Below, in pieces: positions 1 to 64,000 of a DNA stretch of 64,000 nt. A model generated the notes under the pieces. The model searched no databases and was not told the DNA's origin. It saw nothing but the letters and a program-made list of their open reading frames with translations. Position 1 is the stretch's first letter. Every line of letters starts with the position of its first letter. Where the stretch lies: NCBI RefSeq assembly GCF_020991455.1, contig NZ_JAJMOX010000003.1, positions 310,001-374,000 of the forward strand. Reading direction: 5' to 3'. The position numbers and the translations under genes were made by a program. Origin of the DNA: Flavobacterium sp. JAS. GTDB lineage: Bacteria; Bacteroidota; Bacteroidia; Flavobacteriales; Flavobacteriaceae.

Positions 1-96
1 CGCAGCTCAGCAATTCAAACATCAAGACCACATCCGGGATTGTGTGAGGATTTAGAAAAAACGATTCAGAGATTATTCGAAGAGTTAGTTCTTTAG
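1..96 (+). CDS. C-terminal tail of an unidentified protein (partial)
   Basis: Frame 1 is open from the window edge to a TAG at 94-96 and gives 31 residues ending ..TIQRLFEELVL. The piece is helical and charged and carries no motif that I can assign to a family. The rest of the gene lies outside the window. It is followed at once by repeat-rich intergenic DNA, as are the other genes at this end. The call rests only on the open frame reaching the edge, so it could be chance. Confidence 0.4.
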   Translation, partial: RSSAIQTSRPHPGLCEDLEKTIQRLFEELVL

Positions 97-120
97 TAGA
101 GGTTCAAAGGTTTTTTTTAA

Positions 121-160
121 GATTCTGAGGTTCTGAGTTGCTAAGGTTCTAAGGTTTTCT
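121..160. repeat. ctaaggttctgag-type dispersed repeat (R5)
   Basis: The spacer after the first partial gene carries several head-to-tail versions of a ggttctgag/ctaaggttct unit. The same unit recurs near 2200, 37080, 53868, 61820 and 61917. It begins a composite of repeats that continues to about 290. Confidence 0.6.
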
Positions 161-162
161 GT

Positions 163-186
163 AGAGGCGTACAGCAGTGCTCTAAC
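163..186 (+). repeat. Short hairpin repeat (R2), copy 1
   Basis: This is a copy of a short element whose consensus is GAGACGCACAGCAGTGCGTC followed by TAAC. The arms agacgcac and gtgcgtct pair around an agca loop. Copies lie near 2296, 3075, 39102 and 49070. This copy is slightly degenerate in its right arm. Confidence 0.65.
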
Positions 187-204
187 ATAATATTTATAAA
201 AAAT

Positions 205-272
205 CTCGCCAAGACGCCAAGACGCAAAGAATATAAAAAACTTTGCGTCTTGGCGACTTTGCGAGAATATTA
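205..272. repeat. aatctcgc...gcgagatt inverted repeat (R3), copy 1
   Basis: An imperfect inverted repeat has arms built from repeated gacgc(c)aaag units, with outer arms tctcgcca and cgaga around an AT-rich centre. Related copies sit near 2331 and 3108. It lies just downstream of the pectate lyase gene (minus strand), so it would fold in that transcript's 3' end. Confidence 0.6.
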
Positions 273-304
273 AGCATCTGCTTAAATAACTAACTCAATT
301 TTTA

Positions 305-1417
305 TTAAAACGATCCACAAGTATTACCTGTAAATGTAGCACCAGCTCCACCAGTAACATCAGCTTTAACAGCAGAAGCCGCAAGTGTTACAATAGAATA
401 GGGTGGAGTAAAAGCAGTATTACTTCCTGCTGTGTTTCCTGTAGTGTTTGTAAATACATTTCCAACAGCTGTAACAGCCGTGTATCCTGTCATTAAATCG
501 ATTGGCGTTTTAACACCTTCAAAAACATTGTTTTCTACTTTAAGATTAGCTTCAAAACCAGCTGCAATGCATTTATTGCTCACAGTACTATTAAAATAGT
601 TGTTGATCAAATGCACTTTTCCAAAACGAACCCTTGGCATTCTTTCTTTACAACCGGGAGCCCACCAGCAACGAGCAAAAGTAATTCTCAATTTTCCACG
701 ATCAGCAGTTGCACCATCACTTGATCCAATTAAGTTTGAATATCTGTGATCATCAGAACCTCCGGGACCTCCGGCTCTTGGTGCTTTCAAATAACCGAAT
801 TTGCAATACGAAACCGTCACATAATCTGATTTGTTTTTGATGTCAAAGTTTCCGTCAACACCATCTCTAAATTCGCAGTGGTCAACCCATACATTTTGAC
901 AATCGTCTAAGATGGCATTGTCCCAACCATCAGTATCGTAAGCGCCCGGACCTTCAAAAATTAAATTTCTGATGATTAGATTCGTACATCTTTTAATGTT
1001 GATAATGCCAGAACCGTCTTTAGTTTGGTTGGTCGAAACCAATTTTGCACCGCTTGCGCCATAAATAGTTTTACCACTTTGGTCTTGCAATGATAATCTT
1101 GTGGTAATGGTAATTGTACCGCTAACTTTTATCACCTTAACCGCGCTGTTTTCAATTGCCGATTTCAGTTGTGCATAAGTAGTAACTGTTGTTTCTGCAG
1201 AAATTCCGCCACCCGTTGTACCACCGTTTTGCGAAGCCCAACCGGGAACCTGAGTACAGTCTCCAACTTTTGCAGTTAAACTACCGGAAGTTGGAGCGGG
1301 AGTTTCAATAATTGCATTCTCACTGCTTTGAGGAGAAGAAATCTCTTCAGTATTACACGCTGTAAAACCGAAAACAAGTGTTAATAGAAACACTGAAAAT
1401 GTTGATCTAATTTTCAT
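305..1417 (-). CDS. Pectate lyase, polysaccharide lyase family 1, lipoprotein
   Basis: Probable pectate lyase that cleaves polygalacturonate by beta-elimination. I place the start at the ATG at 1415-1417 (370 residues) because it gives a lipoprotein signal: MKIRST, a hydrophobic stretch, then a FTAC lipobox with Cys21. An in-frame start 25 codons upstream would add an unlikely N-terminus. The PL1 hallmarks are present: vWVDHCEF followed by Asp-rich Ca-binding residues, and the C-terminal RMPRVRFGKVHLINNYF segment with the catalytic Arg region. The rest reads as beta-helix repeats. It should sit on the cell surface or face the periplasm. Upstream there is a LacI-type palindrome (1563-1574) that may govern it. 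No other pectin genes are visible next to it. Confidence 0.93.
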   Translation of the reverse strand: MKIRSTFSVFLLTLVFGFTACNTEEISSPQSSENAIIETPAPTSGSLTAKVGDCTQVPGWASQNGGTTGGGISAETTVTTYAQLKSAIENSAVKVIKVSGTITITTRLSLQDQSGKTIYGASGAKLVSTNQTKDGSGIINIKRCTNLIIRNLIFEGPGAYDTDGWDNAILDDCQNVWVDHCEFRDGVDGNFDIKNKSDYVTVSYCKFGYLKAPRAGGPGGSDDHRYSNLIGSSDGATADRGKLRITFARCWWAPGCKERMPRVRFGKVHLINNYFNSTVSNKCIAAGFEANLKVENNVFEGVKTPIDLMTGYTAVTAVGNVFTNTTGNTAGSNTAFTPPYSIVTLAASAVKADVTGGAGATFTGNTCGSF

Positions 1418-1553
1418 AATATTAAGTTTGGTTAAATAGTTAAGACTGCAAATCTGCTTATAATTAGGATGAAAAAAGTTGAACAAGTTCAATGTTTTGA
1501 AAATAATTTACTATTAAATGTGTTTTTAACACCAATCGCATTACAAAAAGATA

Positions 1554-1561
1554 TATTTTTG
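1554..1561 (+). promoter_or_regulatory. Probable -7 box for the Crp/Fnr-type gene
   Basis: TATTTTTG matches the Bacteroidota TAnnTTTG -7 consensus on the plus strand. It lies about 70 nt before the start of the regulator gene. A palindromic operator begins two bases downstream. Confidence 0.4.
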
Positions 1562-1562
1562 C

Positions 1563-1574
1563 GTAATCGATTAC
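1563..1574. promoter_or_regulatory. LacI-type operator-like palindrome GTAATCGATTAC
   Basis: This is a perfect 12-bp palindrome with a central CG, the form bound by LacI/GalR-family regulators. It lies in the divergent spacer between the pectate lyase and the Crp/Fnr-type gene. A degenerate relative, AATCGCATTAC, occurs about 25 bp away at 1535-1545. No LacI-family gene is visible in the window. Confidence 0.45.
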
Positions 1575-1631
1575 ATTATTTTTAATTCATTCACATACTT
1601 ACGCCCCTGAGTAAGAATAAAAGTAAAAAAC

Positions 1632-2201
1632 ATGTACAAAAACCTACGATTGAGTATTGAACGTAAAATACCACTAACTGATGAAGAATGGAAATTAATA
1701 CTGGAGAAGACAGAATTTATAAAGCTCAAAAAAAACGAGTTTTTGCAGATTCAGGATTCCAACAGTTCTTATGAAGGATTTATTCTGAAAGGAGCTTTCA
1801 AAACCTACATTTTGAATGATAATGGCAACGAAAGTGTTATTTTTTTCTCGTTCGAAAATGAATGGATGTGCGATCTCGAAAGTTTCTATCATCAAAAGCC
1901 AACAACCTATAATATCAAGGCGATAGAAGACAGCGAGATTCTGGTGATTAGCAAAGCCAACAAAGTACTCTTATTTGAGCAAGTGCCCAAGTTAATACAG
2001 TTTCATATTCTGATGGTCGAAAAAGCTAATATTGCCATTCAGCAAAGACTTTTAGATGTATTGAATAAAACTTCAAAACAAAGATATCTGGAATTTATAG
2101 AGAGATATTCAAACAAAGTTGATAAAATCAATAACCGAAATTTATCTTCTTATCTAGGAGTTTCGCACGAATTTTTGTCAAAGATTAAAAAGAGGTGCTA
2201 A
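1632..2201 (+). CDS. Crp/Fnr-family transcriptional regulator
   Basis: 189-residue regulator with a cyclic-nucleotide-binding-like jelly roll (about residues 15-125, with phrases such as EGFILKGAFKTYI and VIFFSFENEWMCDLESF) and a short C-terminal winged helix-turn-helix (NRNLSSYLGVSHEFLSKIKK). This is the short Crp/Fnr type common in Bacteroidota, whose ligand is usually unknown. It has no N-terminal cysteine cluster, so an Fe-S oxygen sensor is unlikely. The last two residues and the stop codon (tgctaa) are contributed by the start of a dispersed repeat, so the natural C-terminus may have been trimmed by a few residues. It is divergent from the pectate lyase gene. Its target is unknown. Confidence 0.85.
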   Translation: MYKNLRLSIERKIPLTDEEWKLILEKTEFIKLKKNEFLQIQDSNSSYEGFILKGAFKTYILNDNGNESVIFFSFENEWMCDLESFYHQKPTTYNIKAIEDSEILVISKANKVLLFEQVPKLIQFHILMVEKANIAIQQRLLDVLNKTSKQRYLEFIERYSNKVDKINNRNLSSYLGVSHEFLSKIKKRC

Positions 2202-2245
2202 GGTTCTGAGATGCTATCCCGATAGCTATCGGGACTAAGGTTTTT
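2196..2245. repeat. R5 repeat interrupted by the palindrome TCCCGATAGCTATCGGGA
   Basis: A gtgctaaggttctgag unit is interrupted at 2217-2234 by the perfect 18-bp palindrome TCCCGATAGCTATCGGGA, after which ctaagg resumes. An identical palindrome occurs at 55385-55402. The repeat begins inside the stop region of the regulator gene. Confidence 0.65.
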
Positions 2246-2295
2246 TGTAGAGGTTCAAAGGTGCAGAGTGACAAAGGAACAAAGGTTTTTCCGTG

Positions 2296-2316
2296 GGGGC
2301 GTACAGCAGTGCGTCT
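2296..2316 (+). repeat. Short hairpin repeat (R2), copy 2
   Basis: gggcgtacagcagtgcgtct is a second copy of the R2 hairpin. It again lies between a ggttcaaag-rich stretch and a gcaaag-rich inverted repeat. Confidence 0.65.
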
Positions 2317-2330
2317 CATGTATTATTGAA

Positions 2331-2456
2331 AAATCTCGCAAAGAAGCGAAGAGGTAAAGAAAATAAACTTTGCGACTTTGCGTCTTTGCGAGATTAAAAA
2401 ACTCAGCGAATCTCTGCGCAAAACCTTTGTGAATCTCTGTGGTAAAACCATACATG
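2331..2456. repeat. aatctcgcaaag inverted repeat (R3), copy 2
   Basis: AATCTCGCAAAG at 2331 pairs with CTTTGCGAGATT ending at 2396. A further tail of ctctgcg/ctctgtggtaaaa units continues to about 2456. It lies immediately downstream of the HutD-like gene on the minus strand. Confidence 0.6.
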
Positions 2457-2463
2457 ATTCTCA

Positions 2464-3012
2464 TTAAAAATCCAATATTCCACAGAGGCATTCATTAGAA
2501 AAATGAAGCATTATATTTTCCTTTTCTTGATTTTCAATGACCAATAAATCATAAGGTTCTAGATCGTATGGCTTTTCATTAATTTTAATAACTGTTGTAT
2601 CTAAAGAAAATAAAAGTATTATTTGAGCAGTAGAATTCTCATTACTATTTGTTATTTCCAGTTTGTGATGGCTTATTTTTTCAGAAACCATCCAGTTAAA
2701 ATCAATACCTTTTGTATAAGAAATCACTTCATCATCTGAGTTAAACTCCATGATTTCATATTTCTCATATACTTTTTTTTCTTTGTTTACCTCAATATGT
2801 AAGCTGTTATCAAGCATAACCAAATAGCGGTGATAGCCCTTAAATTTGGTAAACACTGAAGGCACTTCTTCTATTGTAGCACTGCTTATTCTGAATATAA
2901 AATCTCTATCGGCATAGCTTGCTGTTTCCGGATATATCATATATTCATATGTCAATCCACCACTCCAAATAGAAGCTTTACTATCTTTTTTAGGCAAAAG
3001 GCGTATGTTCAT
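2464..3012 (-). CDS. HutD-family protein
   Basis: 182-residue cupin-fold protein. The N-terminus (MNIRLLPKKDSKASIWSGG, then a long strand-rich stretch with RISSATIEEVPSVFTKF and GYHRYLVMLDN) is typical of the HutD family (PF05962), which often accompanies histidine-utilisation genes and is proposed to control histidine degradation by an unclear mechanism. The usual family length is about 180-200, so it is intact. It is not next to hut genes: the only one in the window, hutH, lies 12 kb away. Both flanks are repeat elements, so it appears to be transcribed alone. Family assignment is fairly sure; function is not. Confidence 0.75.
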   Translation of the reverse strand: MNIRLLPKKDSKASIWSGGLTYEYMIYPETASYADRDFIFRISSATIEEVPSVFTKFKGYHRYLVMLDNSLHIEVNKEKKVYEKYEIMEFNSDDEVISYTKGIDFNWMVSEKISHHKLEITNSNENSTAQIILLFSLDTTVIKINEKPYDLEPYDLLVIENQEKENIMLHFSNECLCGILDF

Positions 3013-3029
3013 TTTTTATTTTTTAAAAA

Positions 3030-3069
3030 AGGTTCAAAGTTGCAAAGTTACAAAGAGGCAAAGGTTTTT
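3030..3069. repeat. ggttcaaagttgcaaag repeat (R1)
   Basis: A run of (a/g)(g)ttcaaag/gcaaag/acaaag units, the R1 family, begins the third copy of the composite R1-R2-R3 spacer. Related runs occur at 2240-2290, 11985, 39021, 48971 and 59715. Confidence 0.55.
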
Positions 3070-3074
3070 TTGTT

Positions 3075-3098
3075 GAGACGCACAGCAGTGCGTCTAAC
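3075..3098 (+). repeat. Short hairpin repeat (R2), copy 3 (best match)
   Basis: gagacgcacagcagtgcgtc is the cleanest copy. Eight-base arms agacgcac and gtgcgtct pair around the loop agca. Confidence 0.7.
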
Positions 3099-3107
3099 GT
3101 AAGAATT

Positions 3108-3205
3108 GAAAATCTCACAAAGTCGCAGAGTCGCAAAGAAATATAAAAAAGAAACTTTGCAAGATTAAAAAAACTTAGTGTCTTTGTGTCTTCGTGGCAA
3201 AACAT
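3108..3205. repeat. R3-type inverted repeat, copy 3
   Basis: aatctcacaaagtcgcagag units pair imperfectly with the later actttgcaagatt. A tail of cttagtgtctttgtgtcttc units runs into the 3' end of the GNAT gene. Confidence 0.55.
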
Positions 3206-3712
3206 TTAAACTTGCTTCTCGAAATAAATAAATTCTAAAGGTTTCTCCGAAATCGTAACATGAATTCCACTTTCAGGAAATGCTTCTCTTTTGCCAGTAT
3301 CAACATAACCGTGGCGTTTGTACCACGCAATAAGTTCTTCACGAACCGAAATTACCGTCATAATAATAGAAGACAATCCTAAAGCTCTGGCGTGATTTTC
3401 GGCTTCAGCCAACATCTTTTTACCAATTCCGCTATTTTGCAATTCAGGCGAAACGGTCAGCATTCCTAAATACAATTGATGTTCTTTCTCTACCAATAAA
3501 ACCGATCCAATAATTTGATTGTCTTCGGTATATTTAAGAATGGTGTTTTTAGGATCCAGAATTGTTTCTGTCAATTCTTCTTCGTTGGTTCTTTTTCCTT
3601 CTAATAAGTTAGCTTCAGTTGTCCATCCTTTTTTAGATGATTCACCACGATAAGCCGAATTTATCAATATATTTAATGCCGGAATGTCTTGTAAAGATGC
3701 TTTTGTAATCAT
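3206..3712 (-). CDS. GNAT-family N-acetyltransferase
   Basis: 168-residue single-domain acetyltransferase that probably uses acetyl-CoA. The acetyl-CoA-binding motif A is seen as LGMLTVSPELQNSGIGKKML (Q-x-x-G-I-G pattern), with the family's beta4-alpha3 layout before it and WYKRHGYVDTG near the end. The substrate cannot be told. A TATCTTTG box (3741-3748, minus strand) lies 29-36 bp upstream of the ATG and would fit a promoter. A degraded copy of part of this gene occurs at 6575-6660. Confidence 0.88.
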   Translation of the reverse strand: MITKASLQDIPALNILINSAYRGESSKKGWTTEANLLEGKRTNEEELTETILDPKNTILKYTEDNQIIGSVLLVEKEHQLYLGMLTVSPELQNSGIGKKMLAEAENHARALGLSSIIMTVISVREELIAWYKRHGYVDTGKREAFPESGIHVTISEKPLEFIYFEKQV

Positions 3713-3740
3713 GAGTAATATATTCTTGTGATTGATTTTT

Positions 3741-3748
3741 CAAAGATA
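3741..3748 (-). promoter_or_regulatory. Probable -7 box for the GNAT gene
   Basis: TATCTTTG on the minus strand matches TAnnTTTG and lies 29 nt upstream of the GNAT start codon. It sits directly after the terminator hairpin of the preceding gene. Confidence 0.45.
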
Positions 3749-3750
3749 AA

Positions 3751-3780
3751 AAAAGCTGCAAAATTATAGTTGTAGCTTTT
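3751..3780 (-). terminator. Terminator of the beta-propeller gene
   Basis: aaaagctgca and tgtagctttt form a stem (one G-U) about 65 nt downstream of the minus-strand stop at 3845, ending in a T-run in the minus direction. A near-identical hairpin is at 5356-5389. Confidence 0.6.
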
Positions 3781-3844
3781 AGTTTATAATAAGTGGTTTC
3801 TAAAATAGATAATTTAAAAGGAAAGACAGACTTTTATTATTGTT

Positions 3845-4672
3845 TTACCTAAGTGAATATGCTGCTATGGTTTTTTTGAAAAGAGAAGGGACATAGACTA
3901 TTTTTTTCTCATTGTCGAGTCCTATATCCGCTGAGTAATATTCCTCTTTTCTGGTATCCGAAAGAATTTCTTTTGAGCCATCTTTATTTACATAATAAAC
4001 AACTCCAGTCCAGCAACTCACAATAAACTCCTTGTCTGCTATCGGCTCAATTCCATCTGTATTTTCATCCATGCCTTCTGCCAAAAGTTGTTTGTTCTTG
4101 TTATCATCCATTTTGTATAATGATCCATTGTCTAAAAAATACAAATCATTATCGATAAATTTTAAACCATTTGGCTTGTTTAGATTTTCTAAATAAACAG
4201 TTGCAATATCATTTTCTAATTTGAAAATCTTACCAACTTTTGGATCAGACACATAAACAACTCCTTTTTTATCAATAGTTACATCGTTTAATATTTTGGA
4301 ATCATCAATGGTTATTTTTTTTAATATTTTTTGTTGTTTTATATCTATAATTACAATTTCCGTAAGGTCGGCTACAAATAATTTATTCTTGAATTTTGCT
4401 ATTCCTTTTGGGGCATTTAAGCCTGGTATCCAATCTAAATTAATGATTTTCCCATCGGTAGCTAATTTTCCTATGCTTCCTTTTCCGTCACGTTCAGCTG
4501 GTGAACCATCCATTAAAGAGGTGTATAAAATCTGATCTGTTTTGTCATATAATACCGATTCAGGAATTGGTAAAATACTATCAGTTATCCAAATTCTATT
4601 TAAAGAATGTTGGGCAATACCCGAAAAACTTATAATAAATAGCAATAAAACATAAAAAAATTTTTTTTTCAT
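3845..4672 (-). CDS. Secreted SMP-30/gluconolactonase-like beta-propeller protein
   Basis: 275 residues with a signal peptide (MKKKFFYVLLLFIISFSGIAQ) and repeated blade-like strands (KGIAKFKNKLFVADLTEIVIID, GVVYVSDPKVGKIFKLEN, PNGLKFIDNDLYFLDNGSLYKMD). The layout is that of SMP-30/NHL-type six-bladed propellers that are exported to the periplasm. I cannot confirm the metal ligands of true gluconolactonases, so an enzymatic role is not assured. It starts 24 bp downstream of the DinB-like gene, suggesting cotranscription, and ends at a clear terminator. Confidence 0.7.
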   Translation of the reverse strand: MKKKFFYVLLLFIISFSGIAQHSLNRIWITDSILPIPESVLYDKTDQILYTSLMDGSPAERDGKGSIGKLATDGKIINLDWIPGLNAPKGIAKFKNKLFVADLTEIVIIDIKQQKILKKITIDDSKILNDVTIDKKGVVYVSDPKVGKIFKLENDIATVYLENLNKPNGLKFIDNDLYFLDNGSLYKMDDNKNKQLLAEGMDENTDGIEPIADKEFIVSCWTGVVYYVNKDGSKEILSDTRKEEYYSADIGLDNEKKIVYVPSLFKKTIAAYSLR

Positions 4673-4696
4673 TTTGATTGGTTTTAGATTTCTTTT

Positions 4697-5224
4697 CTAC
4701 AGATAGTTTTCTTTGATAAAATTAAAATGATGAAGTTCGTGTCCTGCAATATGATAAGCTAATGCTCTGACAGTTGCATCATTCGCAGTTCCGGTACCAT
4801 GTCCCATTCTGTCAAATGCTTCTTCGGGAAGCCCATTAAAAAGAGCAATTGTAGAATTTCTTACGGCTTCATATTCTTCAAAAATATTATCTAAATCTCG
4901 TTTATCTGCTCCAGAATAAATAGCATAAGAATCTTGGTCAAACCCAATTAAGTTTAGTTTTTCATTTCTTGCAAATCTCAATGCGCGATAAGAAAAAATT
5001 CTCTCGTCATCAATGATATGCACTAATATTTCTTTAATACTCCATTTGTTTTCTTGATAACGATGTAATAATTTTTCTTCGGGTAAAGAATATATGAAGT
5101 CTTTTATCATCAAAAAATTATCTTTCAGATGTTTTAAAATCAAACCGTCATCAGATAATAGTTTCATATACATTTCTGCATATTCAGGGTATTCACCTTT
5201 TTTTGCTTTTGTTATTAATTTCAT
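4697..5224 (-). CDS. DinB-family four-helix-bundle protein
   Basis: 175-residue DinB/DUF664-type protein. It has the family layout: a first helix, NKWSIKEILVHIIDDERIFSYRAL with the first metal-ligand His, and AYHIAGHELHHFNFIKENYL with the H...HxxxH ligands near the C-terminus. Members bind a divalent metal and several are thiol-dependent transferases, but most are uncharacterised. The downstream beta-propeller gene begins 24 bp after its stop, so the two are probably one transcript. Confidence 0.85.
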   Translation of the reverse strand: MKLITKAKKGEYPEYAEMYMKLLSDDGLILKHLKDNFLMIKDFIYSLPEEKLLHRYQENKWSIKEILVHIIDDERIFSYRALRFARNEKLNLIGFDQDSYAIYSGADKRDLDNIFEEYEAVRNSTIALFNGLPEEAFDRMGHGTGTANDATVRALAYHIAGHELHHFNFIKENYL

Positions 5225-5355
5225 GATTAATTTATTTCTGATGTTTTATGGGGTTCAAAAAATATAATACAAACGGATATAAAAATGGCTTAGTTTATTT
5301 ATTTCAAACTTAACGATTTCACTTATAGAAATCTAATACTGAAATTGATTTTCAT

Positions 5356-5389
5356 AAAAAAAGCTACAAAATTTATAGTTGTAGCTTTT
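5356..5389 (-). terminator. Terminator of the beta-lactamase-family gene
   Basis: aaaaagctaca and tgtagctttt form a stem followed by T residues in the minus direction, 37 nt after the stop at 5426. It closely matches the hairpin at 3751-3780. Confidence 0.6.
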
Positions 5390-5425
5390 CATTTAATTTT
5401 TCAATCTTTAAATCATTCATTTTTC

Positions 5426-6472
5426 TTAATCCAGTAATCCACTATTGAGTACGATTTTTCGAATTTCAGTTTCAAAATAATAAGCGATATCAAAATTTTC
5501 AAAGGTTTGGTTTTCCAGAACAATCACGCTTGTTTTGGTTTTTGGATAATATAAATTTACCGATGTAAATCCTTGGTCAGGTACAATTCCGGTATGACCA
5601 AATTCTTTAATTTTTGCTTCATCGTTTACTCGAATCCCATATCCATAACCAATTTCTTTATCACCAAAAACCGAATATTGGTTTGTGATCGTATAACTAG
5701 TCATTCGGCCATAAGTTACTAAGTTCAAAAGTTTACCATTATGTAACAAATTATTCCAAAGTGCTAAGTCTTCGACCGTGCTAACAAGTCCTGCTGCAGG
5801 AATTCGCTCTTTAGGAACAATAACACCTTTGATTTCTTTGGTTGTATTGTCTTTAAAAAATTGAAGACCGTTTACAACCTCATCCTGGTTAGAGGCATTA
5901 GGGAAAAAACTATCTTTCATATAGTTCTTCTTGAACAATTCGGTTACAACAGTTTCATAAGTTTTGTTAGTTACTCTTTCTAAAATTTGTGCTAACAAAA
6001 TATAATTTAAATCAGAGTATTTAAATTGAGTTCCGGCGGGAAAAATTGCAGGCTTCTCTAAATCAACAATGCCCGAAGTATGATTTAATAAATTTTCGAC
6101 AGTTACAGTACTTGTCCAAGGTTGTTTTATGTTTGGCAAGTATTTTTTTATAGCAGTATTTAAAACTATTTTCCCTAGTTCTACTTGCTGAAGAATCAGA
6201 ACAGCAGTAATTTGCTTGCTATTGGATAAAATAACAAAAGGGTCATCTAATTTAAGAGGTGTTTTTTTTACAAAATCAGAATAGCCGTAGGCTTTAGAAT
6301 ATTTGATTTTTCCATTTTGAGATACGAGAATTGTACCATTAAAAGGTCGAACCGAAGTTGTTTTAATCAAGCTGTCTATTGCGCTATAATTATCTTTTTG
6401 AGCAAAAATGGTCTGGTTTGATATAAAAAATAGGAGTACAGCAATAGAAAGAAAAGGTAACTTGTTTTTCAT
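5426..6472 (-). CDS. Secreted beta-lactamase-family (class C/PBP-like) serine hydrolase
   Basis: 348 residues with an N-terminal signal peptide ending near TIFAQ (residues 20-25). The beta-lactamase fold motifs are recognisable: SxxK as S83-N-S-K86, the Tyr motif as Y152-S-D154 where YxN is usual, and the third motif as H293-T-G295. The family contains esterases, D-aminopeptidases and penicillin-binding proteins as well as beta-lactamases. The Asn-to-Asp change at the second motif and the HTG third motif argue for a non-lactamase esterase/peptidase role, but the sequence cannot settle this. A perfect inverted repeat covers its promoter region (6483-6526). Confidence 0.85.
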   Translation of the reverse strand: MKNKLPFLSIAVLLFFISNQTIFAQKDNYSAIDSLIKTTSVRPFNGTILVSQNGKIKYSKAYGYSDFVKKTPLKLDDPFVILSNSKQITAVLILQQVELGKIVLNTAIKKYLPNIKQPWTSTVTVENLLNHTSGIVDLEKPAIFPAGTQFKYSDLNYILLAQILERVTNKTYETVVTELFKKNYMKDSFFPNASNQDEVVNGLQFFKDNTTKEIKGVIVPKERIPAAGLVSTVEDLALWNNLLHNGKLLNLVTYGRMTSYTITNQYSVFGDKEIGYGYGIRVNDEAKIKEFGHTGIVPDQGFTSVNLYYPKTKTSVIVLENQTFENFDIAYYFETEIRKIVLNSGLLD

Positions 6473-6482
6473 TTTTTGTAAA

Positions 6483-6526
6483 ATTACTTTTGTGTTTTAT
6501 GATAAGGGATAAAACACAAAAGTAAT
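6483..6526. promoter_or_regulatory. Perfect 18-bp inverted repeat over the promoter region
   Basis: attacttttgtgttttat at 6483-6500 is an exact inverted copy of 6509-6526, with the 8-base loop gataaggg. Each arm contains a TACTTTTG box (TAnnTTTG), one per strand: 6517-6524 reads toward the beta-lactamase-family gene starting at 6472. It could be an operator or a 5'-UTR hairpin. Confidence 0.6.
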
Positions 6527-6574
6527 AGAATCTTTGTTAATCTGTTTTCTGTAAATAATAAATATTTAGCCTAA

Positions 6575-6660
6575 AAAAAGGATTTTAATTTTTCTTTGTT
6601 GCTTCTTTTTCTTTCTAATAAATTAGCTTTGGTAGTTCAATTTTTTTTAGAAGTTAAGCA
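6575..6660 (-). pseudogene. Decayed fragment of a second GNAT acetyltransferase gene
   Basis: Translated on the minus strand this gives SKKN*TTKANLLERKRSNKEKL. The intact GNAT protein encoded at 3206-3712 reads SSKKGWTTEANLLEGKRTNEEEL over the same stretch. The Trp codon has become TGA, and nothing recognisable of the gene survives on either side. The remnant suggests that a second gene copy, or a duplicated segment, once lay here and was lost, perhaps when the adjacent Roco gene arrived. Confidence 0.7.
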
Positions 6661-6773
6661 ATTTGTTAGGAAACAATTGTACCGATGTGACAAAAAGTAA
6701 TGTTGTTTTAACGAAGTCCCTTTTTTTCATGGTTGGTTTTTGATGAGAGATTATTTTTATTTTAATGCTAAAA

Positions 6774-9482
6774 CTAGTTCTTTTTCCGGTGTAAATCTAT
6801 GAATGAGTTTTCTTTAGATGGATCATAAAATCTATCGTAAGTCATTTTTATAATCCATCCATTCCATATTGTCATTCCAATAAAAATTAAAAGATTAGTT
6901 AATTTATTTTTTTTGAATTCTCCCCAGTTTTTTAGATTCATAATAAAAGTAAACTCGTAAAAATAAATTATTACAAGGAAACTCGTAATTATTGATGAAA
7001 ATATAAATAAGAATAATGCATTATTTTTCCATTTTTTTACATCCTTTTTTTCTTTATCTGTTATACTAGACTTGCTGTTAGATTTTGCACTTGCATCTTG
7101 ATAATTGTTTATTGGGGTTTGATTATTATTACCAATTGTACCGTGATTAGTAACGGGACCATTGAAGTTTGTTACGTTATTTATTACCGATTTTTGATTG
7201 TCTTTTTCGACTATTTCTATTTCTTTTTTTTCTTCCAAAATAATATTTAAATATTTATTGAATTTAGATACGTCTTCAATTTTTTCTCCATTTAATTTAT
7301 TTGTCTTTATTTGACTTAAATCTTGATTAATATTTAATTTATGCCAAGGGATAAAATATTCGCCATCTAAACTAATTAAGACATTAAAATAATCGGATTT
7401 CCAATTAATATCCCAAATTATATTTCCATAGTAATTTGTTTTAAAAATTATTGCATCGCTGTGTGGCAGATTTAAAATATAATTTACAATTTCTCTTTGC
7501 AAATTAAAATTAGGTGCATTTTTTGATTCATACAATTCGATAGTTTGAGATTCTCGTTGAAATTTAATCATTAGGATCTCATCTTCTTTTTCTATAATGA
7601 TTCCATCATTCCAAAATAAATATTCCTTAGTACTTTTGCCTTTTACATTATTTCCATATTTTGTAAATATCTTTAACATTGCTAAACTCATCAAATAGTT
7701 ATCTGCTTGTATCTTTATATTACAAAAATTAAAAGTCGTTTTCTCAAAAATTGTTACATAAGGATTTTTCTCTTCTAAATATTGAGGGATAAAGTATATG
7801 TTTTTTTCTATATCTATTTCAAAACACAAATCGAAATATTTTAATAGGCTAATTACTTCTTCAACACTTAAATCAAGCGAATTTCCTATTATTGCATTTT
7901 GAATTTCGATTTTACTAAGTCTATCTTTTTTATCCTTGCTCAAGACTTTTTCATATAATAATTCTAATAAAATTTGGGGTTTTACAAAAACTTTACTAGC
8001 AATTATTTCAGGGAAATATAATAATAGTCCCATATTGTGAAAAACCTTTACAGCAGATATTGTATTTTCTATTCTTGGTCTATTATTTATTTCCTCAATA
8101 GTAACAAAATCTTTATTTAAATTTTCGATTCTTTTCCAAAAAACTTCATAGAAAGCCGGATAGTTGAACTTTGAAATTATTTTTTGAGAAAGATCAAACA
8201 AAGTGAGTTTAAAGGTGTCAGTTTTTTTTAATTCTAGGAGGCAAAAATCTAAAAATGTAATATTGAGGGATTTGAAATTATTTGCAAATTGGACTTGATT
8301 TTGAGGGGTTGCACTGTACTTGGGATCATTTAGATCTGTTTTGTTTTCTATTACTAAAACCTCTTCTTTTTTATCGGTTTTAGTCAATTGTTCAATTGTT
8401 CGTAACCAATAATTTAAATCAAAGTTTTGAGTTCTTGATTCATCTTCTAGTCGAGACTGATAATTTCCCCAAAGAACAATATTCAAAGCACTTGGACTAA
8501 AAAATAATTTATGTGTTGCGTGAAAATATTCTTGTCCTCCAAAATCCCAAATATGGAAATTAATATCATTAAATGTAATTCTCTTATAAACAACACCATG
8601 AGTTAATTCATTTAGTCTTGGTATTTTATTGGTTTCTAAATATTCTAGTAAATTTGATTTTCCAATGTTAGGGTTTCCCAATAATAAAATTTTCACATTT
8701 TTAAAAGGAACAGATTTTTTTGAGTTTTCAGAATAAAATTTTACAGCCTGCCAGTCTGCATTTAAAACTTCTGATGGAAAATCTATTTCAATTTTTTTGT
8801 TACCATTTAATATTACGGTTTCTAAGCTGTCAATTTTTAACAATAGTGTTATATCCGAAATTTGATTGTTTTCTAAATTAACTTCTTTTAAATTTTTTAG
8901 ATTTTTTAAAGATGATATATCATTTATTAGATTTTGTCCAAGATTTAAAGTTTTTAAATTAATCAGTTTTTCTAAGACTGTTATATCGTGTAAATTGTTT
9001 TCCCAGAGAATTAATTCTGATAAATGAGTAAAATTTGACATTACAGAAATATCAGATATTTGATTGTATGAAAGATCTAAAAAAAGTAAGTTTTTTAAAT
9101 TTTTTAATATTGAAATGTCAGATATTTTGTTTTTCCAAATAACTAAACTAGTTAGATTTGTTAAATTTTTAATTGCAGAAATATTAGAAATGTCATTATG
9201 ATCCAAATCAAGACGTTCTAATAATTTCAAATTTTGTATTATGGAAATGTCAGAAATTTTATTATTTGCTAAATTCAATGATTTTAACGATGTAAAGTCT
9301 TCTAAAAAATAAATATCAATTATTCTATTACCTATTAAATTGAGGCCTATAATTTCTCCATTATTATTAAGCTCATATGTGTTTCTATTAACATAACCAA
9401 TCACATTATCTTTTAGATTGTATTCAGAAAGTACAACCTCCAAAAGAGACTCTATTTTAATAATTTGATTTGGTTTTTTCAT
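6774..9482 (-). CDS. LRR-Roc-COR (Roco) GTPase with C-terminal two-helix membrane domain
   Basis: 902-residue multidomain protein. Residues about 40-240 are eight or nine SDS22-like leucine-rich repeats (LxxLxLxxNxIxDIS). Residues 262-440 are a Ras-like Roc GTPase: P-loop GNPNIGKSN (269-277), probable switch Thr294, DFGGQE (313-318) and NKTD (380-383). Residues about 441-580 resemble the COR winged-helix region, followed by a strand-rich part. Residues 767-795 hold the Asn/Gly-rich linker NFNGPVTNHGTIGNNNQ, like linkers seen ahead of effector domains in STAND-type proteins. Two hydrophobic helices follow (about 821-843 and 862-880). LRR-Roc-COR proteins are known in bacteria and as LRRK2 relatives in eukaryotes; the membrane tail is less usual. 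The gene is visibly more AT-rich than its neighbours and stands alone. Confidence 0.85.
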   Translation of the reverse strand: MKKPNQIIKIESLLEVVLSEYNLKDNVIGYVNRNTYELNNNGEIIGLNLIGNRIIDIYFLEDFTSLKSLNLANNKISDISIIQNLKLLERLDLDHNDISNISAIKNLTNLTSLVIWKNKISDISILKNLKNLLFLDLSYNQISDISVMSNFTHLSELILWENNLHDITVLEKLINLKTLNLGQNLINDISSLKNLKNLKEVNLENNQISDITLLLKIDSLETVILNGNKKIEIDFPSEVLNADWQAVKFYSENSKKSVPFKNVKILLLGNPNIGKSNLLEYLETNKIPRLNELTHGVVYKRITFNDINFHIWDFGGQEYFHATHKLFFSPSALNIVLWGNYQSRLEDESRTQNFDLNYWLRTIEQLTKTDKKEEVLVIENKTDLNDPKYSATPQNQVQFANNFKSLNITFLDFCLLELKKTDTFKLTLFDLSQKIISKFNYPAFYEVFWKRIENLNKDFVTIEEINNRPRIENTISAVKVFHNMGLLLYFPEIIASKVFVKPQILLELLYEKVLSKDKKDRLSKIEIQNAIIGNSLDLSVEEVISLLKYFDLCFEIDIEKNIYFIPQYLEEKNPYVTIFEKTTFNFCNIKIQADNYLMSLAMLKIFTKYGNNVKGKSTKEYLFWNDGIIIEKEDEILMIKFQRESQTIELYESKNAPNFNLQREIVNYILNLPHSDAIIFKTNYYGNIIWDINWKSDYFNVLISLDGEYFIPWHKLNINQDLSQIKTNKLNGEKIEDVSKFNKYLNIILEEKKEIEIVEKDNQKSVINNVTNFNGPVTNHGTIGNNNQTPINNYQDASAKSNSKSSITDKEKKDVKKWKNNALFLFIFSSIITSFLVIIYFYEFTFIMNLKNWGEFKKNKLTNLLIFIGMTIWNGWIIKMTYDRFYDPSKENSFIDLHRKKN

Positions 9483-9563
9483 ATTTTTTTTTCAAATATA
9501 AATTAATTCGTATTAATAAATTAGCATATTTGTATTGATATAAAATATAGAAACAGCTTATAT

Positions 9564-9605
9564 AAAAAAAGCGACTAATAAATATTTATTAGTCACTTTT
9601 TTTAT
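9564..9605 (-). terminator. Terminator after thrC
   Basis: agcgactaataaat and atttattagtcact form a long stem flanked by A-run and T-run, starting 12 nt after the thrC stop. It is symmetric enough to act on both strands. Confidence 0.7.
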
Positions 9606-9616
9606 TAGTAAAATTA

Positions 9617-10906
9617 TTATCCCAAAAATGCCTTCAATTCCTCATAACTAGAAATCTTCACACTAACTTTTTCCTCATTAATAACACTTTTAATTTGTTC
9701 TGGAATCGGAAGTGTAATTCCTAAAGCAGGTTCAACAACGTCAAGAAATTTAATAGGATGTGCGGTTTCTAAGAAAACACCAATTGCGTTTTCGTGTTTT
9801 TGAAGTTCTTTTTTCAAACCTAAATATCCAACTGCACCGTGTGGTTCTGCGATGTAACCGTTAGCTTTATAGATTTTTTTTAAAGCTACAAGTGTTTCTT
9901 CATCTGTATAACTGTACGATGAGAAATCTTTTTCAAAAGCTTTTAAATCATTATTGTATAATTCCTGAATTCTTATGAAGTTACTTGGATTTCCAACGTC
10001 CATTGCGTTCGAAATTGTCGCTTTAGAAGGTTTTGGATCGTATTTTCCGTTTTCTAAGAATCTTGGTACGGTATCATTTACGTTTGTAGAAGCTACGAAA
10101 TGTTCAATTGGCAATCCTAATTTTTTTGCCATGATTCCCGCGCAGATATTTCCAAAATTCCCACTTGGGCAAGAGAAAACCAACGGTTTGTTTTGGCTTT
10201 TCAACGCTTTGTAAGCAAAGAAAAAATAGAACATTTGCGGTAACCAACGTGCAATATTTATAGAATTTGCCGAAGTCAGGTTTTTATGCGCCAGAGTTTC
10301 GTCTAAAAAAGCTTTTTTAACCATATCCTGACAATCATCAAAAACACCATCTACTTCAAGCGCTTTTATGTTTTGCCCTAAAGTTGTTAATTGTTTTTCC
10401 TGAATATCACTTACTTTTCCAGACGGATATAAAATGACAACATCAACACCGTCAACACCCAGAAATCCGCTTGCAACCGCACCGCCAGTATCTCCGGAAG
10501 TTGCTACTAAAACCGTATTTTTACTGTCTTTTTTGTCTTTATTAAAATACGCCAGACAACGTGACATAAATCGCGCTCCAACGTCTTTAAAAGCCATTGT
10601 TGGTCCATGGAATAATTCTAACGAATAAATGCCATTTTCGACTTTCACAACCGGAAAATCAAAACATAATGTCTCGGCAATAATCTCTTTTAGTTTTTTT
10701 GCAGTGATTTCATCACCCACAAATTGTTTGATTGCTTCAAAAGCAATTTCTTCGTGGCTTAAACTCTCGATTTTATCAAAAAAAGAAGGGTCTAAAGCCG
10801 TAATATTTTCTGGAAAGTATAATCCTTTATCGCTTGCTAATCCTTGTATTACAGCTTCCTGAAACGAAACTTTTGGGGCATTATGGTTTAAACTATAGTA
10901 TTTCAT
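9617..10906 (-). CDS. thrC: Threonine synthase
   Basis: 429-residue PLP enzyme that converts O-phosphohomoserine to threonine, the last step of the pathway. The N-terminus MKYYSLNHNAPKVSFQEAV is typical of the ThrC type that starts with a YYSTR-like segment. The PLP lysine is K107 in MAFKDVGARF, and VATSGDTGGAVASGFLG is the phosphate-binding loop. Length is normal for the bacterial family (about 430). It is the third gene of thrA-thrB-thrC; the 140-bp gap to thrB contains an inverted repeat, but no strong terminator is seen, so cotranscription is likely. Confidence 0.96.
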   Translation of the reverse strand: MKYYSLNHNAPKVSFQEAVIQGLASDKGLYFPENITALDPSFFDKIESLSHEEIAFEAIKQFVGDEITAKKLKEIIAETLCFDFPVVKVENGIYSLELFHGPTMAFKDVGARFMSRCLAYFNKDKKDSKNTVLVATSGDTGGAVASGFLGVDGVDVVILYPSGKVSDIQEKQLTTLGQNIKALEVDGVFDDCQDMVKKAFLDETLAHKNLTSANSINIARWLPQMFYFFFAYKALKSQNKPLVFSCPSGNFGNICAGIMAKKLGLPIEHFVASTNVNDTVPRFLENGKYDPKPSKATISNAMDVGNPSNFIRIQELYNNDLKAFEKDFSSYSYTDEETLVALKKIYKANGYIAEPHGAVGYLGLKKELQKHENAIGVFLETAHPIKFLDVVEPALGITLPIPEQIKSVINEEKVSVKISSYEELKAFLG

Positions 10907-10914
10907 GGTTGTTT

Positions 10915-11044
10915 TGCTTTAGGCTATAGGCAATACGCTTTAGGCTTTTTTCTAATGCGTTTAACTTGTTTCTTTTTTCTTTTTTCTTCATTTTATTTTT
11001 CGCAAAGGTTTTAAGCTTATTGCCTAAAGCCTATTGCTTACAGC
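10915..11044. repeat. Inverted repeat in the thrB-thrC gap
   Basis: gctttaggctataggcaata and a second cgctttaggctt unit (10915-10947) pair imperfectly with attgcctaaagcctattgc (11019-11037). The spacer between the two operon genes is thus a palindromic repeat element of a different family from the one in the thrA-thrB gap. Confidence 0.55.
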
Positions 11045-11046
11045 GT

Positions 11047-11967
11047 TCAAAGAACACGAACTCCATCAGGATTAATTTTCGAAACGTGAATTTCATATGG
11101 TAAATTCATATTTTCGTAAACGTCACTCATGGCTTTGGCGATTTGGTCTGCGGTATTTTTTCCTCTGCTTAAAGCAAAAATCGACGGACCAGAACCTGAA
11201 ATTCCAGAACCTAAAGCACCGTTTTCTAAAGCCGTTTGTTTGATTAAATCAAATCCCGGAATCAAAACACTTCTCAAAGGTTCAACGATTTCGTCATGAA
11301 GTGATCTTCCAATCAAATCATAATCTTTGGTGTATAATCCGGCTATTAATCCGCCTACATTTCCCCATTGCATAATGGCGCTTTTTAGGGAAACGTTTTG
11401 TTTTAATACCGAACGTGCATCAGAAGTTTTTAACTCAATTTGTGGATGAACAACCGTTGCATATAGTTCCTCAGGACTATCAATTCTTATAATATCAAGC
11501 GGAGCATAACTTCTTACCAAAGTAAAACCTCCCAAAAGGGCAGGAGCAACGTTATCAGCATGAGCGTTTCCGCTGGCTAATTTCTCGCCTTGCATGGCAA
11601 ATTGCACCAAATCTTTGCGGGAATAAGGTCTTCCTAAAAGTTCATTAATTCCAAAAACTGCTCCGGCCGAACTTGCGGCGCTGCTTCCAATTCCGCTTCC
11701 GGCTTTGATATGTTTGTAGATCTCGATTTCGAATCCGCAATCAACGTCCAGCGTTTCTAACATTGCAAGAGCCGCAACACCCGAAACATTTTTCTCGGTT
11801 TCTAAAGGTAAATCGGCACCAACAATTTTAGTAATACGAACTCCTTTTTGAGCTACTTTTCGAACAATCATTTCGTCACCCGCATTGTCTAAGCAAAGTC
11901 CAAGTACGTCAAATCCGCACGAAAGATTCGCGATAGTTGCCGGGCAAAATAGTTTTATTTCTGTCAT
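11047..11967 (-). CDS. thrB: Homoserine kinase
   Basis: 306-residue GHMP-superfamily kinase that phosphorylates homoserine with ATP. The GHMP glycine-rich motif is clear: GSGIGSSAASSAG (about residues 90-102). The C-terminal GHMP motif GSGISGSGPSIFAL is also present. The N-terminus FCPATIANLSCGFDVLG is the family's opening strand and loop. Length is standard. It is the middle gene of the threonine operon. Confidence 0.96.
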   Translation of the reverse strand: MTEIKLFCPATIANLSCGFDVLGLCLDNAGDEMIVRKVAQKGVRITKIVGADLPLETEKNVSGVAALAMLETLDVDCGFEIEIYKHIKAGSGIGSSAASSAGAVFGINELLGRPYSRKDLVQFAMQGEKLASGNAHADNVAPALLGGFTLVRSYAPLDIIRIDSPEELYATVVHPQIELKTSDARSVLKQNVSLKSAIMQWGNVGGLIAGLYTKDYDLIGRSLHDEIVEPLRSVLIPGFDLIKQTALENGALGSGISGSGPSIFALSRGKNTADQIAKAMSDVYENMNLPYEIHVSKINPDGVRVL

Positions 11968-11984
11968 TTGTTATAGGTTCAAAG

Positions 11985-12112
11985 TGGCAAAGGCTCAAAG
12001 GTGCAGAGGTTTTTGCTACTTATTATTTTTATTTTAAGGTTCAAAGTTACAAAGGTCCATAGGTTCAAAGGTTCTTTGCTTTGAGCCTTTGCATCTCTGA
12101 ACCTTTGCACCT
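11985..12112. repeat. R1 repeat pair in the thrA-thrB gap
   Basis: aggttcaaagtggcaaagg units at 11985-12013 face inverted ctttgagcctttgc/gaacctttgcacc units at 12067-12112. The gap therefore can fold as a long interrupted hairpin between two cotranscribed genes. R1 units recur at 3030, 39021 and 48971. Confidence 0.6.
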
Positions 12113-12114
12113 TT

Positions 12115-14562
12115 TTATACGTTTCCAATGCGAATTACATCCGCAAAAATTCCTGAGGCGGTAACTGCTGCTCCGGCTCCGGCGCCTTTGATTAATAAAG
12201 GCTGATCTACGTAACGATCTGTGTAGAAAAGTACGATATTGTCTTTTCCTTCCAGATTGTAAAAAGGATGATCTTTTGGAATGAATTGCAGACCAACACT
12301 TGCTTTTCCGTTTTCGAATTGTGCTACGTATTTCAATCTTGAATCTTTGGCTAAAGCTTCTTCATAGATTTTCTCAAAATGCGAAGCGTGTTTAATCAGC
12401 GAAGCAAAAAAGTCTTCGTTATTTGTTGTTTCCAGACATTCTGCAGGCAGGAACGATTCGTTTGCAATGGCGTCAATATCCATTTCGTAACCGCTTTCGC
12501 GAATTAAAATCAGGATTTTACGCGCAACGTCAACTCCGCTTAAGTCAATTTTTGGATCAGGTTCTGTAAATCCCTGAACTCCGGCTTCTTTTACAACATC
12601 ATGAAAAGAATTATTGGTATCAAAATTATTGAAAATGAAGTTCAAACTTCCGGATAAAACAGCCTGAATTTTATGCACTTTATCGCCAGAAGCAATTAAG
12701 TTTTTTACCGTATCGATAATTGGTAATCCTGCTCCCACATTGGTTTCAAACAAAAATGGAGCATTATATTGACGAGATAAATTCTTTAATTTTTTATAAT
12801 TATCATAAGCTGATGAACAGGCAATTTTATTACAAGTTACAACAGCAATACTTTGTTTTAAGAAGTTCTCGTAAGTTTCAGAAACACTTGCATTTGCAGT
12901 AATATCAACAAAAATACTGTTACGTAAATTCAGATCTTTAGCACGAGCGATGAATCCTTCTTTGTTTGCAGGCTCGCCTTTATCTAAATCGGATTGCCAT
13001 TCTTTTAAAGAAATTCCATCTTCGTCAAAAAGCATTTTTCTTGAATTTGATAATGCAATTACACGAACATTAATCTTCAAATTATCTTTTAAGAACTTTC
13101 TTTGATTGTGAATTTGTTCGATGAATTTTTCACCTACATTTCCAACACCCATCACGAATAAATTCAATTGTTTGGTGTTCTCCTCAAAGAAGTTTTCGTG
13201 CAGAGTGTTCAATGCTTTTTTAACGTCTCTTTCGTTGATAACAGTCGAGATATTACGCTCAGAAGCACCTTGCGCAATGGCACGGATATTTACGTTATTT
13301 TTTCCAAGAGTACTAAACATTCTTCCGCTTAAACCTTGGTGATTTTTCATGTTTTCGCCCACCAAAGCAATAATGCAAAGATCTTTTTCTACAATTGCAG
13401 GATCGATTTTGTTTTGTAAAATCTCAACTTCAAAAGCTTTATTAATCGCAGCTTCGGCATTGTCAGCATCTGAATTTAAAATTCCGATACAAATAGAATG
13501 CTCAGAAGAAGCCTGAGTAATAAAAATTACATTAATTTTTTCGTGAGATAATACTTCAAACAAACGTTTTGATGAACCCGAAACTCCAATCATTCCAGGA
13601 CCTTCAAGTGTTACAAGCGAAATATGATCAATATGACTGATTCCTTTTACAACAGTATCTTTTGACGAAACCTGACTTGAAATTAAAGTTCCTTCGGCTT
13701 CCGGTTCAAAAGTATTTTTGATTAAAATTGGAATGTTTTTTCTTAAAACCGGCTGAATTGTTGGCGGATACAACACTTTTGCTCCAAAATGCGATAATTC
13801 CATCGCTTCCTGATAAGAGATGTTCGCAATTGGTCGCGCTTGTTTTACAATTTTTGGGTTTGCAGTAAACATTCCGTTTACATCTGTCCAAATTTCTAAT
13901 TGAGATGCCTGGAGCGCTCCCGCGATAATTGCAGCAGTATAATCAGAACCTCCACGACCTAGAGTTGTAGTGATTCCGTCAAGAGTTTGAGATATGAAAC
14001 CCGGTAAAATAGTAATTTGCGATTGATTTCCTCCAAAATATTCCTGAATCAATTGATTCGAAACTTCAAAATTTACAACTGCTTTACTAAAATTGCTATT
14101 AGTCTTGATTAATTCACGGCTGTCTTTGTAAACTACATCTTTGTCAATTTGTTGATACGCCTGAGCGATGATATATGACGAAAGCAACTCTCCAAAACTT
14201 AAAATAGTGTCAGCAGTTCTTGGAGATAATTCGCCTAATAAAAAGCAACCGTCCAATAAAGTTTCAAGATGATTGATAATTCTTTTTACGTGGCTTAGTA
14301 AGCTGCTTTGCTCACTTACCGGAATTAATTCTTTTAAAGTGTCAAGGTGTTTTTTCTCGATTTCGGCAACAATTTCTCTGAAGCTTTCGTCGTTTGCCGC
14401 TGCTTTTGATGCCGCTAATTGCAATAAATCAGTGACTTTGCTTAAAGCAGAAACTACGACAGCTAATTTATCTTGTTTAGAATTTTGTTTTATGATTTCG
14501 AGAACGAGTTTTATATTTTGAGCATTGGCAACCGAAGTTCCGCCAAATTTTAATACTTTCAT
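12115..14562 (-). CDS. thrA: Bifunctional aspartokinase / homoserine dehydrogenase I
   Basis: 815 residues. It catalyses the first and third steps of threonine synthesis: aspartate phosphorylation and reduction of aspartate semialdehyde to homoserine. The start is the ATG at 14560-14562, giving MKVLKFGGTSV, the canonical aspartokinase opening; an upstream ATG adds nine Lys-rich residues and is unlikely. The order is aspartokinase (about 1-290, with TTLGRGGSDYTAAIIA), two ACT regulatory domains (about 315-460, including GMIGVSGSSKRLFEVL and NHQGLSGRMFSTL), then homoserine dehydrogenase (about 465-815, with VMGVGNVGEKFI as NAD(P)-binding loop and GVQGFTEPDPKIDLSGVDVARKI). It heads the operon and is preceded by the leader peptide at 14669-14770. 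Confidence 0.97.
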   Translation of the reverse strand: MKVLKFGGTSVANAQNIKLVLEIIKQNSKQDKLAVVVSALSKVTDLLQLAASKAAANDESFREIVAEIEKKHLDTLKELIPVSEQSSLLSHVKRIINHLETLLDGCFLLGELSPRTADTILSFGELLSSYIIAQAYQQIDKDVVYKDSRELIKTNSNFSKAVVNFEVSNQLIQEYFGGNQSQITILPGFISQTLDGITTTLGRGGSDYTAAIIAGALQASQLEIWTDVNGMFTANPKIVKQARPIANISYQEAMELSHFGAKVLYPPTIQPVLRKNIPILIKNTFEPEAEGTLISSQVSSKDTVVKGISHIDHISLVTLEGPGMIGVSGSSKRLFEVLSHEKINVIFITQASSEHSICIGILNSDADNAEAAINKAFEVEILQNKIDPAIVEKDLCIIALVGENMKNHQGLSGRMFSTLGKNNVNIRAIAQGASERNISTVINERDVKKALNTLHENFFEENTKQLNLFVMGVGNVGEKFIEQIHNQRKFLKDNLKINVRVIALSNSRKMLFDEDGISLKEWQSDLDKGEPANKEGFIARAKDLNLRNSIFVDITANASVSETYENFLKQSIAVVTCNKIACSSAYDNYKKLKNLSRQYNAPFLFETNVGAGLPIIDTVKNLIASGDKVHKIQAVLSGSLNFIFNNFDTNNSFHDVVKEAGVQGFTEPDPKIDLSGVDVARKILILIRESGYEMDIDAIANESFLPAECLETTNNEDFFASLIKHASHFEKIYEEALAKDSRLKYVAQFENGKASVGLQFIPKDHPFYNLEGKDNIVLFYTDRYVDQPLLIKGAGAGAAVTASGIFADVIRIGNV

Positions 14563-14663
14563 TTTGATGATTTTTTTCTTTTTATGCAAATATTTTTATG
14601 TATCCAATGCCTTTCTTCTTTCAGGAAAAAAGTATAGATAACCAGGATTATATGTAAAATGTA

Positions 14664-14678
14664 TACCCCTAAGGGGTA
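14664..14678 (-). promoter_or_regulatory. Hairpin over the leader-peptide stop codon
   Basis: tacccc and ggggta pair around the loop taa. The stem covers the last Thr codons, the Pro codon and the TAG of the leader. A ribosome stalled on the Thr run would hide it. No classical GC-stem-plus-U-run terminator is visible in the 106 nt between leader and thrA, so how termination or translation would be controlled is unclear. Confidence 0.45.
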
Positions 14679-14770
14679 GTAGTTGTTGTAGTAGAAATAA
14701 TTGTAGCAGCAATTGCAACTCTGGTTTGAGTTGTCATTGAAGATTGATATTTTGCGCTGTTACTTTTCAT
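14669..14770 (-). CDS. thrL: Threonine operon leader peptide
   Basis: 33-codon ORF, too short for usual gene callers, 106 nt upstream of thrA on the same strand. It starts MKSNSAKYQ and ends with two Ile, a Ser, six consecutive Thr codons, a Pro and TAG. Ten of 33 residues are Thr and three are Ile. Runs of the end-product amino acid (and Ile, made from Thr) are the defining mark of attenuation leader peptides such as enteric ThrL. A good -7 box (TACTTTTG, 14782-14789) lies 11 nt before the ATG, so the mRNA would have almost no 5' leader ahead of this peptide. The sequence is read directly; the attenuation role is inferred. Confidence 0.85.
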   Translation of the reverse strand: MKSNSAKYQSSMTTQTRVAIAATIISTTTTTTP

Positions 14771-14781
14771 TTTTGATGTTT

Positions 14782-14789
14782 CAAAAGTA
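14782..14789 (-). promoter_or_regulatory. Promoter -7 box of the threonine operon
   Basis: TACTTTTG on the minus strand matches TAnnTTTG exactly and lies 11 nt upstream of the leader-peptide ATG. No clear TTG -33 element is seen at the usual distance. Confidence 0.6.
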
Positions 14790-15212
14790 CAGTTTTTTAT
14801 AAAAGTTAAAAACCTTTAATGTCTTTTTACGAATATTTTAATAATTTAAATCTCATGAAATTAATATTGAGTTTTTATTAAGATAGGATATGATAAATTG
14901 ATGTATTCGTATATTTAGGCTTATTTCTGTTGAGTCTGATAAGAGTTAATGGCTTGATTTTTAAGAAAAATGTTCTGAAAAATATCGAATTTAGTCTATA
15001 TGCTAAGTAGGAATTGATTTTTTTTGATTTTTGTTTCTGCATTCTAAAAATTTAATTTCCCGAAAGCAAAATAAGGAGCTGATTTCGTGTGATTAGTATT
15101 GTGAAAAAGTTAAAAGTGCAGAAATTGTATTGGTCTAATTTTAATTATTATGAACAAATGTTGCTTTTTAATATTGATTTGTTGAATTTTGGGGTCTTAA
15201 ATTATAAACATC
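14790..15212. other. AT-rich divergent spacer between the thr operon and hutH
   Basis: About 420 bp between the threonine promoter and the hutH start. I see no ORF, repeat family or strong hairpin here. The hutH promoter must lie within it, but no confident TAnnTTTG box was picked. Confidence 0.4.
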
Positions 15213-16727
15213 ATGAGAGAAATCCATTATATAAGTACTGAAACTTTAAGTTTAGAAGCTTTACAAGAAATTATTGTTAATCAAAAAACACTTGAATTAT
15301 CAGAAGAAGCTAAAGTAAACGTTCAAAAATGCCGTGATTATTTAGATAAAAAAATGGCTTCACATTCAGAACCTATTTACGGTATCAATACAGGTTTTGG
15401 ATCACTTTGTAATGTGAAAATCTCTAATGAAAATTTATCACAACTTCAGGAAAACCTTGTGAAATCGCATGCATGCGGAACTGGCGAAGAAGTGCCTGCT
15501 GAAATTGTAAAAATGATGTTGTTGCTTAAAATTCAATCTTTAAGCTACGGTCATTCAGGAGTTCAGTTACAAACTTTACAACGTTTGGTTGATTTCTATA
15601 ATAATGATGTTTTACCTATAATCTATACACAGGGTTCACTTGGAGCTTCGGGAGATTTAGCGCCGTTGGCACATTTATCTTTGCCTTTATTAGGAGAAGG
15701 AGAAGTACTTTTTGAAGATAAAAAAATGGCTTCGGGAGATGTTTTAAAACATTTTAACTGGGAACCAATCGTTTTACAGTCAAAAGAAGGTTTAGCATTA
15801 TTAAACGGAACTCAGTTTATGAGCGCTTACGGAGCTCATATTTTATTGAAAGCTTATAAATATTCTTATTTAGCAGATTTAATTGGAACAATTTCATTAG
15901 AAGGTTTTGATGGAAGAATTGAGCCTTTTAACGAATTGATCCATTTTATACGTCCTCACAAAGGTCAAATTGTGACGGCTCAACGTGTCAATGAGTTTTT
16001 AGATGGAAGTGAAATCATTGCTCAGGAGAAAAAGCATGTTCAGGATCCGTATTCTTTCCGTTGTATTCCTCAGGTTCACGGAGCTTCAAAAGATGCGATT
16101 GATTATGTTAGAAAAGTATTCAAAACCGAAATTAATTCGGTTACAGATAATCCAAATATATTTATCGAATCAGATCAGATTATCTCTGGAGGAAATTTCC
16201 ACGGACAACCTTTGGCTTTAGCTTTAGATTTTATGGCAATTGCTTTGGCTGAATTAGGAAGTATTTCTGAAAGAAGAACGTATCAATTGATTTCTGGTTT
16301 GCGCAATCTTCCAGCATTTTTAGTTGATAATCCGGGATTGAATTCAGGATTTATGATTCCGCAATATACCGCTGCAAGTATTGCAAGTCAAAACAAACAA
16401 TTGGCAACTCCGTCAAGTATAGATAGTATTGTTTCAAGTAACGGACAAGAAGATCACGTGAGTATGGGAGCGAATGGAGCTACAAAAGCATTGCGTGTTA
16501 TGGATAATCTAGAGCGTATTTTGGCAATTGAGCTTATGAATGCTTCACAGGCCATTGCTTACAGAGCGCCTTTGAAATCAAGTGATTTTATCGAAATGTT
16601 CCTGAGCAGCTATAGAGAAGTTGTGCCTTTGGTAAAAGAGGATAGAATCTTACATTATGACATTGAAAAAACAGTTTCGTTCTTGAATAGTTTCCAAATT
16701 GAAAACGATTTGTTAACAATGGCTTAA
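15213..16727 (+). CDS. hutH: Histidine ammonia-lyase
   Basis: 504 residues. It deaminates histidine to urocanate, the first step of histidine degradation. The self-forming MIO cofactor triad is A145-S146-G147 in GSLGASGDLAPLAHLSLPLLGEG. Other signatures are YGINTGFGSL near residue 56, SVTDNPNIF and the QDHVSMGANGA-like segment EDHVSMGANGATKA. Length and motifs fit HAL rather than tyrosine ammonia-lyase, although flavobacterial aromatic-amino-acid lyases can be divergent. No hutU, hutI or hutG is adjacent. The phosphate genes follow 48 bp later from their own -7 box. Confidence 0.9.
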   Translation: MREIHYISTETLSLEALQEIIVNQKTLELSEEAKVNVQKCRDYLDKKMASHSEPIYGINTGFGSLCNVKISNENLSQLQENLVKSHACGTGEEVPAEIVKMMLLLKIQSLSYGHSGVQLQTLQRLVDFYNNDVLPIIYTQGSLGASGDLAPLAHLSLPLLGEGEVLFEDKKMASGDVLKHFNWEPIVLQSKEGLALLNGTQFMSAYGAHILLKAYKYSYLADLIGTISLEGFDGRIEPFNELIHFIRPHKGQIVTAQRVNEFLDGSEIIAQEKKHVQDPYSFRCIPQVHGASKDAIDYVRKVFKTEINSVTDNPNIFIESDQIISGGNFHGQPLALALDFMAIALAELGSISERRTYQLISGLRNLPAFLVDNPGLNSGFMIPQYTAASIASQNKQLATPSSIDSIVSSNGQEDHVSMGANGATKALRVMDNLERILAIELMNASQAIAYRAPLKSSDFIEMFLSSYREVVPLVKEDRILHYDIEKTVSFLNSFQIENDLLTMA

Positions 16728-16748
16728 CATGACAAAATAATAATGAAG

Positions 16749-16756
16749 TAATTTTG
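16749..16756 (+). promoter_or_regulatory. Probable -7 box of the DUF47-pit operon
   Basis: TAATTTTG matches TAnnTTTG and lies 19 nt before the DUF47 start codon, leaving a short leader. Confidence 0.5.
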
Positions 16757-16775
16757 CACTATCAAAAATAAAAAA

Positions 16776-17420
16776 ATGTCAATAAACAGTATTTTCCAAT
16801 TTTTAGTGCCGAAAGACAAGAAATTCTTTCCACTTTTTGAAGAGGCTTCAAGCAATTTAATTGAATTAGCTTCTAATTTACACGAAGCTGTAAACCTTCC
16901 ATTAAAAGAAAGAGAAGTTCTTTTTCAGAAAATTGATGAGTTAGAGCAAAGAGGAGAAGACATTACACGTCAGACCAATCTTGAATTGAGCAGAAATTTC
17001 ATTACTCCATTCGATAGAGAGGATATTCATACATTAATTACTTCAATTGATAACGTTGCTGATTATCTTCACGGTGCAGCAAGCAGAATGAGATTATATC
17101 AAGTTGATAAGATTACAAAATCTATCAGAAAGATGACAGAAATCAACCTTGAAGCTTGTCAAAACATTGACAGTGCTGTAAAAGAGTTGAGCAACCTGAA
17201 AAACATGAACATTATTAAAGAAGCTTGTGCTAGAATTAATAAACTAGAAAACAAATCTGATAACGTTTATAACAAAGCAGTTTTTGAAATTTTTGAAAAC
17301 GAAACAGACGCTAAAAATATTATTAAATATAAAGAAGTGTTATCTGTTTTAGAATCAGCAACAGACAAATGTAAGAGTGTTGCGAACATACTAGAATCTA
17401 TTTCTGTAAAACATTCTTAA
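16776..17420 (+). CDS. DUF47 (PhoU-like) phosphate transport regulator
   Basis: 214-residue all-helical protein of the DUF47/PhoU-like family, which usually accompanies Pit transporters and is thought to regulate them or bind metal-phosphate. It has the family sequence flow FLVPKDKKFFPLFEEASSNL, then FITPFDREDIHTLITSIDNVADYLHG, then KYKEVLSVLESATDKCKSVANILESI. The pit gene follows after 33 bp, a strong sign of a shared operon and partnership. Confidence 0.92.
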   Translation: MSINSIFQFLVPKDKKFFPLFEEASSNLIELASNLHEAVNLPLKEREVLFQKIDELEQRGEDITRQTNLELSRNFITPFDREDIHTLITSIDNVADYLHGAASRMRLYQVDKITKSIRKMTEINLEACQNIDSAVKELSNLKNMNIIKEACARINKLENKSDNVYNKAVFEIFENETDAKNIIKYKEVLSVLESATDKCKSVANILESISVKHS

Positions 17421-17453
17421 ATTCAATTTATTTCATTCTGAAGTTATAATTTT

Positions 17454-18788
17454 ATGACGCTACTTATAATTATTATAGTACTAGCCTTAATTTTTGATTA
17501 CATCAATGGTTTTCATGATGCGGCAAATGCTATAGCAACCGTTGTTGCTACAAAGGTTTTAACGCCTTTTCAGGCCGTTCTTTGGGCAGCATTTTTTAAC
17601 TTTCTGGCCTATTGGGTTTTCGGATTTGGTGTTGCGGATACTGTTGCAAAAACAGCGCACACTATGGAGATTAACCTGGTCGTGATTCTAGCTGGGGTTA
17701 TTGCAGCGATTTGTTGGAATTTATTGACTTGGTGGTTAGGAATTCCTTCAAGTTCATCACATACATTAATTGGTGGTTTTGCCGGAGCAGCAGTTGCTCA
17801 TGCGATCGCTGTACATGGTTTTTCTGGTTACGTTGGCGAAGATGGAGCTACTCATTATTGGTACGAAATCGTAAGCTGGTATAAAGCAGGAAAAGACGGA
17901 GGAATGCCTTCGGGAGTTCTAATTATTATTGCTTTTATTGTTTTAGCACCTTTATTAGGAGCATTAGCTTCTTATTTGATTTCGATCTGGTTGTTAAATG
18001 CTTCTCGTAAAATTATAGGGCCTAAAATATTTACAGTTGCCTTAATGATTGCAACGGTTTGGCTTGTTAGTAACCTTATGGTACCTTATGCTGATATAGA
18101 TAAGCCTAGATTTGAATCTCATTTTTGGAGTGTAGCTTTTGATCCACATAATATTAAATGGTTTCTAGTAGCCTTTATTATCTTAACAGTAAGTGCATTT
18201 TGTTTAATATTCAGTAGTTTAAATCTTCATCAGGCTGATGCTGCTTTGAAAAAAATGCAATTATTATCTTCTGCAGCCTTTAGTCTAGGTCACGGTGGAA
18301 ATGATTCTCAAAAAGTAATGGGTATTATTGCTGCTGCTGTAGCAGTATATATTCACACTAATCCGGGTGTTCACATGGATTCTTGGTTAGATGTTGTTTT
18401 ACCAAATGATGATTTGGGTGTAAAAGGAGTTATGCCGGGTTGGATTCCGTTAGCATGTTATTCTGCTATTGCTGCAGGAACTTTGAGTGGTGGTTGGAAA
18501 ATTGTGAAAACAATGGGTTCTAAAATCACAAAAGTAACTTCGTTTGAAGGTGTAGCCGCTGAAACTGCTGGAGCTTTGACACTTTACTTTACAGAACACT
18601 TAAAAATTCCGGTAAGTACAACACATACAATTACAGGTTCTATCATCGGGGTTGGATTAACAAAACGTGTATCTGCTGTTCGTTGGGGAGTAACTGTAAG
18701 TTTGATTTGGGCTTGGATATTAACGATTCCTATCTCGGCTATTTTAGCAGGATTGGTTTACTTTGTATTGAGCGTATTTATTTCTTAG
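17454..18788 (+). CDS. pit: Low-affinity inorganic phosphate transporter, Pit family
   Basis: 444-residue inner-membrane transporter with about ten hydrophobic helices. The two inverted PiT signatures are visible: DYINGFHDAANAIATVVATKVL (about residues 15-36) and SLGHGGNDSQKVMGIIAAAV (about 277-296). IPSSSSHTLIGGFAGA and the matching IPVSTTHTITGSIIGVG are the two half-repeats that bind phosphate. It probably moves phosphate, or a metal-phosphate complex, with protons or sodium. It follows the DUF47 gene by 33 bp and ends in a strong terminator. Confidence 0.95.
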   Translation: MTLLIIIIVLALIFDYINGFHDAANAIATVVATKVLTPFQAVLWAAFFNFLAYWVFGFGVADTVAKTAHTMEINLVVILAGVIAAICWNLLTWWLGIPSSSSHTLIGGFAGAAVAHAIAVHGFSGYVGEDGATHYWYEIVSWYKAGKDGGMPSGVLIIIAFIVLAPLLGALASYLISIWLLNASRKIIGPKIFTVALMIATVWLVSNLMVPYADIDKPRFESHFWSVAFDPHNIKWFLVAFIILTVSAFCLIFSSLNLHQADAALKKMQLLSSAAFSLGHGGNDSQKVMGIIAAAVAVYIHTNPGVHMDSWLDVVLPNDDLGVKGVMPGWIPLACYSAIAAGTLSGGWKIVKTMGSKITKVTSFEGVAAETAGALTLYFTEHLKIPVSTTHTITGSIIGVGLTKRVSAVRWGVTVSLIWAWILTIPISAILAGLVYFVLSVFIS

Positions 18789-18841
18789 TGAAAAGATTTT
18801 TGTAAAATGGGAGAAGGTTTTTGATCTCATTTTATCGACAT

Positions 18842-18878
18842 AAAAAAAGCTGGTTTCTTTATTGAAACCGGCTTTTTT
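18842..18878 (+). terminator. Terminator after pit
   Basis: aaaaaaagctggtttc pairs with gaaaccggctttttt around tttatt, ending in a T-run, 53 nt after the pit stop. Confidence 0.8.
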
Positions 18879-18920
18879 GTTTTATTTCATTAGTTGTTTA
18901 AATTAAAATGTAATTTATTT

Positions 18921-19060
18921 TAACACATAGAAATATAGATGTTGTATTCTCAAAAAGGCGTTTCACTTTTTTAAATGCACAGAGTTGGCTATGAGAAAGA
19001 AATATATTTCTTTTTAATATTCTTATTTGGGCATAAAATCTATGTTTCTATGTGTTTGAT
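18921..19060. repeat. Inverted-repeat element with acacatagaaa ends
   Basis: The left end aacacatagaaatatagat is matched in inverse by atctatgtttctatgtgttt about 100 bp later. The interior holds AT-rich DNA and a gcacagagttggctatgag stretch. It has the form of a small non-coding palindromic element (MITE-like), with no ORF inside. Confidence 0.5.
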
Positions 19061-19113
19061 ATGAACCCAACGTATTATATTTACTGTAAAATAAGAAAGT
19101 ATAAAGATTGAAA

Positions 19114-20499
19114 ATGGATTACTTAAATCAGATTGAAAGAATCAAAAGCAAGTTGATTATAGCAAAAGATGCCGATAAAAACTTAGAGGTATTTGGTGCA
19201 GAGAGTCATAAGTATTTTGTAGGAGAAACGGTAAGTAAAAACCAAATTTCAGATTTCGAAAAAGAGTATAATCTGGAACTTCCGGAAGCGTATAAAGAGT
19301 TTTTACTCCATATAGGAAATGGTGGAATTTCAGATTCAAATTCTGCTGCCGGACCTTACTATGGAATTTATTCTTTAGGGAAAAATACGGATGAATTTAT
19401 CTATGAAAATACCAAAAGCTATTTAAAAGAAGATTGTAAAATCTCTCCAAAAATGTCTGATGAATTTTGGTCTGATCTCAATAAAAATATTGAAGAAAAC
19501 GATGATATTTCTGAGGAAGAATTTGATCTCGAATTAGGTAAAATATTTTCCGGAATATTACCCCTGGGCAGTCAGGGTTGTACTTATTATCATGCCCTTG
19601 TTTTAAACGGCGAATTTAAAGGAAGAGTTGTAAATATAGATAGTGACAGGCAAAAGCCACACTTCACTTTTGAATCAAATTTTTTAGATTGGTATGAGAG
19701 ATGGCTTGACGAAATTATACCTGAAAATATAAAGACAGCTGATCCTGATTTGTTCCGATATACGCTAGGAGGAATAAGCAGTCATATTTTTGAGGTGTAT
19801 TTTTCAACGCATACAATTGATACTAAAATGGACTGCCTATTTGGGATTCTAAAAAAGAAAAATCTCGATCAGAAAACTATTAATTTAGTAGAAGAGCAGT
19901 ATAGAATAAACTCCGGTGCAATTCAAAAAAGACTACTTCAAATCCTGACTAAATTTGATTACGAACGAGCGTATCCTCATTTGCTTGATTTTACAAAAGA
20001 GAGTTTGTTAGAAGTTTTTCAGTGTATATTTTGGTACGCAAAAGACAAAAGTTCTGATTGGGTAGAAACTATCAAGTCAAATGCTGATGCAATAAAAGAT
20101 GAAGAAACGTTTCGATTGTGTACTTATTTGCTAAAAGAAACAGATTTGGATTACGGTGGTATTCTTATTCCTTTTACTTCTAATAAAAATAAAAACATAA
20201 GAATTAGTTCTTATTATGCACTTGGTCAATTGAAAAATAAAGCTAATTATATAGATACTTTTATAACAGGTCTTTCTGATGCTTCAAATAGAGTAATTCA
20301 TACGGTTTTGCAGGCTCTGGATGGAGTAGAAGATCGAAAACTTTTACCGCATTATAAGATCGTTGCTGAAAAATTTCCAAAAGAAAAAGATTATATTTTA
20401 GTAAACCTGAATCATAGACTTAAATCATACGGTTTAACAAACAAAACAATAAAAAAGATCGATGTAGATAACTATTTTATTGGCGAAGTTAAAAAGTAG
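19114..20499 (+). CDS. SMI1/KNR4-domain protein with HEAT-like repeats
   Basis: 461 residues from the ATG at 19114; a TTG six bases earlier is less likely. The N-terminal part is an SMI1/KNR4 fold: ISDFEKEYNLELPEAYKEFLLHIGNGG near residues 40-70, then GPYYGIYSLG. After residue about 230 come helical repeats of HEAT type (DYERAYPHLLDFTKESLLE, NKNIRISSYYALGQLKNKANYIDTFITGLSDASNRVIHTVLQALDGVED). SMI1/KNR4 proteins are often immunity proteins of polymorphic toxins, but also occur alone. No toxin gene is adjacent, so the role is open. It is monocistronic, ending in a clear hairpin. Confidence 0.8.
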   Translation: MDYLNQIERIKSKLIIAKDADKNLEVFGAESHKYFVGETVSKNQISDFEKEYNLELPEAYKEFLLHIGNGGISDSNSAAGPYYGIYSLGKNTDEFIYENTKSYLKEDCKISPKMSDEFWSDLNKNIEENDDISEEEFDLELGKIFSGILPLGSQGCTYYHALVLNGEFKGRVVNIDSDRQKPHFTFESNFLDWYERWLDEIIPENIKTADPDLFRYTLGGISSHIFEVYFSTHTIDTKMDCLFGILKKKNLDQKTINLVEEQYRINSGAIQKRLLQILTKFDYERAYPHLLDFTKESLLEVFQCIFWYAKDKSSDWVETIKSNADAIKDEETFRLCTYLLKETDLDYGGILIPFTSNKNKNIRISSYYALGQLKNKANYIDTFITGLSDASNRVIHTVLQALDGVEDRKLLPHYKIVAEKFPKEKDYILVNLNHRLKSYGLTNKTIKKIDVDNYFIGEVKK

Positions 20500-20511
20500 A
20501 ATCGCAAAAAC

Positions 20512-20548
20512 AAAAAGCTAGTTTCTTTATTTGAAACTAGCTTTTTTT
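20512..20548 (+). terminator. Terminator after the SMI1/KNR4 gene
   Basis: aaaaagctagtttc pairs with gaaactagcttttttt around tttattt, 13 nt after the stop. It faces the minus-strand DUF421 gene and could serve both. Confidence 0.8.
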
Positions 20549-20574
20549 GTAAAGTATTTATTCCGTTGAAAGAA

Positions 20575-21093
20575 TCACTTTCTTAAATTCTTATGATTGT
20601 GCTTGCGCTTGTAATGAGTTTCTTTTAAGTTGGTTTTGTCTTTCGAAATAATGCTTATTGTACCGTCAATTTCTAGCGTACAGAGCTTTATATCTGTTAA
20701 ATGTTCTAAACCATGCTCACGTGCCGCTTCTTTTAGTTCTTCGTGTGAGATGTCTAGTTTGCTCAGAGCATCAAAATCCAATGTTCCGTTATGAATCAGG
20801 ATTTCGGGTTTGTCCAGAAGCAGATCATTAACTATTTTATATTTATGTGTTAGTTTTTTGATTATAAAGTTGATTATAAACAAAACCGAAGCAGCAATCA
20901 ATCCTCCTGAAAGACTTGTATCAGGACCAACCATCGCGTTTTGCACGGAATTACTAATTAGTAAAATCAGAATAATGTCGGCAGTGTTTAATTGCGAAAG
21001 CTCTTTTTTACCGAAGATTCTCAAGGCAATCGTCATGAAAAAATATACTGCGAGACTTCTTAAACTGATGTCTATATATGGAAGTAATGTCAT
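20575..21093 (-). CDS. DUF421 (YetF-like) membrane protein
   Basis: 172 residues from the ATG at 21091-21093. A longer frame would have to read through the rimK terminator hairpin, so I reject it. Three membrane helices lie in about residues 8-85 (SLAVYFFMTIALRIFGKKELSQL and ADIILILLISNSVQNAMVG), followed by a cytoplasmic domain (KPEILIHNGTLDFDALSKLDISHEELKEAAREHG) that is the DUF421 signature. YetF-type proteins are conserved, and some influence spore or envelope properties in Bacillus. The molecular role is unknown. Confidence 0.88.
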   Translation of the reverse strand: MTLLPYIDISLRSLAVYFFMTIALRIFGKKELSQLNTADIILILLISNSVQNAMVGPDTSLSGGLIAASVLFIINFIIKKLTHKYKIVNDLLLDKPEILIHNGTLDFDALSKLDISHEELKEAAREHGLEHLTDIKLCTLEIDGTISIISKDKTNLKETHYKRKHNHKNLRK

Positions 21094-21118
21094 TCTTTTA
21101 CAATTTAGTTTTAAAAAA

Positions 21119-21151
21119 AGCTTTGTCAAAGTTTTAAACTTTGACAAAGCT
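21119..21151 (-). terminator. Palindromic terminator after rimK
   Basis: agctttgtcaaagttt and its exact complement form a 33-base near-perfect palindrome with a single central base, 36 nt after the rimK stop. A run of seven T follows on the minus strand. A variant with 11-bp arms (ctttgtcaaag/ctttgacaaag) recurs at 55292-55320, so it is also a dispersed repeat. Confidence 0.75.
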
Positions 21152-21186
21152 GCTAAAATAAGTATGAAATATTAAGTTAAAGTGAA

Positions 21187-22557
21187 TTAGCTTAATTTAA
21201 AATTCTTTTCGATTGCTCTGATCATTTCTCCAGCAATATCTTTGTTTGTTGCGCCTTCGATTCCTTCAAGTCCTGGAGAAGAGTTTACTTCAAGTAATAA
21301 AGGTCCTTTTGAAGAACGAATAATATCAACACCAGCCACTTTTAAATCCATAGCTTTTGCGGCTTTTATAGCGATCTTTTTTTCTTCTGGAGTAACTTTT
21401 ATAACAGAAGCAGTTCCGCCAAGGTGAATGTTGGCTCTAAATTCGCCGGGCATTGCTTCCCGCTGGATTGCTGCGACCACCTTTCCGTCAATTACAAAAC
21501 AACGAATGTCTTTTCCGTTGGCTTCTTTAATGAATTCCTGAACTAAGATGTTTGCATTTAAGCTTTTGAAAGCATTAATAACACTTTCTGCTGCTTTTTT
21601 GGTTTCTGCAAGAACGACTCCTTTTCCTTGGGTTCCTTCTAATAATTTTACGATTAATGGTGAGCCTCCAACCATTTTAATTAAATTATCTGTATCCAAA
21701 GGAGAATTAGCAAAACCAGTTGTCGGAATGTCAATTCCGCTGTTCAAAAGCAATTGCAATGAGTATAGTTTATCGCGCGATTGTGTTATGGCTGTAGCCG
21801 AATTTAAAACGAAAACTTTCAAAGCTTCAAACTGACGCGTTAAAGCACATCCGTAAAACGTTATGCTTGGTCGGATTCTTGGAATAATAGCATCAAATTG
21901 ATTTAATATTTTTCCACCACGGTAATGAATCTCTGGGGTTTTAGCATCCAGTTTCATGTAGCATTCTTTGATGTTCAAAAAATGCATTTCATGACCGCGC
22001 ATTTCTCCGGCTTCCATGATTCTTTTGTTGCTATATAATTCCGGATTACTGGCAAGAAGTCCAATTCTTAAACCAGAACTCGCTTTTTCAGAGTTTTGGT
22101 ATAATTCCTTTAAAGATTCCGGTGTAGGTTGTCCTAATAAGTATTTTTCTTCGGGATCAACCAAAACACGTCCGCTCATGGCTTCACGACCTAAAAGCAT
22201 TCGGAAACCCATAGAGTCACGATTGGTCAAAGTCATCTCGATTGGCCATTTTGAGTCGCCAATTTTAAAAGTGGTCTGAATAACATAACGATGTTCTCTA
22301 AATCCGCTTGAGCTTTTTACAATTCTCTTGTCAACCAACGGGGCTTCACAATGAATAATGGTTTTGATGTTATTCTGAATAGGATTAATATCAAATTTTA
22401 CCCAATTGGTATCATTTTTAATAAAAGGAGCTATGTTTATGGCGTGCATTGCCGAAGTTTTGGCGCCAGAATCAACACGAGCCTTGATTGTTGGAATTCC
22501 TAGTTCTGGAAATGAGCACCATTCTTCGCTACCTAAAATGACTTTGTTTTGAAGCAT
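21187..22557 (-). CDS. rimK: Fused retropepsin-like (RimB-type) and RimK-type ATP-grasp ligase
   Basis: 456 residues from the ATG at 22555-22557. Residues about 5-140 match the ATP-dependent zinc protease/retropepsin-like family ([31 protein letters not shown], with the DSGAKTS active-site-like motif). Residues about 155-455 are a RimK-type ATP-grasp ligase ([67 protein letters not shown]). RimK adds glutamates to ribosomal protein S6, and RimB-like proteins act with RimK in some bacteria; here they are one chain. Whether S6 is the target in this organism is not shown. Confidence 0.88.
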
Positions 22558-22629
22558 ACGTTGTTTTTTATTATAGAATTTAATAGCCAAAAATAGCTAT
22601 TTGCTTTTACTAAAGATAGTAAATTATCC

Positions 22630-22668
22630 AAAAAAAATACCCGTTATGTTATGAAAACGTAACGGGTA
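22630..22668 (-). terminator. Terminator after clpC
   Basis: tacccgtta at 22638 pairs with taacgggta ending at 22668, followed in the minus direction by seven T (22630-22637). It begins 30 nt after the clpC stop. Confidence 0.8.
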
Positions 22669-22697
22669 AATTAAATTTGTTAAAAAATTTGAATAAT

Positions 22698-25244
22698 TTA
22701 TTGATTAGTTGGCTCTTCCGCTTTGTGTATTTCTACTGAAAGTTCTTGAGAGTCATCTTTCAAATCCATTAAGATTTCGTCACCTGAATGTATTTTTGAA
22801 GTGATGATTTCTTCTGCCAATAAATCTTCAACGTATTTCTGGATTGCTCTTTTTAGAGGTCTTGCTCCAAATTGTCTGTCAAAACCTTTTTCAGCAATAA
22901 ATGCTTTTGCTTTATCGGTAAGATTTAATTTGTATCCTAATTCAGAAACGCGAGAATATAATTTTGCAAGTTCTATTTCGATAATCAAATCAATATCAGC
23001 TTTTTCTAGTGCGTTGAATACGATTACGTCGTCAATTCTGTTTAAGAATTCAGGAGCAAAGGTTTTTTTCAATGCATTTTCGATAATGCTTTTTGAGTTT
23101 TCATCGGCTTGAGCCACTTTTGCAGCAGTTCCGAATCCTACACCTTGTCCAAAATCTTTTAACTGACGTGCTCCAACGTTAGATGTCATGATAATGATAG
23201 TGTTTTTAAAGTCGATTTTGCGACCTAAACTATCAGTCAAGTATCCGTCATCAAGAACCTGAAGCATCATATTAAATACATCAGGATGTGCTTTTTCGAT
23301 CTCGTCTAAAAGTACAACGCAATATGGTTTTCTACGAACTTTTTCAGTCAATTGACCACCTTCTTCGTAACCAACATATCCCGGAGGCGCTCCAACTAAA
23401 CGAGAGATCGCAAATTTCTCCATGTATTCACTCATGTCAATACGAATTAACGCATCTTCAGAATCGAATAATTCTTTTGCTAAAACTTTCGCCAATTGTG
23501 TTTTACCAACTCCAGTCTGACCTAAGAAAATGAACGAACCAATTGGTTTGTTAGGATCTTTAAGTCCGGCTCTGTTACGTTGAATAGAACGTGCAATTTT
23601 TAATACTGCTTCGTTTTGACCAATTACTTTATTCTGAATCAATTCAGGTAATTTAGCCAGTTTATTACTTTCTGTTTGTGCAATTCTGTTTACAGGAATT
23701 CCGGTCATCATCGAAACAACATCAGCTACATTATCTTCTGTAACTTCAATTCTGTTGTTTTTAGAATCTTCTTCCCATTGTTCTTGAGCAACCGCTAGAT
23801 CTTTTTCGATACGTTTTTCATCATCACGAAGTTTGGCAGCTTCTTCATATTTTTGTTTTTTAACTACCATGTTTTTGTTTTCACGAACTTCTTCTAACTG
23901 ACGTTCTAAATCAAGAATTTGTTTAGGGACATCAATGTTAGTAATGTGTACGCGAGAACCAGCTTCGTCAAGAGCATCAATAGCTTTGTCCGGTAAAAAA
24001 CGCTCAGACATATATCTGTTTGTTAACTTCACACAAGCTTCAATTGCTTCCTGAGTATAAGTTACATTGTGGTGATCTTCGTATTTGTCTTTTACGTTGT
24101 TCAAAATCGCAATCGTTTCTTCAACAGAAGTTGGTTCTACAATTACTTTTTGGAAACGTCTTTCAAGAGCACCATCTTTCTCAATATATTGTCTGTACTC
24201 ATCAAGAGTAGTGGCTCCAATACATTGGATTTCACCTCTTGCTAAAGCAGGTTTAAACATGTTTGAAGCATCAAGAGAACCTGTTGCTCCACCAGCGCCT
24301 ACGATAGTGTGAATTTCATCAATGAAAAGAATAATGTCGTCATTTTTCTCCAGCTCGTTCATTACGGCTTTCATTCTTTCCTCAAACTGACCACGGTATT
24401 TTGTTCCGGCTACTAAACTAGCCAAATCAAGAGTAACCACACGTTTGTGGAAAAGAATACGAGATACTTTCTTTTGGATAATACGCAAAGCAAGTCCTTC
24501 TGCAATAGCAGATTTACCAACTCCAGGTTCTCCAATAAGAAGTGGGTTGTTCTTTTTTCTACGGCTTAGGATTTGAGAAACACGTTCAATTTCTTTTTCG
24601 CGTCCTACAACCGGATCTAGTTTTCCTTCCTCGGCCATTTCTGTTAAATCTCTCCCAAAATTATCTAGAACCGGAGTTTTAGATTTTTTGTTTGACTTAT
24701 TGGCGGGATTATTAAAACTACTTTCTTTAAGACTGTCATCTTGTCCTGAATCGTCATTATACGATTCGTTTCTTGGCAAGTTTTCTAAGAATTCTTCTTC
24801 GTTTGGAGTCATGTTTAAATATTGTTCTTTAGCTATGTCATAATCTATTTTTAGTTTATTCAATAGCTTGGTTGTTGGATCGTTTTCGTTTCGTAAGATG
24901 CATAAAAGCAAGTGCGCCGTGCTAATCGACGAGCTTTGAAATACTTTTGCTTCAAGAAAGGTTGTCTTCAGGGCTCTTTCCGCTTGACGGGTAAGATGAA
25001 GATTTTTCTTCTCGGCATTTACTTCAACGCTTTGATTGGCTGGACTCAGTATTTCTACTTTCCTGCGTAAATGATCTAGATCGACTGCAAGGTTATTAAG
25101 TATATGAATAGCTTTTCCGTTTCCATCCCTTAAAATGCCTAGCATTAGATGTTCAGTACCAATAAAGTCGTGGCCCAAACGTAAGGCTTCCTCTTTACTG
25201 TAGGTAATAACATCTTTTACTCTTGGTGAAAAATTATCATCCAT
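22698..25244 (-). CDS. clpC: ATP-dependent Clp protease ATP-binding subunit ClpC
   Basis: 848-residue Hsp100 unfoldase that feeds substrates to ClpP. It has the N-terminal double Clp repeat (about 1-145), first AAA module with Walker A GEPGVGKS (238-245) and [13 protein letters not shown], a UVR-containing short middle region (about 440-490) that distinguishes ClpC from ClpB, and a second AAA module with GQTGVGKT (575-582). The C-terminal D2-small domain ends in a short acidic tail. Monocistronic, with a strong terminator. Divergent from gyrA. Confidence 0.95.
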
Positions 25245-25502
25245 AATATATAATTGGTATTGTAAATTTAGTGAATTAGTGTTTGAAAAACAAAAACCAT
25301 ACCCTTCGAGATCTCCTGACAGCTAAGGGACGAAAAAAATAACAATAAAAGCGTTAAAATACGCTTAATTTATTAACTAAAAGATGAAATAAAGTTGTTA
25401 ATAAATCATTGAAATAAGTGTAAGGAAATAGCTGAAAAAATTCCAAAAAAACGTATCTTGGCACGCTTTGAAACTAATATAATTATTTAAACATAACAAC
25501 TT

Positions 25503-28145
25503 ATGTCTGAAGGAGAAAAGTTAATTCCTATTAACATAGAAGATGAAATGAAATCAGCTTACATCGATTATTCGATGTCAGTAATCGTATCGAGAGCGCT
25601 TCCTGATGTTAGAGATGGCTTGAAACCAGTGCATCGAAGAGTTCTTTACGGAATGTATGACTTAGGAGTAACATCAAGATCTGCCCACAAAAAATCTGCG
25701 AGAATCGTAGGGGAGGTTCTGGGTAAGTATCACCCACACGGAGATACCTCTGTTTATGATGCAATGGTACGTATGGCTCAGGAATGGAGTATGCGTTATT
25801 TATTAGTGGATGGTCAGGGTAACTTTGGTTCTGTCGATGGTGACAGTCCGGCAGCAATGCGTTATACTGAGGCCAGAATGCGCAAAATCTCAGAAGATAT
25901 CATGGCAGATATCGAAAAAGAAACAGTTGACTTTCAATTGAACTTTGACGATACATTATATGAGCCAAAAGTAATGCCTACAAGAGTTCCTACTTTATTA
26001 GTAAACGGAGCAACTGGTATTGCGGTTGGTATGGCAACAAATATGCCTCCACACAATTTAACTGAAGTTATCAACGGTACACTTGCTTACCTTGATAATA
26101 ATGATATTGAAATTGACGAATTAATGACACATATTAAAGCTCCGGATTTTCCAACCGGTGGTGTAATATATGGTTATGAAGGTGTTCGTGAAGCTTTTAA
26201 AACTGGTAGAGGGCGTATTGTAATGCGTGCAAAAGTTGGTTTTGAAGAAGTTGACGGAAGAGAATGTATTATTGTTACTGAAATTCCATATCAGGTTAAC
26301 AAAGCCGAAATGATCAAACGTACGGCTGATTTAGTTAACGATAAAAAAATTGAAGGTATTGCGAATATTCGTGACGAATCGGACAGAAACGGTATGCGTA
26401 TCGTTTATATCCTGAAACGTGATGCTACGCCAAACGTAGTTTTGAATACCTTATATAAGTTTACATCATTACAATCTTCTTTTAGTGTAAATAATATTGC
26501 ACTGGTAAAAGGTCGCCCACAAATGTTGAATCTAAAAGATATGATTCACTATTTTATTGAGCACCGTCATGATGTAGTAGTTCGTAGAACTCGTTTTGAA
26601 TTGCGTAAAGCGGAGGAAAGAGCACATATTTTAGAAGGTTTAATTATTGCTTCGGATAATATTGATGAAGTAATCGCGATCATCAGAGGATCTAAAAATA
26701 CAGAAGAAGCTCGTGATAAATTAATCGAAAGATTTAATTTGTCAGATATTCAGGCTCGTGCTATTGTTGAGATGCGTTTACGTCAGTTAACAGGTCTGGA
26801 GCAAGATAAATTAAGAGCAGAGTTTGAAGAATTAATGAAGTTAATCGAGCACTTAAAAGCATTATTAGCGGATGTAGATCTAAGAACGAATTTAATTAAA
26901 GAGGAGCTTGAAGAAATTCGTGAAAAATACGGAGATGAGCGTCGTTCTACTATTGAATATTCTGGTGGAGATGTAAGTATCGAAGATTTGATTGCTGACG
27001 AAAATGTGGTTATTACAATTTCGCACGCAGGTTATATCAAACGTACAAACTTGACAGAATACAAAACTCAGAATAGAGGAGGAGTTGGGCAAAAAAGTGC
27101 CGGAACAAGAGATCAGGATTTCCTTGAACACATGTTCGTTGCGACCAATCACCAATATATGATGTTCTTTACTCAAAAAGGAAAATGTTTCTGGATGCGT
27201 GTTTATGAAATTCCGGAAGGAAGTAAAACTGCAAAAGGTAGAGCAATCCAAAACTTGGTAAATATTGAAAGCGATGATAAAGTAAAAGCTTTCATTTGTA
27301 CGCAAGACTTAAAAGACAAAGATTATATCAACAGTCATAACCTTGTAATGGTAACAAAACAAGGTCAGGTTAAGAAAACATCTTTAGAGAAATATTCTAA
27401 ACCTAGAGTAAATGGTGTTGCTGCCATTACTATTAAGGAAGGAGATGAATTACTTGAAGCTAAATTAACGAATGGAGAAAGTCAAATTATCCTTGCGGTT
27501 AAGTCTGGTAAATTAGTTCGTTTTGAGGAAACTAAAACACGTCCGATGGGAAGAACAGCTTCTGGAGTTCGTGGAATTACCTTAAAAGACGATACTGATG
27601 AAGTAATTGGTATGGTTACTGTTGATAAAGAAAATGTAAACGATTCGCAAATTTTAGTTGTAACTGAAAACGGATACGGTAAACGTACTAAATTAGTTGA
27701 TGACGATGGTGAAGATGTGTACAGAATTACAAACCGTGGTGGAAAAGGTGTTAAAACACTTAATATTACGGAGAAAACAGGAAAATTAATCTCTATTAGC
27801 GCTGTAACTGATGCTGATGATTTAATGATTATCAATAAATCAGGATTAACAATTAGAATGGCTATTGAAGATTTACGTGTAATGGGTCGTGCAACACAAG
27901 GTGTTCGATTGATTAACTTAAAAGGTAAAGATTCTATCGCAGCTGTAACAAAAGTTATGAAAGATGATGTTGCCGAAGTTGTTGTTGACGAAGATGGTAA
28001 TGTTATTGAGTCTGTAATCGAAAGAGTTAAGCCTGACTTAGAGGTTCTGGAAGATGATGGAACTGTAGAAGAAGATGACGATGACGATTCTGACGAAGAA
28101 ATAGAAGACGACGACGACTCTGAAGAGGAAGAATCTGAAGAATAA
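25503..28145 (+). CDS. gyrA: DNA gyrase subunit A
   Basis: 880-residue type II topoisomerase subunit that cleaves and rejoins DNA during negative supercoiling. The catalytic Tyr is Y121 in [10 protein letters not shown]. The quinolone-resistance region reads [19 protein letters not shown], with Thr82 where E. coli has Ser83 and Asp86 at the Asp87 position. The C-terminal beta-pinwheel contains a GyrA-box-like QNRGGVG in place of the classic QRRGGKG, and a later NRGGKG. The protein ends in a long Asp/Glu-rich tail of about 30 residues. Followed 42 bp later by a TPR gene, possibly cotranscribed. Confidence 0.97.
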
Positions 28146-28187
28146 TAAATTTAACCCAGGAATAATTAAATACACAAATTGAATATT

Positions 28188-29459
28188 ATGAAAAGTAAGT
28201 ATGTAATACTAGCATCAGCATTATTGATTTCGGTAGCTACTTTTGCTCAGAAAGATCAAATTAAGAATGCTGAAAAAGCACTAAAAAGCGGCGATGCTCA
28301 AGGAGCAATTACGATATTGAAAGATGCTCAAAACTTGGTAGTAAATGCCAAAGATGTTGAACAAGCACAATACTATTTTGTACAAGGAAACGCTTATTTA
28401 GAGCTTGCAAACAAAAAAGTAGAAGAGAGTAAAAACTTGTCTCTTGCTGCTGAGAGCTATAATAAGTTAATAGAAGTTGAAAAAACGTCTGGAAAACAAA
28501 AATATTCAGTTCAGGCTGCAGCTTCAATTACCGAAATTAAAGGAAAGTTAATTAACGCTGCAATTGCTGATACACAAGCTAACAAAAGTGCTGAAGGTGC
28601 AAAAAAACTGTACGATGCTTATTTGTTAGATAAAAAAGATACAATTAACTTGTATTATGCAGCTTCAACAGCGGTAAATGCTCAGGATTTTGATACGGCT
28701 TTACCAATGTATGAAGAATTGAAAAAATTAAACTATTCTGGAAAAGGAACTTCTTATACTGCTTTGAATAAAGCTTCAGGTAATGAAGACGGTTTTAATA
28801 CTGCAAAAGAAAGAGATTTGGCTGTAAAATTGGGAACTCACGAAAAACCAAAAACAGAAGCTATTCCTTCTAAAAGAGGTGAGATATACAAAAACTTAGC
28901 TTTAATCTTAGTTCAAAAAGGACGTACTGAAGAAGCTAAAAAAGCTATTGCAGATGCAAGAAAAGCAAATCCGGATGATGCTTCTTTAATTTTATCAGAA
29001 GCTAATTTATATCTTGAAACTAAAGATTACGATACTTATAAAAAACTAGTTGGCGAAGCTTTACAAAAAGATCCAAACAATGCTGATTTAGTTTTCAATT
29101 TAGGAGTTATTAGTGCAAACGCTAAAAACCCTGCTGATGCTGAGAAATATTATTTGAGAGCGATCGAAATCAATCCAAACTATACAAATGCTTACCTTAA
29201 CGTTGCAGCATTAAAATTAGAAGCTGAGAAACCAATTATTGACGAAATGAATAAATTGGGTACTTCTGCTAAAGATATGAAACGTTACGATGTATTAAAA
29301 GCACAAAGAGAAAGCGTTTTTAGAGGAGTAATTCCTTACCTTAAAAAAGCAAATGAATTAGATCCTAAAAACGAAGATGTTTCTAAAACATTATTAGGAG
29401 TTTACAAAGCTTTAGAAATGACTGCTGAAGCAAAAGCATTAAAAGCTACAATGAACTAA
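28188..29459 (+). CDS. Exported TPR-repeat protein
   Basis: 423 residues from the ATG at 28188. A signal peptide (MKSKYVILASALLISVATFAQ) is followed by several tetratricopeptide repeats: AEKALKSGDAQGAITILKDA, ALILVQKGRTEEAKKAIADARKANPDD, LVFNLGVISANAKNPADAEKYYLRAIEINPNYTNAY. It should be periplasmic or outer-membrane associated and serve as a protein-interaction scaffold. It follows gyrA by 42 bp in the same direction, an arrangement I believe is common in flavobacteria. Specific partner unknown. Confidence 0.87.
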   Translation: MKSKYVILASALLISVATFAQKDQIKNAEKALKSGDAQGAITILKDAQNLVVNAKDVEQAQYYFVQGNAYLELANKKVEESKNLSLAAESYNKLIEVEKTSGKQKYSVQAAASITEIKGKLINAAIADTQANKSAEGAKKLYDAYLLDKKDTINLYYAASTAVNAQDFDTALPMYEELKKLNYSGKGTSYTALNKASGNEDGFNTAKERDLAVKLGTHEKPKTEAIPSKRGEIYKNLALILVQKGRTEEAKKAIADARKANPDDASLILSEANLYLETKDYDTYKKLVGEALQKDPNNADLVFNLGVISANAKNPADAEKYYLRAIEINPNYTNAYLNVAALKLEAEKPIIDEMNKLGTSAKDMKRYDVLKAQRESVFRGVIPYLKKANELDPKNEDVSKTLLGVYKALEMTAEAKALKATMN

Positions 29460-29479
29460 TAATTCATTATTGATTTATA

Positions 29480-29509
29480 AAAAAAATCCCGTTTCGACGG
29501 GATTTTTTT
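29480..29509. terminator. Bidirectional terminator between TPR and OsmC genes
   Basis: aaaaaatcccgt pairs with the gacgggatttttt segment around a 3-4 base loop. It serves both convergent genes. Confidence 0.8.
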
Positions 29510-29533
29510 ATGCCTAAGAATTACTGTTGTTGA

Positions 29534-29950
29534 CTAAACTAAAGTAGCTGATAAAGTAATTGTTGTATTTAAAAGTTTCGAGATCGGACAAATCTCTTTT
29601 GCTTTTGCTGCAGTTTGAGCAAATTCTTCCGCAGAGATTGAAGGAACTTTTCCTTTTAAATCTAAATGAATCAAAGTGATTGTTCCGTCTTCAAAGGTAA
29701 CTGTCGCTTCTGTAGATAAATCATCAGCAGTAAAACCACCTTCGTTAAGTAAAAAGCTTAATTGCATCGTAAAACAGCCAGAATGCGCTGCGGCAACAAG
29801 TTCTTCGGGATTAGTTCCTACGCCGTCTGCAAATCTTGTTTTAAATGATAATTGAGCATTATCTAATGTAGTACTTTGAGTACTGATTGTTCCTTTTCCT
29901 TCCATGCCTGTTCCTTTCCAGTTGGCATTTGCTTTTCTTGTAAATTTCAT
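29534..29950 (-). CDS. OsmC/Ohr-family peroxiredoxin-like protein
   Basis: 138 residues from the ATG at 29948-29950 (MKFTRKANANWKGTGMEGKG); the longer frame adds an unlikely 16 residues. The OsmC subgroup layout is clear: TRFADGVGTNPEELVAAAHSGCFTMQLSFLL with the first redox Cys, and AAKAKEICPISKLLNTTITLSATLV with the second. Such proteins reduce organic hydroperoxides with thiol electrons. Length is standard for OsmC. Convergent with the preceding TPR gene. Confidence 0.92.
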   Translation of the reverse strand: MKFTRKANANWKGTGMEGKGTISTQSTTLDNAQLSFKTRFADGVGTNPEELVAAAHSGCFTMQLSFLLNEGGFTADDLSTEATVTFEDGTITLIHLDLKGKVPSISAEEFAQTAAKAKEICPISKLLNTTITLSATLV

Positions 29951-30067
29951 TTTATAGTATTTTAGGTTTATAATCTTTTGATTCTCAAATATAATCAATA
30001 TTTTAAAGAATAGTTTTATGAAATTTAATTTGAATGTTAAGTTTGGGTAGAAGTGTGTGAAAAAATT

Positions 30068-30189
30068 AACCGCAAAGCGCGCAAAGTTTTTTAAATATGC
30101 CGGAGTTTATAAAAAACACAAAGTTCGCAAAGCTGTATGTTGATTTAGCTTTGCGAACTTTGCGTAAAATCTTTGCGCGCTTTGCGGTA
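30068..30189. repeat. Nested accgcaaagcgcgcaaag palindrome
   Basis: accgcaaagcgcgcaaag (30069) is matched in inverse by ctttgcgcgctttgcggt (to 30188). Inside it, acaaagttcgcaaagct faces agctttgcgaactttgcg. The same nested design recurs at 57261-57382, and half-copies occur near 37164 and 50535. Confidence 0.7.
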
Positions 30190-30211
30190 AAAAAAAATTA
30201 GTGCATAAAAA

Positions 30212-30240
30212 AAGGTGCAATGAGAATATTATTACACCTA
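30212..30240 (-). terminator. Possible terminator of the DUF349 gene
   Basis: aggtgcaat and attacacct form a weak nine-base stem 24 nt after the stop of the DUF349 gene, followed by an A-run (T-run on the minus strand). Confidence 0.45.
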
Positions 30241-30263
30241 ATTTTATATTTATAAATCAAAGA

Positions 30264-32255
30264 TTATTCCTGACCTAAATTACGTAACTGTTTCAATTTA
30301 TCTTTCCAAACGTCAAGGCTTTCTTTGTGAATAGCAATGTTTTTACGAACTTCAAGAACAATTGAGTTTTCTTTCTTAGCGTTTTTAGTATTCGTGAAAA
30401 ACTGAATGTTATTTTCCAATTGGAAAATTTCATTTTGAACTTCTTCAATTTTACGCATTAAGAAAATCTTCTCGTTGTCTAATTTACGAGTGTCGTTGCT
30501 ATCAGATAAAGAATCAATTCTGTTAGCAAAACGCATCATTTCGGTTTCTTTTTTACTCAAACTTAATTTTTCAAAAAGAGCGTCCAGGATTTTATTGAAT
30601 TTTCCTTCGATGTGACGTCTTGCAAAAGGTACTTTTCCGTAACTTTTCCAGATTTCGATATGTGCTTTTATAGCGTCCAGATCAGTTTTGTGATCACCAG
30701 TTAGCTGGTAGGCTCTCAAAACATCCAAATAAGCTTTTTTGTTGTCAAAAGCAGCAACCTCATCAATGTTTTCTTCTGATTTGTGTTCTTTTAATTTATC
30801 AAAATAGTGATTACAAGCATCCTTAAATTCTTTCCAGATCTTATCTGAATACTTTTTAGGAACGTGACCAATTTGTTTCCACTCTTCCTGAATTTGCTTC
30901 ATGATTGGAGTAGTAGCACCAAAATCAACACTTTCTTGTAATTCTTTGGCTTTTGCAACAAGAGCCATTTTTTTATTTAGATTGTCGTTTTGATCTTTTT
31001 TAATGTCTTTGTAAAACGAATTTTTAAAAGAATTAAAATTTCTCACAGCAGTTTTAAAAGCAGCCCAGGTTTCTTCATTTACTTCTGAAGGTACTTTTCC
31101 GGCAGCAAAAAACTCATTTCTAAGCGCTTCTACTTTCTGAATTTGTACCAGCCATTGTGAATGAGAGTTTACTTTTTCGGTTCCTAAAACCTCAATTTTT
31201 GCAATGATTTCTTTTTTAACTTCAAGATTTTTTTGTTCGTTTGCTCTTTGGCTTTCGAACAAAATTTCTCTTTTGTCATGAATTTTTTTAGTTAACTCAC
31301 TAAATTTATTCCAGATTGAATCACGGTGTTCTTTAGAAACCGGTCCAATATCTTCTTTCCAGATTCTGTGTAAATCCTGCAATTCACGGAAAGCTTTACT
31401 AATATCAGTTTCGTTAACTAATTCTTCAACGCGAGCAATTATTTTTTGTTTTTGCTCTAAGTTGTATTTAAAGTCCAAATCTCTGGCTTCACGATCTAAA
31501 TGCAGGTAGTCATAAAAATTTTCTACATGAAAGTGATAGTTGTTCCAAACGTGATTGTATTTGTCTTTTGGGATTGCTCCTGCATTTTTCCATCTTTCTC
31601 TTAAATCATTAAAATGTTTAAGAGTGTCTTTGATGTTTTCCTGTGGGTTTATAAGCTCTTTTAGTTCCTCAACTATAGCAAGTCGATTCTCTAAATTTGA
31701 TTTTAGATTGGTTTGTAAATGTTTAAAATGAGCATTTCTTTTCTCTCTAAAAATATTATAATATTCATCAAATTTAGATTTTAATGGAGAATGATATTCA
31801 AATTCTTCGTTCGGATCTTCTTTAGAAGCATTGAATTCTTCTTTTTTCTCCTCTATAAGATGGTTGTATTGTAGTAAAAATGCTTTTTTAATTTCTTCGA
31901 TATGGTCTTTTACAGACATTGCTTTATCATCATTGACCAATTTTTTCAATTCGTCAACAAGAGCATCCAAAGAAAAAGTGTTGTAGTCCTGCATAGGAAT
32001 ATCATGACGCTCTTTTAGAGTTTCATCTTCACTTTCTTCGGCATTCGAATTTGTTATAGCATCTAATGCAGTTTGGTGAGCAGTTTCTGTAGTTTCAACT
32101 GTATTTTCTAATTCAACTTCGTTGCTCGAAATTTCATTTTCAGTTGTTGCTTCAGGAGCAGCTGTTTCAGTAGCATTATTTTGTGTAGAATCGCTAATTT
32201 CGATTTCTAATTTTCCGTCTGCTTCTTGCAGGTTATCATTCTTTTCTTCTAACAT
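30264..32255 (-). CDS. DUF349-repeat coiled-coil protein
   Basis: 663 residues, highly charged. The first 90 residues are a low-complexity Glu/Thr/Asn segment. From about 100 onward there are several DUF349 units of the form LxxRWKNAGAIPKDKYNHVWNNYHFH, LHRIWKEDIGPVSKEHRDSIWNKF, EEWKQIGHVPKKYSDKIWKEFKDAC, each rich in helix and coiled coil. No signal peptide, so cytoplasmic. DUF349 proteins are of unknown molecular function. It appears to be a single-gene unit, with a palindromic repeat between it and the OsmC gene. Confidence 0.9.
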   Translation of the reverse strand: MLEEKNDNLQEADGKLEIEISDSTQNNATETAAPEATTENEISSNEVELENTVETTETAHQTALDAITNSNAEESEDETLKERHDIPMQDYNTFSLDALVDELKKLVNDDKAMSVKDHIEEIKKAFLLQYNHLIEEKKEEFNASKEDPNEEFEYHSPLKSKFDEYYNIFREKRNAHFKHLQTNLKSNLENRLAIVEELKELINPQENIKDTLKHFNDLRERWKNAGAIPKDKYNHVWNNYHFHVENFYDYLHLDREARDLDFKYNLEQKQKIIARVEELVNETDISKAFRELQDLHRIWKEDIGPVSKEHRDSIWNKFSELTKKIHDKREILFESQRANEQKNLEVKKEIIAKIEVLGTEKVNSHSQWLVQIQKVEALRNEFFAAGKVPSEVNEETWAAFKTAVRNFNSFKNSFYKDIKKDQNDNLNKKMALVAKAKELQESVDFGATTPIMKQIQEEWKQIGHVPKKYSDKIWKEFKDACNHYFDKLKEHKSEENIDEVAAFDNKKAYLDVLRAYQLTGDHKTDLDAIKAHIEIWKSYGKVPFARRHIEGKFNKILDALFEKLSLSKKETEMMRFANRIDSLSDSNDTRKLDNEKIFLMRKIEEVQNEIFQLENNIQFFTNTKNAKKENSIVLEVRKNIAIHKESLDVWKDKLKQLRNLGQE

Positions 32256-32551
32256 TTTAAATGTATAAGGTTTTTATTTTAAACAGAGCGAAAGATAGTA
32301 AAGGTGTTTCTAAATACAAAATAAATCGTTTGTTTATACGTTATTTTACGATGAAATTCCTATTTATTGAAGTATTTTAGGAATGTGATCGTTGTTTTTT
32401 TGCTGTTTTTTTTAAAGTTAATTTAAATTAAAAATAAATATTCATTTAAGAAAAATAATGTGAAGTTGATATTTTGATTCAATTGAATTGATTTTTTTGC
32501 AATTGAAATATCTGTTGAGAGTGTTTTTTGAAGTTTCTTTTAGTAAAAAGA

Positions 32552-33316
32552 TCAGAATAAAATCAGCATTCCAACTTCAATTCCATAATTATATGTTTTG
32601 TGACCTCCAAAACCAACGCTTGGATGTATATATGCCATATCATTTTGGGTAATTTTTCGGCCAAATTCTACAAAAGCATTATTGGGATATCCTTTATTGG
32701 TATTGTTATATCGGAATGCGACATCGGCAGCAATCCAATTCTTTCCAATAATGTACATGAAATAATTTTCTAATGCAGTAAGGTTTACATCGTTTCGGTT
32801 GCTTGAGCCTGCAAAACTAGATTGATTTTCGAGATTGGTTATCCAAAGAAGTTTATTTGCAATTAGGTATTTTCCATAAAAGATAGCAGGTGCGAAGACC
32901 CATTTTCCAGATCCTAAAGCCGGATCTGCTGCCGAATTGGAAATTACCCTTGCACGAAAGGCAATCCCGCCACTTTCATGCTTTAAATATGGAATATAGC
33001 TGATTCCGACACCAATATCTCCAATTCCGGTTTTATTTATAGAAGATGTATTGGTAGAAATTAATGGAAGATCTACTCTTAAATTCCAGGCTTTATTGGC
33101 TATTGGGTGTAAAAACCTGAGTTCTGTGGTATTAAAAGATCCGCTGTCGGTATCTAAATACTCATTAAAAAGCAAAATAGTTTTTAAGTAGTAATGATAC
33201 CGGGCTTCTGTGTAAAGGTTTTGTGAATTTTCATTTGCATCTTGATTATTATCCTGCGCAAAGGCAGAAACTGTAATCAAAAAATTAAGTAAGAATAGCT
33301 TTTGTAATTTAATCAT
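32552..33316 (-). CDS. Predicted outer-membrane beta-barrel protein
   Basis: 254 residues with a signal peptide (MIKLQKLFLLNFLITVSAFAQ). The mature part alternates short amphipathic strands (NLRVDLPLISTN, GIGDIGVGISYIPYL, GIAFRARVISNS, KWVFAPAIFYGKYL) and ends in a terminal aliphatic/aromatic strand (GIEVGMLILF), consistent with a beta barrel. It resembles the large transporter/phenol-degradation MetA-like group, but the ligand is unknown. The 296-bp spacer upstream of it on the window (32256-32551) shows nothing beyond AT-rich DNA. Confidence 0.65.
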   Translation of the reverse strand: MIKLQKLFLLNFLITVSAFAQDNNQDANENSQNLYTEARYHYYLKTILLFNEYLDTDSGSFNTTELRFLHPIANKAWNLRVDLPLISTNTSSINKTGIGDIGVGISYIPYLKHESGGIAFRARVISNSAADPALGSGKWVFAPAIFYGKYLIANKLLWITNLENQSSFAGSSNRNDVNLTALENYFMYIIGKNWIAADVAFRYNNTNKGYPNNAFVEFGRKITQNDMAYIHPSVGFGGHKTYNYGIEVGMLILF

Positions 33317-33382
33317 AACTACTTATAAATGAGTAGTCTAATTTACAAAAATTACATTAACATTTTCTTTGTAATGAAAGTT

Positions 33383-34132
33383 TTATTTATTCCAGATTTT
33401 CCAGGCTTTTTCCGCCTGAAAAATAAGCATATCATAGCCGTTTTTTATAGTTGCACCTCTTTCTTTAGCATTTTTTAAAAATTGAGTTTCTGCCGGATTA
33501 TATATTAAATCATAGGCTATATGTTTCTCTGTAAAAAACTCATAAGGAAGATCCGGACAAGCTTCTGTATTTGGGCTTGTACCAACCGGAGTACAATTGA
33601 TTATGATCTGAAAATTATCAAACGTAGTGGCGTTGATTAAGTTGTAATCAATGATGTTTTCTTTGGCTTCTCGCGAAACAAAAATGTACGGAATATTAAG
33701 TTCGTCAAGTGCAAAAGCAACACCTTTTGATGCGCCACCAGTACCAAGAATCAGAGCCTTTTTGTGATGTGGTTCCAGTAGTGGTTCTAATGATTTTTTG
33801 AAGCCATAATAATCGGTGTTGTAACCTTTTAATTTTCCGTTTTTGGTAAATTTAATAGTGTTTACAGCACCAATTAAGGCTGCTTTTCTTGAAAGTTTAT
33901 CTAAAAAAGGTATGACTTGCTCTTTGTATGGAATAGTAACATTTAAACCTTTTAAATCAGGATTGTTTTTTACTAATTCAGTAAAATAGTTGATTTCAGA
34001 AATGTCGAAATTCTCGTAGCTGTTACCAGCAAACACCTCATCACTAAATTTTTCTGTAAAATATCCTTTCGAAAAAGAGTAACTAATATTACGGCCCAAC
34101 AAGCCAAAACGTCTTCTTAAAATATCAATCAT
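33383..34132 (-). CDS. aroE: Shikimate dehydrogenase
   Basis: 249 residues. It reduces 3-dehydroshikimate to shikimate with NADPH in the aromatic amino acid pathway. FGLLGRNISYSFSKGYF contains the substrate-binding Ser pair region; GLNVTIPYKEQVIPFLD holds the catalytic Lys (NVTIPYK); ALILGTGGASKGVAFAL is the NADPH loop. It is slightly short for the family (usual 260-290) but complete. Its start overlaps the stop of the upstream TPR gene by one base (TAATG), so translation is coupled. Confidence 0.93.
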   Translation of the reverse strand: MIDILRRRFGLLGRNISYSFSKGYFTEKFSDEVFAGNSYENFDISEINYFTELVKNNPDLKGLNVTIPYKEQVIPFLDKLSRKAALIGAVNTIKFTKNGKLKGYNTDYYGFKKSLEPLLEPHHKKALILGTGGASKGVAFALDELNIPYIFVSREAKENIIDYNLINATTFDNFQIIINCTPVGTSPNTEACPDLPYEFFTEKHIAYDLIYNPAETQFLKNAKERGATIKNGYDMLIFQAEKAWKIWNK

Positions 34133-35529
34133 TATTGTTTTCTATGTTTTTCAATATAGTTTTTAACTGTTTTTTTGGACCAAACCACTGGAAATAAATC
34201 TTCGATTAGAATATAATTATCGAAGTTCAAACGTAAACCATTGCTTAAATGGAATTTTGCTTTTGTGGTGTCCTGTACCATAAAATACAATCCAGCCAAA
34301 CGATATTCGATTTCATTTTCTTCCGGAAAGTACTCTGTCGCTTGTAATAAAGTTTGAATAGCACTTTCGAATTCGCCTAAAAACTGAAGGATATCAACCC
34401 AAAATAACCAGGTATCTAAGGCATAATCTCCAAATTCTACAGCTTTTCTATATCCAAATTCTGCTTCTTCAAAGAAGTTCATTTGTTTATTGATAGTCGC
34501 ATAACGTTTCCAGTACAAACGATTTTGGTTGTCGATAGCTAATGCTTTGTTGACAAAAAATAACGCTTTTTGGAAGTTTTTTTGACGAACATGAAAATCA
34601 GTTATCGCAATCCAGCCTTTGTCTAAAAGCGGATCTTCGTGCACTGTCTGGTTGTAATATTGTAAGGCTTTCGCCGAATTGCCAAGCTTTTCGTAACATT
34701 TTCCGATGCGCAATAAGGCATAAGAAGTTGCGTCGTCTAACTCAATTGTACGGTTGTAGCTTTCGATTGCTTCGCCGTATTTTTTAAGACGTTCGTAGGC
34801 TTTCGCTTTTTCCATGAAAGCACCTAAAAACTCATCGTCAATAAGTGTTGCATAATCAAAAGCGCGAATAGCATTTTCATATTCTTTTACACCATAATGC
34901 AAACGTCCAAGCTGATGCCAGGCGATTTCGCTATATGGGTTTTTATTAATATAATTGTTAAGATACAAAATAGCTTCCTGATTTTGATCTAAAAATTCAA
35001 AACAGTAAACCACGTTATATAAGGCAGATTGATCTTCTAAATCTTCTTCAAGACATTTGATAAAACTGTCTTTTGCCATCTCAAGGTTATCCATAAAAAG
35101 ATATTCCATTCCAATTAAGTTGTACACATCAGCGTAATCGTCCGTATATTGCAAGGCAATTTTAAGCAATTCTACCGCTTTTTCGTGTTGATCTCTCTTA
35201 GAACAAATATTGGCTTTTTGGATGTAAATTTCCTCGTTGTTAGGTTCAATTGCATATAACTCATTCAGGAGTTTCTCGGCGATTTCTAGTTTGTCGTCGT
35301 AAACCAACATTTCTACTTGTACTAATTTTAAGCCCGTAGATTTTGGGTGTTGGTCTAATGCAAGTTTCAAGGCCTTTTTTGCTAAATTAGCCTTACCTAT
35401 ATCTAAATAATGAAGAATGATTTCTTCAAATTCTTCAGAATCAAAAAAGAGTACTTTGTTAGTTTTTAACATCGACTCAAATTTAGATAGGGATAGGTTA
35501 TAATCTTCTTCTTCGTTGCTTAATTGCAT
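34132..35529 (-). CDS. TPR-repeat protein
   Basis: 465 residues without a signal peptide, built almost entirely of tetratricopeptide repeats (ANICSKRDQHEKAVELLKIALQYTDDYADVYNLIGMEYL, GRLHYGVKEYENAIRAFDYATLIDDEFLGAF, GKCYEKLGNSAKALQYYNQTVHEDP). It should be a cytoplasmic scaffold. Its TAA and the aroE ATG share a base, so the two are cotranscribed, though no functional link is known. Confidence 0.88.
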   Translation of the reverse strand: MQLSNEEEDYNLSLSKFESMLKTNKVLFFDSEEFEEIILHYLDIGKANLAKKALKLALDQHPKSTGLKLVQVEMLVYDDKLEIAEKLLNELYAIEPNNEEIYIQKANICSKRDQHEKAVELLKIALQYTDDYADVYNLIGMEYLFMDNLEMAKDSFIKCLEEDLEDQSALYNVVYCFEFLDQNQEAILYLNNYINKNPYSEIAWHQLGRLHYGVKEYENAIRAFDYATLIDDEFLGAFMEKAKAYERLKKYGEAIESYNRTIELDDATSYALLRIGKCYEKLGNSAKALQYYNQTVHEDPLLDKGWIAITDFHVRQKNFQKALFFVNKALAIDNQNRLYWKRYATINKQMNFFEEAEFGYRKAVEFGDYALDTWLFWVDILQFLGEFESAIQTLLQATEYFPEENEIEYRLAGLYFMVQDTTKAKFHLSNGLRLNFDNYILIEDLFPVVWSKKTVKNYIEKHRKQ

Positions 35530-35715
35530 ACTTTGTTTATTTGAAATTAGCCTGTTATAAATTTAGGCAACCATATTATTGTTGTGGGGAAAGGAAATTA
35601 ATTGTTTTGAACAATTTAATTAACAATATGGACAGAATTCCGATTCTGTTTTTAGTCATAATCTTCTTATTATTAAGTAGATTATTAGTTATTATTATAG
35701 TTTATTTTTAACGTA
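35530..35715. other. Spacer upstream of the TPR gene
   Basis: AT-rich DNA holding the presumed promoter of the TPR-aroE pair, with several att/taa runs around 35681-35705. No ORF or strong hairpin was seen before the structured element begins at 35716. Confidence 0.35.
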
Positions 35716-35871
35716 AAGCCCTAGCCCTGATTACTTCACCTTGCTTCTGTTTTTAATCGGAGTTCAGTGAACTTCGTTTGAAGCGATATTCTTTTGTTTC
35801 GCCGCGGCGGATAAAAGATAAAGCGGATAGCAGGACACGAGCGACAGCGAACTGACGCAGTAAATAGCTCC
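35716..35871 (+). repeat. Structured agccctagccctgat element, long copy
   Basis: It begins agccctagccctgat and ends aatagctcc, like 63190-63272, but with two insertions: about 50 bp after the first motif (containing gagttcagtgaacttc) and about 27 bp before the last (cacgagcgacagcgaactga). Conserved between copies are gagcg, atcctttt/attctttt, a small GC hairpin (cgccgcggcg here), taaaagata, and agcggacagcagga. The pairing pattern suggests a folded RNA or a palindromic element. It ends 3 nt from the stop of the aminotransferase gene. Confidence 0.6.
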
Positions 35872-35874
35872 AAA

Positions 35875-37071
35875 TTATGCTTTTTGCTCTTTTTTCAGGA
35901 TTTCATCCATAACACTTAAGATTATGGCACAACCTTCTTTTATTTCTTCTTCAGAAATTGTTAATGGAGGTGTTATTCTAATGGCGCATCCTTCAAACAG
36001 CAACCAGAATAAAATGAGCCCTTTGTCTTGACAGGTCAAAATAACTTCGTTGGTTATTTCGGCTGTTTCTGTCATCGCTGCGAGCATTAATCCTTTTCCT
36101 CTAACTTCCTTTATCAAAGGATGTACCAAAAGCGATCTGAAGAGTTTTTCCTTCTCTAAAGCTTCTTGCATTAAGTTAGTTTCAGTTAATTCCTGCAAAG
36201 TAGCCAGACATGCTGACGCAATGACAGGGTGACCTCCAAATGTGGTAATGTGTCCTAGCTTAGGATTTTCGGTTAAAAGATCCATTTTTTCTGCCGATGC
36301 TGTAAAAGCTCCAACCGGCATTCCGCCGCCCATTCCTTTTCCCATAACGACGATATCCGGAATGACATCGTAGTTTTGGAAGCCAAAAAGTTTTCCGGTT
36401 CTTCCAAATCCAGGCTGAATTTCGTCGACAATCATCATGGCTCCAACCTCATCACAACGCTTTCTCACTTTTTGCAAAAAGTTATTGTGAGGCTGAATAA
36501 ATCCTGCACCTCCCTGAATAGTTTCTAAAAGTATTGCAGCTGTTCTGGTGGTTATTTTCTCTAAATCGGCTTCGTTATTAAAAGTGATAAAATCAACATC
36601 CGGAAGTAAAGGTCGAAAGGCTTGTTTGCGCTCTTCGAATCCCATAACACTCATAGAACCCATTGTATTACCATGGTAAGCGTTATGACACGAAATAAGC
36701 TGACTGCGTCCTGTTGTTCGTTTGGCTAATTTTAATGCGCCTTCGATCGCTTCTGTGCCTGAATTTACTAAATAGGTTTTGTTTAGAGATTCTGGTAGGA
36801 GCGAGGCTAATAATTTGCAATATTGAACGGCGGGGCTTTGCGAATATTCGCCATAAACCATGACGTGAGAATATTTGTCTAACTGATCTTTTATAGCCTG
36901 ATTAACTCTTGGATGCTGATGACCAAGCGTGCAAGCCGAAACACCTGCTACAAAGTCTAAATATTTTTTATCGTTAATGTCGTAAATGTAGGAGCCAATG
37001 GCGTGCGAAACTTCCATTCCTAATGGATATGGGGAAGTTTGTGCTTGATATTTTATAAAATCTGGATTCAT
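35875..37071 (-). CDS. Class III PLP-dependent aminotransferase (ArgD/GABA-aminotransferase-like)
   Basis: 398 residues from the ATG at 37069-37071 (MNPDFIKYQAQTSPYPLGMEV); an upstream ATG adds 19 basic residues that look like read-through of a repeat. Fold-type I signatures: NSGTEAIEGALKLAKRTTGR, YHGNTMGSMSVMGF, MIVDEIQPGFGRTGKLFGFQ with the PLP Asp, and VVMGKGMGGGMPVGAF with the Schiff-base Lys. The family includes acetylornithine, ornithine and omega-amino-acid aminotransferases; the substrate is not decidable here. The OstA-like gene lies upstream in the same direction. Confidence 0.9.
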   Translation of the reverse strand: MNPDFIKYQAQTSPYPLGMEVSHAIGSYIYDINDKKYLDFVAGVSACTLGHQHPRVNQAIKDQLDKYSHVMVYGEYSQSPAVQYCKLLASLLPESLNKTYLVNSGTEAIEGALKLAKRTTGRSQLISCHNAYHGNTMGSMSVMGFEERKQAFRPLLPDVDFITFNNEADLEKITTRTAAILLETIQGGAGFIQPHNNFLQKVRKRCDEVGAMMIVDEIQPGFGRTGKLFGFQNYDVIPDIVVMGKGMGGGMPVGAFTASAEKMDLLTENPKLGHITTFGGHPVIASACLATLQELTETNLMQEALEKEKLFRSLLVHPLIKEVRGKGLMLAAMTETAEITNEVILTCQDKGLILFWLLFEGCAIRITPPLTISEEEIKEGCAIILSVMDEILKKEQKA

Positions 37072-37078
37072 TTTTTTT

Positions 37079-37230
37079 GAGGTTCTAAGAAACTGATTTT
37101 CTAAGGTTCTAAGTTTTTTTAGTTTCAAGTTTCAGGTTTTGGAACCGAAAATTGTTACCGAATTTTACCGCAAAGTTCGCAAAGTTTTTTACGGTAAAAA
37201 CTGCAATTACATTTCTTAATGTAAAGATCA
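37079..37230. repeat. R5 and gcaaag repeat stretch
   Basis: gaggttctaagaaactgattttctaaggttct is an R5 unit; after it, caagtttcaggttttgg and accgcaaagttcgcaaag are half-copies of the elements at 57200-57440 and 30068-30189. The spacer upstream of the aminotransferase gene is thus made largely of repeats. Confidence 0.5.
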
Positions 37231-37271
37231 CAAAGCTTTGTACCGAATACTGCGACCGAAAACTATAAAAG

Positions 37272-38945
37272 CTACTTTTTAGTTTTTGTACTTGTCTTTG
37301 CAGGTTTTACTGCTGGTTTCTTTTTATCGTAATCTAAAGTTTCTTTTCTGACTTTCAGCGGGACGTCTTTGTCCTTGGCTTCTTCGTCTTTTCCTTCCTG
37401 AACTAATTTGTCATTAAGTTCGTTGTCTTCTGCGGTAAAAATATCATCTTTCGATTTTATTCGTTCGTCGCCACGCCAGACTAAACCTCTTAATTTACGG
37501 GCATTTTCGGGTAAATCGGCTTCAGGATAAATATCACCATCTACTTTGTTAAAAAATGTAATGGTTTCTACAGCATTATTCTCGAGAATAAGGTTGATTT
37601 TACTGCTCACATTTTTATTGATTCCAATAAGTTCTTTTGCGTCATTCCGCATGAAATAAATGACTTCGGTGTTTTTGATAACATCCACATCATGAAGTTT
37701 TCCATCTCTGAATTTCCCAAATAAATTGATTCCCTTGACCTGATTATAGCCGGTTCCGAGCGTGTCCCGCGAGACGAGAAAGGTGTTGTTGAGGACTTTT
37801 AAGGAATCTAGCTTTTTGGTGTTATTATCGCCAATTAAATGCATAACATCGCCGGTAATTTGGTTATCGCCATTCCATAAAATCGGATTTCCTATTAGTT
37901 TGGTCAAAGCGGTTTTAGAATTAGAATGTATAGAATCGCATTTTCCGCTCATGTCTACTTTAAAGAAACGAACATTATTATAAGCTCTCAAAATACGCTC
38001 GCCTTCTTTACCCGTTACCATTAATTTCTTTCCATGAATGTAAACTGAATCGTTCTCGACAAAGTTTACCGCAACGGCTCTTTTGGTTACAAACATTGAA
38101 TCTTTTAGTTTGTAAATCTCGGCATAATGCCCTTTTACAATTCCGCGGTTTATAGAATCCGTAATCTTTACATTTCGCGTTGCCGATGCAAATTCAATAT
38201 TTCGGTTATAATACAAACTATCGCCCTCAATGAGTCTGTCGTCATATCTTATATAGGATTTCCGTAAAAAGTGGGCGAGATTTTTCTTGGTGTCATAAAA
38301 CCCTTTTTCCGTATAAATGTAATTAGTTTTACTAGTAATCGTCGATGGACCAAGTAAATAAGTGTGTCCTGAATTGCTGTAATAATCCAGATGATTAGAT
38401 TTTATAACATATTTAGGGTTTGTAATTGTAACTTCGGTTAAAAACTGAAATTTCTTTTCTTCAACATAATATCTTCCTGATTTACTTACTAATGTATTGT
38501 CTTTATTAACAATTGTTCCTTTTGTATTGTAAAAAACCTGTTGAACATTTCGGTCAAAATTAATCGTATCTGTTTGTAAAGTTGCATCAGGCGAACTCAT
38601 AACGGCATCACCGGTTGCGAAAGCTTTTTTCAGATTTCCGCTATACTCAGCATATTTACTATTCAGAAATAAAGTATCACCTTGCACCAATTGAACATTT
38701 CCAAAAGCTTTGATGTAGTTTTCTTTTTGAAAGAAGTAGGCTTTATTACACGTTAATACAACACCATCATGATTTACTTTTACATTTCCGGTAAGCAAAA
38801 TTCCATCAGGCACTAAAACCTGATTAACTTCTACAAGGTCAGAATTCTCAATATTAATTGTTTTTGGCTTTGGCGCTTGTGCAAAAATGGATTGTACGCT
38901 TAACAAAAGCAAACAATAAGATATGAAAAAGAGTGATTTCTTCAA
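37272..38945 (-). CDS. OstA-like protein (LPS-transport-related)
   Basis: 557 residues with a signal peptide ending near IFAQAPKP. The N-terminal 250 residues are OstA/LptA-type beta-jelly-roll repeats (LLTGNVKVNHDGVVLTCNKAYFFQKENYIKAFGNVQLVQGDTLFLNSKYAEYSG). Later parts repeat the pattern with further strands, and the C-terminus is Lys-rich and disordered. In Bacteroidota this OstA-like family is predicted to belong to lipopolysaccharide transport to the outer membrane, but it lacks the large barrel of LptD. Upstream of, and possibly cotranscribed with, the aminotransferase. Confidence 0.82.
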   Translation of the reverse strand: MKKSLFFISYCLLLLSVQSIFAQAPKPKTINIENSDLVEVNQVLVPDGILLTGNVKVNHDGVVLTCNKAYFFQKENYIKAFGNVQLVQGDTLFLNSKYAEYSGNLKKAFATGDAVMSSPDATLQTDTINFDRNVQQVFYNTKGTIVNKDNTLVSKSGRYYVEEKKFQFLTEVTITNPKYVIKSNHLDYYSNSGHTYLLGPSTITSKTNYIYTEKGFYDTKKNLAHFLRKSYIRYDDRLIEGDSLYYNRNIEFASATRNVKITDSINRGIVKGHYAEIYKLKDSMFVTKRAVAVNFVENDSVYIHGKKLMVTGKEGERILRAYNNVRFFKVDMSGKCDSIHSNSKTALTKLIGNPILWNGDNQITGDVMHLIGDNNTKKLDSLKVLNNTFLVSRDTLGTGYNQVKGINLFGKFRDGKLHDVDVIKNTEVIYFMRNDAKELIGINKNVSSKINLILENNAVETITFFNKVDGDIYPEADLPENARKLRGLVWRGDERIKSKDDIFTAEDNELNDKLVQEGKDEEAKDKDVPLKVRKETLDYDKKKPAVKPAKTSTKTKK

Positions 38946-39364
38946 TTGATTAATTTTTTGTCAAATTTATGAAAAAGGTTACAACCTTATAATGTTATTA
39001 GGATTAAATTATAGTTTTTAGGTACAAAGGTTCAGAGTGGCAAAGGTACAAAGGTTTGTTAGTGTTTTTTGTAAATGAATTTTACTTATAATGTATATCG
39101 TAGAGATGCACAGCAGTGTGTCTAAACTTAGTTTTACAATTTTTAGATCGTTAAAAAAAATCTTTGTCCCTTTTGAGCCTATGCAACTTTGAACCTTCTT
39201 TAAGTTACCAACAAAAAGTATAACTATTTCGTTGTAGTTTAGTTTTTTAGGTTTGAAATTAGAGAGAGTTTCTTCTGAGTTTTAAAAATTAGCTTAAATT
39301 TAAAAAATGGTTTCTTGTATTGATTTAACCTTTTGATTCAATTAAGAAACGTTTATAAAAAGAT
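38946..39364. other. Divergent spacer with repeats, no gene
   Basis: Spacer between the OstA-like gene and the amylase. R1 units at 39021-39056 face inverted R1 units at 39161-39198, with an R2 hairpin copy at 39102-39125 in the middle. The rest is AT-rich and must hold both promoters. Confidence 0.5.
39102..39125 (+). repeat. Short hairpin repeat (R2), copy 4
   Basis: agagatgcacagcagtgtgt followed by ctaa is a diverged copy with compensating changes in both arms (gatgcac/gtgtgtc keeps most pairs). It is centred between inverted R1 units. Confidence 0.6.
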
Positions 39365-41236
39365 ATGGTAAATAAAAGAATTATAGTTGCAGGAATGGCT
39401 GTGACAATGCTGTTTTCGGCATGTAAAACAAAAGATTTAAAGATGAATACTGCTAAAGAAGAAGTTGCTACAGATAAGAAAATTGTAGTATATCAGGTTT
39501 TTACACGCTTATTTGGAAACAAAAATACCAATAACAAACCTTGGGGAACTATTGAAGAAAACGGAGTAGGGAAGTTCAACGATTTTACAGATAAAGTACT
39601 TCATGAAATTAAAGATTTAGGGGTTACCTATATTTGGTACACCGGAGTTCCTCATCATGCTTTGGTTCATGATTATACGGCTTATGGAATTTCAAATGAT
39701 GATCCCGAAGTGGTAAAAGGCCGTGCCGGATCGCCTTATGCGGTAAAGGATTATTATAATGTAAATCCGGATTTGGCAGTTAATCCCGCTAACAGATTGC
39801 AGGAATTTGAAGCTTTAATTGCCAGAACTCACAAAGCTGGATTAAAACTAATTATTGATATTGTTCCAAATCATATTGCGAGAAAATATGAAGGAAAAAA
39901 TAATCCGGACGGTGTTGTAGATTTTGGTGCAAACGATGATGTAAATGTGGAGTACAAAAGAGACAACAACTTCTATTATATACCGAAGGTACATTTTGAA
40001 ATTCCGGATGGTGATATTCCATTAAATGGAGAAAAGAATCCGATGGTTGATGGTTTCTTTGATGAAAATCCTGCAAAATGGACAGGGAATGGTTCTCGTA
40101 AAGTAAAACCGGATCAAAATGACTGGTATGAAACAGTGAAGGTAAATTACGGAATTCGTCCTGATGGTTCTAAAGATTTCCCTGAACTTCCGGCTGGATT
40201 TGATCAAAAATCGTATGCCGAACATTTTGCTTTTTGGCAAGATAAAGAAGTTCCGGATTCCTGGAAAAAGTTCAAATCGATTGCTTTGTATTGGACAGCA
40301 AAAGGTGTGGATGGTTTTCGTTATGATATGGCCGAAATGGTTCCGTATGAATTTTGGAGTTATATGAACTCTGCTATCAAAATGAAGAATCCAAATGCTT
40401 TTTTATTGGCGGAAGTTTACAATCCAAAAGAATATCGCAATTATATTCGTTTAGGAAAAATGGATTATTTATATGATAAAGTTGAAACTTATGATAAGCT
40501 AAAAGATGTTATTCGCGGAAAATCTTCACCAGATGGATTATCAGATATTCAAAAGGGAATGTCGGATATCGAACACAATATGCTGCATTTTCTAGACAAT
40601 CATGACGAACAGCGATTAGCAAGTCCTGAGTTTGCAGGAACTCCCGAAAGAGGAAAACCTTTAATGGTAGTTTCTACAACAATTAGTACTTCGCCAACAA
40701 TGGTTTATTTTGGACAGGAAGTAGGAGAGGCAGGAAATGAAAATGCAGGTTTTGGAACTCGTTCCAGAACTTCAATTTTCGATTATATTGGAGTTCCAAA
40801 TCATCAACGCTGGATGAACGATGGGAAATTTGACGGCGGAAAGCTTTCTGATTCTGAAAAAAACCTTCGTGATTTTTATAAAAGGTTATTGAATTTTTCG
40901 ATTAACAGTTCGGCTTTAATGGGAGATTTTCAGGAAATTCAAACTGCAAATCGCCAGAGTAATGTGAGTTATGATGAATTGATTTATTCTTATGTACGTT
41001 GGTCTGAAAATCAGAAGTTGATAGTTGTTTCAAATTTTTCTTCTGAAAAAACAAGCGAGTTTGTTTTGAAGATTCCATCTGACGTGATTTTAAAATGGAA
41101 TTTAAAAGATGGCGAATATGTAGTTACAGATCAATTATACCCGAATAATAAAAATATTTTGGTCGTAAAGAATGGAGAAGGAGCTGTTATAACTAAAATA
41201 ACACCTTCGGAATCGTTTATTTATGAAGTGAAATAG
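39365..41236 (+). CDS. Alpha-amylase family (GH13) lipoprotein
   Basis: 623 residues. The N-terminus MVNKRIIVAGMAVTMLFSAC has a lipobox with Cys20, so the enzyme is probably anchored outside the cytoplasm. GH13 catalytic motifs are present: DIVPNH, GVDGFRYDMAEM with nucleophile D321, LLAEVYNP with acid/base E350, and FLDNHDEQR with D414. A short C-terminal beta domain follows. It should cleave alpha-glucans such as starch or maltodextrins. It converges on the GH130 gene. No susCD pair is adjacent. Confidence 0.92.
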   Translation: MVNKRIIVAGMAVTMLFSACKTKDLKMNTAKEEVATDKKIVVYQVFTRLFGNKNTNNKPWGTIEENGVGKFNDFTDKVLHEIKDLGVTYIWYTGVPHHALVHDYTAYGISNDDPEVVKGRAGSPYAVKDYYNVNPDLAVNPANRLQEFEALIARTHKAGLKLIIDIVPNHIARKYEGKNNPDGVVDFGANDDVNVEYKRDNNFYYIPKVHFEIPDGDIPLNGEKNPMVDGFFDENPAKWTGNGSRKVKPDQNDWYETVKVNYGIRPDGSKDFPELPAGFDQKSYAEHFAFWQDKEVPDSWKKFKSIALYWTAKGVDGFRYDMAEMVPYEFWSYMNSAIKMKNPNAFLLAEVYNPKEYRNYIRLGKMDYLYDKVETYDKLKDVIRGKSSPDGLSDIQKGMSDIEHNMLHFLDNHDEQRLASPEFAGTPERGKPLMVVSTTISTSPTMVYFGQEVGEAGNENAGFGTRSRTSIFDYIGVPNHQRWMNDGKFDGGKLSDSEKNLRDFYKRLLNFSINSSALMGDFQEIQTANRQSNVSYDELIYSYVRWSENQKLIVVSNFSSEKTSEFVLKIPSDVILKWNLKDGEYVVTDQLYPNNKNILVVKNGEGAVITKITPSESFIYEVK

Positions 41237-41273
41237 TGTTTGCTTTGAAAACCTTGCAGGATAACACCTTTAA

Positions 41274-41318
41274 AAAAAACCTTGTTTTAGAAATTTTAAA
41301 TTCTGAAACAGGGTTTTT
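41274..41318. terminator. Bidirectional terminator between amylase and GH130 genes
   Basis: aaaaaccttgttttagaa pairs with ttctgaaacagggttttt, with one G-T mismatch, around an AT loop. It serves both convergent genes. Confidence 0.7.
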
Positions 41319-41326
41319 GGTTTATA

Positions 41327-42385
41327 TTAGATTTCTTTTAAAAGCTGAAGAATCCTTTTGATCGAAAATTGAGCGCCACAAACAAATTCATCAGAAGCGC
41401 CGTAATAGATGGTAACAGTATCCCCTTCAGGTTCGATGATATGACCATTTGTAAATACTACATTGCCAAAAAAGCCGCTTAACTCATAGTTTGTCGTTGG
41501 TACCATAATTGGTTCTTCAGTTCTTGCCAGTACTTTTGTGGGATCTTGTAAATCCATTAGAAATGCCCCAAGGCAATATTGATGATTTTCATTGGCTCCA
41601 TGATAAATTTCCAGCCAGCCTTTTTCTGTTTTTATTGGAGCAGCTCCTGCGCCAACTCTTTTACTGTCCCAAAATCCTTTTCGTGTTTTGATAATACAAT
41701 GATGATTTCCCCAATGAACGGCATCAGGAGAAGAAGCAATCCAGATATAATTACCACCAATATCCACACTGCTAGGTCGATGTAAAGCATAAAACAATCC
41801 ATTTATTTTTTCTTCAAAAATGGCACAATCCTTATTATGTGCAGGTAATATCATGCCGTATTTTTTGAAGTTTTTCCAGTCGGTTGTAGTACGTAAACCA
41901 ACTCCAACACCATTATCAGATACTGAAGTAAAAGTCAAATAATAAGTTCCTTCAATCAATGCAACGCGACAATCTTCTATCCCGAATGTTTCTAAAATTC
42001 CCTCACCAACTAACGGAGGATAGTTTTCAGGCTCATAAAAATCACGTCCGTTTTCACTGCATAATAGGCGCAGATGTGATAGTGTTGTCAAATAATCATT
42101 TCCCTTGTAATTAATTACACGGGCATCAGTTGTGATTAAATCAGGATCATCTGTTGGAATTTCGATAATTGTAATAGCTCCAGTTCTAGTTAATATTGGG
42201 AATGAGATTGTGTTTTCTTTTTGCTTCGGTCTTTCGGCTACTCTTACTACTAACCAGGTTTTGTTTTGATATCGAAATACGCCCGGATTTAATAAACAGG
42301 TAACTTCTAATCCTTCTCTACTGGCAGGTAGATCTTTGGGTGATAATAACGGGTTTTCTGTAAAACGGTTTGCTATATCTTCCAT
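41327..42385 (-). CDS. GH130-family glycosidase/phosphorylase
   Basis: 352-residue five-bladed propeller enzyme of the GH130 type. Recognisable segments are FTENPLLSPKDLPASREGLEVTCLLNPGVFRYQNKTWLVVRVAERP at the start, LGIEDCRVALIEGTYYLTFTSVSDNGVGVGLRTT in the middle (with the conserved EDCRV), and WLEIYHGANENHQYCLGAFLMDLQDP. Family members phosphorolyse or hydrolyse beta-mannosides. It has no signal peptide, so it acts in the cytoplasm. The exact linkage specificity cannot be read from the sequence. Confidence 0.88.
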   Translation of the reverse strand: MEDIANRFTENPLLSPKDLPASREGLEVTCLLNPGVFRYQNKTWLVVRVAERPKQKENTISFPILTRTGAITIIEIPTDDPDLITTDARVINYKGNDYLTTLSHLRLLCSENGRDFYEPENYPPLVGEGILETFGIEDCRVALIEGTYYLTFTSVSDNGVGVGLRTTTDWKNFKKYGMILPAHNKDCAIFEEKINGLFYALHRPSSVDIGGNYIWIASSPDAVHWGNHHCIIKTRKGFWDSKRVGAGAAPIKTEKGWLEIYHGANENHQYCLGAFLMDLQDPTKVLARTEEPIMVPTTNYELSGFFGNVVFTNGHIIEPEGDTVTIYYGASDEFVCGAQFSIKRILQLLKEI

Positions 42386-42478
42386 GTCTTTTATTTCTAA
42401 ACGATTACAAATAAAAAGATACTACAATTTTCGTTTATATACAAAAGTCAGTTATATATTTAAAAAGCTTATGATCAA

Positions 42479-42512
42479 AAAAAAGCTGATACTTAATTGT
42501 ATCAGCTTTTTG
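42479..42512 (-). terminator. Terminator after the superoxide dismutase gene
   Basis: aaaaagctgatac pairs with gtatcagcttttt around ttaatt, 5 nt after the minus-strand stop. It also suits the end of the lipid operon. Confidence 0.75.
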
Positions 42513-42516
42513 TGTT

Positions 42517-43296
42517 TTATACTTTTTTGACTTTCTTTAAAGCCTCTATATAGTTTTCGTTTACCTTTTCCCAATTTATATGTTGATAAAAAGCGTCGAT
42601 GTAACTTCCTTTTCTATTTTGGTAATCCAGGTAATAAGCATGTTCCCATAAATCAATTCCTAAAATTGGAGTTCCCGGAATCAATGCGTTTTTCATTAGC
42701 GGATTATCTTGATTGTCAGTTGTTGTAACTTGTAATTTACCGTATCTGTCTACAACTAACCAAACCCAACCAGAACCAAATTGTTTTGTAGCCTGACCTT
42801 TAAATTGGTTTGTAAGATTGTTAAAAGAACCAAATTCTTTATTAATAGAACCAGCTAAAGTATCTTTTGGAGTTACTTCTTTTGGGGTCAGAAGATTAAA
42901 ATACATCGTATGATTATAATATCCACCAGCATTTTGACGAAGTTTTGCATTGTTGAGATCTAATTTTTTTAAGATATCTTCAATTGGCATATTTTCAAAT
43001 TCAGTATTTAATATCTCTTTATTAAAAGCATTTGTAAACGTTAAATAGTGCTTAGAATAATGCGTTTCCATTGTAAGCGTTCTTATTGCCGGCGCTAATG
43101 CGTCATACGAAAAAGGAAGCTTCGTCATCTCAAAAGATCCCGGATCTGCTTTTACGTCATTTGGAGATCCTATTGTTATTTTTTCTTCTTTTGTTGGTAA
43201 AGGGACTTCTACAACTTCGGTTAGCTTATTATCATTACAAGAAAATAATAATAAAAATGAAGCTAAAATGCCAAAACGAGTAATGTTTTTCTCCAT
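42517..43296 (-). CDS. Fe/Mn superoxide dismutase, lipoprotein form
   Basis: 259 residues, about 55 more than a cytoplasmic Fe/Mn-SOD. The extra N-terminus is a lipoprotein signal (MEKNITRFGILASFLLLFSC, Cys20) and a short linker. The SOD core is complete: METHYSKHYLTFTNAFN (first metal His region), GGYYNHTMYF, FGSGWVWLVVDRYG, and LGIDLWEHAYYLDYQNRKGSYIDAF with the Asp/His metal ligands. It should detoxify superoxide outside the cytoplasm. It is the last gene in the run after the acyl-CoA-binding protein (8 bp apart). Confidence 0.93.
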   Translation of the reverse strand: MEKNITRFGILASFLLLFSCNDNKLTEVVEVPLPTKEEKITIGSPNDVKADPGSFEMTKLPFSYDALAPAIRTLTMETHYSKHYLTFTNAFNKEILNTEFENMPIEDILKKLDLNNAKLRQNAGGYYNHTMYFNLLTPKEVTPKDTLAGSINKEFGSFNNLTNQFKGQATKQFGSGWVWLVVDRYGKLQVTTTDNQDNPLMKNALIPGTPILGIDLWEHAYYLDYQNRKGSYIDAFYQHINWEKVNENYIEALKKVKKV

Positions 43297-43304
43297 AATG
43301 TTAG

Positions 43305-43574
43305 TTATTTTGATGTTAGTGAATTAATGATTTCGATATAGCACTCTTTGGCTTCATCGATTGAAATATGGCTTATTTGCATCCATGCATTTGTTTTGAA
43401 AGCGTCGCGTAAATCAAAATTCTCAGATTGATTGTACACGGCTGTTCCAAAAGTTGCTTGTTTGTAATAGGCATAAAGCCTTAGCTGCACATCTTGCGGC
43501 AATGAGGCCTGAGTCATTTTTAAAGCAGTTTCTACAGCCTCTAAAAAACGAGTATCTAAATCTTTTTCGGTCAT
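43305..43574 (-). CDS. Acyl-CoA-binding protein
   Basis: 89 residues, the normal size of an ACBP four-helix bundle. The diagnostic residues are visible: LPQDVQLRLYAYYKQATFGTA (YxxYKQAT) and AFKTNAWMQISHISIDEAKECYIEII (KxxAW). ACBPs bind long-chain acyl-CoA esters. They are mainly eukaryotic but occur in several Bacteroidota. It abuts psd with no gap (psd stop at 43575), so it belongs to the phospholipid operon. Confidence 0.93.
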   Translation of the reverse strand: MTEKDLDTRFLEAVETALKMTQASLPQDVQLRLYAYYKQATFGTAVYNQSENFDLRDAFKTNAWMQISHISIDEAKECYIEIINSLTSK

Positions 43575-44228
43575 TTAAGCTTTTGTAGCGATGATGGTTT
43601 TTCCACCAATAGCTTTTTGGTTTAATACTACATTAATTGGAGTACCTAAAGGTAAAAATAAATCTACTCTTGAACCAAATTTAATGAAGCCTGCATCAGT
43701 TCCCTGAACAACCTGCATTCCTTCTTGTGCATAATTTACAATTCTACGAGCCAAAGCACCTGCAATTTGTCTGTACAAAACTTGTCCGAAAGTTTCGTTT
43801 TCAATAACAACAGTTGTTCTTTCGTTTTCCTCGCTTGCTTTTGGATGCCACGCAACTAAAAACTTACCTGGGTGATATTTACTGAATTTTATGATACCGT
43901 CCATAGCGTAACGAGTAACGTGTACGTTAATTGGCGACATAAAAATAGAAACTTGCAAACGTTTATCTTTAAAAAATTCACCTTCATATACTTCTTCAAT
44001 AACCACAACTTTTCCGTCAACAGGAGCAAGAATGTGATCGCTGTTTCTGATTGCGATTCTTTTAGGATTTCTAAAAAATTGTAAAATAATGATCAAAACT
44101 AATAAACCAGCTAGTTGTACTAGTATTCTCAGCCAACTGATATCAATAAATTTCTCAGCAAGTAAAATTACGGCAACCGCAAAAACAGTACCTAATAAAA
44201 TGGATGGACCTCCTTCTTTATGAAACAT
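43575..44228 (-). CDS. psd: Phosphatidylserine decarboxylase, short form
   Basis: 217 residues of the short (PSD-A type) family. It makes phosphatidylethanolamine from phosphatidylserine. Two N-terminal hydrophobic helices (about 10-55) anchor it. The self-cleavage site that generates the pyruvoyl group is the GS in TDAGFIKFGSRVDLFLP. DGKVVVIEEVYEGEF and MSPINVHVTRYAMDG are family motifs. The first codons overlap the cdsA 3' end by 11 bp, implying coupled translation. Confidence 0.93.
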   Translation of the reverse strand: MFHKEGGPSILLGTVFAVAVILLAEKFIDISWLRILVQLAGLLVLIIILQFFRNPKRIAIRNSDHILAPVDGKVVVIEEVYEGEFFKDKRLQVSIFMSPINVHVTRYAMDGIIKFSKYHPGKFLVAWHPKASEENERTTVVIENETFGQVLYRQIAGALARRIVNYAQEGMQVVQGTDAGFIKFGSRVDLFLPLGTPINVVLNQKAIGGKTIIATKA

Positions 44229-45105
44229 AATATAAAATTTGATAAAATAAAAATATAATTGGTGCTACAAATATAACACTATCTAGTCGATCTAATACGC
44301 CTCCGTGGCCGGGCATTATGGCTCCGCTATCTTTTACGCCGGCAACTCTTTTGAATTTTGATTCTATCAAATCTCCAATCGTTCCAAAAATGCTGACAAT
44401 TAAAGCAATAATCATCCAGATTAAGATTGATTTGTTGCTAAACTCAGGATTAGGCTGTATGTACAATTTTGAAATTAAAAAACCGGCAAAAGCAGCAAAT
44501 ACAACCCCGCCCAGAAATCCTTCAATAGTTTTTTTAGGAGAAATGCGTTCAAATAATTTATGTTTACCTATTGATTTTCCAACCAAATAAGCAAAAGTAT
44601 CATTGGTCCAGATCAAGACGAATAACCCAATAATAATTTTTGGATTATAATCTTTGATACCGAAAGAAATTTTAGTGATAAAAAGAAAAGGGAACATGAT
44701 GTATCCAATCAAATAAATGTATTTGGATACTTTGCTGATGCTCTGAGTATCATCAAATAAAAAGAAAATACATTTAATAGAAACGATTAGCGTGATTACA
44801 AGCAGCACAGAAAATAATTTATCTGTATCAACCGTAATTTGAATGTTCTCTTTTAGAAGCTTGTTAATATAGTTTTCAGTTTCTACTTTGTAAAAACTAG
44901 TTAAGGAAACCGTAGAGTAAAATAGCGTAACAAATAAAATAGAAACAACTTTATTGATTTTAACTAAATTGCAAAATTCGTAAGTTGCAATAATTAGGAA
45001 AATACCAAAAAGAATGATAAAGCTCTCTGTTGAAAACAGAATAGAAGTTAGTAATAAAGCGATATAAACAGCACCAGAAATGGTTCTCTTGAGTGTTTCA
45101 TTCAT
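44218..45105 (-). CDS. cdsA: Phosphatidate cytidylyltransferase
   Basis: 295-residue multi-spanning membrane enzyme that makes CDP-diacylglycerol from phosphatidate and CTP. About eight hydrophobic helices are seen. The family signature is near the C-terminus: ESKFKRVAGVKDSGAIMPGHGGVLDRLDS. Next to psd (overlap of 11 bp), it supplies the precursor for phospholipid synthesis. The LUD-domain gene ends 2 bp upstream. Confidence 0.94.
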   Translation of the reverse strand: MNETLKRTISGAVYIALLLTSILFSTESFIILFGIFLIIATYEFCNLVKINKVVSILFVTLFYSTVSLTSFYKVETENYINKLLKENIQITVDTDKLFSVLLVITLIVSIKCIFFLFDDTQSISKVSKYIYLIGYIMFPFLFITKISFGIKDYNPKIIIGLFVLIWTNDTFAYLVGKSIGKHKLFERISPKKTIEGFLGGVVFAAFAGFLISKLYIQPNPEFSNKSILIWMIIALIVSIFGTIGDLIESKFKRVAGVKDSGAIMPGHGGVLDRLDSVIFVAPIIFLFYQILYYVS

Positions 45106-45106
45106 C

Positions 45107-45712
45107 TTAAAGGTCTTCTAAGAGCAATAAATAAAGATTCTTGGCAACACTTCCGTATTGTGTAAAATCTTCTTCTTTCGCTTTTTCGAAATATTTTATT
45201 GTGGTAATGTTAGTAGGATAATCTCTTTCGTATTTGCGTTTAATAGCACTTAAACCGTCACTTTTTATAGAAAGGATTTGACTTGTTGTAGCAATAATTA
45301 CAATATTTGCAGGTAATTCGTTTGGTTTGTTTTGTCTGATTTGTTTTGATGAAAACAAAATAGAACCTTCATCTGCAATAAGATTTTCGCAAGTTGCCAA
45401 AAGAAATTTTGGTTTGGCTGGTGCAATATAAAGCAACTTATTTTCATCTAATAAATGAAAAAGACCTGGTTCATAACAAAGTACTTCATTTTCGAACCAA
45501 TCGTTTTCTTCTAAAATATTTTCAAACTGTTCAGCTACTTCTTGTTTATTTTCACAATACAAAAACTTCCCGCCATTTTTCTTAAAATTGAAAATGAACC
45601 TTTCGTCTATAGACAAATGGCTATCCTGAATTGAATTGCCCGCATATTCACTTTCATTTTCGTCGTCAGAAGCGGAATCGCTAGAACCAAATATTTTTTT
45701 GAAAAAATTCAT
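45107..45712 (-). CDS. LUD-domain (LutC/YkgG-like) protein
   Basis: 201 residues. The N-terminus is a short polar region, then the LUD/LutC fold: FKKNGGKFLYCENKQEVAEQFENIL, LLATCENLIADEGSILFSSKQIRQNKPNELPANIVIIATTSQIL. Canonical LutC takes part in lactate oxidation with LutA/LutB, which are absent here. It probably has some other redox or coenzyme role. A TATCTTTG box at 45752-45759 precedes it, and it begins the unit with cdsA, psd, ACBP and SOD. Confidence 0.82.
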   Translation of the reverse strand: MNFFKKIFGSSDSASDDENESEYAGNSIQDSHLSIDERFIFNFKKNGGKFLYCENKQEVAEQFENILEENDWFENEVLCYEPGLFHLLDENKLLYIAPAKPKFLLATCENLIADEGSILFSSKQIRQNKPNELPANIVIIATTSQILSIKSDGLSAIKRKYERDYPTNITTIKYFEKAKEEDFTQYGSVAKNLYLLLLEDL

Positions 45713-45751
45713 TTTTTATATGAAATACTTTACATGTTAATTGAAAACGTT

Positions 45752-45759
45752 CAAAGATA
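45752..45759 (-). promoter_or_regulatory. Probable -7 box of the LUD-cdsA-psd operon
   Basis: TATCTTTG on the minus strand, 40 nt upstream of the LUD start. It lies just past the hairpin that probably ends the ftsH transcript. Confidence 0.45.
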
Positions 45760-45761
45760 AA

Positions 45762-45800
45762 AAAATCTTAATTCAAAAGGCTATTTTGAATTAAGATTTT
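45762..45800 (-). terminator. Terminator after ftsH
   Basis: aaaatcttaattcaaaa pairs exactly with ttttgaattaagatttt (17 bp) around ggcta, then a T-run on the minus strand, 28 nt after the ftsH stop. Confidence 0.8.
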
Positions 45801-45827
45801 AAAAAATATTACGTATTTCTGAATAAT

Positions 45828-47753
45828 TTACGAAACCACTTCTTCTAAATTTTTATCAAAAGTACGTTTTCCGAAAATTGTTTCTAAGTCATCTTTAAAA
45901 ATAACTTCTTTTTCAATTAATATATCAGCAAGCTGATTTAACTTGTCTTTGTTTTCTTCTAAAATTTGAATAGCTCTTTTGTATTGGCCTTCAATTAATT
46001 CTGAAATTTCAGCATCAATAATTTTTGCTGTCTCGTCAGAATATGGTTTTGAGAAGTTGTATTCGCTTTGTCCTGTTGAATCGTAATAAGTAACATTTCC
46101 GATTTTATCATTCAAACCGTAAATAGTTACCATAGCACGAGCCTGACGTGTAACTTTTTCTAAATCGCTCAATGCACCAGTCGAAATTCTGTCAAAAGTT
46201 ACTTTTTCTGCAGCTCTTCCGCCCATAGTAGCACACATTTCGTCTAACATTTGATCTGTTCTAACGATTTGTCTCTCTTCCGGTAAGTACCAAGCCGCTC
46301 CTAAACTTTGTCCACGAGGTACAATAGTTACTTTAATAAGCGGTGCAGCATGTTCTAACATCCAGCTTACAGTAGCGTGACCAGCTTCGTGAATAGCAAT
46401 TGCTCTTTTCTCTTCTGGAGTAATGATTTTGTTTTTCTTTTCAAGACCACCAATGATTCTGTCAACAGCATCAAGGAAATCTTGTTTGTCTACTGCAGTT
46501 TTGTTGTTACGGGCAGCAATTAAGGCAGCTTCGTTACAAACGTTAGCGATATCAGCACCAGAGAATCCTGGAGTTTGTTTTGCTAAGAAATCAAGGTCAA
46601 GACCTTCTACTTTTTTGATAGGAGCTAAGTGTACAGCAAAAATTTCAGCTCTTTCACGAATGTCCGGTAAGTCAACAAAAATTTGTCTGTCAAAACGTCC
46701 AGCACGCATTAAAGCTTTGTCAAGAACATCAGCTCTGTTGGTTGCAGCCAAAACAATTACGTTAGAGTTTGTACCAAAACCATCCATTTCTGTTAGTAAT
46801 TGGTTCAAAGTGTTTTCTCTTTCGTCATTTCCGCCTGACATATTACTTTTTCCTCTAGCTCTACCTACAGCATCGATTTCATCAATGAAGATAATAGCAG
46901 GAGATTTTTCTTTAGCTTGTTTAAATAAGTCACGAACACGTGAAGCACCAACGCCTACAAACATCTCTACGAAATCAGAACCTGATAAAGAGAAAAATGG
47001 AACCTGAGCCTCACCGGCAACAGCTTTTGCAAGCAAAGTTTTACCAGTTCCCGGAGGTCCTACAAGTAAAGCTCCTTTCGGGATTTTACCTCCAAGATTC
47101 GTGTATTTTTCAGGGTTTTTCAGGAATTCTACAATTTCTTGTATTTCTTCTTTAGCACCTTCTAAACCGGCAACATCTTTAAATGTAGTTTTGATGTCAG
47201 TTTTCTCGTCAAACAATTTAGCTTTAGATTTTCCAATGTTAAAGATTTGTCCGCCACCGCCACCTGCGCCACCTGACATTTTACGCATAATAAAAATCCA
47301 TACACCAATAATGATGATGATTGGAAGCAGACTAATTAAAATATCGCTCCAATTGTTTTTCTGCAAGAAATTAAAATCTTTCAGTTTGCCTTCGCCAACT
47401 GCTTTTTCTAATTTAGTTTGAAAAATCTGATCGTTACCAATTTCTAAAGTATAGTGAGGACCTTTGTTAGGTCTTTCAAAAATATCTTTAGCTACTTTTT
47501 TATTTGCAGGATCTTTAAGAGCCGCTTGTGTTAAGTATACTTCAGCTTCAGCTTTATTATAAACGATAACTTTTTCAATTTGTCCTTTTTCTAATAATAC
47601 ATTAAATTTAGAAGACGTTAATTGAGCAGGTTCGCTTAAGTTAGATCCTCCGGTTGCAAAACTTATAAATAAAAAAACTAAAAGTATTGCGGTATATATT
47701 AACCAAGGACTTATTTTAAATTTACTCGGATTTGGATTATTATCTTTAGCCAT
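45828..47753 (-). CDS. ftsH: ATP-dependent zinc metalloprotease FtsH
   Basis: 641-residue membrane-bound AAA protease that degrades unstable membrane and cytoplasmic proteins. Two hydrophobic helices flank a periplasmic part (about 15-35 and 139-157). The AAA domain has Walker A GPPGTGKT (232-239), FIDEIDAVGR and the SRH (ATNRADVLDKALMRAGRFDRQ). The peptidase has HEAGH (455-459). It starts 15 bp after rsfS, so the two are one transcript. Confidence 0.97.
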   Translation of the reverse strand: MAKDNNPNPSKFKISPWLIYTAILLVFLFISFATGGSNLSEPAQLTSSKFNVLLEKGQIEKVIVYNKAEAEVYLTQAALKDPANKKVAKDIFERPNKGPHYTLEIGNDQIFQTKLEKAVGEGKLKDFNFLQKNNWSDILISLLPIIIIIGVWIFIMRKMSGGAGGGGGQIFNIGKSKAKLFDEKTDIKTTFKDVAGLEGAKEEIQEIVEFLKNPEKYTNLGGKIPKGALLVGPPGTGKTLLAKAVAGEAQVPFFSLSGSDFVEMFVGVGASRVRDLFKQAKEKSPAIIFIDEIDAVGRARGKSNMSGGNDERENTLNQLLTEMDGFGTNSNVIVLAATNRADVLDKALMRAGRFDRQIFVDLPDIRERAEIFAVHLAPIKKVEGLDLDFLAKQTPGFSGADIANVCNEAALIAARNNKTAVDKQDFLDAVDRIIGGLEKKNKIITPEEKRAIAIHEAGHATVSWMLEHAAPLIKVTIVPRGQSLGAAWYLPEERQIVRTDQMLDEMCATMGGRAAEKVTFDRISTGALSDLEKVTRQARAMVTIYGLNDKIGNVTYYDSTGQSEYNFSKPYSDETAKIIDAEISELIEGQYKRAIQILEENKDKLNQLADILIEKEVIFKDDLETIFGKRTFDKNLEEVVS

Positions 47754-47768
47754 TAGAAAAAATTTTCT

Positions 47769-48140
47769 TTAGTATTTGTTTTCGATTGTAGTTATTTTGG
47801 CGTCACCCCAAAGGCTTTCGATATTATAGTATTCACGAATGTGTTTCTGGAAAACATGTACCACGATATGCACATAGTCCATTAGAACCCATTCTGCATT
47901 ATCGGTTCCTTCTACGTGCCAAGGTTTATCTTTTAAGTCTTTAGATACTGTTTTTTGAATTGAGTTTACAATGGCGTTAACTTGGGTATTAGAGCTTCCG
48001 TTGCAAATGACAAAATAGTCACAAACAGCCGTGTCTATTTCTCTTAAGTCAAGAATATCGATATCATTTCCTTTTACTTCTTCAATCCCTTTGATTATGT
48101 TCGCCAATAGAACATCATTATTAATCGTCTTTTTCGCCAT
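47769..48140 (-). CDS. rsfS: Ribosome silencing factor RsfS
   Basis: 123 residues, standard size for RsfS/Iojap. It binds ribosomal protein L14 and blocks subunit joining under starvation. The core (DIDILDLREIDTAVCDYFVICNGSSNTQVNAIVNSIQ, then KDKPWHVEGTDNAEWVLMDYVHIVVHVF) is diagnostic. It is the first gene of the rsfS-ftsH pair and is divergent from birA. Confidence 0.95.
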   Translation of the reverse strand: MAKKTINNDVLLANIIKGIEEVKGNDIDILDLREIDTAVCDYFVICNGSSNTQVNAIVNSIQKTVSKDLKDKPWHVEGTDNAEWVLMDYVHIVVHVFQKHIREYYNIESLWGDAKITTIENKY

Positions 48141-48183
48141 GAATTATTTTATATGAATTTGTAAAGTTACCAAATTTTGTGAT

Positions 48184-48191
48184 TATTTTTG
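48184..48191 (+). promoter_or_regulatory. Probable -7 box of birA
   Basis: TATTTTTG matches TAnnTTTG and lies 43 nt upstream of the birA start. Confidence 0.4.
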
Positions 48192-48233
48192 AACCTTAAC
48201 AAAATATTAAATTAAGTTATTTAAATTACTTAG

Positions 48234-48974
48234 ATGAAGCTAATCAAACTCGATGCCATAGATTCAACAAATGATTTCTTAAAATCATTGTCAAGCCAAG
48301 ATGAACTTGATAATTTCACTGTCGTAACAGCTGAAAATCAGACAAAAGGCAAGGGGCAAATGGGGGCGAAGTGGGAGTCTGAATCAGGTAAAAACTTAAT
48401 TATGAGTGCCTTGGTAAAGGATTTCTTATACGATAATGAGCAGTTTTTTAATCTGAGCATAGTAGTTTCATTAGCGGTAATAGAGGTCTTAAAAACGTTA
48501 AATATTTCTGATTTAAGTATAAAATGGCCAAACGACATTATGTCATACAATAAGAAAATTGGTGGCATACTAATCGAAAATACCATTAAAAGTGATGGCA
48601 GGATCGTGTCAGTTGTCGGATTAGGACTAAATGTCAACCAAACTAATTTTGATCAATTGCCAAATGCATCTTCAATGGCAGTCATTGCCGGAAATACTTT
48701 TGATAAAGATGCTCTGCCAGCCTTAATTGTCGGAAAAATGCAAGAAAAAATCGAATTATGGCCAACTAATTCTGAGGATTTCTGGATAACTTATTTTGAG
48801 ACTTTATTCCGAAAAGGGGTTCCAATGCCATTCAAAATCCTAGATCCCGAATTCTCTGGGCAAAATTTCATGGGAATTATTCAGGGCGTTTCTTCCGTTG
48901 GAAAAATTCAAATTTTATTAGAAGACGATTCTGTTTCAGAATTCGATATCAAAGAGGTTCAGATGCTTTACTGA
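48234..48974 (+). CDS. birA: Biotin-[acetyl-CoA-carboxylase] ligase
   Basis: 246 residues. It attaches biotin to the biotin carboxyl carrier protein. The ligase loop KGKGQMGAKWESESGKNLIMSALVK matches the GRGRxGRxW signature in degenerate form. SIKWPNDIMSYNKKIGGILIEN is the biotin-pocket Lys region, and VVGLGLNVNQ follows. There is no N-terminal winged helix, so this is the non-regulatory (group I) type. Divergent from rsfS. Confidence 0.92.
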   Translation: MKLIKLDAIDSTNDFLKSLSSQDELDNFTVVTAENQTKGKGQMGAKWESESGKNLIMSALVKDFLYDNEQFFNLSIVVSLAVIEVLKTLNISDLSIKWPNDIMSYNKKIGGILIENTIKSDGRIVSVVGLGLNVNQTNFDQLPNASSMAVIAGNTFDKDALPALIVGKMQEKIELWPTNSEDFWITYFETLFRKGVPMPFKILDPEFSGQNFMGIIQGVSSVGKIQILLEDDSVSEFDIKEVQMLY

Positions 48975-49180
48975 GGTACAAAGTTGCAAAGGTTCAGAGG
49001 TTTATCTTAGGGGCGCATATATGTTTGCGTCATTATCATACGAAAAGGTTTTGAGGTTTGGTTTAACTTAGAGACGTACAGCAGTGCGTCTAACTTGTTT
49101 TTTACTGAAGTGTTTAAAAGGTATTTTTAAAATCGAATCAGTGTAAATCTGTTCTATCCGTTAAATCCGCGTGCCATTTT
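48971..49180. repeat. Mixed R1, R2 and R4 repeats downstream of birA
   Basis: R1 units begin inside the final codons of birA (gaggtacaaagttgcaaag, 48974-48992). An R2 hairpin copy lies at 49070-49094, and a degenerate one near 49010. At 49136-49178 gtgtaaatctgttctatcc and cgttaaatccgcgtgcc form an R4-type unit, whose inverse relative is at 60410-60455. Confidence 0.55.
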
Positions 49181-49187
49181 CATCAAT

Positions 49188-49844
49188 TTAAGCCTTCACT
49201 AATTTATCCGCTTTTGGAGCTATTTTTCTATTCCAATAAAAGATGTAAATAGTTCCCAAAATAGAAGGTGTCATCCATGCAATTGCATTTCCAATACCAA
49301 TTCCGGCAACAATAAATGCGGTTATTGACGCAATCAAAGCTCCAATCATTTTTCCGATGTGTTTAGAAAGCCAGCTTTTATTGGATACCGAAAGGTTTTT
49401 GAAAAACATAAAATCCTTAACCGTCATATAAAAACCGAAACCACCGAAGAAAGTAAACAAAATACCATTTTCAACAGCATTTAGTTGGCAATATAACCCA
49501 ATCGAAATCATTATTACAGAAAAGAACAACATACTTCCCGAAATTAATTTATCAATAAAATTGGCCTCTGTTTTGCGTTTAAACCTTAAAAATCGATTTC
49601 CGGAAATAACCAGATATATGGTAAACAATCCAATTAAGAATAAAAAAATATTCTGATGTTTAGGCATCCAGCAAATCGGAATAGAAATTAGAGAACTTGT
49701 TACCATTCCTATAGAAAATAGTTTACCCATTTTCTTATGCAATGATCCTCCTTTTTTGACTATGATACTTCCCATTCCGGTAATAAGTCCAATTCCTCCA
49801 AAGAAGGCGTGAATGTAAATTAAAATCTTGATAGTTGCTTCCAT
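49188..49844 (-). CDS. DUF2306-like multi-spanning membrane protein
   Basis: 218 residues with six or seven hydrophobic helices (for example LIYIHAFFGGIGLITGMGSIIV, IFLFLIGLFTIYLVISG, GALIASITAFIVAGIGIG). A short basic loop follows helix 1 (KKGGSLHKKMGK), a pattern in DUF2306-like proteins. No catalytic residue pattern is recognised. It sits between repeat elements and is probably monocistronic. Function unknown. Confidence 0.65.
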   Translation of the reverse strand: MEATIKILIYIHAFFGGIGLITGMGSIIVKKGGSLHKKMGKLFSIGMVTSSLISIPICWMPKHQNIFLFLIGLFTIYLVISGNRFLRFKRKTEANFIDKLISGSMLFFSVIMISIGLYCQLNAVENGILFTFFGGFGFYMTVKDFMFFKNLSVSNKSWLSKHIGKMIGALIASITAFIVAGIGIGNAIAWMTPSILGTIYIFYWNRKIAPKADKLVKA

Positions 49845-49979
49845 TTTTAGGTTTGTTAGTTTAATGGATCAAACTTCGATCAATAATTTATCTTACAATA
49901 ATTAATAGTTCCGAACTGTATTTTTTTGAGGATGAATCGTTTTTTTTGAAGTTCTAAGAGACTAAGTGGCTGAGTTTTT

Positions 49980-50050
49980 TTAAATAATCTCGCAAAGGCG
50001 CAGAGTTGCAAAGTTTAATTTTCTTTACCTCTTAGCGCCTTCGTGGCAAA
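49980..50050. repeat. aatctcgcaaagg repeat
   Basis: aatctcgcaaaggcgcagag units face imperfect inverse actttgcaactctgcg and cttagcgccttcgtggcaaaa units. It is related to the R3 spacers near 208, 2331 and 3108. Confidence 0.5.
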
Positions 50051-50080
50051 AAAAAGCCCGATCGTTAAATCAGGCTTTTA
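50050..50080 (-). terminator. Terminator after the SRPBCC gene
   Basis: aaaagcccga and tcaggctttt form a short stem, 35 nt after the SRPBCC stop on the minus strand, with a T-run beyond it. Confidence 0.55.
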
Positions 50081-50114
50081 AATTTTATGTAAATCGAGAA
50101 TTAATAATCAACAA

Positions 50115-50507
50115 TTATAATTTTGTCATATTAGTTGCCAAAGTCTCGATGAATTTGCTAATAGGTCCTTTGATCATCATTGCCATCATTGGGTTAAATT
50201 CACCTTCAAATTGCAATTGAACAGCACTTTCGGCATCTGAAACACTATCGATATTCGAAACCAAAGTAAAAGGAAGTTTATCACTTGCAGCTCCCAAAAC
50301 AATTTTGTTTGGTGCTACTTTTTCCTTCATTTTAAGTTTTATTTCCGGCATACCTTTCAATCCAAAAATAAAAGCATCCTCGCCAATCACTTCAAATTTA
50401 GCGATATTCTCCGGCATTAATTTTTCAAAATTCCTAACATCAGTCAATAAATCAAATAAATCTTGAGCTGATTTCTGAACAGTAACTTTTGGACTTTCTA
50501 AGTTCAT
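50115..50507 (-). CDS. SRPBCC (START-like) domain protein
   Basis: 130 residues from the ATG at 50505-50507 (MNLESPKVTVQKSAQDLFDLL); the longer frame begins inside repeat DNA. The helix-grip fold is suggested by VTVQKSAQDLFDLLTDVRNFEKLMPENI, a strand-rich middle, and a long C-terminal helix (IKGPISKFIETLATNMTKL). Such proteins bind hydrophobic ligands. Ligand unknown. pyrE lies upstream in the same direction, separated by repeats. Confidence 0.78.
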   Translation of the reverse strand: MNLESPKVTVQKSAQDLFDLLTDVRNFEKLMPENIAKFEVIGEDAFIFGLKGMPEIKLKMKEKVAPNKIVLGAASDKLPFTLVSNIDSVSDAESAVQLQFEGEFNPMMAMMIKGPISKFIETLATNMTKL

Positions 50508-50534
50508 ATATTTTTTTGTTTTTGTTGTTGTTTT

Positions 50535-50600
50535 TTTACCGCAAAGACGCAAGGTTTTTTCTTCACTTTGGCTTTATAAACGCAAAGTTCGCAAAGCAGG
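50535..50600. repeat. Partial accgcaaag repeat before the SRPBCC gene
   Basis: ttaccgcaaagacgcaaggt and aacgcaaagttcgcaaagc are half-units of the nested palindromes at 30068 and 57261. Confidence 0.5.
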
Positions 50601-50640
50601 ATTTAATAAATTCCAAAAAAGAGCGAAGCGATTTTTTAAT

Positions 50641-50738
50641 AAAATCTAAAATCTAAAATCTAAAATCTAAAATCTAAAATCTAAAATCTAAAATCTAAAA
50701 TCTAAAATCTAAAATCTAAAATCTAAAATCTAAAATCT
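50641..50738. repeat. Heptanucleotide tandem repeat, 14 units of AAAATCT
   Basis: Fourteen perfect copies of the 7-bp unit aaaatct run without a mismatch and stop five bases before the pyrE stop codon (50744). A perfect short tandem array like this is prone to length change by slippage. It is non-coding and lies in the 3' untranslated end of pyrE. Confidence 0.97.
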
Positions 50739-50743
50739 AAAAA

Positions 50744-51391
50744 TTACTCCTCTTGTCCCCAAGTCGATGGAATTGCATTCCATTCCTGCAAAGTAGATTG
50801 TTGCTCTTCAGTGATATATTGTTTTTGAACCGCTAAATCCAATAAATTTTCGTAATTACTTAACGTATACAAATCGATATTAGCATTTTTAAAGTTTTCT
50901 TCGGCTACACTAAAACCATACGTAAAAATCGCCGCCATACCTTTAATATTAGCACCTTCGTTGCGTAAAGCTTCCACAGCCATCAAACTACTGTTTCCGG
51001 TACTAATTAAATCTTCAACGACAACCACGTTTTGACCTTTTTGTAAAAAACCTTCAACTTGGTTCTGTCTTCCGTGTTTTTTTGCTTCAGGACGCACATA
51101 TACAAATGGCAATCCAAGGCTTTCGGCAACAAGAATCCCAACACCTATGGCACCTGTAGCAACACCGGCAATGACATCTGGTTTCCCAAATTGTTTTTCA
51201 ATATTTTTCGCGAACTCATCACGAACATAATTTCGGATGATCGGAAATGAAAGAATTAACCTATTATCGCAGTAAATAGGAGATTTCCAGCCAGAAGCCC
51301 ATGTAAAAGGATTTTCTGGATTCAATTTAATTGCATTTATTTGCAAAAGCAATTCGGCTGTTTTTTCGGCAGTATCTTTATTAAAAATCAT
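50744..51391 (-). CDS. pyrE: Orotate phosphoribosyltransferase
   Basis: 215 residues from the ATG at 51389-51391 (MIFNKDTAEKTAELLLQIN). It joins orotate and PRPP to form OMP in pyrimidine synthesis. The PRPP motif VVVVEDLISTGNS is at about 122-134; FTWASGWKSPIYCDNR is the opening substrate segment and KKHGRQNQVEG a flexible loop. An 11-codon-longer frame would overlap the divergent Nudix gene. A heptamer array lies directly after it. Confidence 0.95.
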   Translation of the reverse strand: MIFNKDTAEKTAELLLQINAIKLNPENPFTWASGWKSPIYCDNRLILSFPIIRNYVRDEFAKNIEKQFGKPDVIAGVATGAIGVGILVAESLGLPFVYVRPEAKKHGRQNQVEGFLQKGQNVVVVEDLISTGNSSLMAVEALRNEGANIKGMAAIFTYGFSVAEENFKNANIDLYTLSNYENLLDLAVQKQYITEEQQSTLQEWNAIPSTWGQEE

Positions 51392-51398
51392 AGTACAA

Positions 51399-52007
51399 AT
51401 GTATAAAGTTTTTGTGAACGACAAACCACTTTTTTTGACAAATGAAATCTCAAGAGAGACTAATTTTCAATTATTCCTATTAGAGAGTATTGATATCGAG
51501 CAGCTTATAGTGAAAATATTTCAAAATAAAATTCAAAAGGCTTACTTATATCATCCCGACGAAAAGGAAATAATGAAGACATTAAAAGCCAAAATTCCTG
51601 TAAGTAAAGCGGGAGGAGGCTTTGTGTACAATAAAAAAGGCGAGGTTTTATTCATCTTCAGAAACGGAAAATGGGATCTCCCAAAAGGTGGAATTGAGAA
51701 AGGCGAGGAGATTGAGGCCACTGCCATGCGCGAAGTCGAAGAGGAAACTGGTGTAAACAAACTTAGAATCACCAATAAACTTCAAAAAACCTACCACGTT
51801 TTTAAACGCAACGGAAAATACAAACTAAAAATCACACATTGGTTCGAAATGTATTCTGATTTCGAAGGAACTCCACAAGGTCAAGCCGAAGAAGGTATCG
51901 AAAAAGTTGCCTGGTTAAATCCTGAACAAATCAAAGAGGCACTAAAAAACTCTTACGAAAATATTAAACTATTATTTGAAGAAGAAACTGAGGTTAAAGT
52001 AGAATAA
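51399..52007 (+). CDS. Nudix hydrolase
   Basis: 202 residues. The Nudix box occupies 97-119 (GX5EX7REVxEExGV fits GGIEKGEEIEATAMREVEEETGV). Nudix enzymes hydrolyse nucleoside diphosphates linked to another moiety. Residues 1-65 form an N-terminal part of unknown fold. Its start codon lies 7 bp from the pyrE start on the opposite strand. Confidence 0.92.
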   Translation: MYKVFVNDKPLFLTNEISRETNFQLFLLESIDIEQLIVKIFQNKIQKAYLYHPDEKEIMKTLKAKIPVSKAGGGFVYNKKGEVLFIFRNGKWDLPKGGIEKGEEIEATAMREVEEETGVNKLRITNKLQKTYHVFKRNGKYKLKITHWFEMYSDFEGTPQGQAEEGIEKVAWLNPEQIKEALKNSYENIKLLFEEETEVKVE

Positions 52008-52053
52008 AAGCTTGGGATATAAATCTAAGTGTCTTAATACAAGAAGCTTATTG

Positions 52054-52733
52054 CTATAGATTTGCAGTTTTCGTTAATGTTTTAAGATCTAACAATTGTA
52101 TTTTTCGTCCTTCTACCCAAATAAGCTTATCCTCTTTAAATTCGTGAAGAACCCTTGCTAAGGTTTCATTTACGGTGCCAGCCATATTTGCTAAATCTGC
52201 TCGGGATAACATAATAAAAACAATTTTTTCAGTATCACATGTTTTGTATTTATTATGCAATATCAGTAAACTAAGAGCAACCCGTTCTCTAACGGTTCTC
52301 TGTGATAAAACGGCCAAAAGATTAACCATTACACTAAATTCATGGCTTAAGCTTTTTAATAATAATCTGGAGAATACAATAGAAATATTAAGTATATTCA
52401 AAAAGTCATCCTTAGAAATAAATGATATTAAGGTATTTTCTATAGCAACCGTTGTATCACCATAAGTTTCTTCACTAAAATAGCTGCATATCCAAAAAAT
52501 TCGCCTGAATTGTAGATATGTACAATTTGTTCTCTACCATCATTATCGGCTTTGTACTTTTTGACTTTGCCATTTTTAACATAAAAAATACCGGTGGGTA
52601 AGGTACCTTCTGTAAATATCGCTTCATTTTTTCGATATTTTTTATCTTTCATTACTTTCTCGAGCAAGTCCTTATCATGTTTAGGAAGCTCATCTAAAAG
52701 ATATTGATTGTTAAAAGTAAATTTTGAAATCAT
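52054..52733 (-). pseudogene. Frameshifted Crp/Fnr-family regulator
   Basis: Two adjacent frames form one Crp/Fnr protein. The first (52440-52733) reads MISKFTFNNQYLLDELPKH to GREQIVHIYNSGEFFGYAAIL and then runs into a wrong frame. The second (52054 to about 52475) would continue EETYGDTTVAIENTLISFISKDDFLNIL into an HTH with MLSRADLANMAGTVNETLARVLHEF. One missing base at about 52474-52476 (tta-gtg where ttaagtg is expected) breaks the frame. Restored it would be about 225 residues with no N-terminal cysteine cluster. The break may be real or a sequencing error. Confidence 0.85.
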
Positions 52734-52776
52734 AGGTTAATCAAAAATACATTATTTTTTCCGTAGTATTTAATTC

Positions 52777-52790
52777 TTGATTTAAATCAA
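52777..52790. promoter_or_regulatory. FNR/Crp-type box TTGATTTAAATCAA
   Basis: A perfect 14-bp palindrome, TTGAT-N4-ATCAA, the exact FNR/Crp-family operator. It lies in the divergent spacer between the broken Crp/Fnr gene and the GcvH-like operon, centred about 73 bp upstream of the GcvH-like start. A tatatcttg stretch at 52814-52822 fits a -7-like element about 30 bp after the box. Confidence 0.75.
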
Positions 52791-52856
52791 ATTTAAAGTT
52801 TGTCTTAATCATTATATCTTGTTTTCGAATAACCTAATTTTACTGAAAAACGACGT

Positions 52857-53237
52857 ATGTTTATACCTAAAAGCCTTTATTATACTGAAAATCATTTATG
52901 GTTACGACAAATAGGATTATGGGATTTTTATATTGGGATAACAGATTATGCACAACACAAAATTGGTAAAATTGAGTTAATAGAATTAGAATTCAAGAAC
53001 ATTACAATGCAAAAAGATATAACGTTTGGTATTATTCATGGAATAAACCAAAAATTAAATTTTATAGCTCCATTAGATTGTGAAATTCTGGTAATCAACC
53101 CTGTATTACAGGAAAATATATCGTTAATTAATAAAAACTCTTATGAACATTGGTTTTTAAGAGTGAGAATTAATATACATAGAGATAATTTTTTATCTAA
53201 TCTAGAATACAAACATCTAATAAAAAATGATTTTTAA
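52857..53237 (+). CDS. GcvH-like (lipoyl-domain fold) protein lacking the lipoyl lysine
   Basis: 126 residues matching the glycine-cleavage H-protein fold: YTENHLWLRQIGLWDFYIGITDYAQHKIGKIELIELEF at the start, then GIIHGINQKLNFIAPLDCEILVINPVLQENISLINKNSYEHWFLRV. Counting back seven residues from A71-P72, the position that carries lipoic acid in GcvH is N64, not Lys; K66 is two residues off. It therefore cannot be a normal lipoylated H protein. It overlaps the methyltransferase gene by 11 bp and stands behind an FNR-type box. Confidence 0.75.
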   Translation: MFIPKSLYYTENHLWLRQIGLWDFYIGITDYAQHKIGKIELIELEFKNITMQKDITFGIIHGINQKLNFIAPLDCEILVINPVLQENISLINKNSYEHWFLRVRINIHRDNFLSNLEYKHLIKNDF

Positions 53238-53823
53238 ATCCTTAAAACAAAATATAGATATAGAAGACGATAAGTTTAATGAGCTGTATTCTGTTCGAAT
53301 TAAAAGACTATCTAAACGGCATTGGACACCAGTTGCTATTGCCAAAATTGCTGCAGATTATTTAGTTGATAAACCAAATAAAAAAGTATTAGATATTGGA
53401 GCCGGGGTAGGTAAATTTTGTTTAGTTGGAGCCGCTACCACAAAAGGTTTTTTTTATGGTGTTGAGCAAAGAGCATCACTTACAAAATTATCCAAAAAAA
53501 TAGCCGAAAAACATAATATTAATAATGTAGAATTTATTCATTCAAATATTACTGAAATTTCTTTTTCTGATTACGATGCATTTTATTTCTACAATTCTTT
53601 TTTTGAGAATATTGATACTTCATGCCCAATCGACAAAACCATACTTCCTAAAAATGAATTGTTTCTTACATATTCTAATTATGTGAGAGATCAATTAAAT
53701 AAAACACCTAAAAATACCAGACTTGTCACCTATTGGAGTACCTGGGAAGAAATACCAGAAAGTTTTGATTTAAAATATTCAGCTTGTGACGGGGTATTAA
53801 ATTTCTGGAAGAAAATGTCTTAA
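53227..53823 (+). CDS. Class I SAM-dependent methyltransferase-like protein
   Basis: 198 residues. The SAM-binding loop is VLDIGAGVGKFCLVGAATTKGFFYGVEQRASL, with the acidic end of strand 2 at GVE. Later motif segments are EFIHSNITEISFSDYDAFYFYNSFFEN and a short C-terminal strand set. The start lies inside the end of the GcvH-like gene (11-bp overlap), showing cotranscription. The methyl acceptor is unknown. Confidence 0.82.
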   Translation: MIFKSLKQNIDIEDDKFNELYSVRIKRLSKRHWTPVAIAKIAADYLVDKPNKKVLDIGAGVGKFCLVGAATTKGFFYGVEQRASLTKLSKKIAEKHNINNVEFIHSNITEISFSDYDAFYFYNSFFENIDTSCPIDKTILPKNELFLTYSNYVRDQLNKTPKNTRLVTYWSTWEEIPESFDLKYSACDGVLNFWKKMS

Positions 53824-53867
53824 TTAGTTTATAAACATTATGTTTTCAACTTATTCAAAATAAAAAA

Positions 53868-53893
53868 CTTAGAACCTTAGTTGCTTAGAAGCT
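53868..53893. repeat. R5 repeat after the methyltransferase gene
   Basis: cttagaaccttagttgctta is an inverted-orientation R5 unit, adjacent to the structured element that begins at 53900. Confidence 0.5.
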
Positions 53894-53899
53894 TTATCA

Positions 53900-54012
53900 G
53901 GGCGTGCCACCATTTAAGAAAAGGCCAAATAAACTTTGCGCTCATTGGGCCTTTCCTTAAATGCTGTCGGGCTAGCCGCGCTACTTCGGTAGCTAGCTTC
54001 TATCCCTCACGC
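53900..54012. repeat. Structured gggcgtgcc...atccctcacgc element
   Basis: It begins gggcgtgccacc and ends atccctcacgc. Inside, atttaagaaaaggcc pairs with ggcctttccttaaat, and a small stem gctac/gtagc follows tcgggctagccgc. The form recalls flavobacterial intergenic elements of a similar layout and is related in style, in opposite orientation, to 35716-35871 and 63190-63272. No ORF is credible within it. Confidence 0.6.
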
Positions 54013-54077
54013 GAGCTACACTTTATGATTAGTTCCAAGTTTCAGGTTTTAAGGTTCTTCGCTAGCGCTAGCAGGAG

Positions 54078-55178
54078 TTAATTTATGAGTTCATTTATTA
54101 ATTCAATTTTTTGATCAATATATTTTACGATTTCTTTTGGTTTCATTTCATTATCTTTAAAACCAAAAATATCGTTAACGCAATTTCCACAATGTTCATC
54201 TATTTCGTTTGCTTTGTTTCCACATTCGCAATTCCAAACTTCCCTCTCTTTTGATGATAATAAATGTTTTTTTAATGATATTTCACCTCTTTCTTTAAAA
54301 TTTGATATTATAAAATTTTTAATTTGATTTAAGTTTTCTGTATCACTTTTATTGTAAAATGGTTTGTCATAAGTAACTATTTTAAGACCAATTTTTTGTT
54401 TCTTGAAATCTGAATTTTTAAGTAAACTTATACTTCTATTACCATTAAATAGGTTTAAAATATTTATTATTCTAGAGAGATACAAGGCAATTCTATGATT
54501 GGTTTCAGTTTCAATTTTATCATACAATAAATTCGTTCGCTTGTTTTCTTCAAGAGACTCTAAATAAGTTATAAAATTTTTATTAAATGTGTTAGTAGTA
54601 TCTAAGACTGATTGGAAGCTCTCTATTTCAGAAGAATAATTTTTTAGCAAGAATGGAAAAACTTCATCAATCTGATTTGATGTTATAAAATTCCACGTTT
54701 CTTCATCATAATAAGTTAAGCTTCCATTTTTTGTTTTTTCTATAATATCTTTTTTTTGTCTTAGATTGTTTATTTTTTCAACTCCCACGTTTTCAAATTT
54801 CTCATCTGTTATTGATAGTGGATTTATTTTTTGATCTTTTTCAATAATAACAGCCGTACCGATAGCAGTTAGCATAAACATAGATTTACCTTTTCCTGAA
54901 ATTTCATCCATATCTATACTTAATCCAATAATACAATTAGCACCAATTTCGTACGCATTATATTTTATTCTTTCAATAGCTTCGTTATAAAGTGAAGATA
55001 GTTGCTTTTGATATGAATGTGATCGACCGCCAAAAACATCAGTTAGCCCACCTAAAAAATCGCTAAAAATATTAGTTCCGGCAACAATGTGCGCACAAAC
55101 TGGTTTTAAATGCTTTTTTATTTTTAAGCCTTCTGTCCCAGAAGTTGTAATGACCAAAATATCTTTAACGTTTGACAT
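54078..55178 (-). CDS. UPF0145 (YbjQ-like) domain protein with C-terminal zinc-ribbon
   Basis: 366 residues. Residues 1-115 match the UPF0145/YbjQ fold: IVAGTNIFSDFLGGLTDVFGGRSHSYQKQLSSLYNEAIERIKYNAYEIGANCIIGLSID. YbjQ alone is about 105 residues, so this is a much longer form. A middle helical part of about 190 residues has no assigned family. Near the C-terminus a CxC-x13-CxxC-type cluster (NCECGNKANEIDEHCGNCVND) looks like a zinc ribbon. It lies next to a structured repeat and appears to be monocistronic. Confidence 0.7.
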   Translation of the reverse strand: MSNVKDILVITTSGTEGLKIKKHLKPVCAHIVAGTNIFSDFLGGLTDVFGGRSHSYQKQLSSLYNEAIERIKYNAYEIGANCIIGLSIDMDEISGKGKSMFMLTAIGTAVIIEKDQKINPLSITDEKFENVGVEKINNLRQKKDIIEKTKNGSLTYYDEETWNFITSNQIDEVFPFLLKNYSSEIESFQSVLDTTNTFNKNFITYLESLEENKRTNLLYDKIETETNHRIALYLSRIINILNLFNGNRSISLLKNSDFKKQKIGLKIVTYDKPFYNKSDTENLNQIKNFIISNFKERGEISLKKHLLSSKEREVWNCECGNKANEIDEHCGNCVNDIFGFKDNEMKPKEIVKYIDQKIELINELIN

Positions 55179-55291
55179 ATTTGCTTTTTATTTATAATTG
55201 TTTATATCAATAATATTCTATATTCAAATATAGGGTTTCATTTGGGAGTAGTATTATGGAAAACCATAAAGGCATTGAAATTTAGTTTTAT

Positions 55292-55320
55292 CTTTGTCAA
55301 AGGTCAAAACTTTGACAAAG
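55292..55320. repeat. ctttgtcaaag inverted repeat
   Basis: ctttgtcaaag and ctttgacaaag are exact inverse 11-bp arms around gtcaaaa. It is a shorter relative of the rimK terminator palindrome at 21119-21151. Confidence 0.6.
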
Positions 55321-55384
55321 GTCTACACGTACAGCTTTGCGACCTCAGCGTTTTTCAATGTCACTCAAAATAAAAAATATTAGC

Positions 55385-55402
55385 TCCCGATAGCTATCGG
55401 GA
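55385..55402. repeat. Palindrome TCCCGATAGCTATCGGGA, second copy
   Basis: Identical to the 18-bp palindrome at 2217-2234. Confidence 0.7.
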
Positions 55403-55430
55403 TTGCGGTTAAAAAACTCTGCGTTTAAAT

Positions 55431-57158
55431 TCATAAAACCCGATAAACAGGATATTGCAAATGAGCCTTTTCATAATAAACTGAATGTTTGTAAATCCAG
55501 TCTAATTGTGCAGCAGAATTTTTAGCAAACTCAAGGTCATTTTGTTTTTTAGTTTCTAATTCGGCTTTTAAAACTGGATTATCTTTCAGTAATTTAGCAG
55601 CCGTATCTTCAAAAATATATTCAGAATAATGTTCTTTTTGCTGTAGAATTGGATCAAAGAAATTCCAATTAAAAAAAGAATCAACACCTTCAGGTTCAAA
55701 AGCTTCAACTAAGTATTTTACACCTTTTTGGTTTGTTTGAATTAGGTAGTCTCCTTTGGCAAAAGCCATTTTTACAACTTTAGAATTTATACTAGTATTG
55801 TAGTGTAAATAATGCCCTTCATAAGCATTCGAAACCGTTTTAAAATCGGCAATTTTATAGCTTTCAACCTCAACAATAGTATCGTTTTTAAATTGAGAAT
55901 AGGTAACGTTGTTATTCTTTAGCAGCTCAATAATATTCCAATAACCACGCGGAATGATATAAGCAAAAGGAATAACAACATCTTTTACCGATTTGAATTC
56001 TTTGATATATGGAACATCTTTTTTATATGGTTTGCTTCGGTCATAATACAAACGATTTCCAGTTGTGGCTTCGCTTTTTTTGTAGCCTGCTTCATATCCT
56101 AAAAACGAAAATTTAGTTGCTTTTGTGCTGTCCAATTCCCATTTTAAAGTATACGGCTTTTTAGGCTGATATTGTTCCAGGTTTTTAATTCTAAGGGCTT
56201 TGATTTTTTGATAATTTGCATCTGTAAAATCCAAAGTTGATTTGGTGTATTCGTAAGTCATTTTTACACGTTCGACGTATTTTTTCAGCATGTGCGTTTC
56301 GACTACAAAACCAATCGTATTAAACAATGAAGTGTAGCCCGTTGTATACCTCGGACTGTCTACAAACTGTCCAAAACCTTTGTCGGGAGTATCTTTAAAA
56401 GAATCTACATAAGGCGTTGTTTCAATTTTCTTTTGCTGTAAATCTTTTACCAAAGCCGGCATCATTTCGGTATTCATAAAATCACCCAAAACAGTTCCTA
56501 ATTTGTTATGTTGCGTCATAATATAGGTTAGTTTGTATTGATAATCAGATCCATTGCTTACGTGATTGTCAATAAAAACATCGGGATTTATTTTCTGAAA
56601 AATTTCCACAAAACTCTTTGTATTTCGAGTGTCCGATTTCATTAAATCACGATTCAAATCATAGTTTCTGGCGTTTCCTCTAAAACCGTAAATTTCCGGT
56701 CCATCCTGATTGGCTCTCGTAGTCGAATTTCGATTCAAAGCTCCGCCAATATTATAAACCGGAATGGTAACCAAAACCGTATTTTTAGGCGCTTTTAGTT
56801 TTCCAATTGCCAGATCTCTGTAGAATTGCATAGTGGCGTCGATTCCGTCAGGTTCTCCGGCGTGAATTCCGTTATTGATAAAAAGCACCGCTTTGTTCTT
56901 CTGAATTTTTTCAAAATCAAATTCCTTTTCCGGATTATAAACTACCATGTGCAACGGTTCACCGGAATCAGTCAAACCCATTTCCTTAATTTGAATCGTC
57001 GGGAAATCATTGGCAAGAAGTTTATAATACTTTATAGTTTCTTCATACGAAGCCGATTGATTTCCGTTTCCTTTCTCAAGAAAAGTGTCGTATTTTTTAT
57101 TGTTTTGAGCGAAAGTAGCTATGGTGAAAAGTAAAAAGGAAAATGTGAAAAGTTTCAT
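55431..57158 (-). CDS. M14-family zinc carboxypeptidase-like peptidase, exported
   Basis: 575 residues from the ATG at 57156-57158, which yields a signal peptide (MKLFTFSFLLFTIATFAQ); a 24-residue-longer frame would start in repeat DNA. The zinc and catalytic residues of M14 peptidases are visible: NNGIHAGEPDGIDATMQF with the HxxE pair, FIDNHVSNGSDYQYKLTYI with the third His, and GFVVETHML with the catalytic Glu. Such enzymes trim residues from peptides outside the cell. The C-terminal 250 residues are an extra beta-rich part of unknown role. Divergent from the DEAD-box gene across a large nested hairpin. Confidence 0.85.
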   Translation of the reverse strand: MKLFTFSFLLFTIATFAQNNKKYDTFLEKGNGNQSASYEETIKYYKLLANDFPTIQIKEMGLTDSGEPLHMVVYNPEKEFDFEKIQKNKAVLFINNGIHAGEPDGIDATMQFYRDLAIGKLKAPKNTVLVTIPVYNIGGALNRNSTTRANQDGPEIYGFRGNARNYDLNRDLMKSDTRNTKSFVEIFQKINPDVFIDNHVSNGSDYQYKLTYIMTQHNKLGTVLGDFMNTEMMPALVKDLQQKKIETTPYVDSFKDTPDKGFGQFVDSPRYTTGYTSLFNTIGFVVETHMLKKYVERVKMTYEYTKSTLDFTDANYQKIKALRIKNLEQYQPKKPYTLKWELDSTKATKFSFLGYEAGYKKSEATTGNRLYYDRSKPYKKDVPYIKEFKSVKDVVIPFAYIIPRGYWNIIELLKNNNVTYSQFKNDTIVEVESYKIADFKTVSNAYEGHYLHYNTSINSKVVKMAFAKGDYLIQTNQKGVKYLVEAFEPEGVDSFFNWNFFDPILQQKEHYSEYIFEDTAAKLLKDNPVLKAELETKKQNDLEFAKNSAAQLDWIYKHSVYYEKAHLQYPVYRVL

Positions 57159-57199
57159 GGTTTGGGTTTTAATAGAAAAATCAAATATAATTAAATTTC

Positions 57200-57440
57200 G
57201 TTTCAGGTTTTTGTTTGTTTCAGGTTTCAAGTTGAAATGAGAGTAGAGTTAGTTTGAGATTTTACCGCAAAGCGCGCAAAGGTTTACGCAAAGTTCGCAA
57301 AGCTATATTCGCATAGCTTTGCGACCTTTGCGTTTGTCAACACATTTAGAGTAAAAAAAACTTTGCGCACTTTGCGGTTAAATTTTTTATTCGCATTTCA
57401 ACTTGAAACTTTAAACCTGAAACAAACAAAAACCTGAAAC
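57200..57440. repeat. Large nested inverted repeat between divergent genes
   Basis: Outer arms: gtttcaggtttttgtttg (57200) through aagttgaaatg (57239) are matched in inverse by catttcaacttgaaac (57394) through aacaaaaacctgaaac (57440), with a 7-bp insertion in the right arm. Inner arms: accgcaaagcgcgcaaag (from 57264) and ctttgcgcactttgcggt (from 57361), with further caaagttcgcaaagct/agctttgcg arms inside. The whole 240 bp can fold as one long hairpin. Confidence 0.75.
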
Positions 57441-57453
57441 AACTTTTTTTGAC

Positions 57454-57461
57454 TACTTTTG
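57454..57461 (+). promoter_or_regulatory. -7-like box 4 bp before the DEAD-box start codon
   Basis: TACTTTTG matches TAnnTTTG and ends 4 bp before the ATG at 57466. If used, the transcript would start at or within a base or two of the start codon, giving a leaderless mRNA. Confidence 0.4.
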
Positions 57462-57465
57462 CAAA

Positions 57466-58815
57466 ATGAATAAAAAACACCATTCCAACAACATACTTTC
57501 GAATTTAGGAATTGAGACCCTAAACGAAATGCAAGAAGTAGCGCAAGATGCTATTTTAAACGATAACAATGTTTTACTGCTTTCTCCAACAGGATCAGGA
57601 AAAACTTTGGCTTTTTTGTTACCAGTTTTAGAATTATTACAGCCTGAAATTCTTTCGGTTCAATGTTTAATTTTAGTGCCTTCACGCGAATTAGGTTTGC
57701 AAATTGAGCAGGTTTGGAAGAAAATGGGAACACAATATAAAGTAAACATCTGTTATGGAGGTCACTCGATTGATACTGAAATCAAGAATTTGAGTAATCC
57801 GCCTGCAGTTTTAATTGGAACTCCGGGAAGAATTGCAGATCATATTGACAGAGATACTTTTCGTACAGACAAAATTCAGACTTTGATTTTGGATGAATTT
57901 GACAAATCATTGCAATTGGGTTTCCATGAGCAAATGTCTTATATCATTGGAAAATTAACGAAGCTGAACAAGCGTGTTTTGGTTTCGGCAACTTCAGATA
58001 TTGAGATTCCGAGATATACGAGAGTTGTTAATCCGACTGTTTTGGATTTTATTCCTGAGGAAGAAGAAAAAGCAAATCTTTCGATGAAAATGGTTGTTTC
58101 ACCATCAAAAGATAAATTAGAAAGTTTATTCAATTTGATTTGTTCGTTGAAATCGCAATCGGCTATTATTTTTTGTAATCACCGTGATGCGGCAGAAAGA
58201 ATTAGCGACACTCTAAACGAAAAAGGAATCTACGCTACCTATTATCATGGCGGAATGGATCAGGATGAACGTGAGCGTGCTTTGATTCAGTTTAGAAACG
58301 GAAGTATGAGTTACTTAATTACAACCGATTTGGCTGCTCGTGGTTTGGATATTCCGGAAATGAAACACGTAATTCATTATCATTTACCTCTTAAAGAAGA
58401 CGAATTTACACATCGTAACGGCCGTACGGCGCGTATGCAAGCATCTGGAACGGCGTATATTATCATTCACGAAAGTGAAAAACAATTGGATTATATCGAC
58501 TACGGAATGGAAGTTCTGAAAGTTGAAAACACTACCACTTTGCCAAAACCACCCGAATATCAGACAATCTATATTAGTGGCGGAAAGAAAACAAAACTGA
58601 ATAAAATCGACATTGTTGGTTTCTTTTCTCAAAAAGGTAAACTTGAAAAAGGTGACTTAGGTTTAATCGAAGTGAAAGATTTTATTTCGTTTGCAGCGGT
58701 CAGATTTAATAAAGTAAAAGACTTGCTTAAAAATATCAAAGACGAAAAAATGAAAGGCAAGAAATTCAAAATTGAAGTCGCCAGAAAAGTGGTGAAGAAA
58801 GAGGAGGAAAGATAG
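57466..58815 (+). CDS. DEAD-box-family RNA helicase
   Basis: 449 residues. Motif I is PTGSGKT (41-47), motif II is DEFD (143-146; the DEAD variant), SAT is VSATSD, and motif VI is HRNGRTARM. A Q-motif-like FSNLGIETLNEMQEVA precedes. The C-terminal 75 residues (SGGKKTKLNKIDIVGFFSQKGKLEKGDLGLIEVKDFISFAAVRFNKVKDLLKNI) resemble the DbpA RNA-binding domain, suggesting a role in ribosome assembly. The start is the only ATG that keeps the Q motif. Confidence 0.9.
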   Translation: MNKKHHSNNILSNLGIETLNEMQEVAQDAILNDNNVLLLSPTGSGKTLAFLLPVLELLQPEILSVQCLILVPSRELGLQIEQVWKKMGTQYKVNICYGGHSIDTEIKNLSNPPAVLIGTPGRIADHIDRDTFRTDKIQTLILDEFDKSLQLGFHEQMSYIIGKLTKLNKRVLVSATSDIEIPRYTRVVNPTVLDFIPEEEEKANLSMKMVVSPSKDKLESLFNLICSLKSQSAIIFCNHRDAAERISDTLNEKGIYATYYHGGMDQDERERALIQFRNGSMSYLITTDLAARGLDIPEMKHVIHYHLPLKEDEFTHRNGRTARMQASGTAYIIIHESEKQLDYIDYGMEVLKVENTTTLPKPPEYQTIYISGGKKTKLNKIDIVGFFSQKGKLEKGDLGLIEVKDFISFAAVRFNKVKDLLKNIKDEKMKGKKFKIEVARKVVKKEEER

Positions 58816-59160
58816 TTTTTTGTTTCAAGTTCTCTTTGATTCGCTATTTTTTGATGTGATTTTTTATCAAAATTTTGAACTTCTGCAAAGTTTAGAAGGT
58901 GAAATTGTAGTAAAATATCGCTGATTATGGTGCGTTTTAGGCTTTGATAGTGCTAAATTTAATTCATATTTACAATGGATTTATGTGTTAAAGTTGGTTT
59001 AATTTGTTGAATTTCAATATTTTGATTGGATATTGTGTGATGTTTAGGTCAATTTTGAACAACAATCGTAATTTAATGTTAATAAATTAACGATTAAGGT
59101 TTTAATTTATCATAATTTCTGCGTTTCTTGTGCTGGTAAATAATAAACCCCAAATTAATT
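58816..59160. other. Spacer with no recognised feature
   Basis: About 345 bp of AT-rich DNA between the helicase gene and the next secreted-protein gene. I see no ORF, no repeat family member and no strong hairpin. The promoter of the next gene must lie here. Confidence 0.4.
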
Positions 59161-59610
59161 ATGAAAAGAATTATTACGATTGCCGTTTTATTGTTGAGTG
59201 TTGTCTCTTTCGCACAAATTAAAGTTCTGGAAACTGTTCCAGTGGAGAAACTAGGAAAAGTAAATAACAACTACATTCAGAAAATCGGAGATGAATATAC
59301 TGTATACTACACAAGTATTCAAAACGATGATGAAGAAGGTTCAAGTTTGAGAAAATTTACGTTTAAAAACGTTAATAATGATTACGCAAGCCTTTACAGT
59401 ATTATCATGAATGGTTTTGGTGCAAGCCCGTTATATGATATTAAATTAGAATTACCTAACAATTATATCTGGTTGCATTACACAGGAAGTGTTCTTCCAG
59501 AAAAAGCGACAGTTCAGTTCATGGTTGCGAGTAAAGAGGCTTCTTCTGCAACAAGTAGTATTTCTGAGCCATTTGTAAAAGATCAGATCAATAAATTATT
59601 CCAAAAATAA
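59161..59610 (+). CDS. Small exported protein of unknown function
   Basis: 149 residues with a signal peptide (MKRIITIAVLLLSVVSFAQ). The mature part (YIQKIGDEYTVYYTSIQNDDEEGSSLRKFTFKNVNNDY and following) is rich in strands and has no cysteine. No family is recognised. Monocistronic, ending at a clear terminator. Confidence 0.75.
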   Translation: MKRIITIAVLLLSVVSFAQIKVLETVPVEKLGKVNNNYIQKIGDEYTVYYTSIQNDDEEGSSLRKFTFKNVNNDYASLYSIIMNGFGASPLYDIKLELPNNYIWLHYTGSVLPEKATVQFMVASKEASSATSSISEPFVKDQINKLFQK

Positions 59611-59630
59611 TTTACTTTAAGTATAAAACT

Positions 59631-59665
59631 AAAAAAGGCTATTCAGATTTTGAATAGCCTTTTTT
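59631..59665. terminator. Terminator between convergent genes at 59.6 kb
   Basis: aaaaaaggctattca pairs with gaatagcctttttt around gatttt; it serves the exported-protein gene. Confidence 0.8.
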
Positions 59666-59756
59666 GTTTGGTTTTAAGTTTGTTTTGTTTCAGGTTTCTT
59701 TTGTTTCAAGTTTAAAAAAACTTTGAATCTTTGTCCCTTTGAACCTTAAAGAAAAA

Positions 59757-60335
59757 TTATATTTTCTTCACGTATTGTGTTATAATTACAATTTGCTGAC
59801 CATCAACTTTTCCTTCAATATATTCGGCGTTTTCGTGGTCTAAACGGATGTTACGTACTGCTGTTCCTTGTTTGGCAACCATACTTGATCCTTTTACTTT
59901 TAGATCTTTGATTAAAACTACAGAATCTCCGTGTTCTAAAATTACACCATTACTATCACGGTGAATGATTTTGTTTTCGTCATCTTCGCCTTCACCAGTT
60001 GCTTGTGCCCAAGCCAATGTATCTTCGTCTAAATACATCATGTCTAGTAATTCCTGAGGCCATCCCGCAGAACGCAAGCGACTTAACATTCTCCAGGCTA
60101 CCACTTGCACGGCAACATTTTCATTCCACATACTGTCATTCAAACATCTCCAGTGATTTAAATCGACATTGTCCGGGTTTTCAATTTGGTCAACACAGGT
60201 ACTGCATGCCATTACACTTTCGTCAAGACCACCTTTTTGAGTTGGTAATACTTGATATACTTTTAGGTTTTCCTCAGCGCCACAAAGTTCACATTTAGAT
60301 CCGCTACGTTTGTTTAATTCTCTTTCGATGCTCAT
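59757..60335 (-). CDS. PhnA-family protein with N-terminal zinc ribbon
   Basis: 192 residues. The N-terminus has CELCGAEENLKVYQV and MACSTCVDQ, giving two CxxC pairs for zinc. The C-terminal 70 residues (VILEHGDSVVLIKDLKVKGSSMVAKQGTAVRNIRLDHENAEYIEGKVDGQQIVIITQYVKKI) match the PhnA C-terminal domain. PhnA proteins are annotated with phosphonate use, but no phn genes are here, and the true role is uncertain. Convergent with the exported-protein gene. Confidence 0.87.
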   Translation of the reverse strand: MSIERELNKRSGSKCELCGAEENLKVYQVLPTQKGGLDESVMACSTCVDQIENPDNVDLNHWRCLNDSMWNENVAVQVVAWRMLSRLRSAGWPQELLDMMYLDEDTLAWAQATGEGEDDENKIIHRDSNGVILEHGDSVVLIKDLKVKGSSMVAKQGTAVRNIRLDHENAEYIEGKVDGQQIVIITQYVKKI

Positions 60336-60409
60336 TATTTCTGTTTATTTAAAATGCGAAACTACTTATAATTGCTTTCGCTTGCAAGTTAATGTTTTTA
60401 TGTTTTTTT

Positions 60410-60455
60410 TGGCCCGCAGATTTTACGGGTTGAACGGATTAACACTAATTTTTAT
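60410..60455. repeat. R4-type repeat
   Basis: ggcccgcagattttacgggttgaacggattaa... is the inverse of the unit near 49136-49178 (gtgtaaatc..cgttaaatccgcgtgcc), with substitutions. It lies between the alpha/beta hydrolase and PhnA genes. Confidence 0.45.
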
Positions 60456-60470
60456 ATAGTAAATAGTGGT

Positions 60471-61346
60471 CTATTTATAGTCAACTATCCAGTTTATAAT
60501 ATCATCTAAAGCATTATCGTCTATTTGATATAATGTGTTATATTCTTTTGTTTTCTTCCAGGAGTCAGTACCAGTTCGTAAAAAGTGATTTAATCCGTTT
60601 AGAGTTTTGACTTCTATGTTTTTATTATTTAAATCATTTAACAATCCGGCTGTTTTTTTGCATTCAAAGAAGCTATCATTGGTACCAGCAATAAAAAGCA
60701 TAGGAATCTGTAAATTTTGAAAAAGTTCTTTTGTGCTTACTTTTATTTTAGGGTTAGCGTTTGAACTATATTGAGGCTGATTAAATTTATGAAATTTTTC
60801 TATTGGTGTCGACATCAGAATTAAAAAATCCATTTTAAGACCTTCTTGATAAGCATCAATTGTAGCAATTCCGCCTAAACTATGCCCTAAAACACCAATG
60901 TGTTTTTTAGATAAGCTGTCGATTTTTTGAATGTTGTTTAAAGCATAATAAAGATCTCTGATAATTTGATCGACACTAAAATTAACTTCTCCGCCAGATT
61001 TTCCAACTCCTCTATCGTCAAAACGATACACTGCAATTCCTTTTTTTAATAATTCTTCTGCAATAACATAATGTGAGTTGCGGGTATTTTGACCGCTTCC
61101 CGGTGTAATGACAACGATTTTAGAATATTCCGTTTTAGGGAATATTAAAGTACCGCCCAATTTTACATCTTCTTCGGAATCAATAAAATCAATGTCCTTA
61201 CTATTATATAATTCAGGATGTTCTATTTCTTTTTCGAAATCAGATTTGTTTTGGCTAATTGATTTGTTAAATGAAATTAAAAGAAAAATTAGAATTACTT
61301 TTTTAAATGAGAAATTAAGGATTTTAGTAAAATGCTTATATCTCAT
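60471..61346 (-). CDS. Alpha/beta hydrolase
   Basis: 291 residues. A hydrophobic N-terminus (VILIFLLISFNKSISQ) suggests an exported or anchored enzyme. The nucleophile elbow is G154-HS156-LGG; the other triad residues are probably the Asp of GTNDSFF and the His of GLNHFLR. DDRGVGKSGG is a family oxyanion-strand signature. Substrate unknown. It starts 1 bp after coaD, so the two are cotranscribed. Confidence 0.85.
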   Translation of the reverse strand: MRYKHFTKILNFSFKKVILIFLLISFNKSISQNKSDFEKEIEHPELYNSKDIDFIDSEEDVKLGGTLIFPKTEYSKIVVITPGSGQNTRNSHYVIAEELLKKGIAVYRFDDRGVGKSGGEVNFSVDQIIRDLYYALNNIQKIDSLSKKHIGVLGHSLGGIATIDAYQEGLKMDFLILMSTPIEKFHKFNQPQYSSNANPKIKVSTKELFQNLQIPMLFIAGTNDSFFECKKTAGLLNDLNNKNIEVKTLNGLNHFLRTGTDSWKKTKEYNTLYQIDDNALDDIINWIVDYK

Positions 61347-61347
61347 T

Positions 61348-61806
61348 TTATTTCTTCACCCTAACAGAATCCGGAACCAGCATTTCATATTCACCGCCAT
61401 TTCGCAGTACATCGCGAACAATACTTGAGCTTATGTAAGATGTTCTTGCAGCGGTTAATAAAAATACCGTTTCGATTTTCGAAAGTCTTCTATTAGTATG
61501 TGCGATAGCCTTTTCAAATTCGAAATCGGCGGGATTGCGCAAACCTCTTAAAATGAAATTGGCTTTTTGTTTTTTTGCTAAATCTATTGTTAAACCTTCA
61601 TAAGTAATAACGGAGATTTTTGGTTCGTCTTTGAAGGTTTCTTCGATAAAACGCTTTCTTTCTTCAAGAGAAAACATGTATTTTTTTTCGGCATTGACAC
61701 CAATTGCAATTACAATTTCGTCAAATAGAGAAACTCCTCTTTTGATAATATCTTCGTGACCTAGGGTAATTGGGTCAAATGATCCCGGGAATATGGCTTT
61801 TCGCAT
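61348..61806 (-). CDS. coaD: Pantetheine-phosphate adenylyltransferase
   Basis: 152 residues. It adenylates 4'-phosphopantetheine in coenzyme A synthesis. The nucleotidylyltransferase motif is FPGSFDPITLGHEDII (HxGH present as TLGH), and YISSSIVRDVLRNGG is the C-terminal ISSS motif. Its length is standard. Cotranscribed with the hydrolase that follows. Confidence 0.95.
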   Translation of the reverse strand: MRKAIFPGSFDPITLGHEDIIKRGVSLFDEIVIAIGVNAEKKYMFSLEERKRFIEETFKDEPKISVITYEGLTIDLAKKQKANFILRGLRNPADFEFEKAIAHTNRRLSKIETVFLLTAARTSYISSSIVRDVLRNGGEYEMLVPDSVRVKK

Positions 61807-61818
61807 TTTTTTTCTTTT

Positions 61819-61884
61819 TGAGGTTCTGAGTCTCTAAGTTCCTAAGGTTTTATTTTTTTGTCATTTCGACGGAGGAGAAATGAC
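61819..61884. repeat. R5 unit and tgtcatttc...gaaatgaca inverted repeat
   Basis: gaggttctgagtctctaagt is an R5 unit. It is followed by tgtcatttc and gaaatgaca arms (61859-61884) around gacggagga. The second unit resembles the ends of the larger element at 63027-63154. Confidence 0.55.
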
Positions 61885-61916
61885 AATATTGTGTTGCATT
61901 TATGTATAAAAAAAAT

Positions 61917-61956
61917 AAGGTTCTGAGATCTTAGTAACTTAGAATCTCAGAACCTT
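61917..61956. repeat. R5 perfect hairpin after ddl
   Basis: aaggttctgagat (61917) is exactly matched in inverse by atctcagaacctt (61944-61956). The hairpin sits 8 nt from the ddl stop and may end or protect its transcript. Confidence 0.65.
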
Positions 61957-61963
61957 AGTAGCT

Positions 61964-62935
61964 TTACAAAAGCGCCAGCTCAATTGCATTTGTGAATAAA
62001 TCTTCTAGAGATATTCCGGCTGCTTTGGCTTGTTGCGGAATCAAACTTTCGGTTGTTAAACCTGGAATTGTGTTCATTTCCAACATGTGTGGCTCATTAT
62101 TTACGATGATGAATTCGCTTCTTGAGAATCCTTTCATTTTTAAAACTTCGTAAGCACGTTTTGCAGTTTCACTCACTTTTTGAGTCAGTTCGTCTGAAAT
62201 TCTTGCCGGCGTTATTTCTTGTGATTTTCCTTCGTATTTGGCTTCGTAATCAAAGAAATCATTGTCTGAAACAATTTCGGTGATTGGTAAAACTTTGATT
62301 TCTCCTTTGTAATTAATTACTCCAACAGAAACTTCGGTTCCGTCAAGGAAGCTTTCGATGATGATTTCGTTATCTTCTTTATAGGCAACTTCGATTGCGA
62401 TAGGCAATTCGGCCTCTGTTTTTACTTTTGAAATTCCGAAACTAGATCCTGCTTTGTTTGGTTTTACGAAACATGGCAAACCTACTTTTTTAACGATTTC
62501 GGCAGTATTGATAACATCACCTTTGTTTAAGTAATACGAGATTGCTGTTTTGATTCCGTATGGTTTTAAAACTGATAATAAATCACGTTTGTTGAAGGTA
62601 AGTGCCGCTTGATAATAATCGCAAGACGATTGTGGAATTCCTAATAATTCGAAATATGCCTGCATTAAACCATCTTCTCCCGGAGTTCCATGAATGGCGT
62701 TGAAAACACAATCGAAAGTGATTTTTTCTCCATTTACTGTAACCGAGAAATCATTTCTGTCAATTGGAAATTCGGCATCATTTGCGTCTACATAAACCCA
62801 TTTTTCTTTGAAAATATGAATGCGGAATCCATTGTATTTTGTTTTGTCAAGATATTGGTGAACGACGTTTCCTGAGATAAGAGAAATTTTATATTCACTT
62901 GAATATCCGCCCATAATGATGGCTATGTTTTTCAT
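61964..62935 (-). CDS. ddl: D-alanine-D-alanine ligase
   Basis: 323 residues. It joins two D-alanines for peptidoglycan. The ATP-grasp N-terminal motif is GGYSSEYKISLISG and FNAIHGTPGEDGLMQAYFELLGIPQSS, the middle loop is KPNKAGSSFGISKV, and the metal site is MLEMNTIPGLTTESLIP. It is divergent from the PASTA gene. A hairpin (R5) follows its stop. Confidence 0.95.
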   Translation of the reverse strand: MKNIAIIMGGYSSEYKISLISGNVVHQYLDKTKYNGFRIHIFKEKWVYVDANDAEFPIDRNDFSVTVNGEKITFDCVFNAIHGTPGEDGLMQAYFELLGIPQSSCDYYQAALTFNKRDLLSVLKPYGIKTAISYYLNKGDVINTAEIVKKVGLPCFVKPNKAGSSFGISKVKTEAELPIAIEVAYKEDNEIIIESFLDGTEVSVGVINYKGEIKVLPITEIVSDNDFFDYEAKYEGKSQEITPARISDELTQKVSETAKRAYEVLKMKGFSRSEFIIVNNEPHMLEMNTIPGLTTESLIPQQAKAAGISLEDLFTNAIELALL

Positions 62936-63026
62936 TGATTTGATGTTTAATCGTTTATTTGTGTATTTGTTTAATCGTTTTTTTTTGCCACGAATTGCAC
63001 TAATTTTCGCTAATTTCCATTTTACT

Positions 63027-63154
63027 TGTCATTTCGACGAAGGAGAAATCACATAAAGTAATTACGTTTGCAGCGTCAATTCAGTGCGTTGCTCTCTGGA
63101 TGTGATTTACTTCGTCTATTCGCTCTCGCTCGAATCTCCTTCATCGAAATGACA
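63027..63154. repeat. tgtcatttcgacgaagg inverted-repeat element
   Basis: The left end tgtcatttcgacgaaggaga is matched in inverse by tctccttcatcgaaatgaca at the right end. Internal parts (aatcacat/tgtgattt) also pair. It is about 128 bp, with no ORF, and has the form of a short palindromic mobile-like repeat. Confidence 0.65.
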
Positions 63155-63189
63155 CACATTGGAGAAATAAAATCTTCTTATAAAATCTA

Positions 63190-63272
63190 AAGCCCTAGCC
63201 CTGATGGGAGCGGCATCCTTTTGTGCCGGGGTTCGGCATAAAAGATACAGCGGACAGCAGGAAATAGCTCCT
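63190..63272 (+). repeat. Structured agccctagccctgat element, short copy
   Basis: 83 bp that fold as gggagc...gctcct (outer), atcctttt...aaaagat (middle), and tgccg...cggca (inner), with the single-stranded cagcggacagcaggaaata between middle and outer arms. The same ordered motifs occur at 35716-35871 with two insertions. The stem pattern suggests an RNA. It could be a known flavobacterial RNA family such as Flavo-1, which I could not check. Confidence 0.65.
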
Positions 63273-63363
63273 GAAAATTGCCCTTCGACTTCGCTCAGGA
63301 TAACAATCAGGTTACTTTCTTGTTTAAAACAAAATTATCATTTTTTTTGAAACGAAATAGCTT

Positions 63364-63371
63364 TATCTTTG
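63364..63371 (+). promoter_or_regulatory. Probable -7 box of the PASTA gene
   Basis: TATCTTTG matches TAnnTTTG and lies 21 nt before the ATG at 63392. A TTG occurs 14 bp upstream, which is closer than usual for a -33 element. Confidence 0.45.
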
Positions 63372-63391
63372 CCACAACTAAAAATTAATTT

Positions 63392-64000
63392 ATGAGTTTA
63401 CGTAAGTATTTAACAAGCCGAGTGTTTTTTCTGCAAGTATTAGCGGCGATTGCTATTATTGCTGTTTTGGGTTATTTGTTTATGCATTGGCTGACTTTTA
63501 CAACTGATCATGGTCATGAAATTGCTGTTCCAAATTTGGCTAAATTAACTGAAGAACAAGTTGAGTCAAAATTGGACGAATTGGACTTGGATTATGTGCT
63601 TTTGGATAGTGTTGATTACCGAAGTGAATTCCCTAAATACAGTGTTGTTGAGCAAGATCCGTTGCCGGGAACAATGGTAAAAGTAGGAAGAAAAATATAT
63701 ATTAAAATTAATGCTTCAGGATTTTCATCTGTTAAAATTCCTGATTTAATCGAAAAAACGTATCGTGAGGCGGTTCCAACTTTGAAGGCTTTAGGGCTTG
63801 AAGCGGGAACGATTACGTATATTCCGAATCTTGGAAAAGATATGGTTTTGGAGATGCGTTATAAAGGTAGAAACTTAAAAGTAGGTGACCGCGTGCTGAA
63901 GGCTTCTAAAATCGACTTGGTTTTAGGTGACGGAAAAGCAAGTTATGTAGATGAAAGTCAGGCCGTAGACAGTTTAGCTGCGCCAACTACTGAAACCCCA
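63392..64000 (+). CDS. PASTA-domain membrane protein (partial, runs off the window)
   Basis: 203 residues are visible. A short cytoplasmic part is followed by one membrane helix (about 12-33, FFLQVLAAIAIIAVLGYLFM) and then PASTA-like repeats (VPNLAKLTEEQVESKLDELDLDYVLLDSVDYRSEF, VEQDPLPGTMVKVGRKIYIKIN, VKIPDLIEKTYREAVPTLKALGLEAGTI). PASTA domains are known to bind peptidoglycan fragments in some proteins. A kinase domain is not seen in this part. It is divergent from ddl, another cell-wall gene. The end is beyond base 64000. Confidence 0.9.
   Translation, partial: MSLRKYLTSRVFFLQVLAAIAIIAVLGYLFMHWLTFTTDHGHEIAVPNLAKLTEEQVESKLDELDLDYVLLDSVDYRSEFPKYSVVEQDPLPGTMVKVGRKIYIKINASGFSSVKIPDLIEKTYREAVPTLKALGLEAGTITYIPNLGKDMVLEMRYKGRNLKVGDRVLKASKIDLVLGDGKASYVDESQAVDSLAAPTTETP

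Follow-up and report, generated by a model that had tools for sequence, protein, structure and literature searches.

The thrABC operon of Flavobacterium sp. JAS is preceded by a short open reading frame (ORF) that, on well-supported comparative grounds, is predicted to encode a leader peptide sensing threonine and isoleucine. The ORF belongs to what sequence comparisons indicate is a conserved module, consisting of a hairpin within the ORF (H0), Thr and Ile codons that run into a second hairpin (H1), a G-poor spacer, a CATAT-type motif, and a third hairpin (H2). The leader probably controls thrABC by being read by a ribosome: a stalled ribosome would cover H1, and H1 left free would stop the RNA polymerase near CATAT. 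The window analyzed here is a stretch of 64,000 nucleotides, and its features are listed in Table 1.

The threonine operon

The products of thrA, thrB, and thrC were identified by searches against NCBIfam families, and the three genes share the strand of the leader ORF. The genome contains a single copy of this thrA; a second enzyme, 37% identical to it, is encoded at another place. Among named relatives, Flavobacterium sp. ov086 is the closest that was found, with a ThrA identity of 97%. The leader ORF itself matched no family in the NCBIfam search. Eleven nucleotides separate its ATG from TACTTTTG, which we take to be a Bacteroidota-type -7 promoter box and which lies where the original prediction had placed it. 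The distance from the end of the leader ORF to the thrA ATG is 106 nt.

Two other elements of the window were recorded. Downstream of thrC, a 902-residue protein (positions 6774–9482, minus strand) has weakly recognizable leucine-rich repeats; internalin-type repeat models match residues 38–244 below the cut-off, and inspection by eye places a GTPase-like part and membrane segments after the repeats. A Flavo-1 RNA (RF01705) was found at positions 63193–63268 of the plus strand with a score of 74.4 bits.

Table 1 Features of the thrABC locus in the window, in order of transcription.
Feature	Position	Strand	Basis or remark
-7 promoter box (presumed), TACTTTTG	14782–14789	-	same box, or one differing by a letter, just upstream of the ATG in close loci (by eye)
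Leader ORF, 33 codons, MKSNSAKYQSSMTTQTRVAIAATIISTTTTTTP followed by stop	14669–14770	-	80/80 close loci; in-frame synonymous excess in diverse Flavobacterium
H0, hairpin within the leader ORF, CAACTC/GAGTTG	14716–14733	-	covariation
Six Thr codons	14675–14692	-	last codon (ACC) extends into the 5' arm of H1
H1, hairpin TACCCC-TTA-GGGGTA	14664–14678	-	overlaps the end of the leader ORF, including its TAG stop
Motif CATATAATCC	14645–14654	-	follows a G-free spacer; CATAT invariant in 40 aligned loci
H2, hairpin with U-rich 5' arm	14611–14632	-	fold; covariation at the same place in family loci
thrA, aspartate kinase/homoserine dehydrogenase I	12115–14562	-	NF006959, 1053 bits versus a cut-off of 726
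thrB, homoserine kinase	11047–11967	-	TIGR00191 and NF002288, both above cut-off
thrC, threonine synthase	9617–10906	-	TIGR00260, above cut-off

Conservation and coding constraint of the leader ORF

The leader peptide ends in IISTTTTTTP. The original prediction was right about the 33 codons, the two Ile, the Ser, and the six Thr; however, it overlooked the Pro between the Thr run and the stop. Conservation of the run among relatives, which had been named as a check, was found throughout the closest loci: the ORF is present in all 80 close thrA loci, which were selected as the best 80 from 364 relatives and hence are the closest. They come from named genomes, three of which carry the label Flavobacteriaceae only. 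In 79 of the 80, an ORF of no more than 60 codons that ends in the Thr run lies upstream of thrA; the remaining locus, L063 of F. johnsoniae CI04, has the same ORF extended to 61 codons by loss of the stop codon. The loss results from a change of TTAG to TTCG in the H1 loop (L063:3210–3395). The extended frame runs through the motif and H2, and the hairpin there reads CCCC-TTCG-GGGG, which makes this locus a natural test case.

The Thr codons of the run vary in spelling (ACT, ACA, ACC, and ACG) while the residue is kept, and some positions change from Thr to Ile, Ser, or other residues. Among 32 distinct leaders from 38 loci of diverse Flavobacterium, 57% of the single-base codon changes are synonymous in frame, as opposed to 24% and 10% in the two shifted frames. 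The contrast is weaker in close relatives, with 45% in frame against 40% and 26%.

The leader was also sought with a finder for a CCC..GGG hairpin into which Thr or Ile codons run, with at least four such codons in 12. It matched 226 of the 236 oriented thrA loci from the genus and the family (one locus, L214, was not oriented), compared with 4 of 708 shuffles and 1 of 25 his or ilv regions. The matching loci comprise 106 from close members of the genus, 38 from diverse members, and 82 from the wider family; the close set mixes two samplings of overlapping species and holds 75 distinct leader ends. When Thr and Ile codons are counted together, 107 of the 236 loci match on the opposite strand too, because the hairpin is self-complementary and its AU-rich flanks can be translated as Ile. 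A demand for four or more Thr codons leaves 211 of 236 matches on the leader strand versus 2 of 236 on the other. Ten loci fail the finder. Nine of them have no leader as judged by eye (L127, L178, L184, L192, L201, L222, L223, L230, and L236), and in L196 the leader apparently lies further upstream. Three of the leaderless loci, L184, L192, and L222, have a TAnnTTTG-like box close to thrA, also seen by eye, and represent natural losses of the switch.

The Thr and Ile codons are most frequent at the positions that touch H1. The codon in contact with the hairpin encodes Thr in all 221 framed loci (106/106, 38/38, and 77/77; five family loci, L115, L121, L139, L173, and L193, have no frame in this count). 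The two preceding codons, -1 and -2, encode Thr or Ile in 37 and 38 of 38 loci of the diverse genus set and in 72 and 63 of 77 family loci. The presence of Thr near H1 is partly conditioned, because the finder demands Thr or Ile codons; the pattern of positions is less so. The reading as a threonine leader peptide is thus supported by conservation, by the bias towards Thr and Ile codons, by substitutions of the coding type, and by an exclusive linkage to thrA described below. A coding-constrained short ORF with cognate codons directly upstream of a biosynthetic operon would place the leader among leader-peptide attenuators in the broad sense.

Hairpins H0 and H1

H0 lies upstream of the Thr run. 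The alignments used to assess covariation were chosen by eye (A1, the window and 39 of 46 candidates; A3, the window and 39 of 47, from which the excluded loci include some without a clear H0). In 40 loci chosen in this way, five of the six H0 pairs are changed on both sides, and the covariation score of 0.268, compared with 0.130 for shuffled alignments, is reached by none of 500 shuffles.

The hairpin that had been predicted to overlie the leader stop is borne out: in the window, the TAG begins in the H1 loop. The stop codon starts inside the loop in 129 of the 221 framed loci, and 1–8 nt past the GGG core in 89. Within Flavobacterium, H1 is nearly invariant and therefore offers no covariation there. 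More distant loci, which are denoted by kinship labels (f2, f5, f18, f22, and f35), contain replaced stems at the same place. Letters of the (AC)AATCCGC/GCGGATT type are found in L393, L405, and L415 of f18, and weaker cases are CCCGC/GCGGG in L404 (f18) and ACGGG/CCCGT in L321 (f22). The loci with a replaced H1 in f18 and f22 retain CATAT 6–11 nt further on; the loose finder used for the replaced stems matches 5 of 510 shuffles. In the wider family, the pair adjacent to the H1 core is A-U in 45 loci and C-G in 36, so that it is paired in 81 of 81 (L147 excluded), which is in part a register effect because placement of the core favors longer stems; the third pair is formed in 45 of 81. Folds with z below -1 are obtained in the close genus, diverse genus, and family sets for 82, 82, and 44% of H0, 97, 89, and 61% of H1, and 59, 45, and 66% of H2 sequences. 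In the thrA leaders of L320 and L321, the stop codon is enclosed by an inverted hairpin, ACGGGG-stop-CCCGT. The idea that H1 might be a copy of the tRNA-Thr anticodon arm is a lead at most.

Spacer, CATAT motif, and H2

The sequence following H1 is also constrained. Within Flavobacterium, ATAT occurs at an offset of 12–14 in 142 of 144 loci. By set, it is found at offsets of 13–14 in 105 of 106 close genus loci, 12–14 in 37 of 38 diverse genus loci, and 7–14 in 67 of 81 family loci, whereas shuffled sequences give means of 35, 10, and 13 loci, respectively. The spacer at positions +5 to +21 has a G content of 0% and 1.4% in the two Flavobacterium sets, with 14–18% C; in the wider family its G content of 6.1% is like the 5.5% of the 50 nt before thrA.

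The letters of H2 vary. In 34 loci selected from the 82 of the family for one common type of H2 (alignment A2), five of the eight pairs are changed on both sides; the covariation score is reached by none of 500 shuffles and the count of such pairs by 15. No H2 was folded in L167 and L200. A pairing of the motif with downstream letters around H2, AUAUAAUCC:GGAUGUAU, was seen by eye in several folds from Flavobacterium and not in other genera, and it is a lead at most.

An insert of about 78 nt, AGTCGCAGTTTTCAGTTTCAGTTCACAGT...CTTTGCACCTTATT, is present or absent between H2 and thrA among close species. It was recognized by one rule in 38 loci and by distance in two more, which amounts to about 40 of the 80 close loci. 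The window does not have it (a 33-nt probe found no copy), whereas its 97% relative L005 does. H1 is intact in all 38 insert-bearing loci, and the exact CATATAATCC is found in 26 of these 38 compared with 41 of 42 loci without the insert. The possibility that the insert is an abundant repeat was set aside, since it is rare in the genomes probed: a 24-nt probe with up to two mismatches detected it in 3 of 13 genomes, in one copy each. Nor is it an Rfam element, as the copies of L005 and L060 produced no match.

Distribution of the module

The covariance model R1 covers the sequence from H1 to H2; RNAalifold retained five pairs in it, all in H1. In the genome of Flavobacterium sp. JAS, R1 has one strong match, which is located before thrA (E = 3.5e-16). 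Strong matches with E-values of at most 3.7e-9 are found at thrA in 22 of 37 Flavobacterium genomes. Across 60 genomes, searched with stricter filters at which weak matches are lost, no other place scores below E = 0.13 except one in G334, which is also before its thrA. The pattern is one strong match per genome, at thrA. The matches precede the thrA match by 16 to 128 nt, save in G031, whose match starts late. Fifteen Flavobacterium genomes have no strong match: twelve have no close thrA, G001 and G016 have a thrA without a leader, and G020 has a divergent hairpin.

Outside the family, the module was found in groups f5 and f2 of the same order (L285–287 and L296). In f18, from another order of the same class, 20 of 27 oriented loci combine CCC..GGG with ATAT, and four more have other stems; the finder matches 21 f18 loci, of which L392 has no ATAT and looks false. 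In f35, from another class, the module is present in 9 of 27 oriented loci. Neither the leader region in the window nor 11 further loci match a family of Rfam release 15 at the gathering threshold, and none of the Rfam leader families, including Thr_leader and Bacteroid-trp, matches even at E-values up to 5.

The thr leader has no canonical terminator

The original prediction saw no classical terminator between the leader and thrA, and this turns out to be general. A terminator was defined as a stem of at least five pairs, at least three of them G-C, with at least six T in the next eight bases. By this rule, terminators are present in 0 of 106 close genus loci (a set that does not contain the window itself), 3 of 38 diverse genus loci, and 1 of 82 family loci, which is 4 of 226 in total; H1 accounts for none of the four. 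The same rule is positive for all 17 his regions and for 8 of 8 selected ilv regions of relatives. The his set is complete, while the ilv set consists of those 8 of 20 fetched ilvD loci (16 of which were read) that have a visible leader before ilvD. In the thr leaders of other lineages, the rule is passed by 0 of 9 loci in f35, 1 of 24 in f18, and 0 of 3 in f5. These counts speak against a canonical terminator hidden in the thr leader, and the leader does not have the hairpin and U-run between the ORF and the first gene that define a classical attenuator.

When five T in eight are allowed, 3, 14, and 13 loci pass (30 of 226), of which 3, 5, and 11 (19 in all) do so through H1. A general scan of the window lists only H1, with the tail TACATTTTAC, as weakly terminator-like between the ORF and thrA. 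H1 could therefore be a weak terminator. However, its short stem (5–6 base pairs in most loci) and mixed AU tail make stopping at H1 less certain.

Other leaders of the phylum were recorded alongside. In the phylum sample, two thrA loci, L317 and L322, differ in that their leader does contain a canonical terminator; L319 resembles them by eye but fails the rule. The his leaders (L242–L258) and several ilv leaders (L259–L276) of relatives resemble classical attenuators with strong terminators, and around the hisG terminator the complementary letters GTACTC/GAGTAC can be made out by eye.

Proposed mechanism and alternatives

Since the cognate codons lie in the 5' arm of H1 and the stop lies in or by its loop, H1 would report on the completion of leader translation. 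With Thr-tRNA in short supply, the ribosome would wait on the last Thr or Ile codons and physically cover H1, and RNA polymerase would continue into thrABC. When threonine is plentiful, the ribosome would reach the stop and depart, H1 would form behind the polymerase, and the polymerase would be halted or terminated in the G-poor, AU-rich stretch at CATAT, possibly with the assistance of H2 or a protein factor. H0 may serve as a pause hairpin, giving the first ribosome time to catch up. The simplest link appears to be that the waiting ribosome itself covers H1. A ribosome extends about 13 nt beyond the start of its A-site codon; by this arithmetic, H1 would be within its reach from roughly the last four codons of the run. 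A stall early in the run would not shield H1. Strong starvation could then have the opposite effect unless H0 or another pairing intervenes, and this is a real weakness of the proposal. The least certain steps are the level of control, taken to be transcription, and the release of the polymerase without a U-run.

An arrangement closer to a classical attenuator is rather unlikely. In it, the stalled ribosome would leave the GGGG arm of H1 available for pairing with the CC in CATATAATCC, and otherwise a weak terminator would form, either H1 or, in Flavobacterium, an AU-rich GUAUA/UAUAC hairpin seen by eye before U6. Without the 5' arm of H1, the window does fold as UUAGGG(G)UAUA:UAUA(A)UCCUGG, and at least two of the three core G residues pair downstream in 82–100% of loci in each of six groups; the listing of H1 by the scan and its share of the matches at five T point the same way. 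However, the pairings are no better than those of shuffles (z of -0.20, -0.33, and +0.07, and of +0.20 to +0.89), the changes in the GGGG:motif pairing are one-sided, and at six T no locus passes through H1. The pairing is therefore kept as a lead only and rejected as a proven antiterminator. We also think it improbable that, after departure of the leader ribosome, Rho or a different factor binds the stretch past H1, which is poor in G and contains C, and ends transcription ahead of thrA. The composition of the Flavobacterium spacer and the lack of a U-run would suit such a factor, and a similar suggestion appears in passages on terminator-less actinobacterial cys leaders (PMC1262725). By contrast, the spacer of the wider family is no poorer in G than the sequence before thrA, and loading of a factor leaves the near-fixed distance between H1 and CATAT unaccounted for.

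The chance is small that the stalled ribosome alters the translation of thrA or the stability of its mRNA instead. Such control would fit a leader without a terminator, and the conserved motif between the hairpins could be a site for a nuclease or another protein. However, the distance from H1 to thrA ranges from 60 to 265 nt with the insert of about 78 nt tolerated, which speaks for control of transcription rather than for masking of the thrA start, and the stretch just upstream of thrA has no more structure than shuffles. That the ORF is a chance or decayed coding sequence with no regulatory role is hardly credible: nothing was found in its favor, and it is largely contradicted by the conservation, the coding constraint, and the linkage to thrA alone. 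With a waiting ribosome that covers H1 as the preferred reading, one may speculate further that the leader represents a phylum-wide class of ribosome-read switches needing no U-run, with H1-CATAT-H2 as a new signal, reserved for threonine synthesis, at which the polymerase stops or pauses; this extension is possible but tentative.

Comparison with known leaders

Bacteroidota are a major phylum of the gut, soil, and sea, and to our knowledge the control of their amino-acid operons has been little studied. Attenuators are reportedly listed also in Bacteroidetes/Chlorobi by Vitreschak et al. 2004, so a thr leader of this group may already be on record. Bacteroid-trp RNA presumably acts in trp attenuation, to judge from its name; it concerns trp rather than thr, and the thr leader has no Rfam match to it. 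It is listed as a cis-regulatory RNA of Bacteroidetes in passages of its description (RF01692; Weinberg 2010, PMC2864571). Small ORFs reminiscent of leader peptides are mentioned for Bacteroides in a passage of Ryan et al. 2020 (PMC7366714). In Flavobacterium psychrophilum, from the same bacterial family, passages of Guerin et al. 2021 (PMC9723704) give clues for leader-peptide attenuation before amino-acid operons and name the 5' elements of pheA and hisG; the word threonine is absent from the main text, and the section on 5' elements does not describe the thr module. Among titles and passages of the literature searched, mostly outside subscription journals, none describes an H1-CATAT-H2 module.

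The his and ilv leaders of related genomes, including that of Flavobacterium sp. JAS, also consist of an ORF with runs of cognate codons before the operon; however, they have the hairpin and U-run that the thr leader lacks. The placement of codons is similar in actinobacterial leaders, since according to passages of the same study (PMC1262725) the cys leaders lack a terminator and place cognate codons close to the stop, and the codons of the ilvB leader overlap a hairpin; those passages mention no motif of the CATAT kind.

A thr leader that is deeply conserved without a terminator would mean that searches based on U-runs miss such switches. It would also be a compact system for learning how the polymerase stops in Bacteroidota, and the R1 covariance model is ready for use in annotation. 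In the E. coli pyrL attenuator, the leader ribosome directly blocks a hairpin, as is proposed here for H1; however, pyrL senses UTP through the coupling of translation to transcription and has a U-run. The enterobacterial thr leader (thrL; Rfam Thr_leader) is a short Thr- and Ile-rich ORF before thrABC, followed by a strong intrinsic terminator that competes with an antiterminator. The Flavobacterium leader shares the short Thr- and Ile-rich ORF but has no such terminator and no Rfam match. Control by a leader peptide is thus known, and what appears to be new is a threonine leader that does without a terminator and has the H1-CATAT-H2 design.
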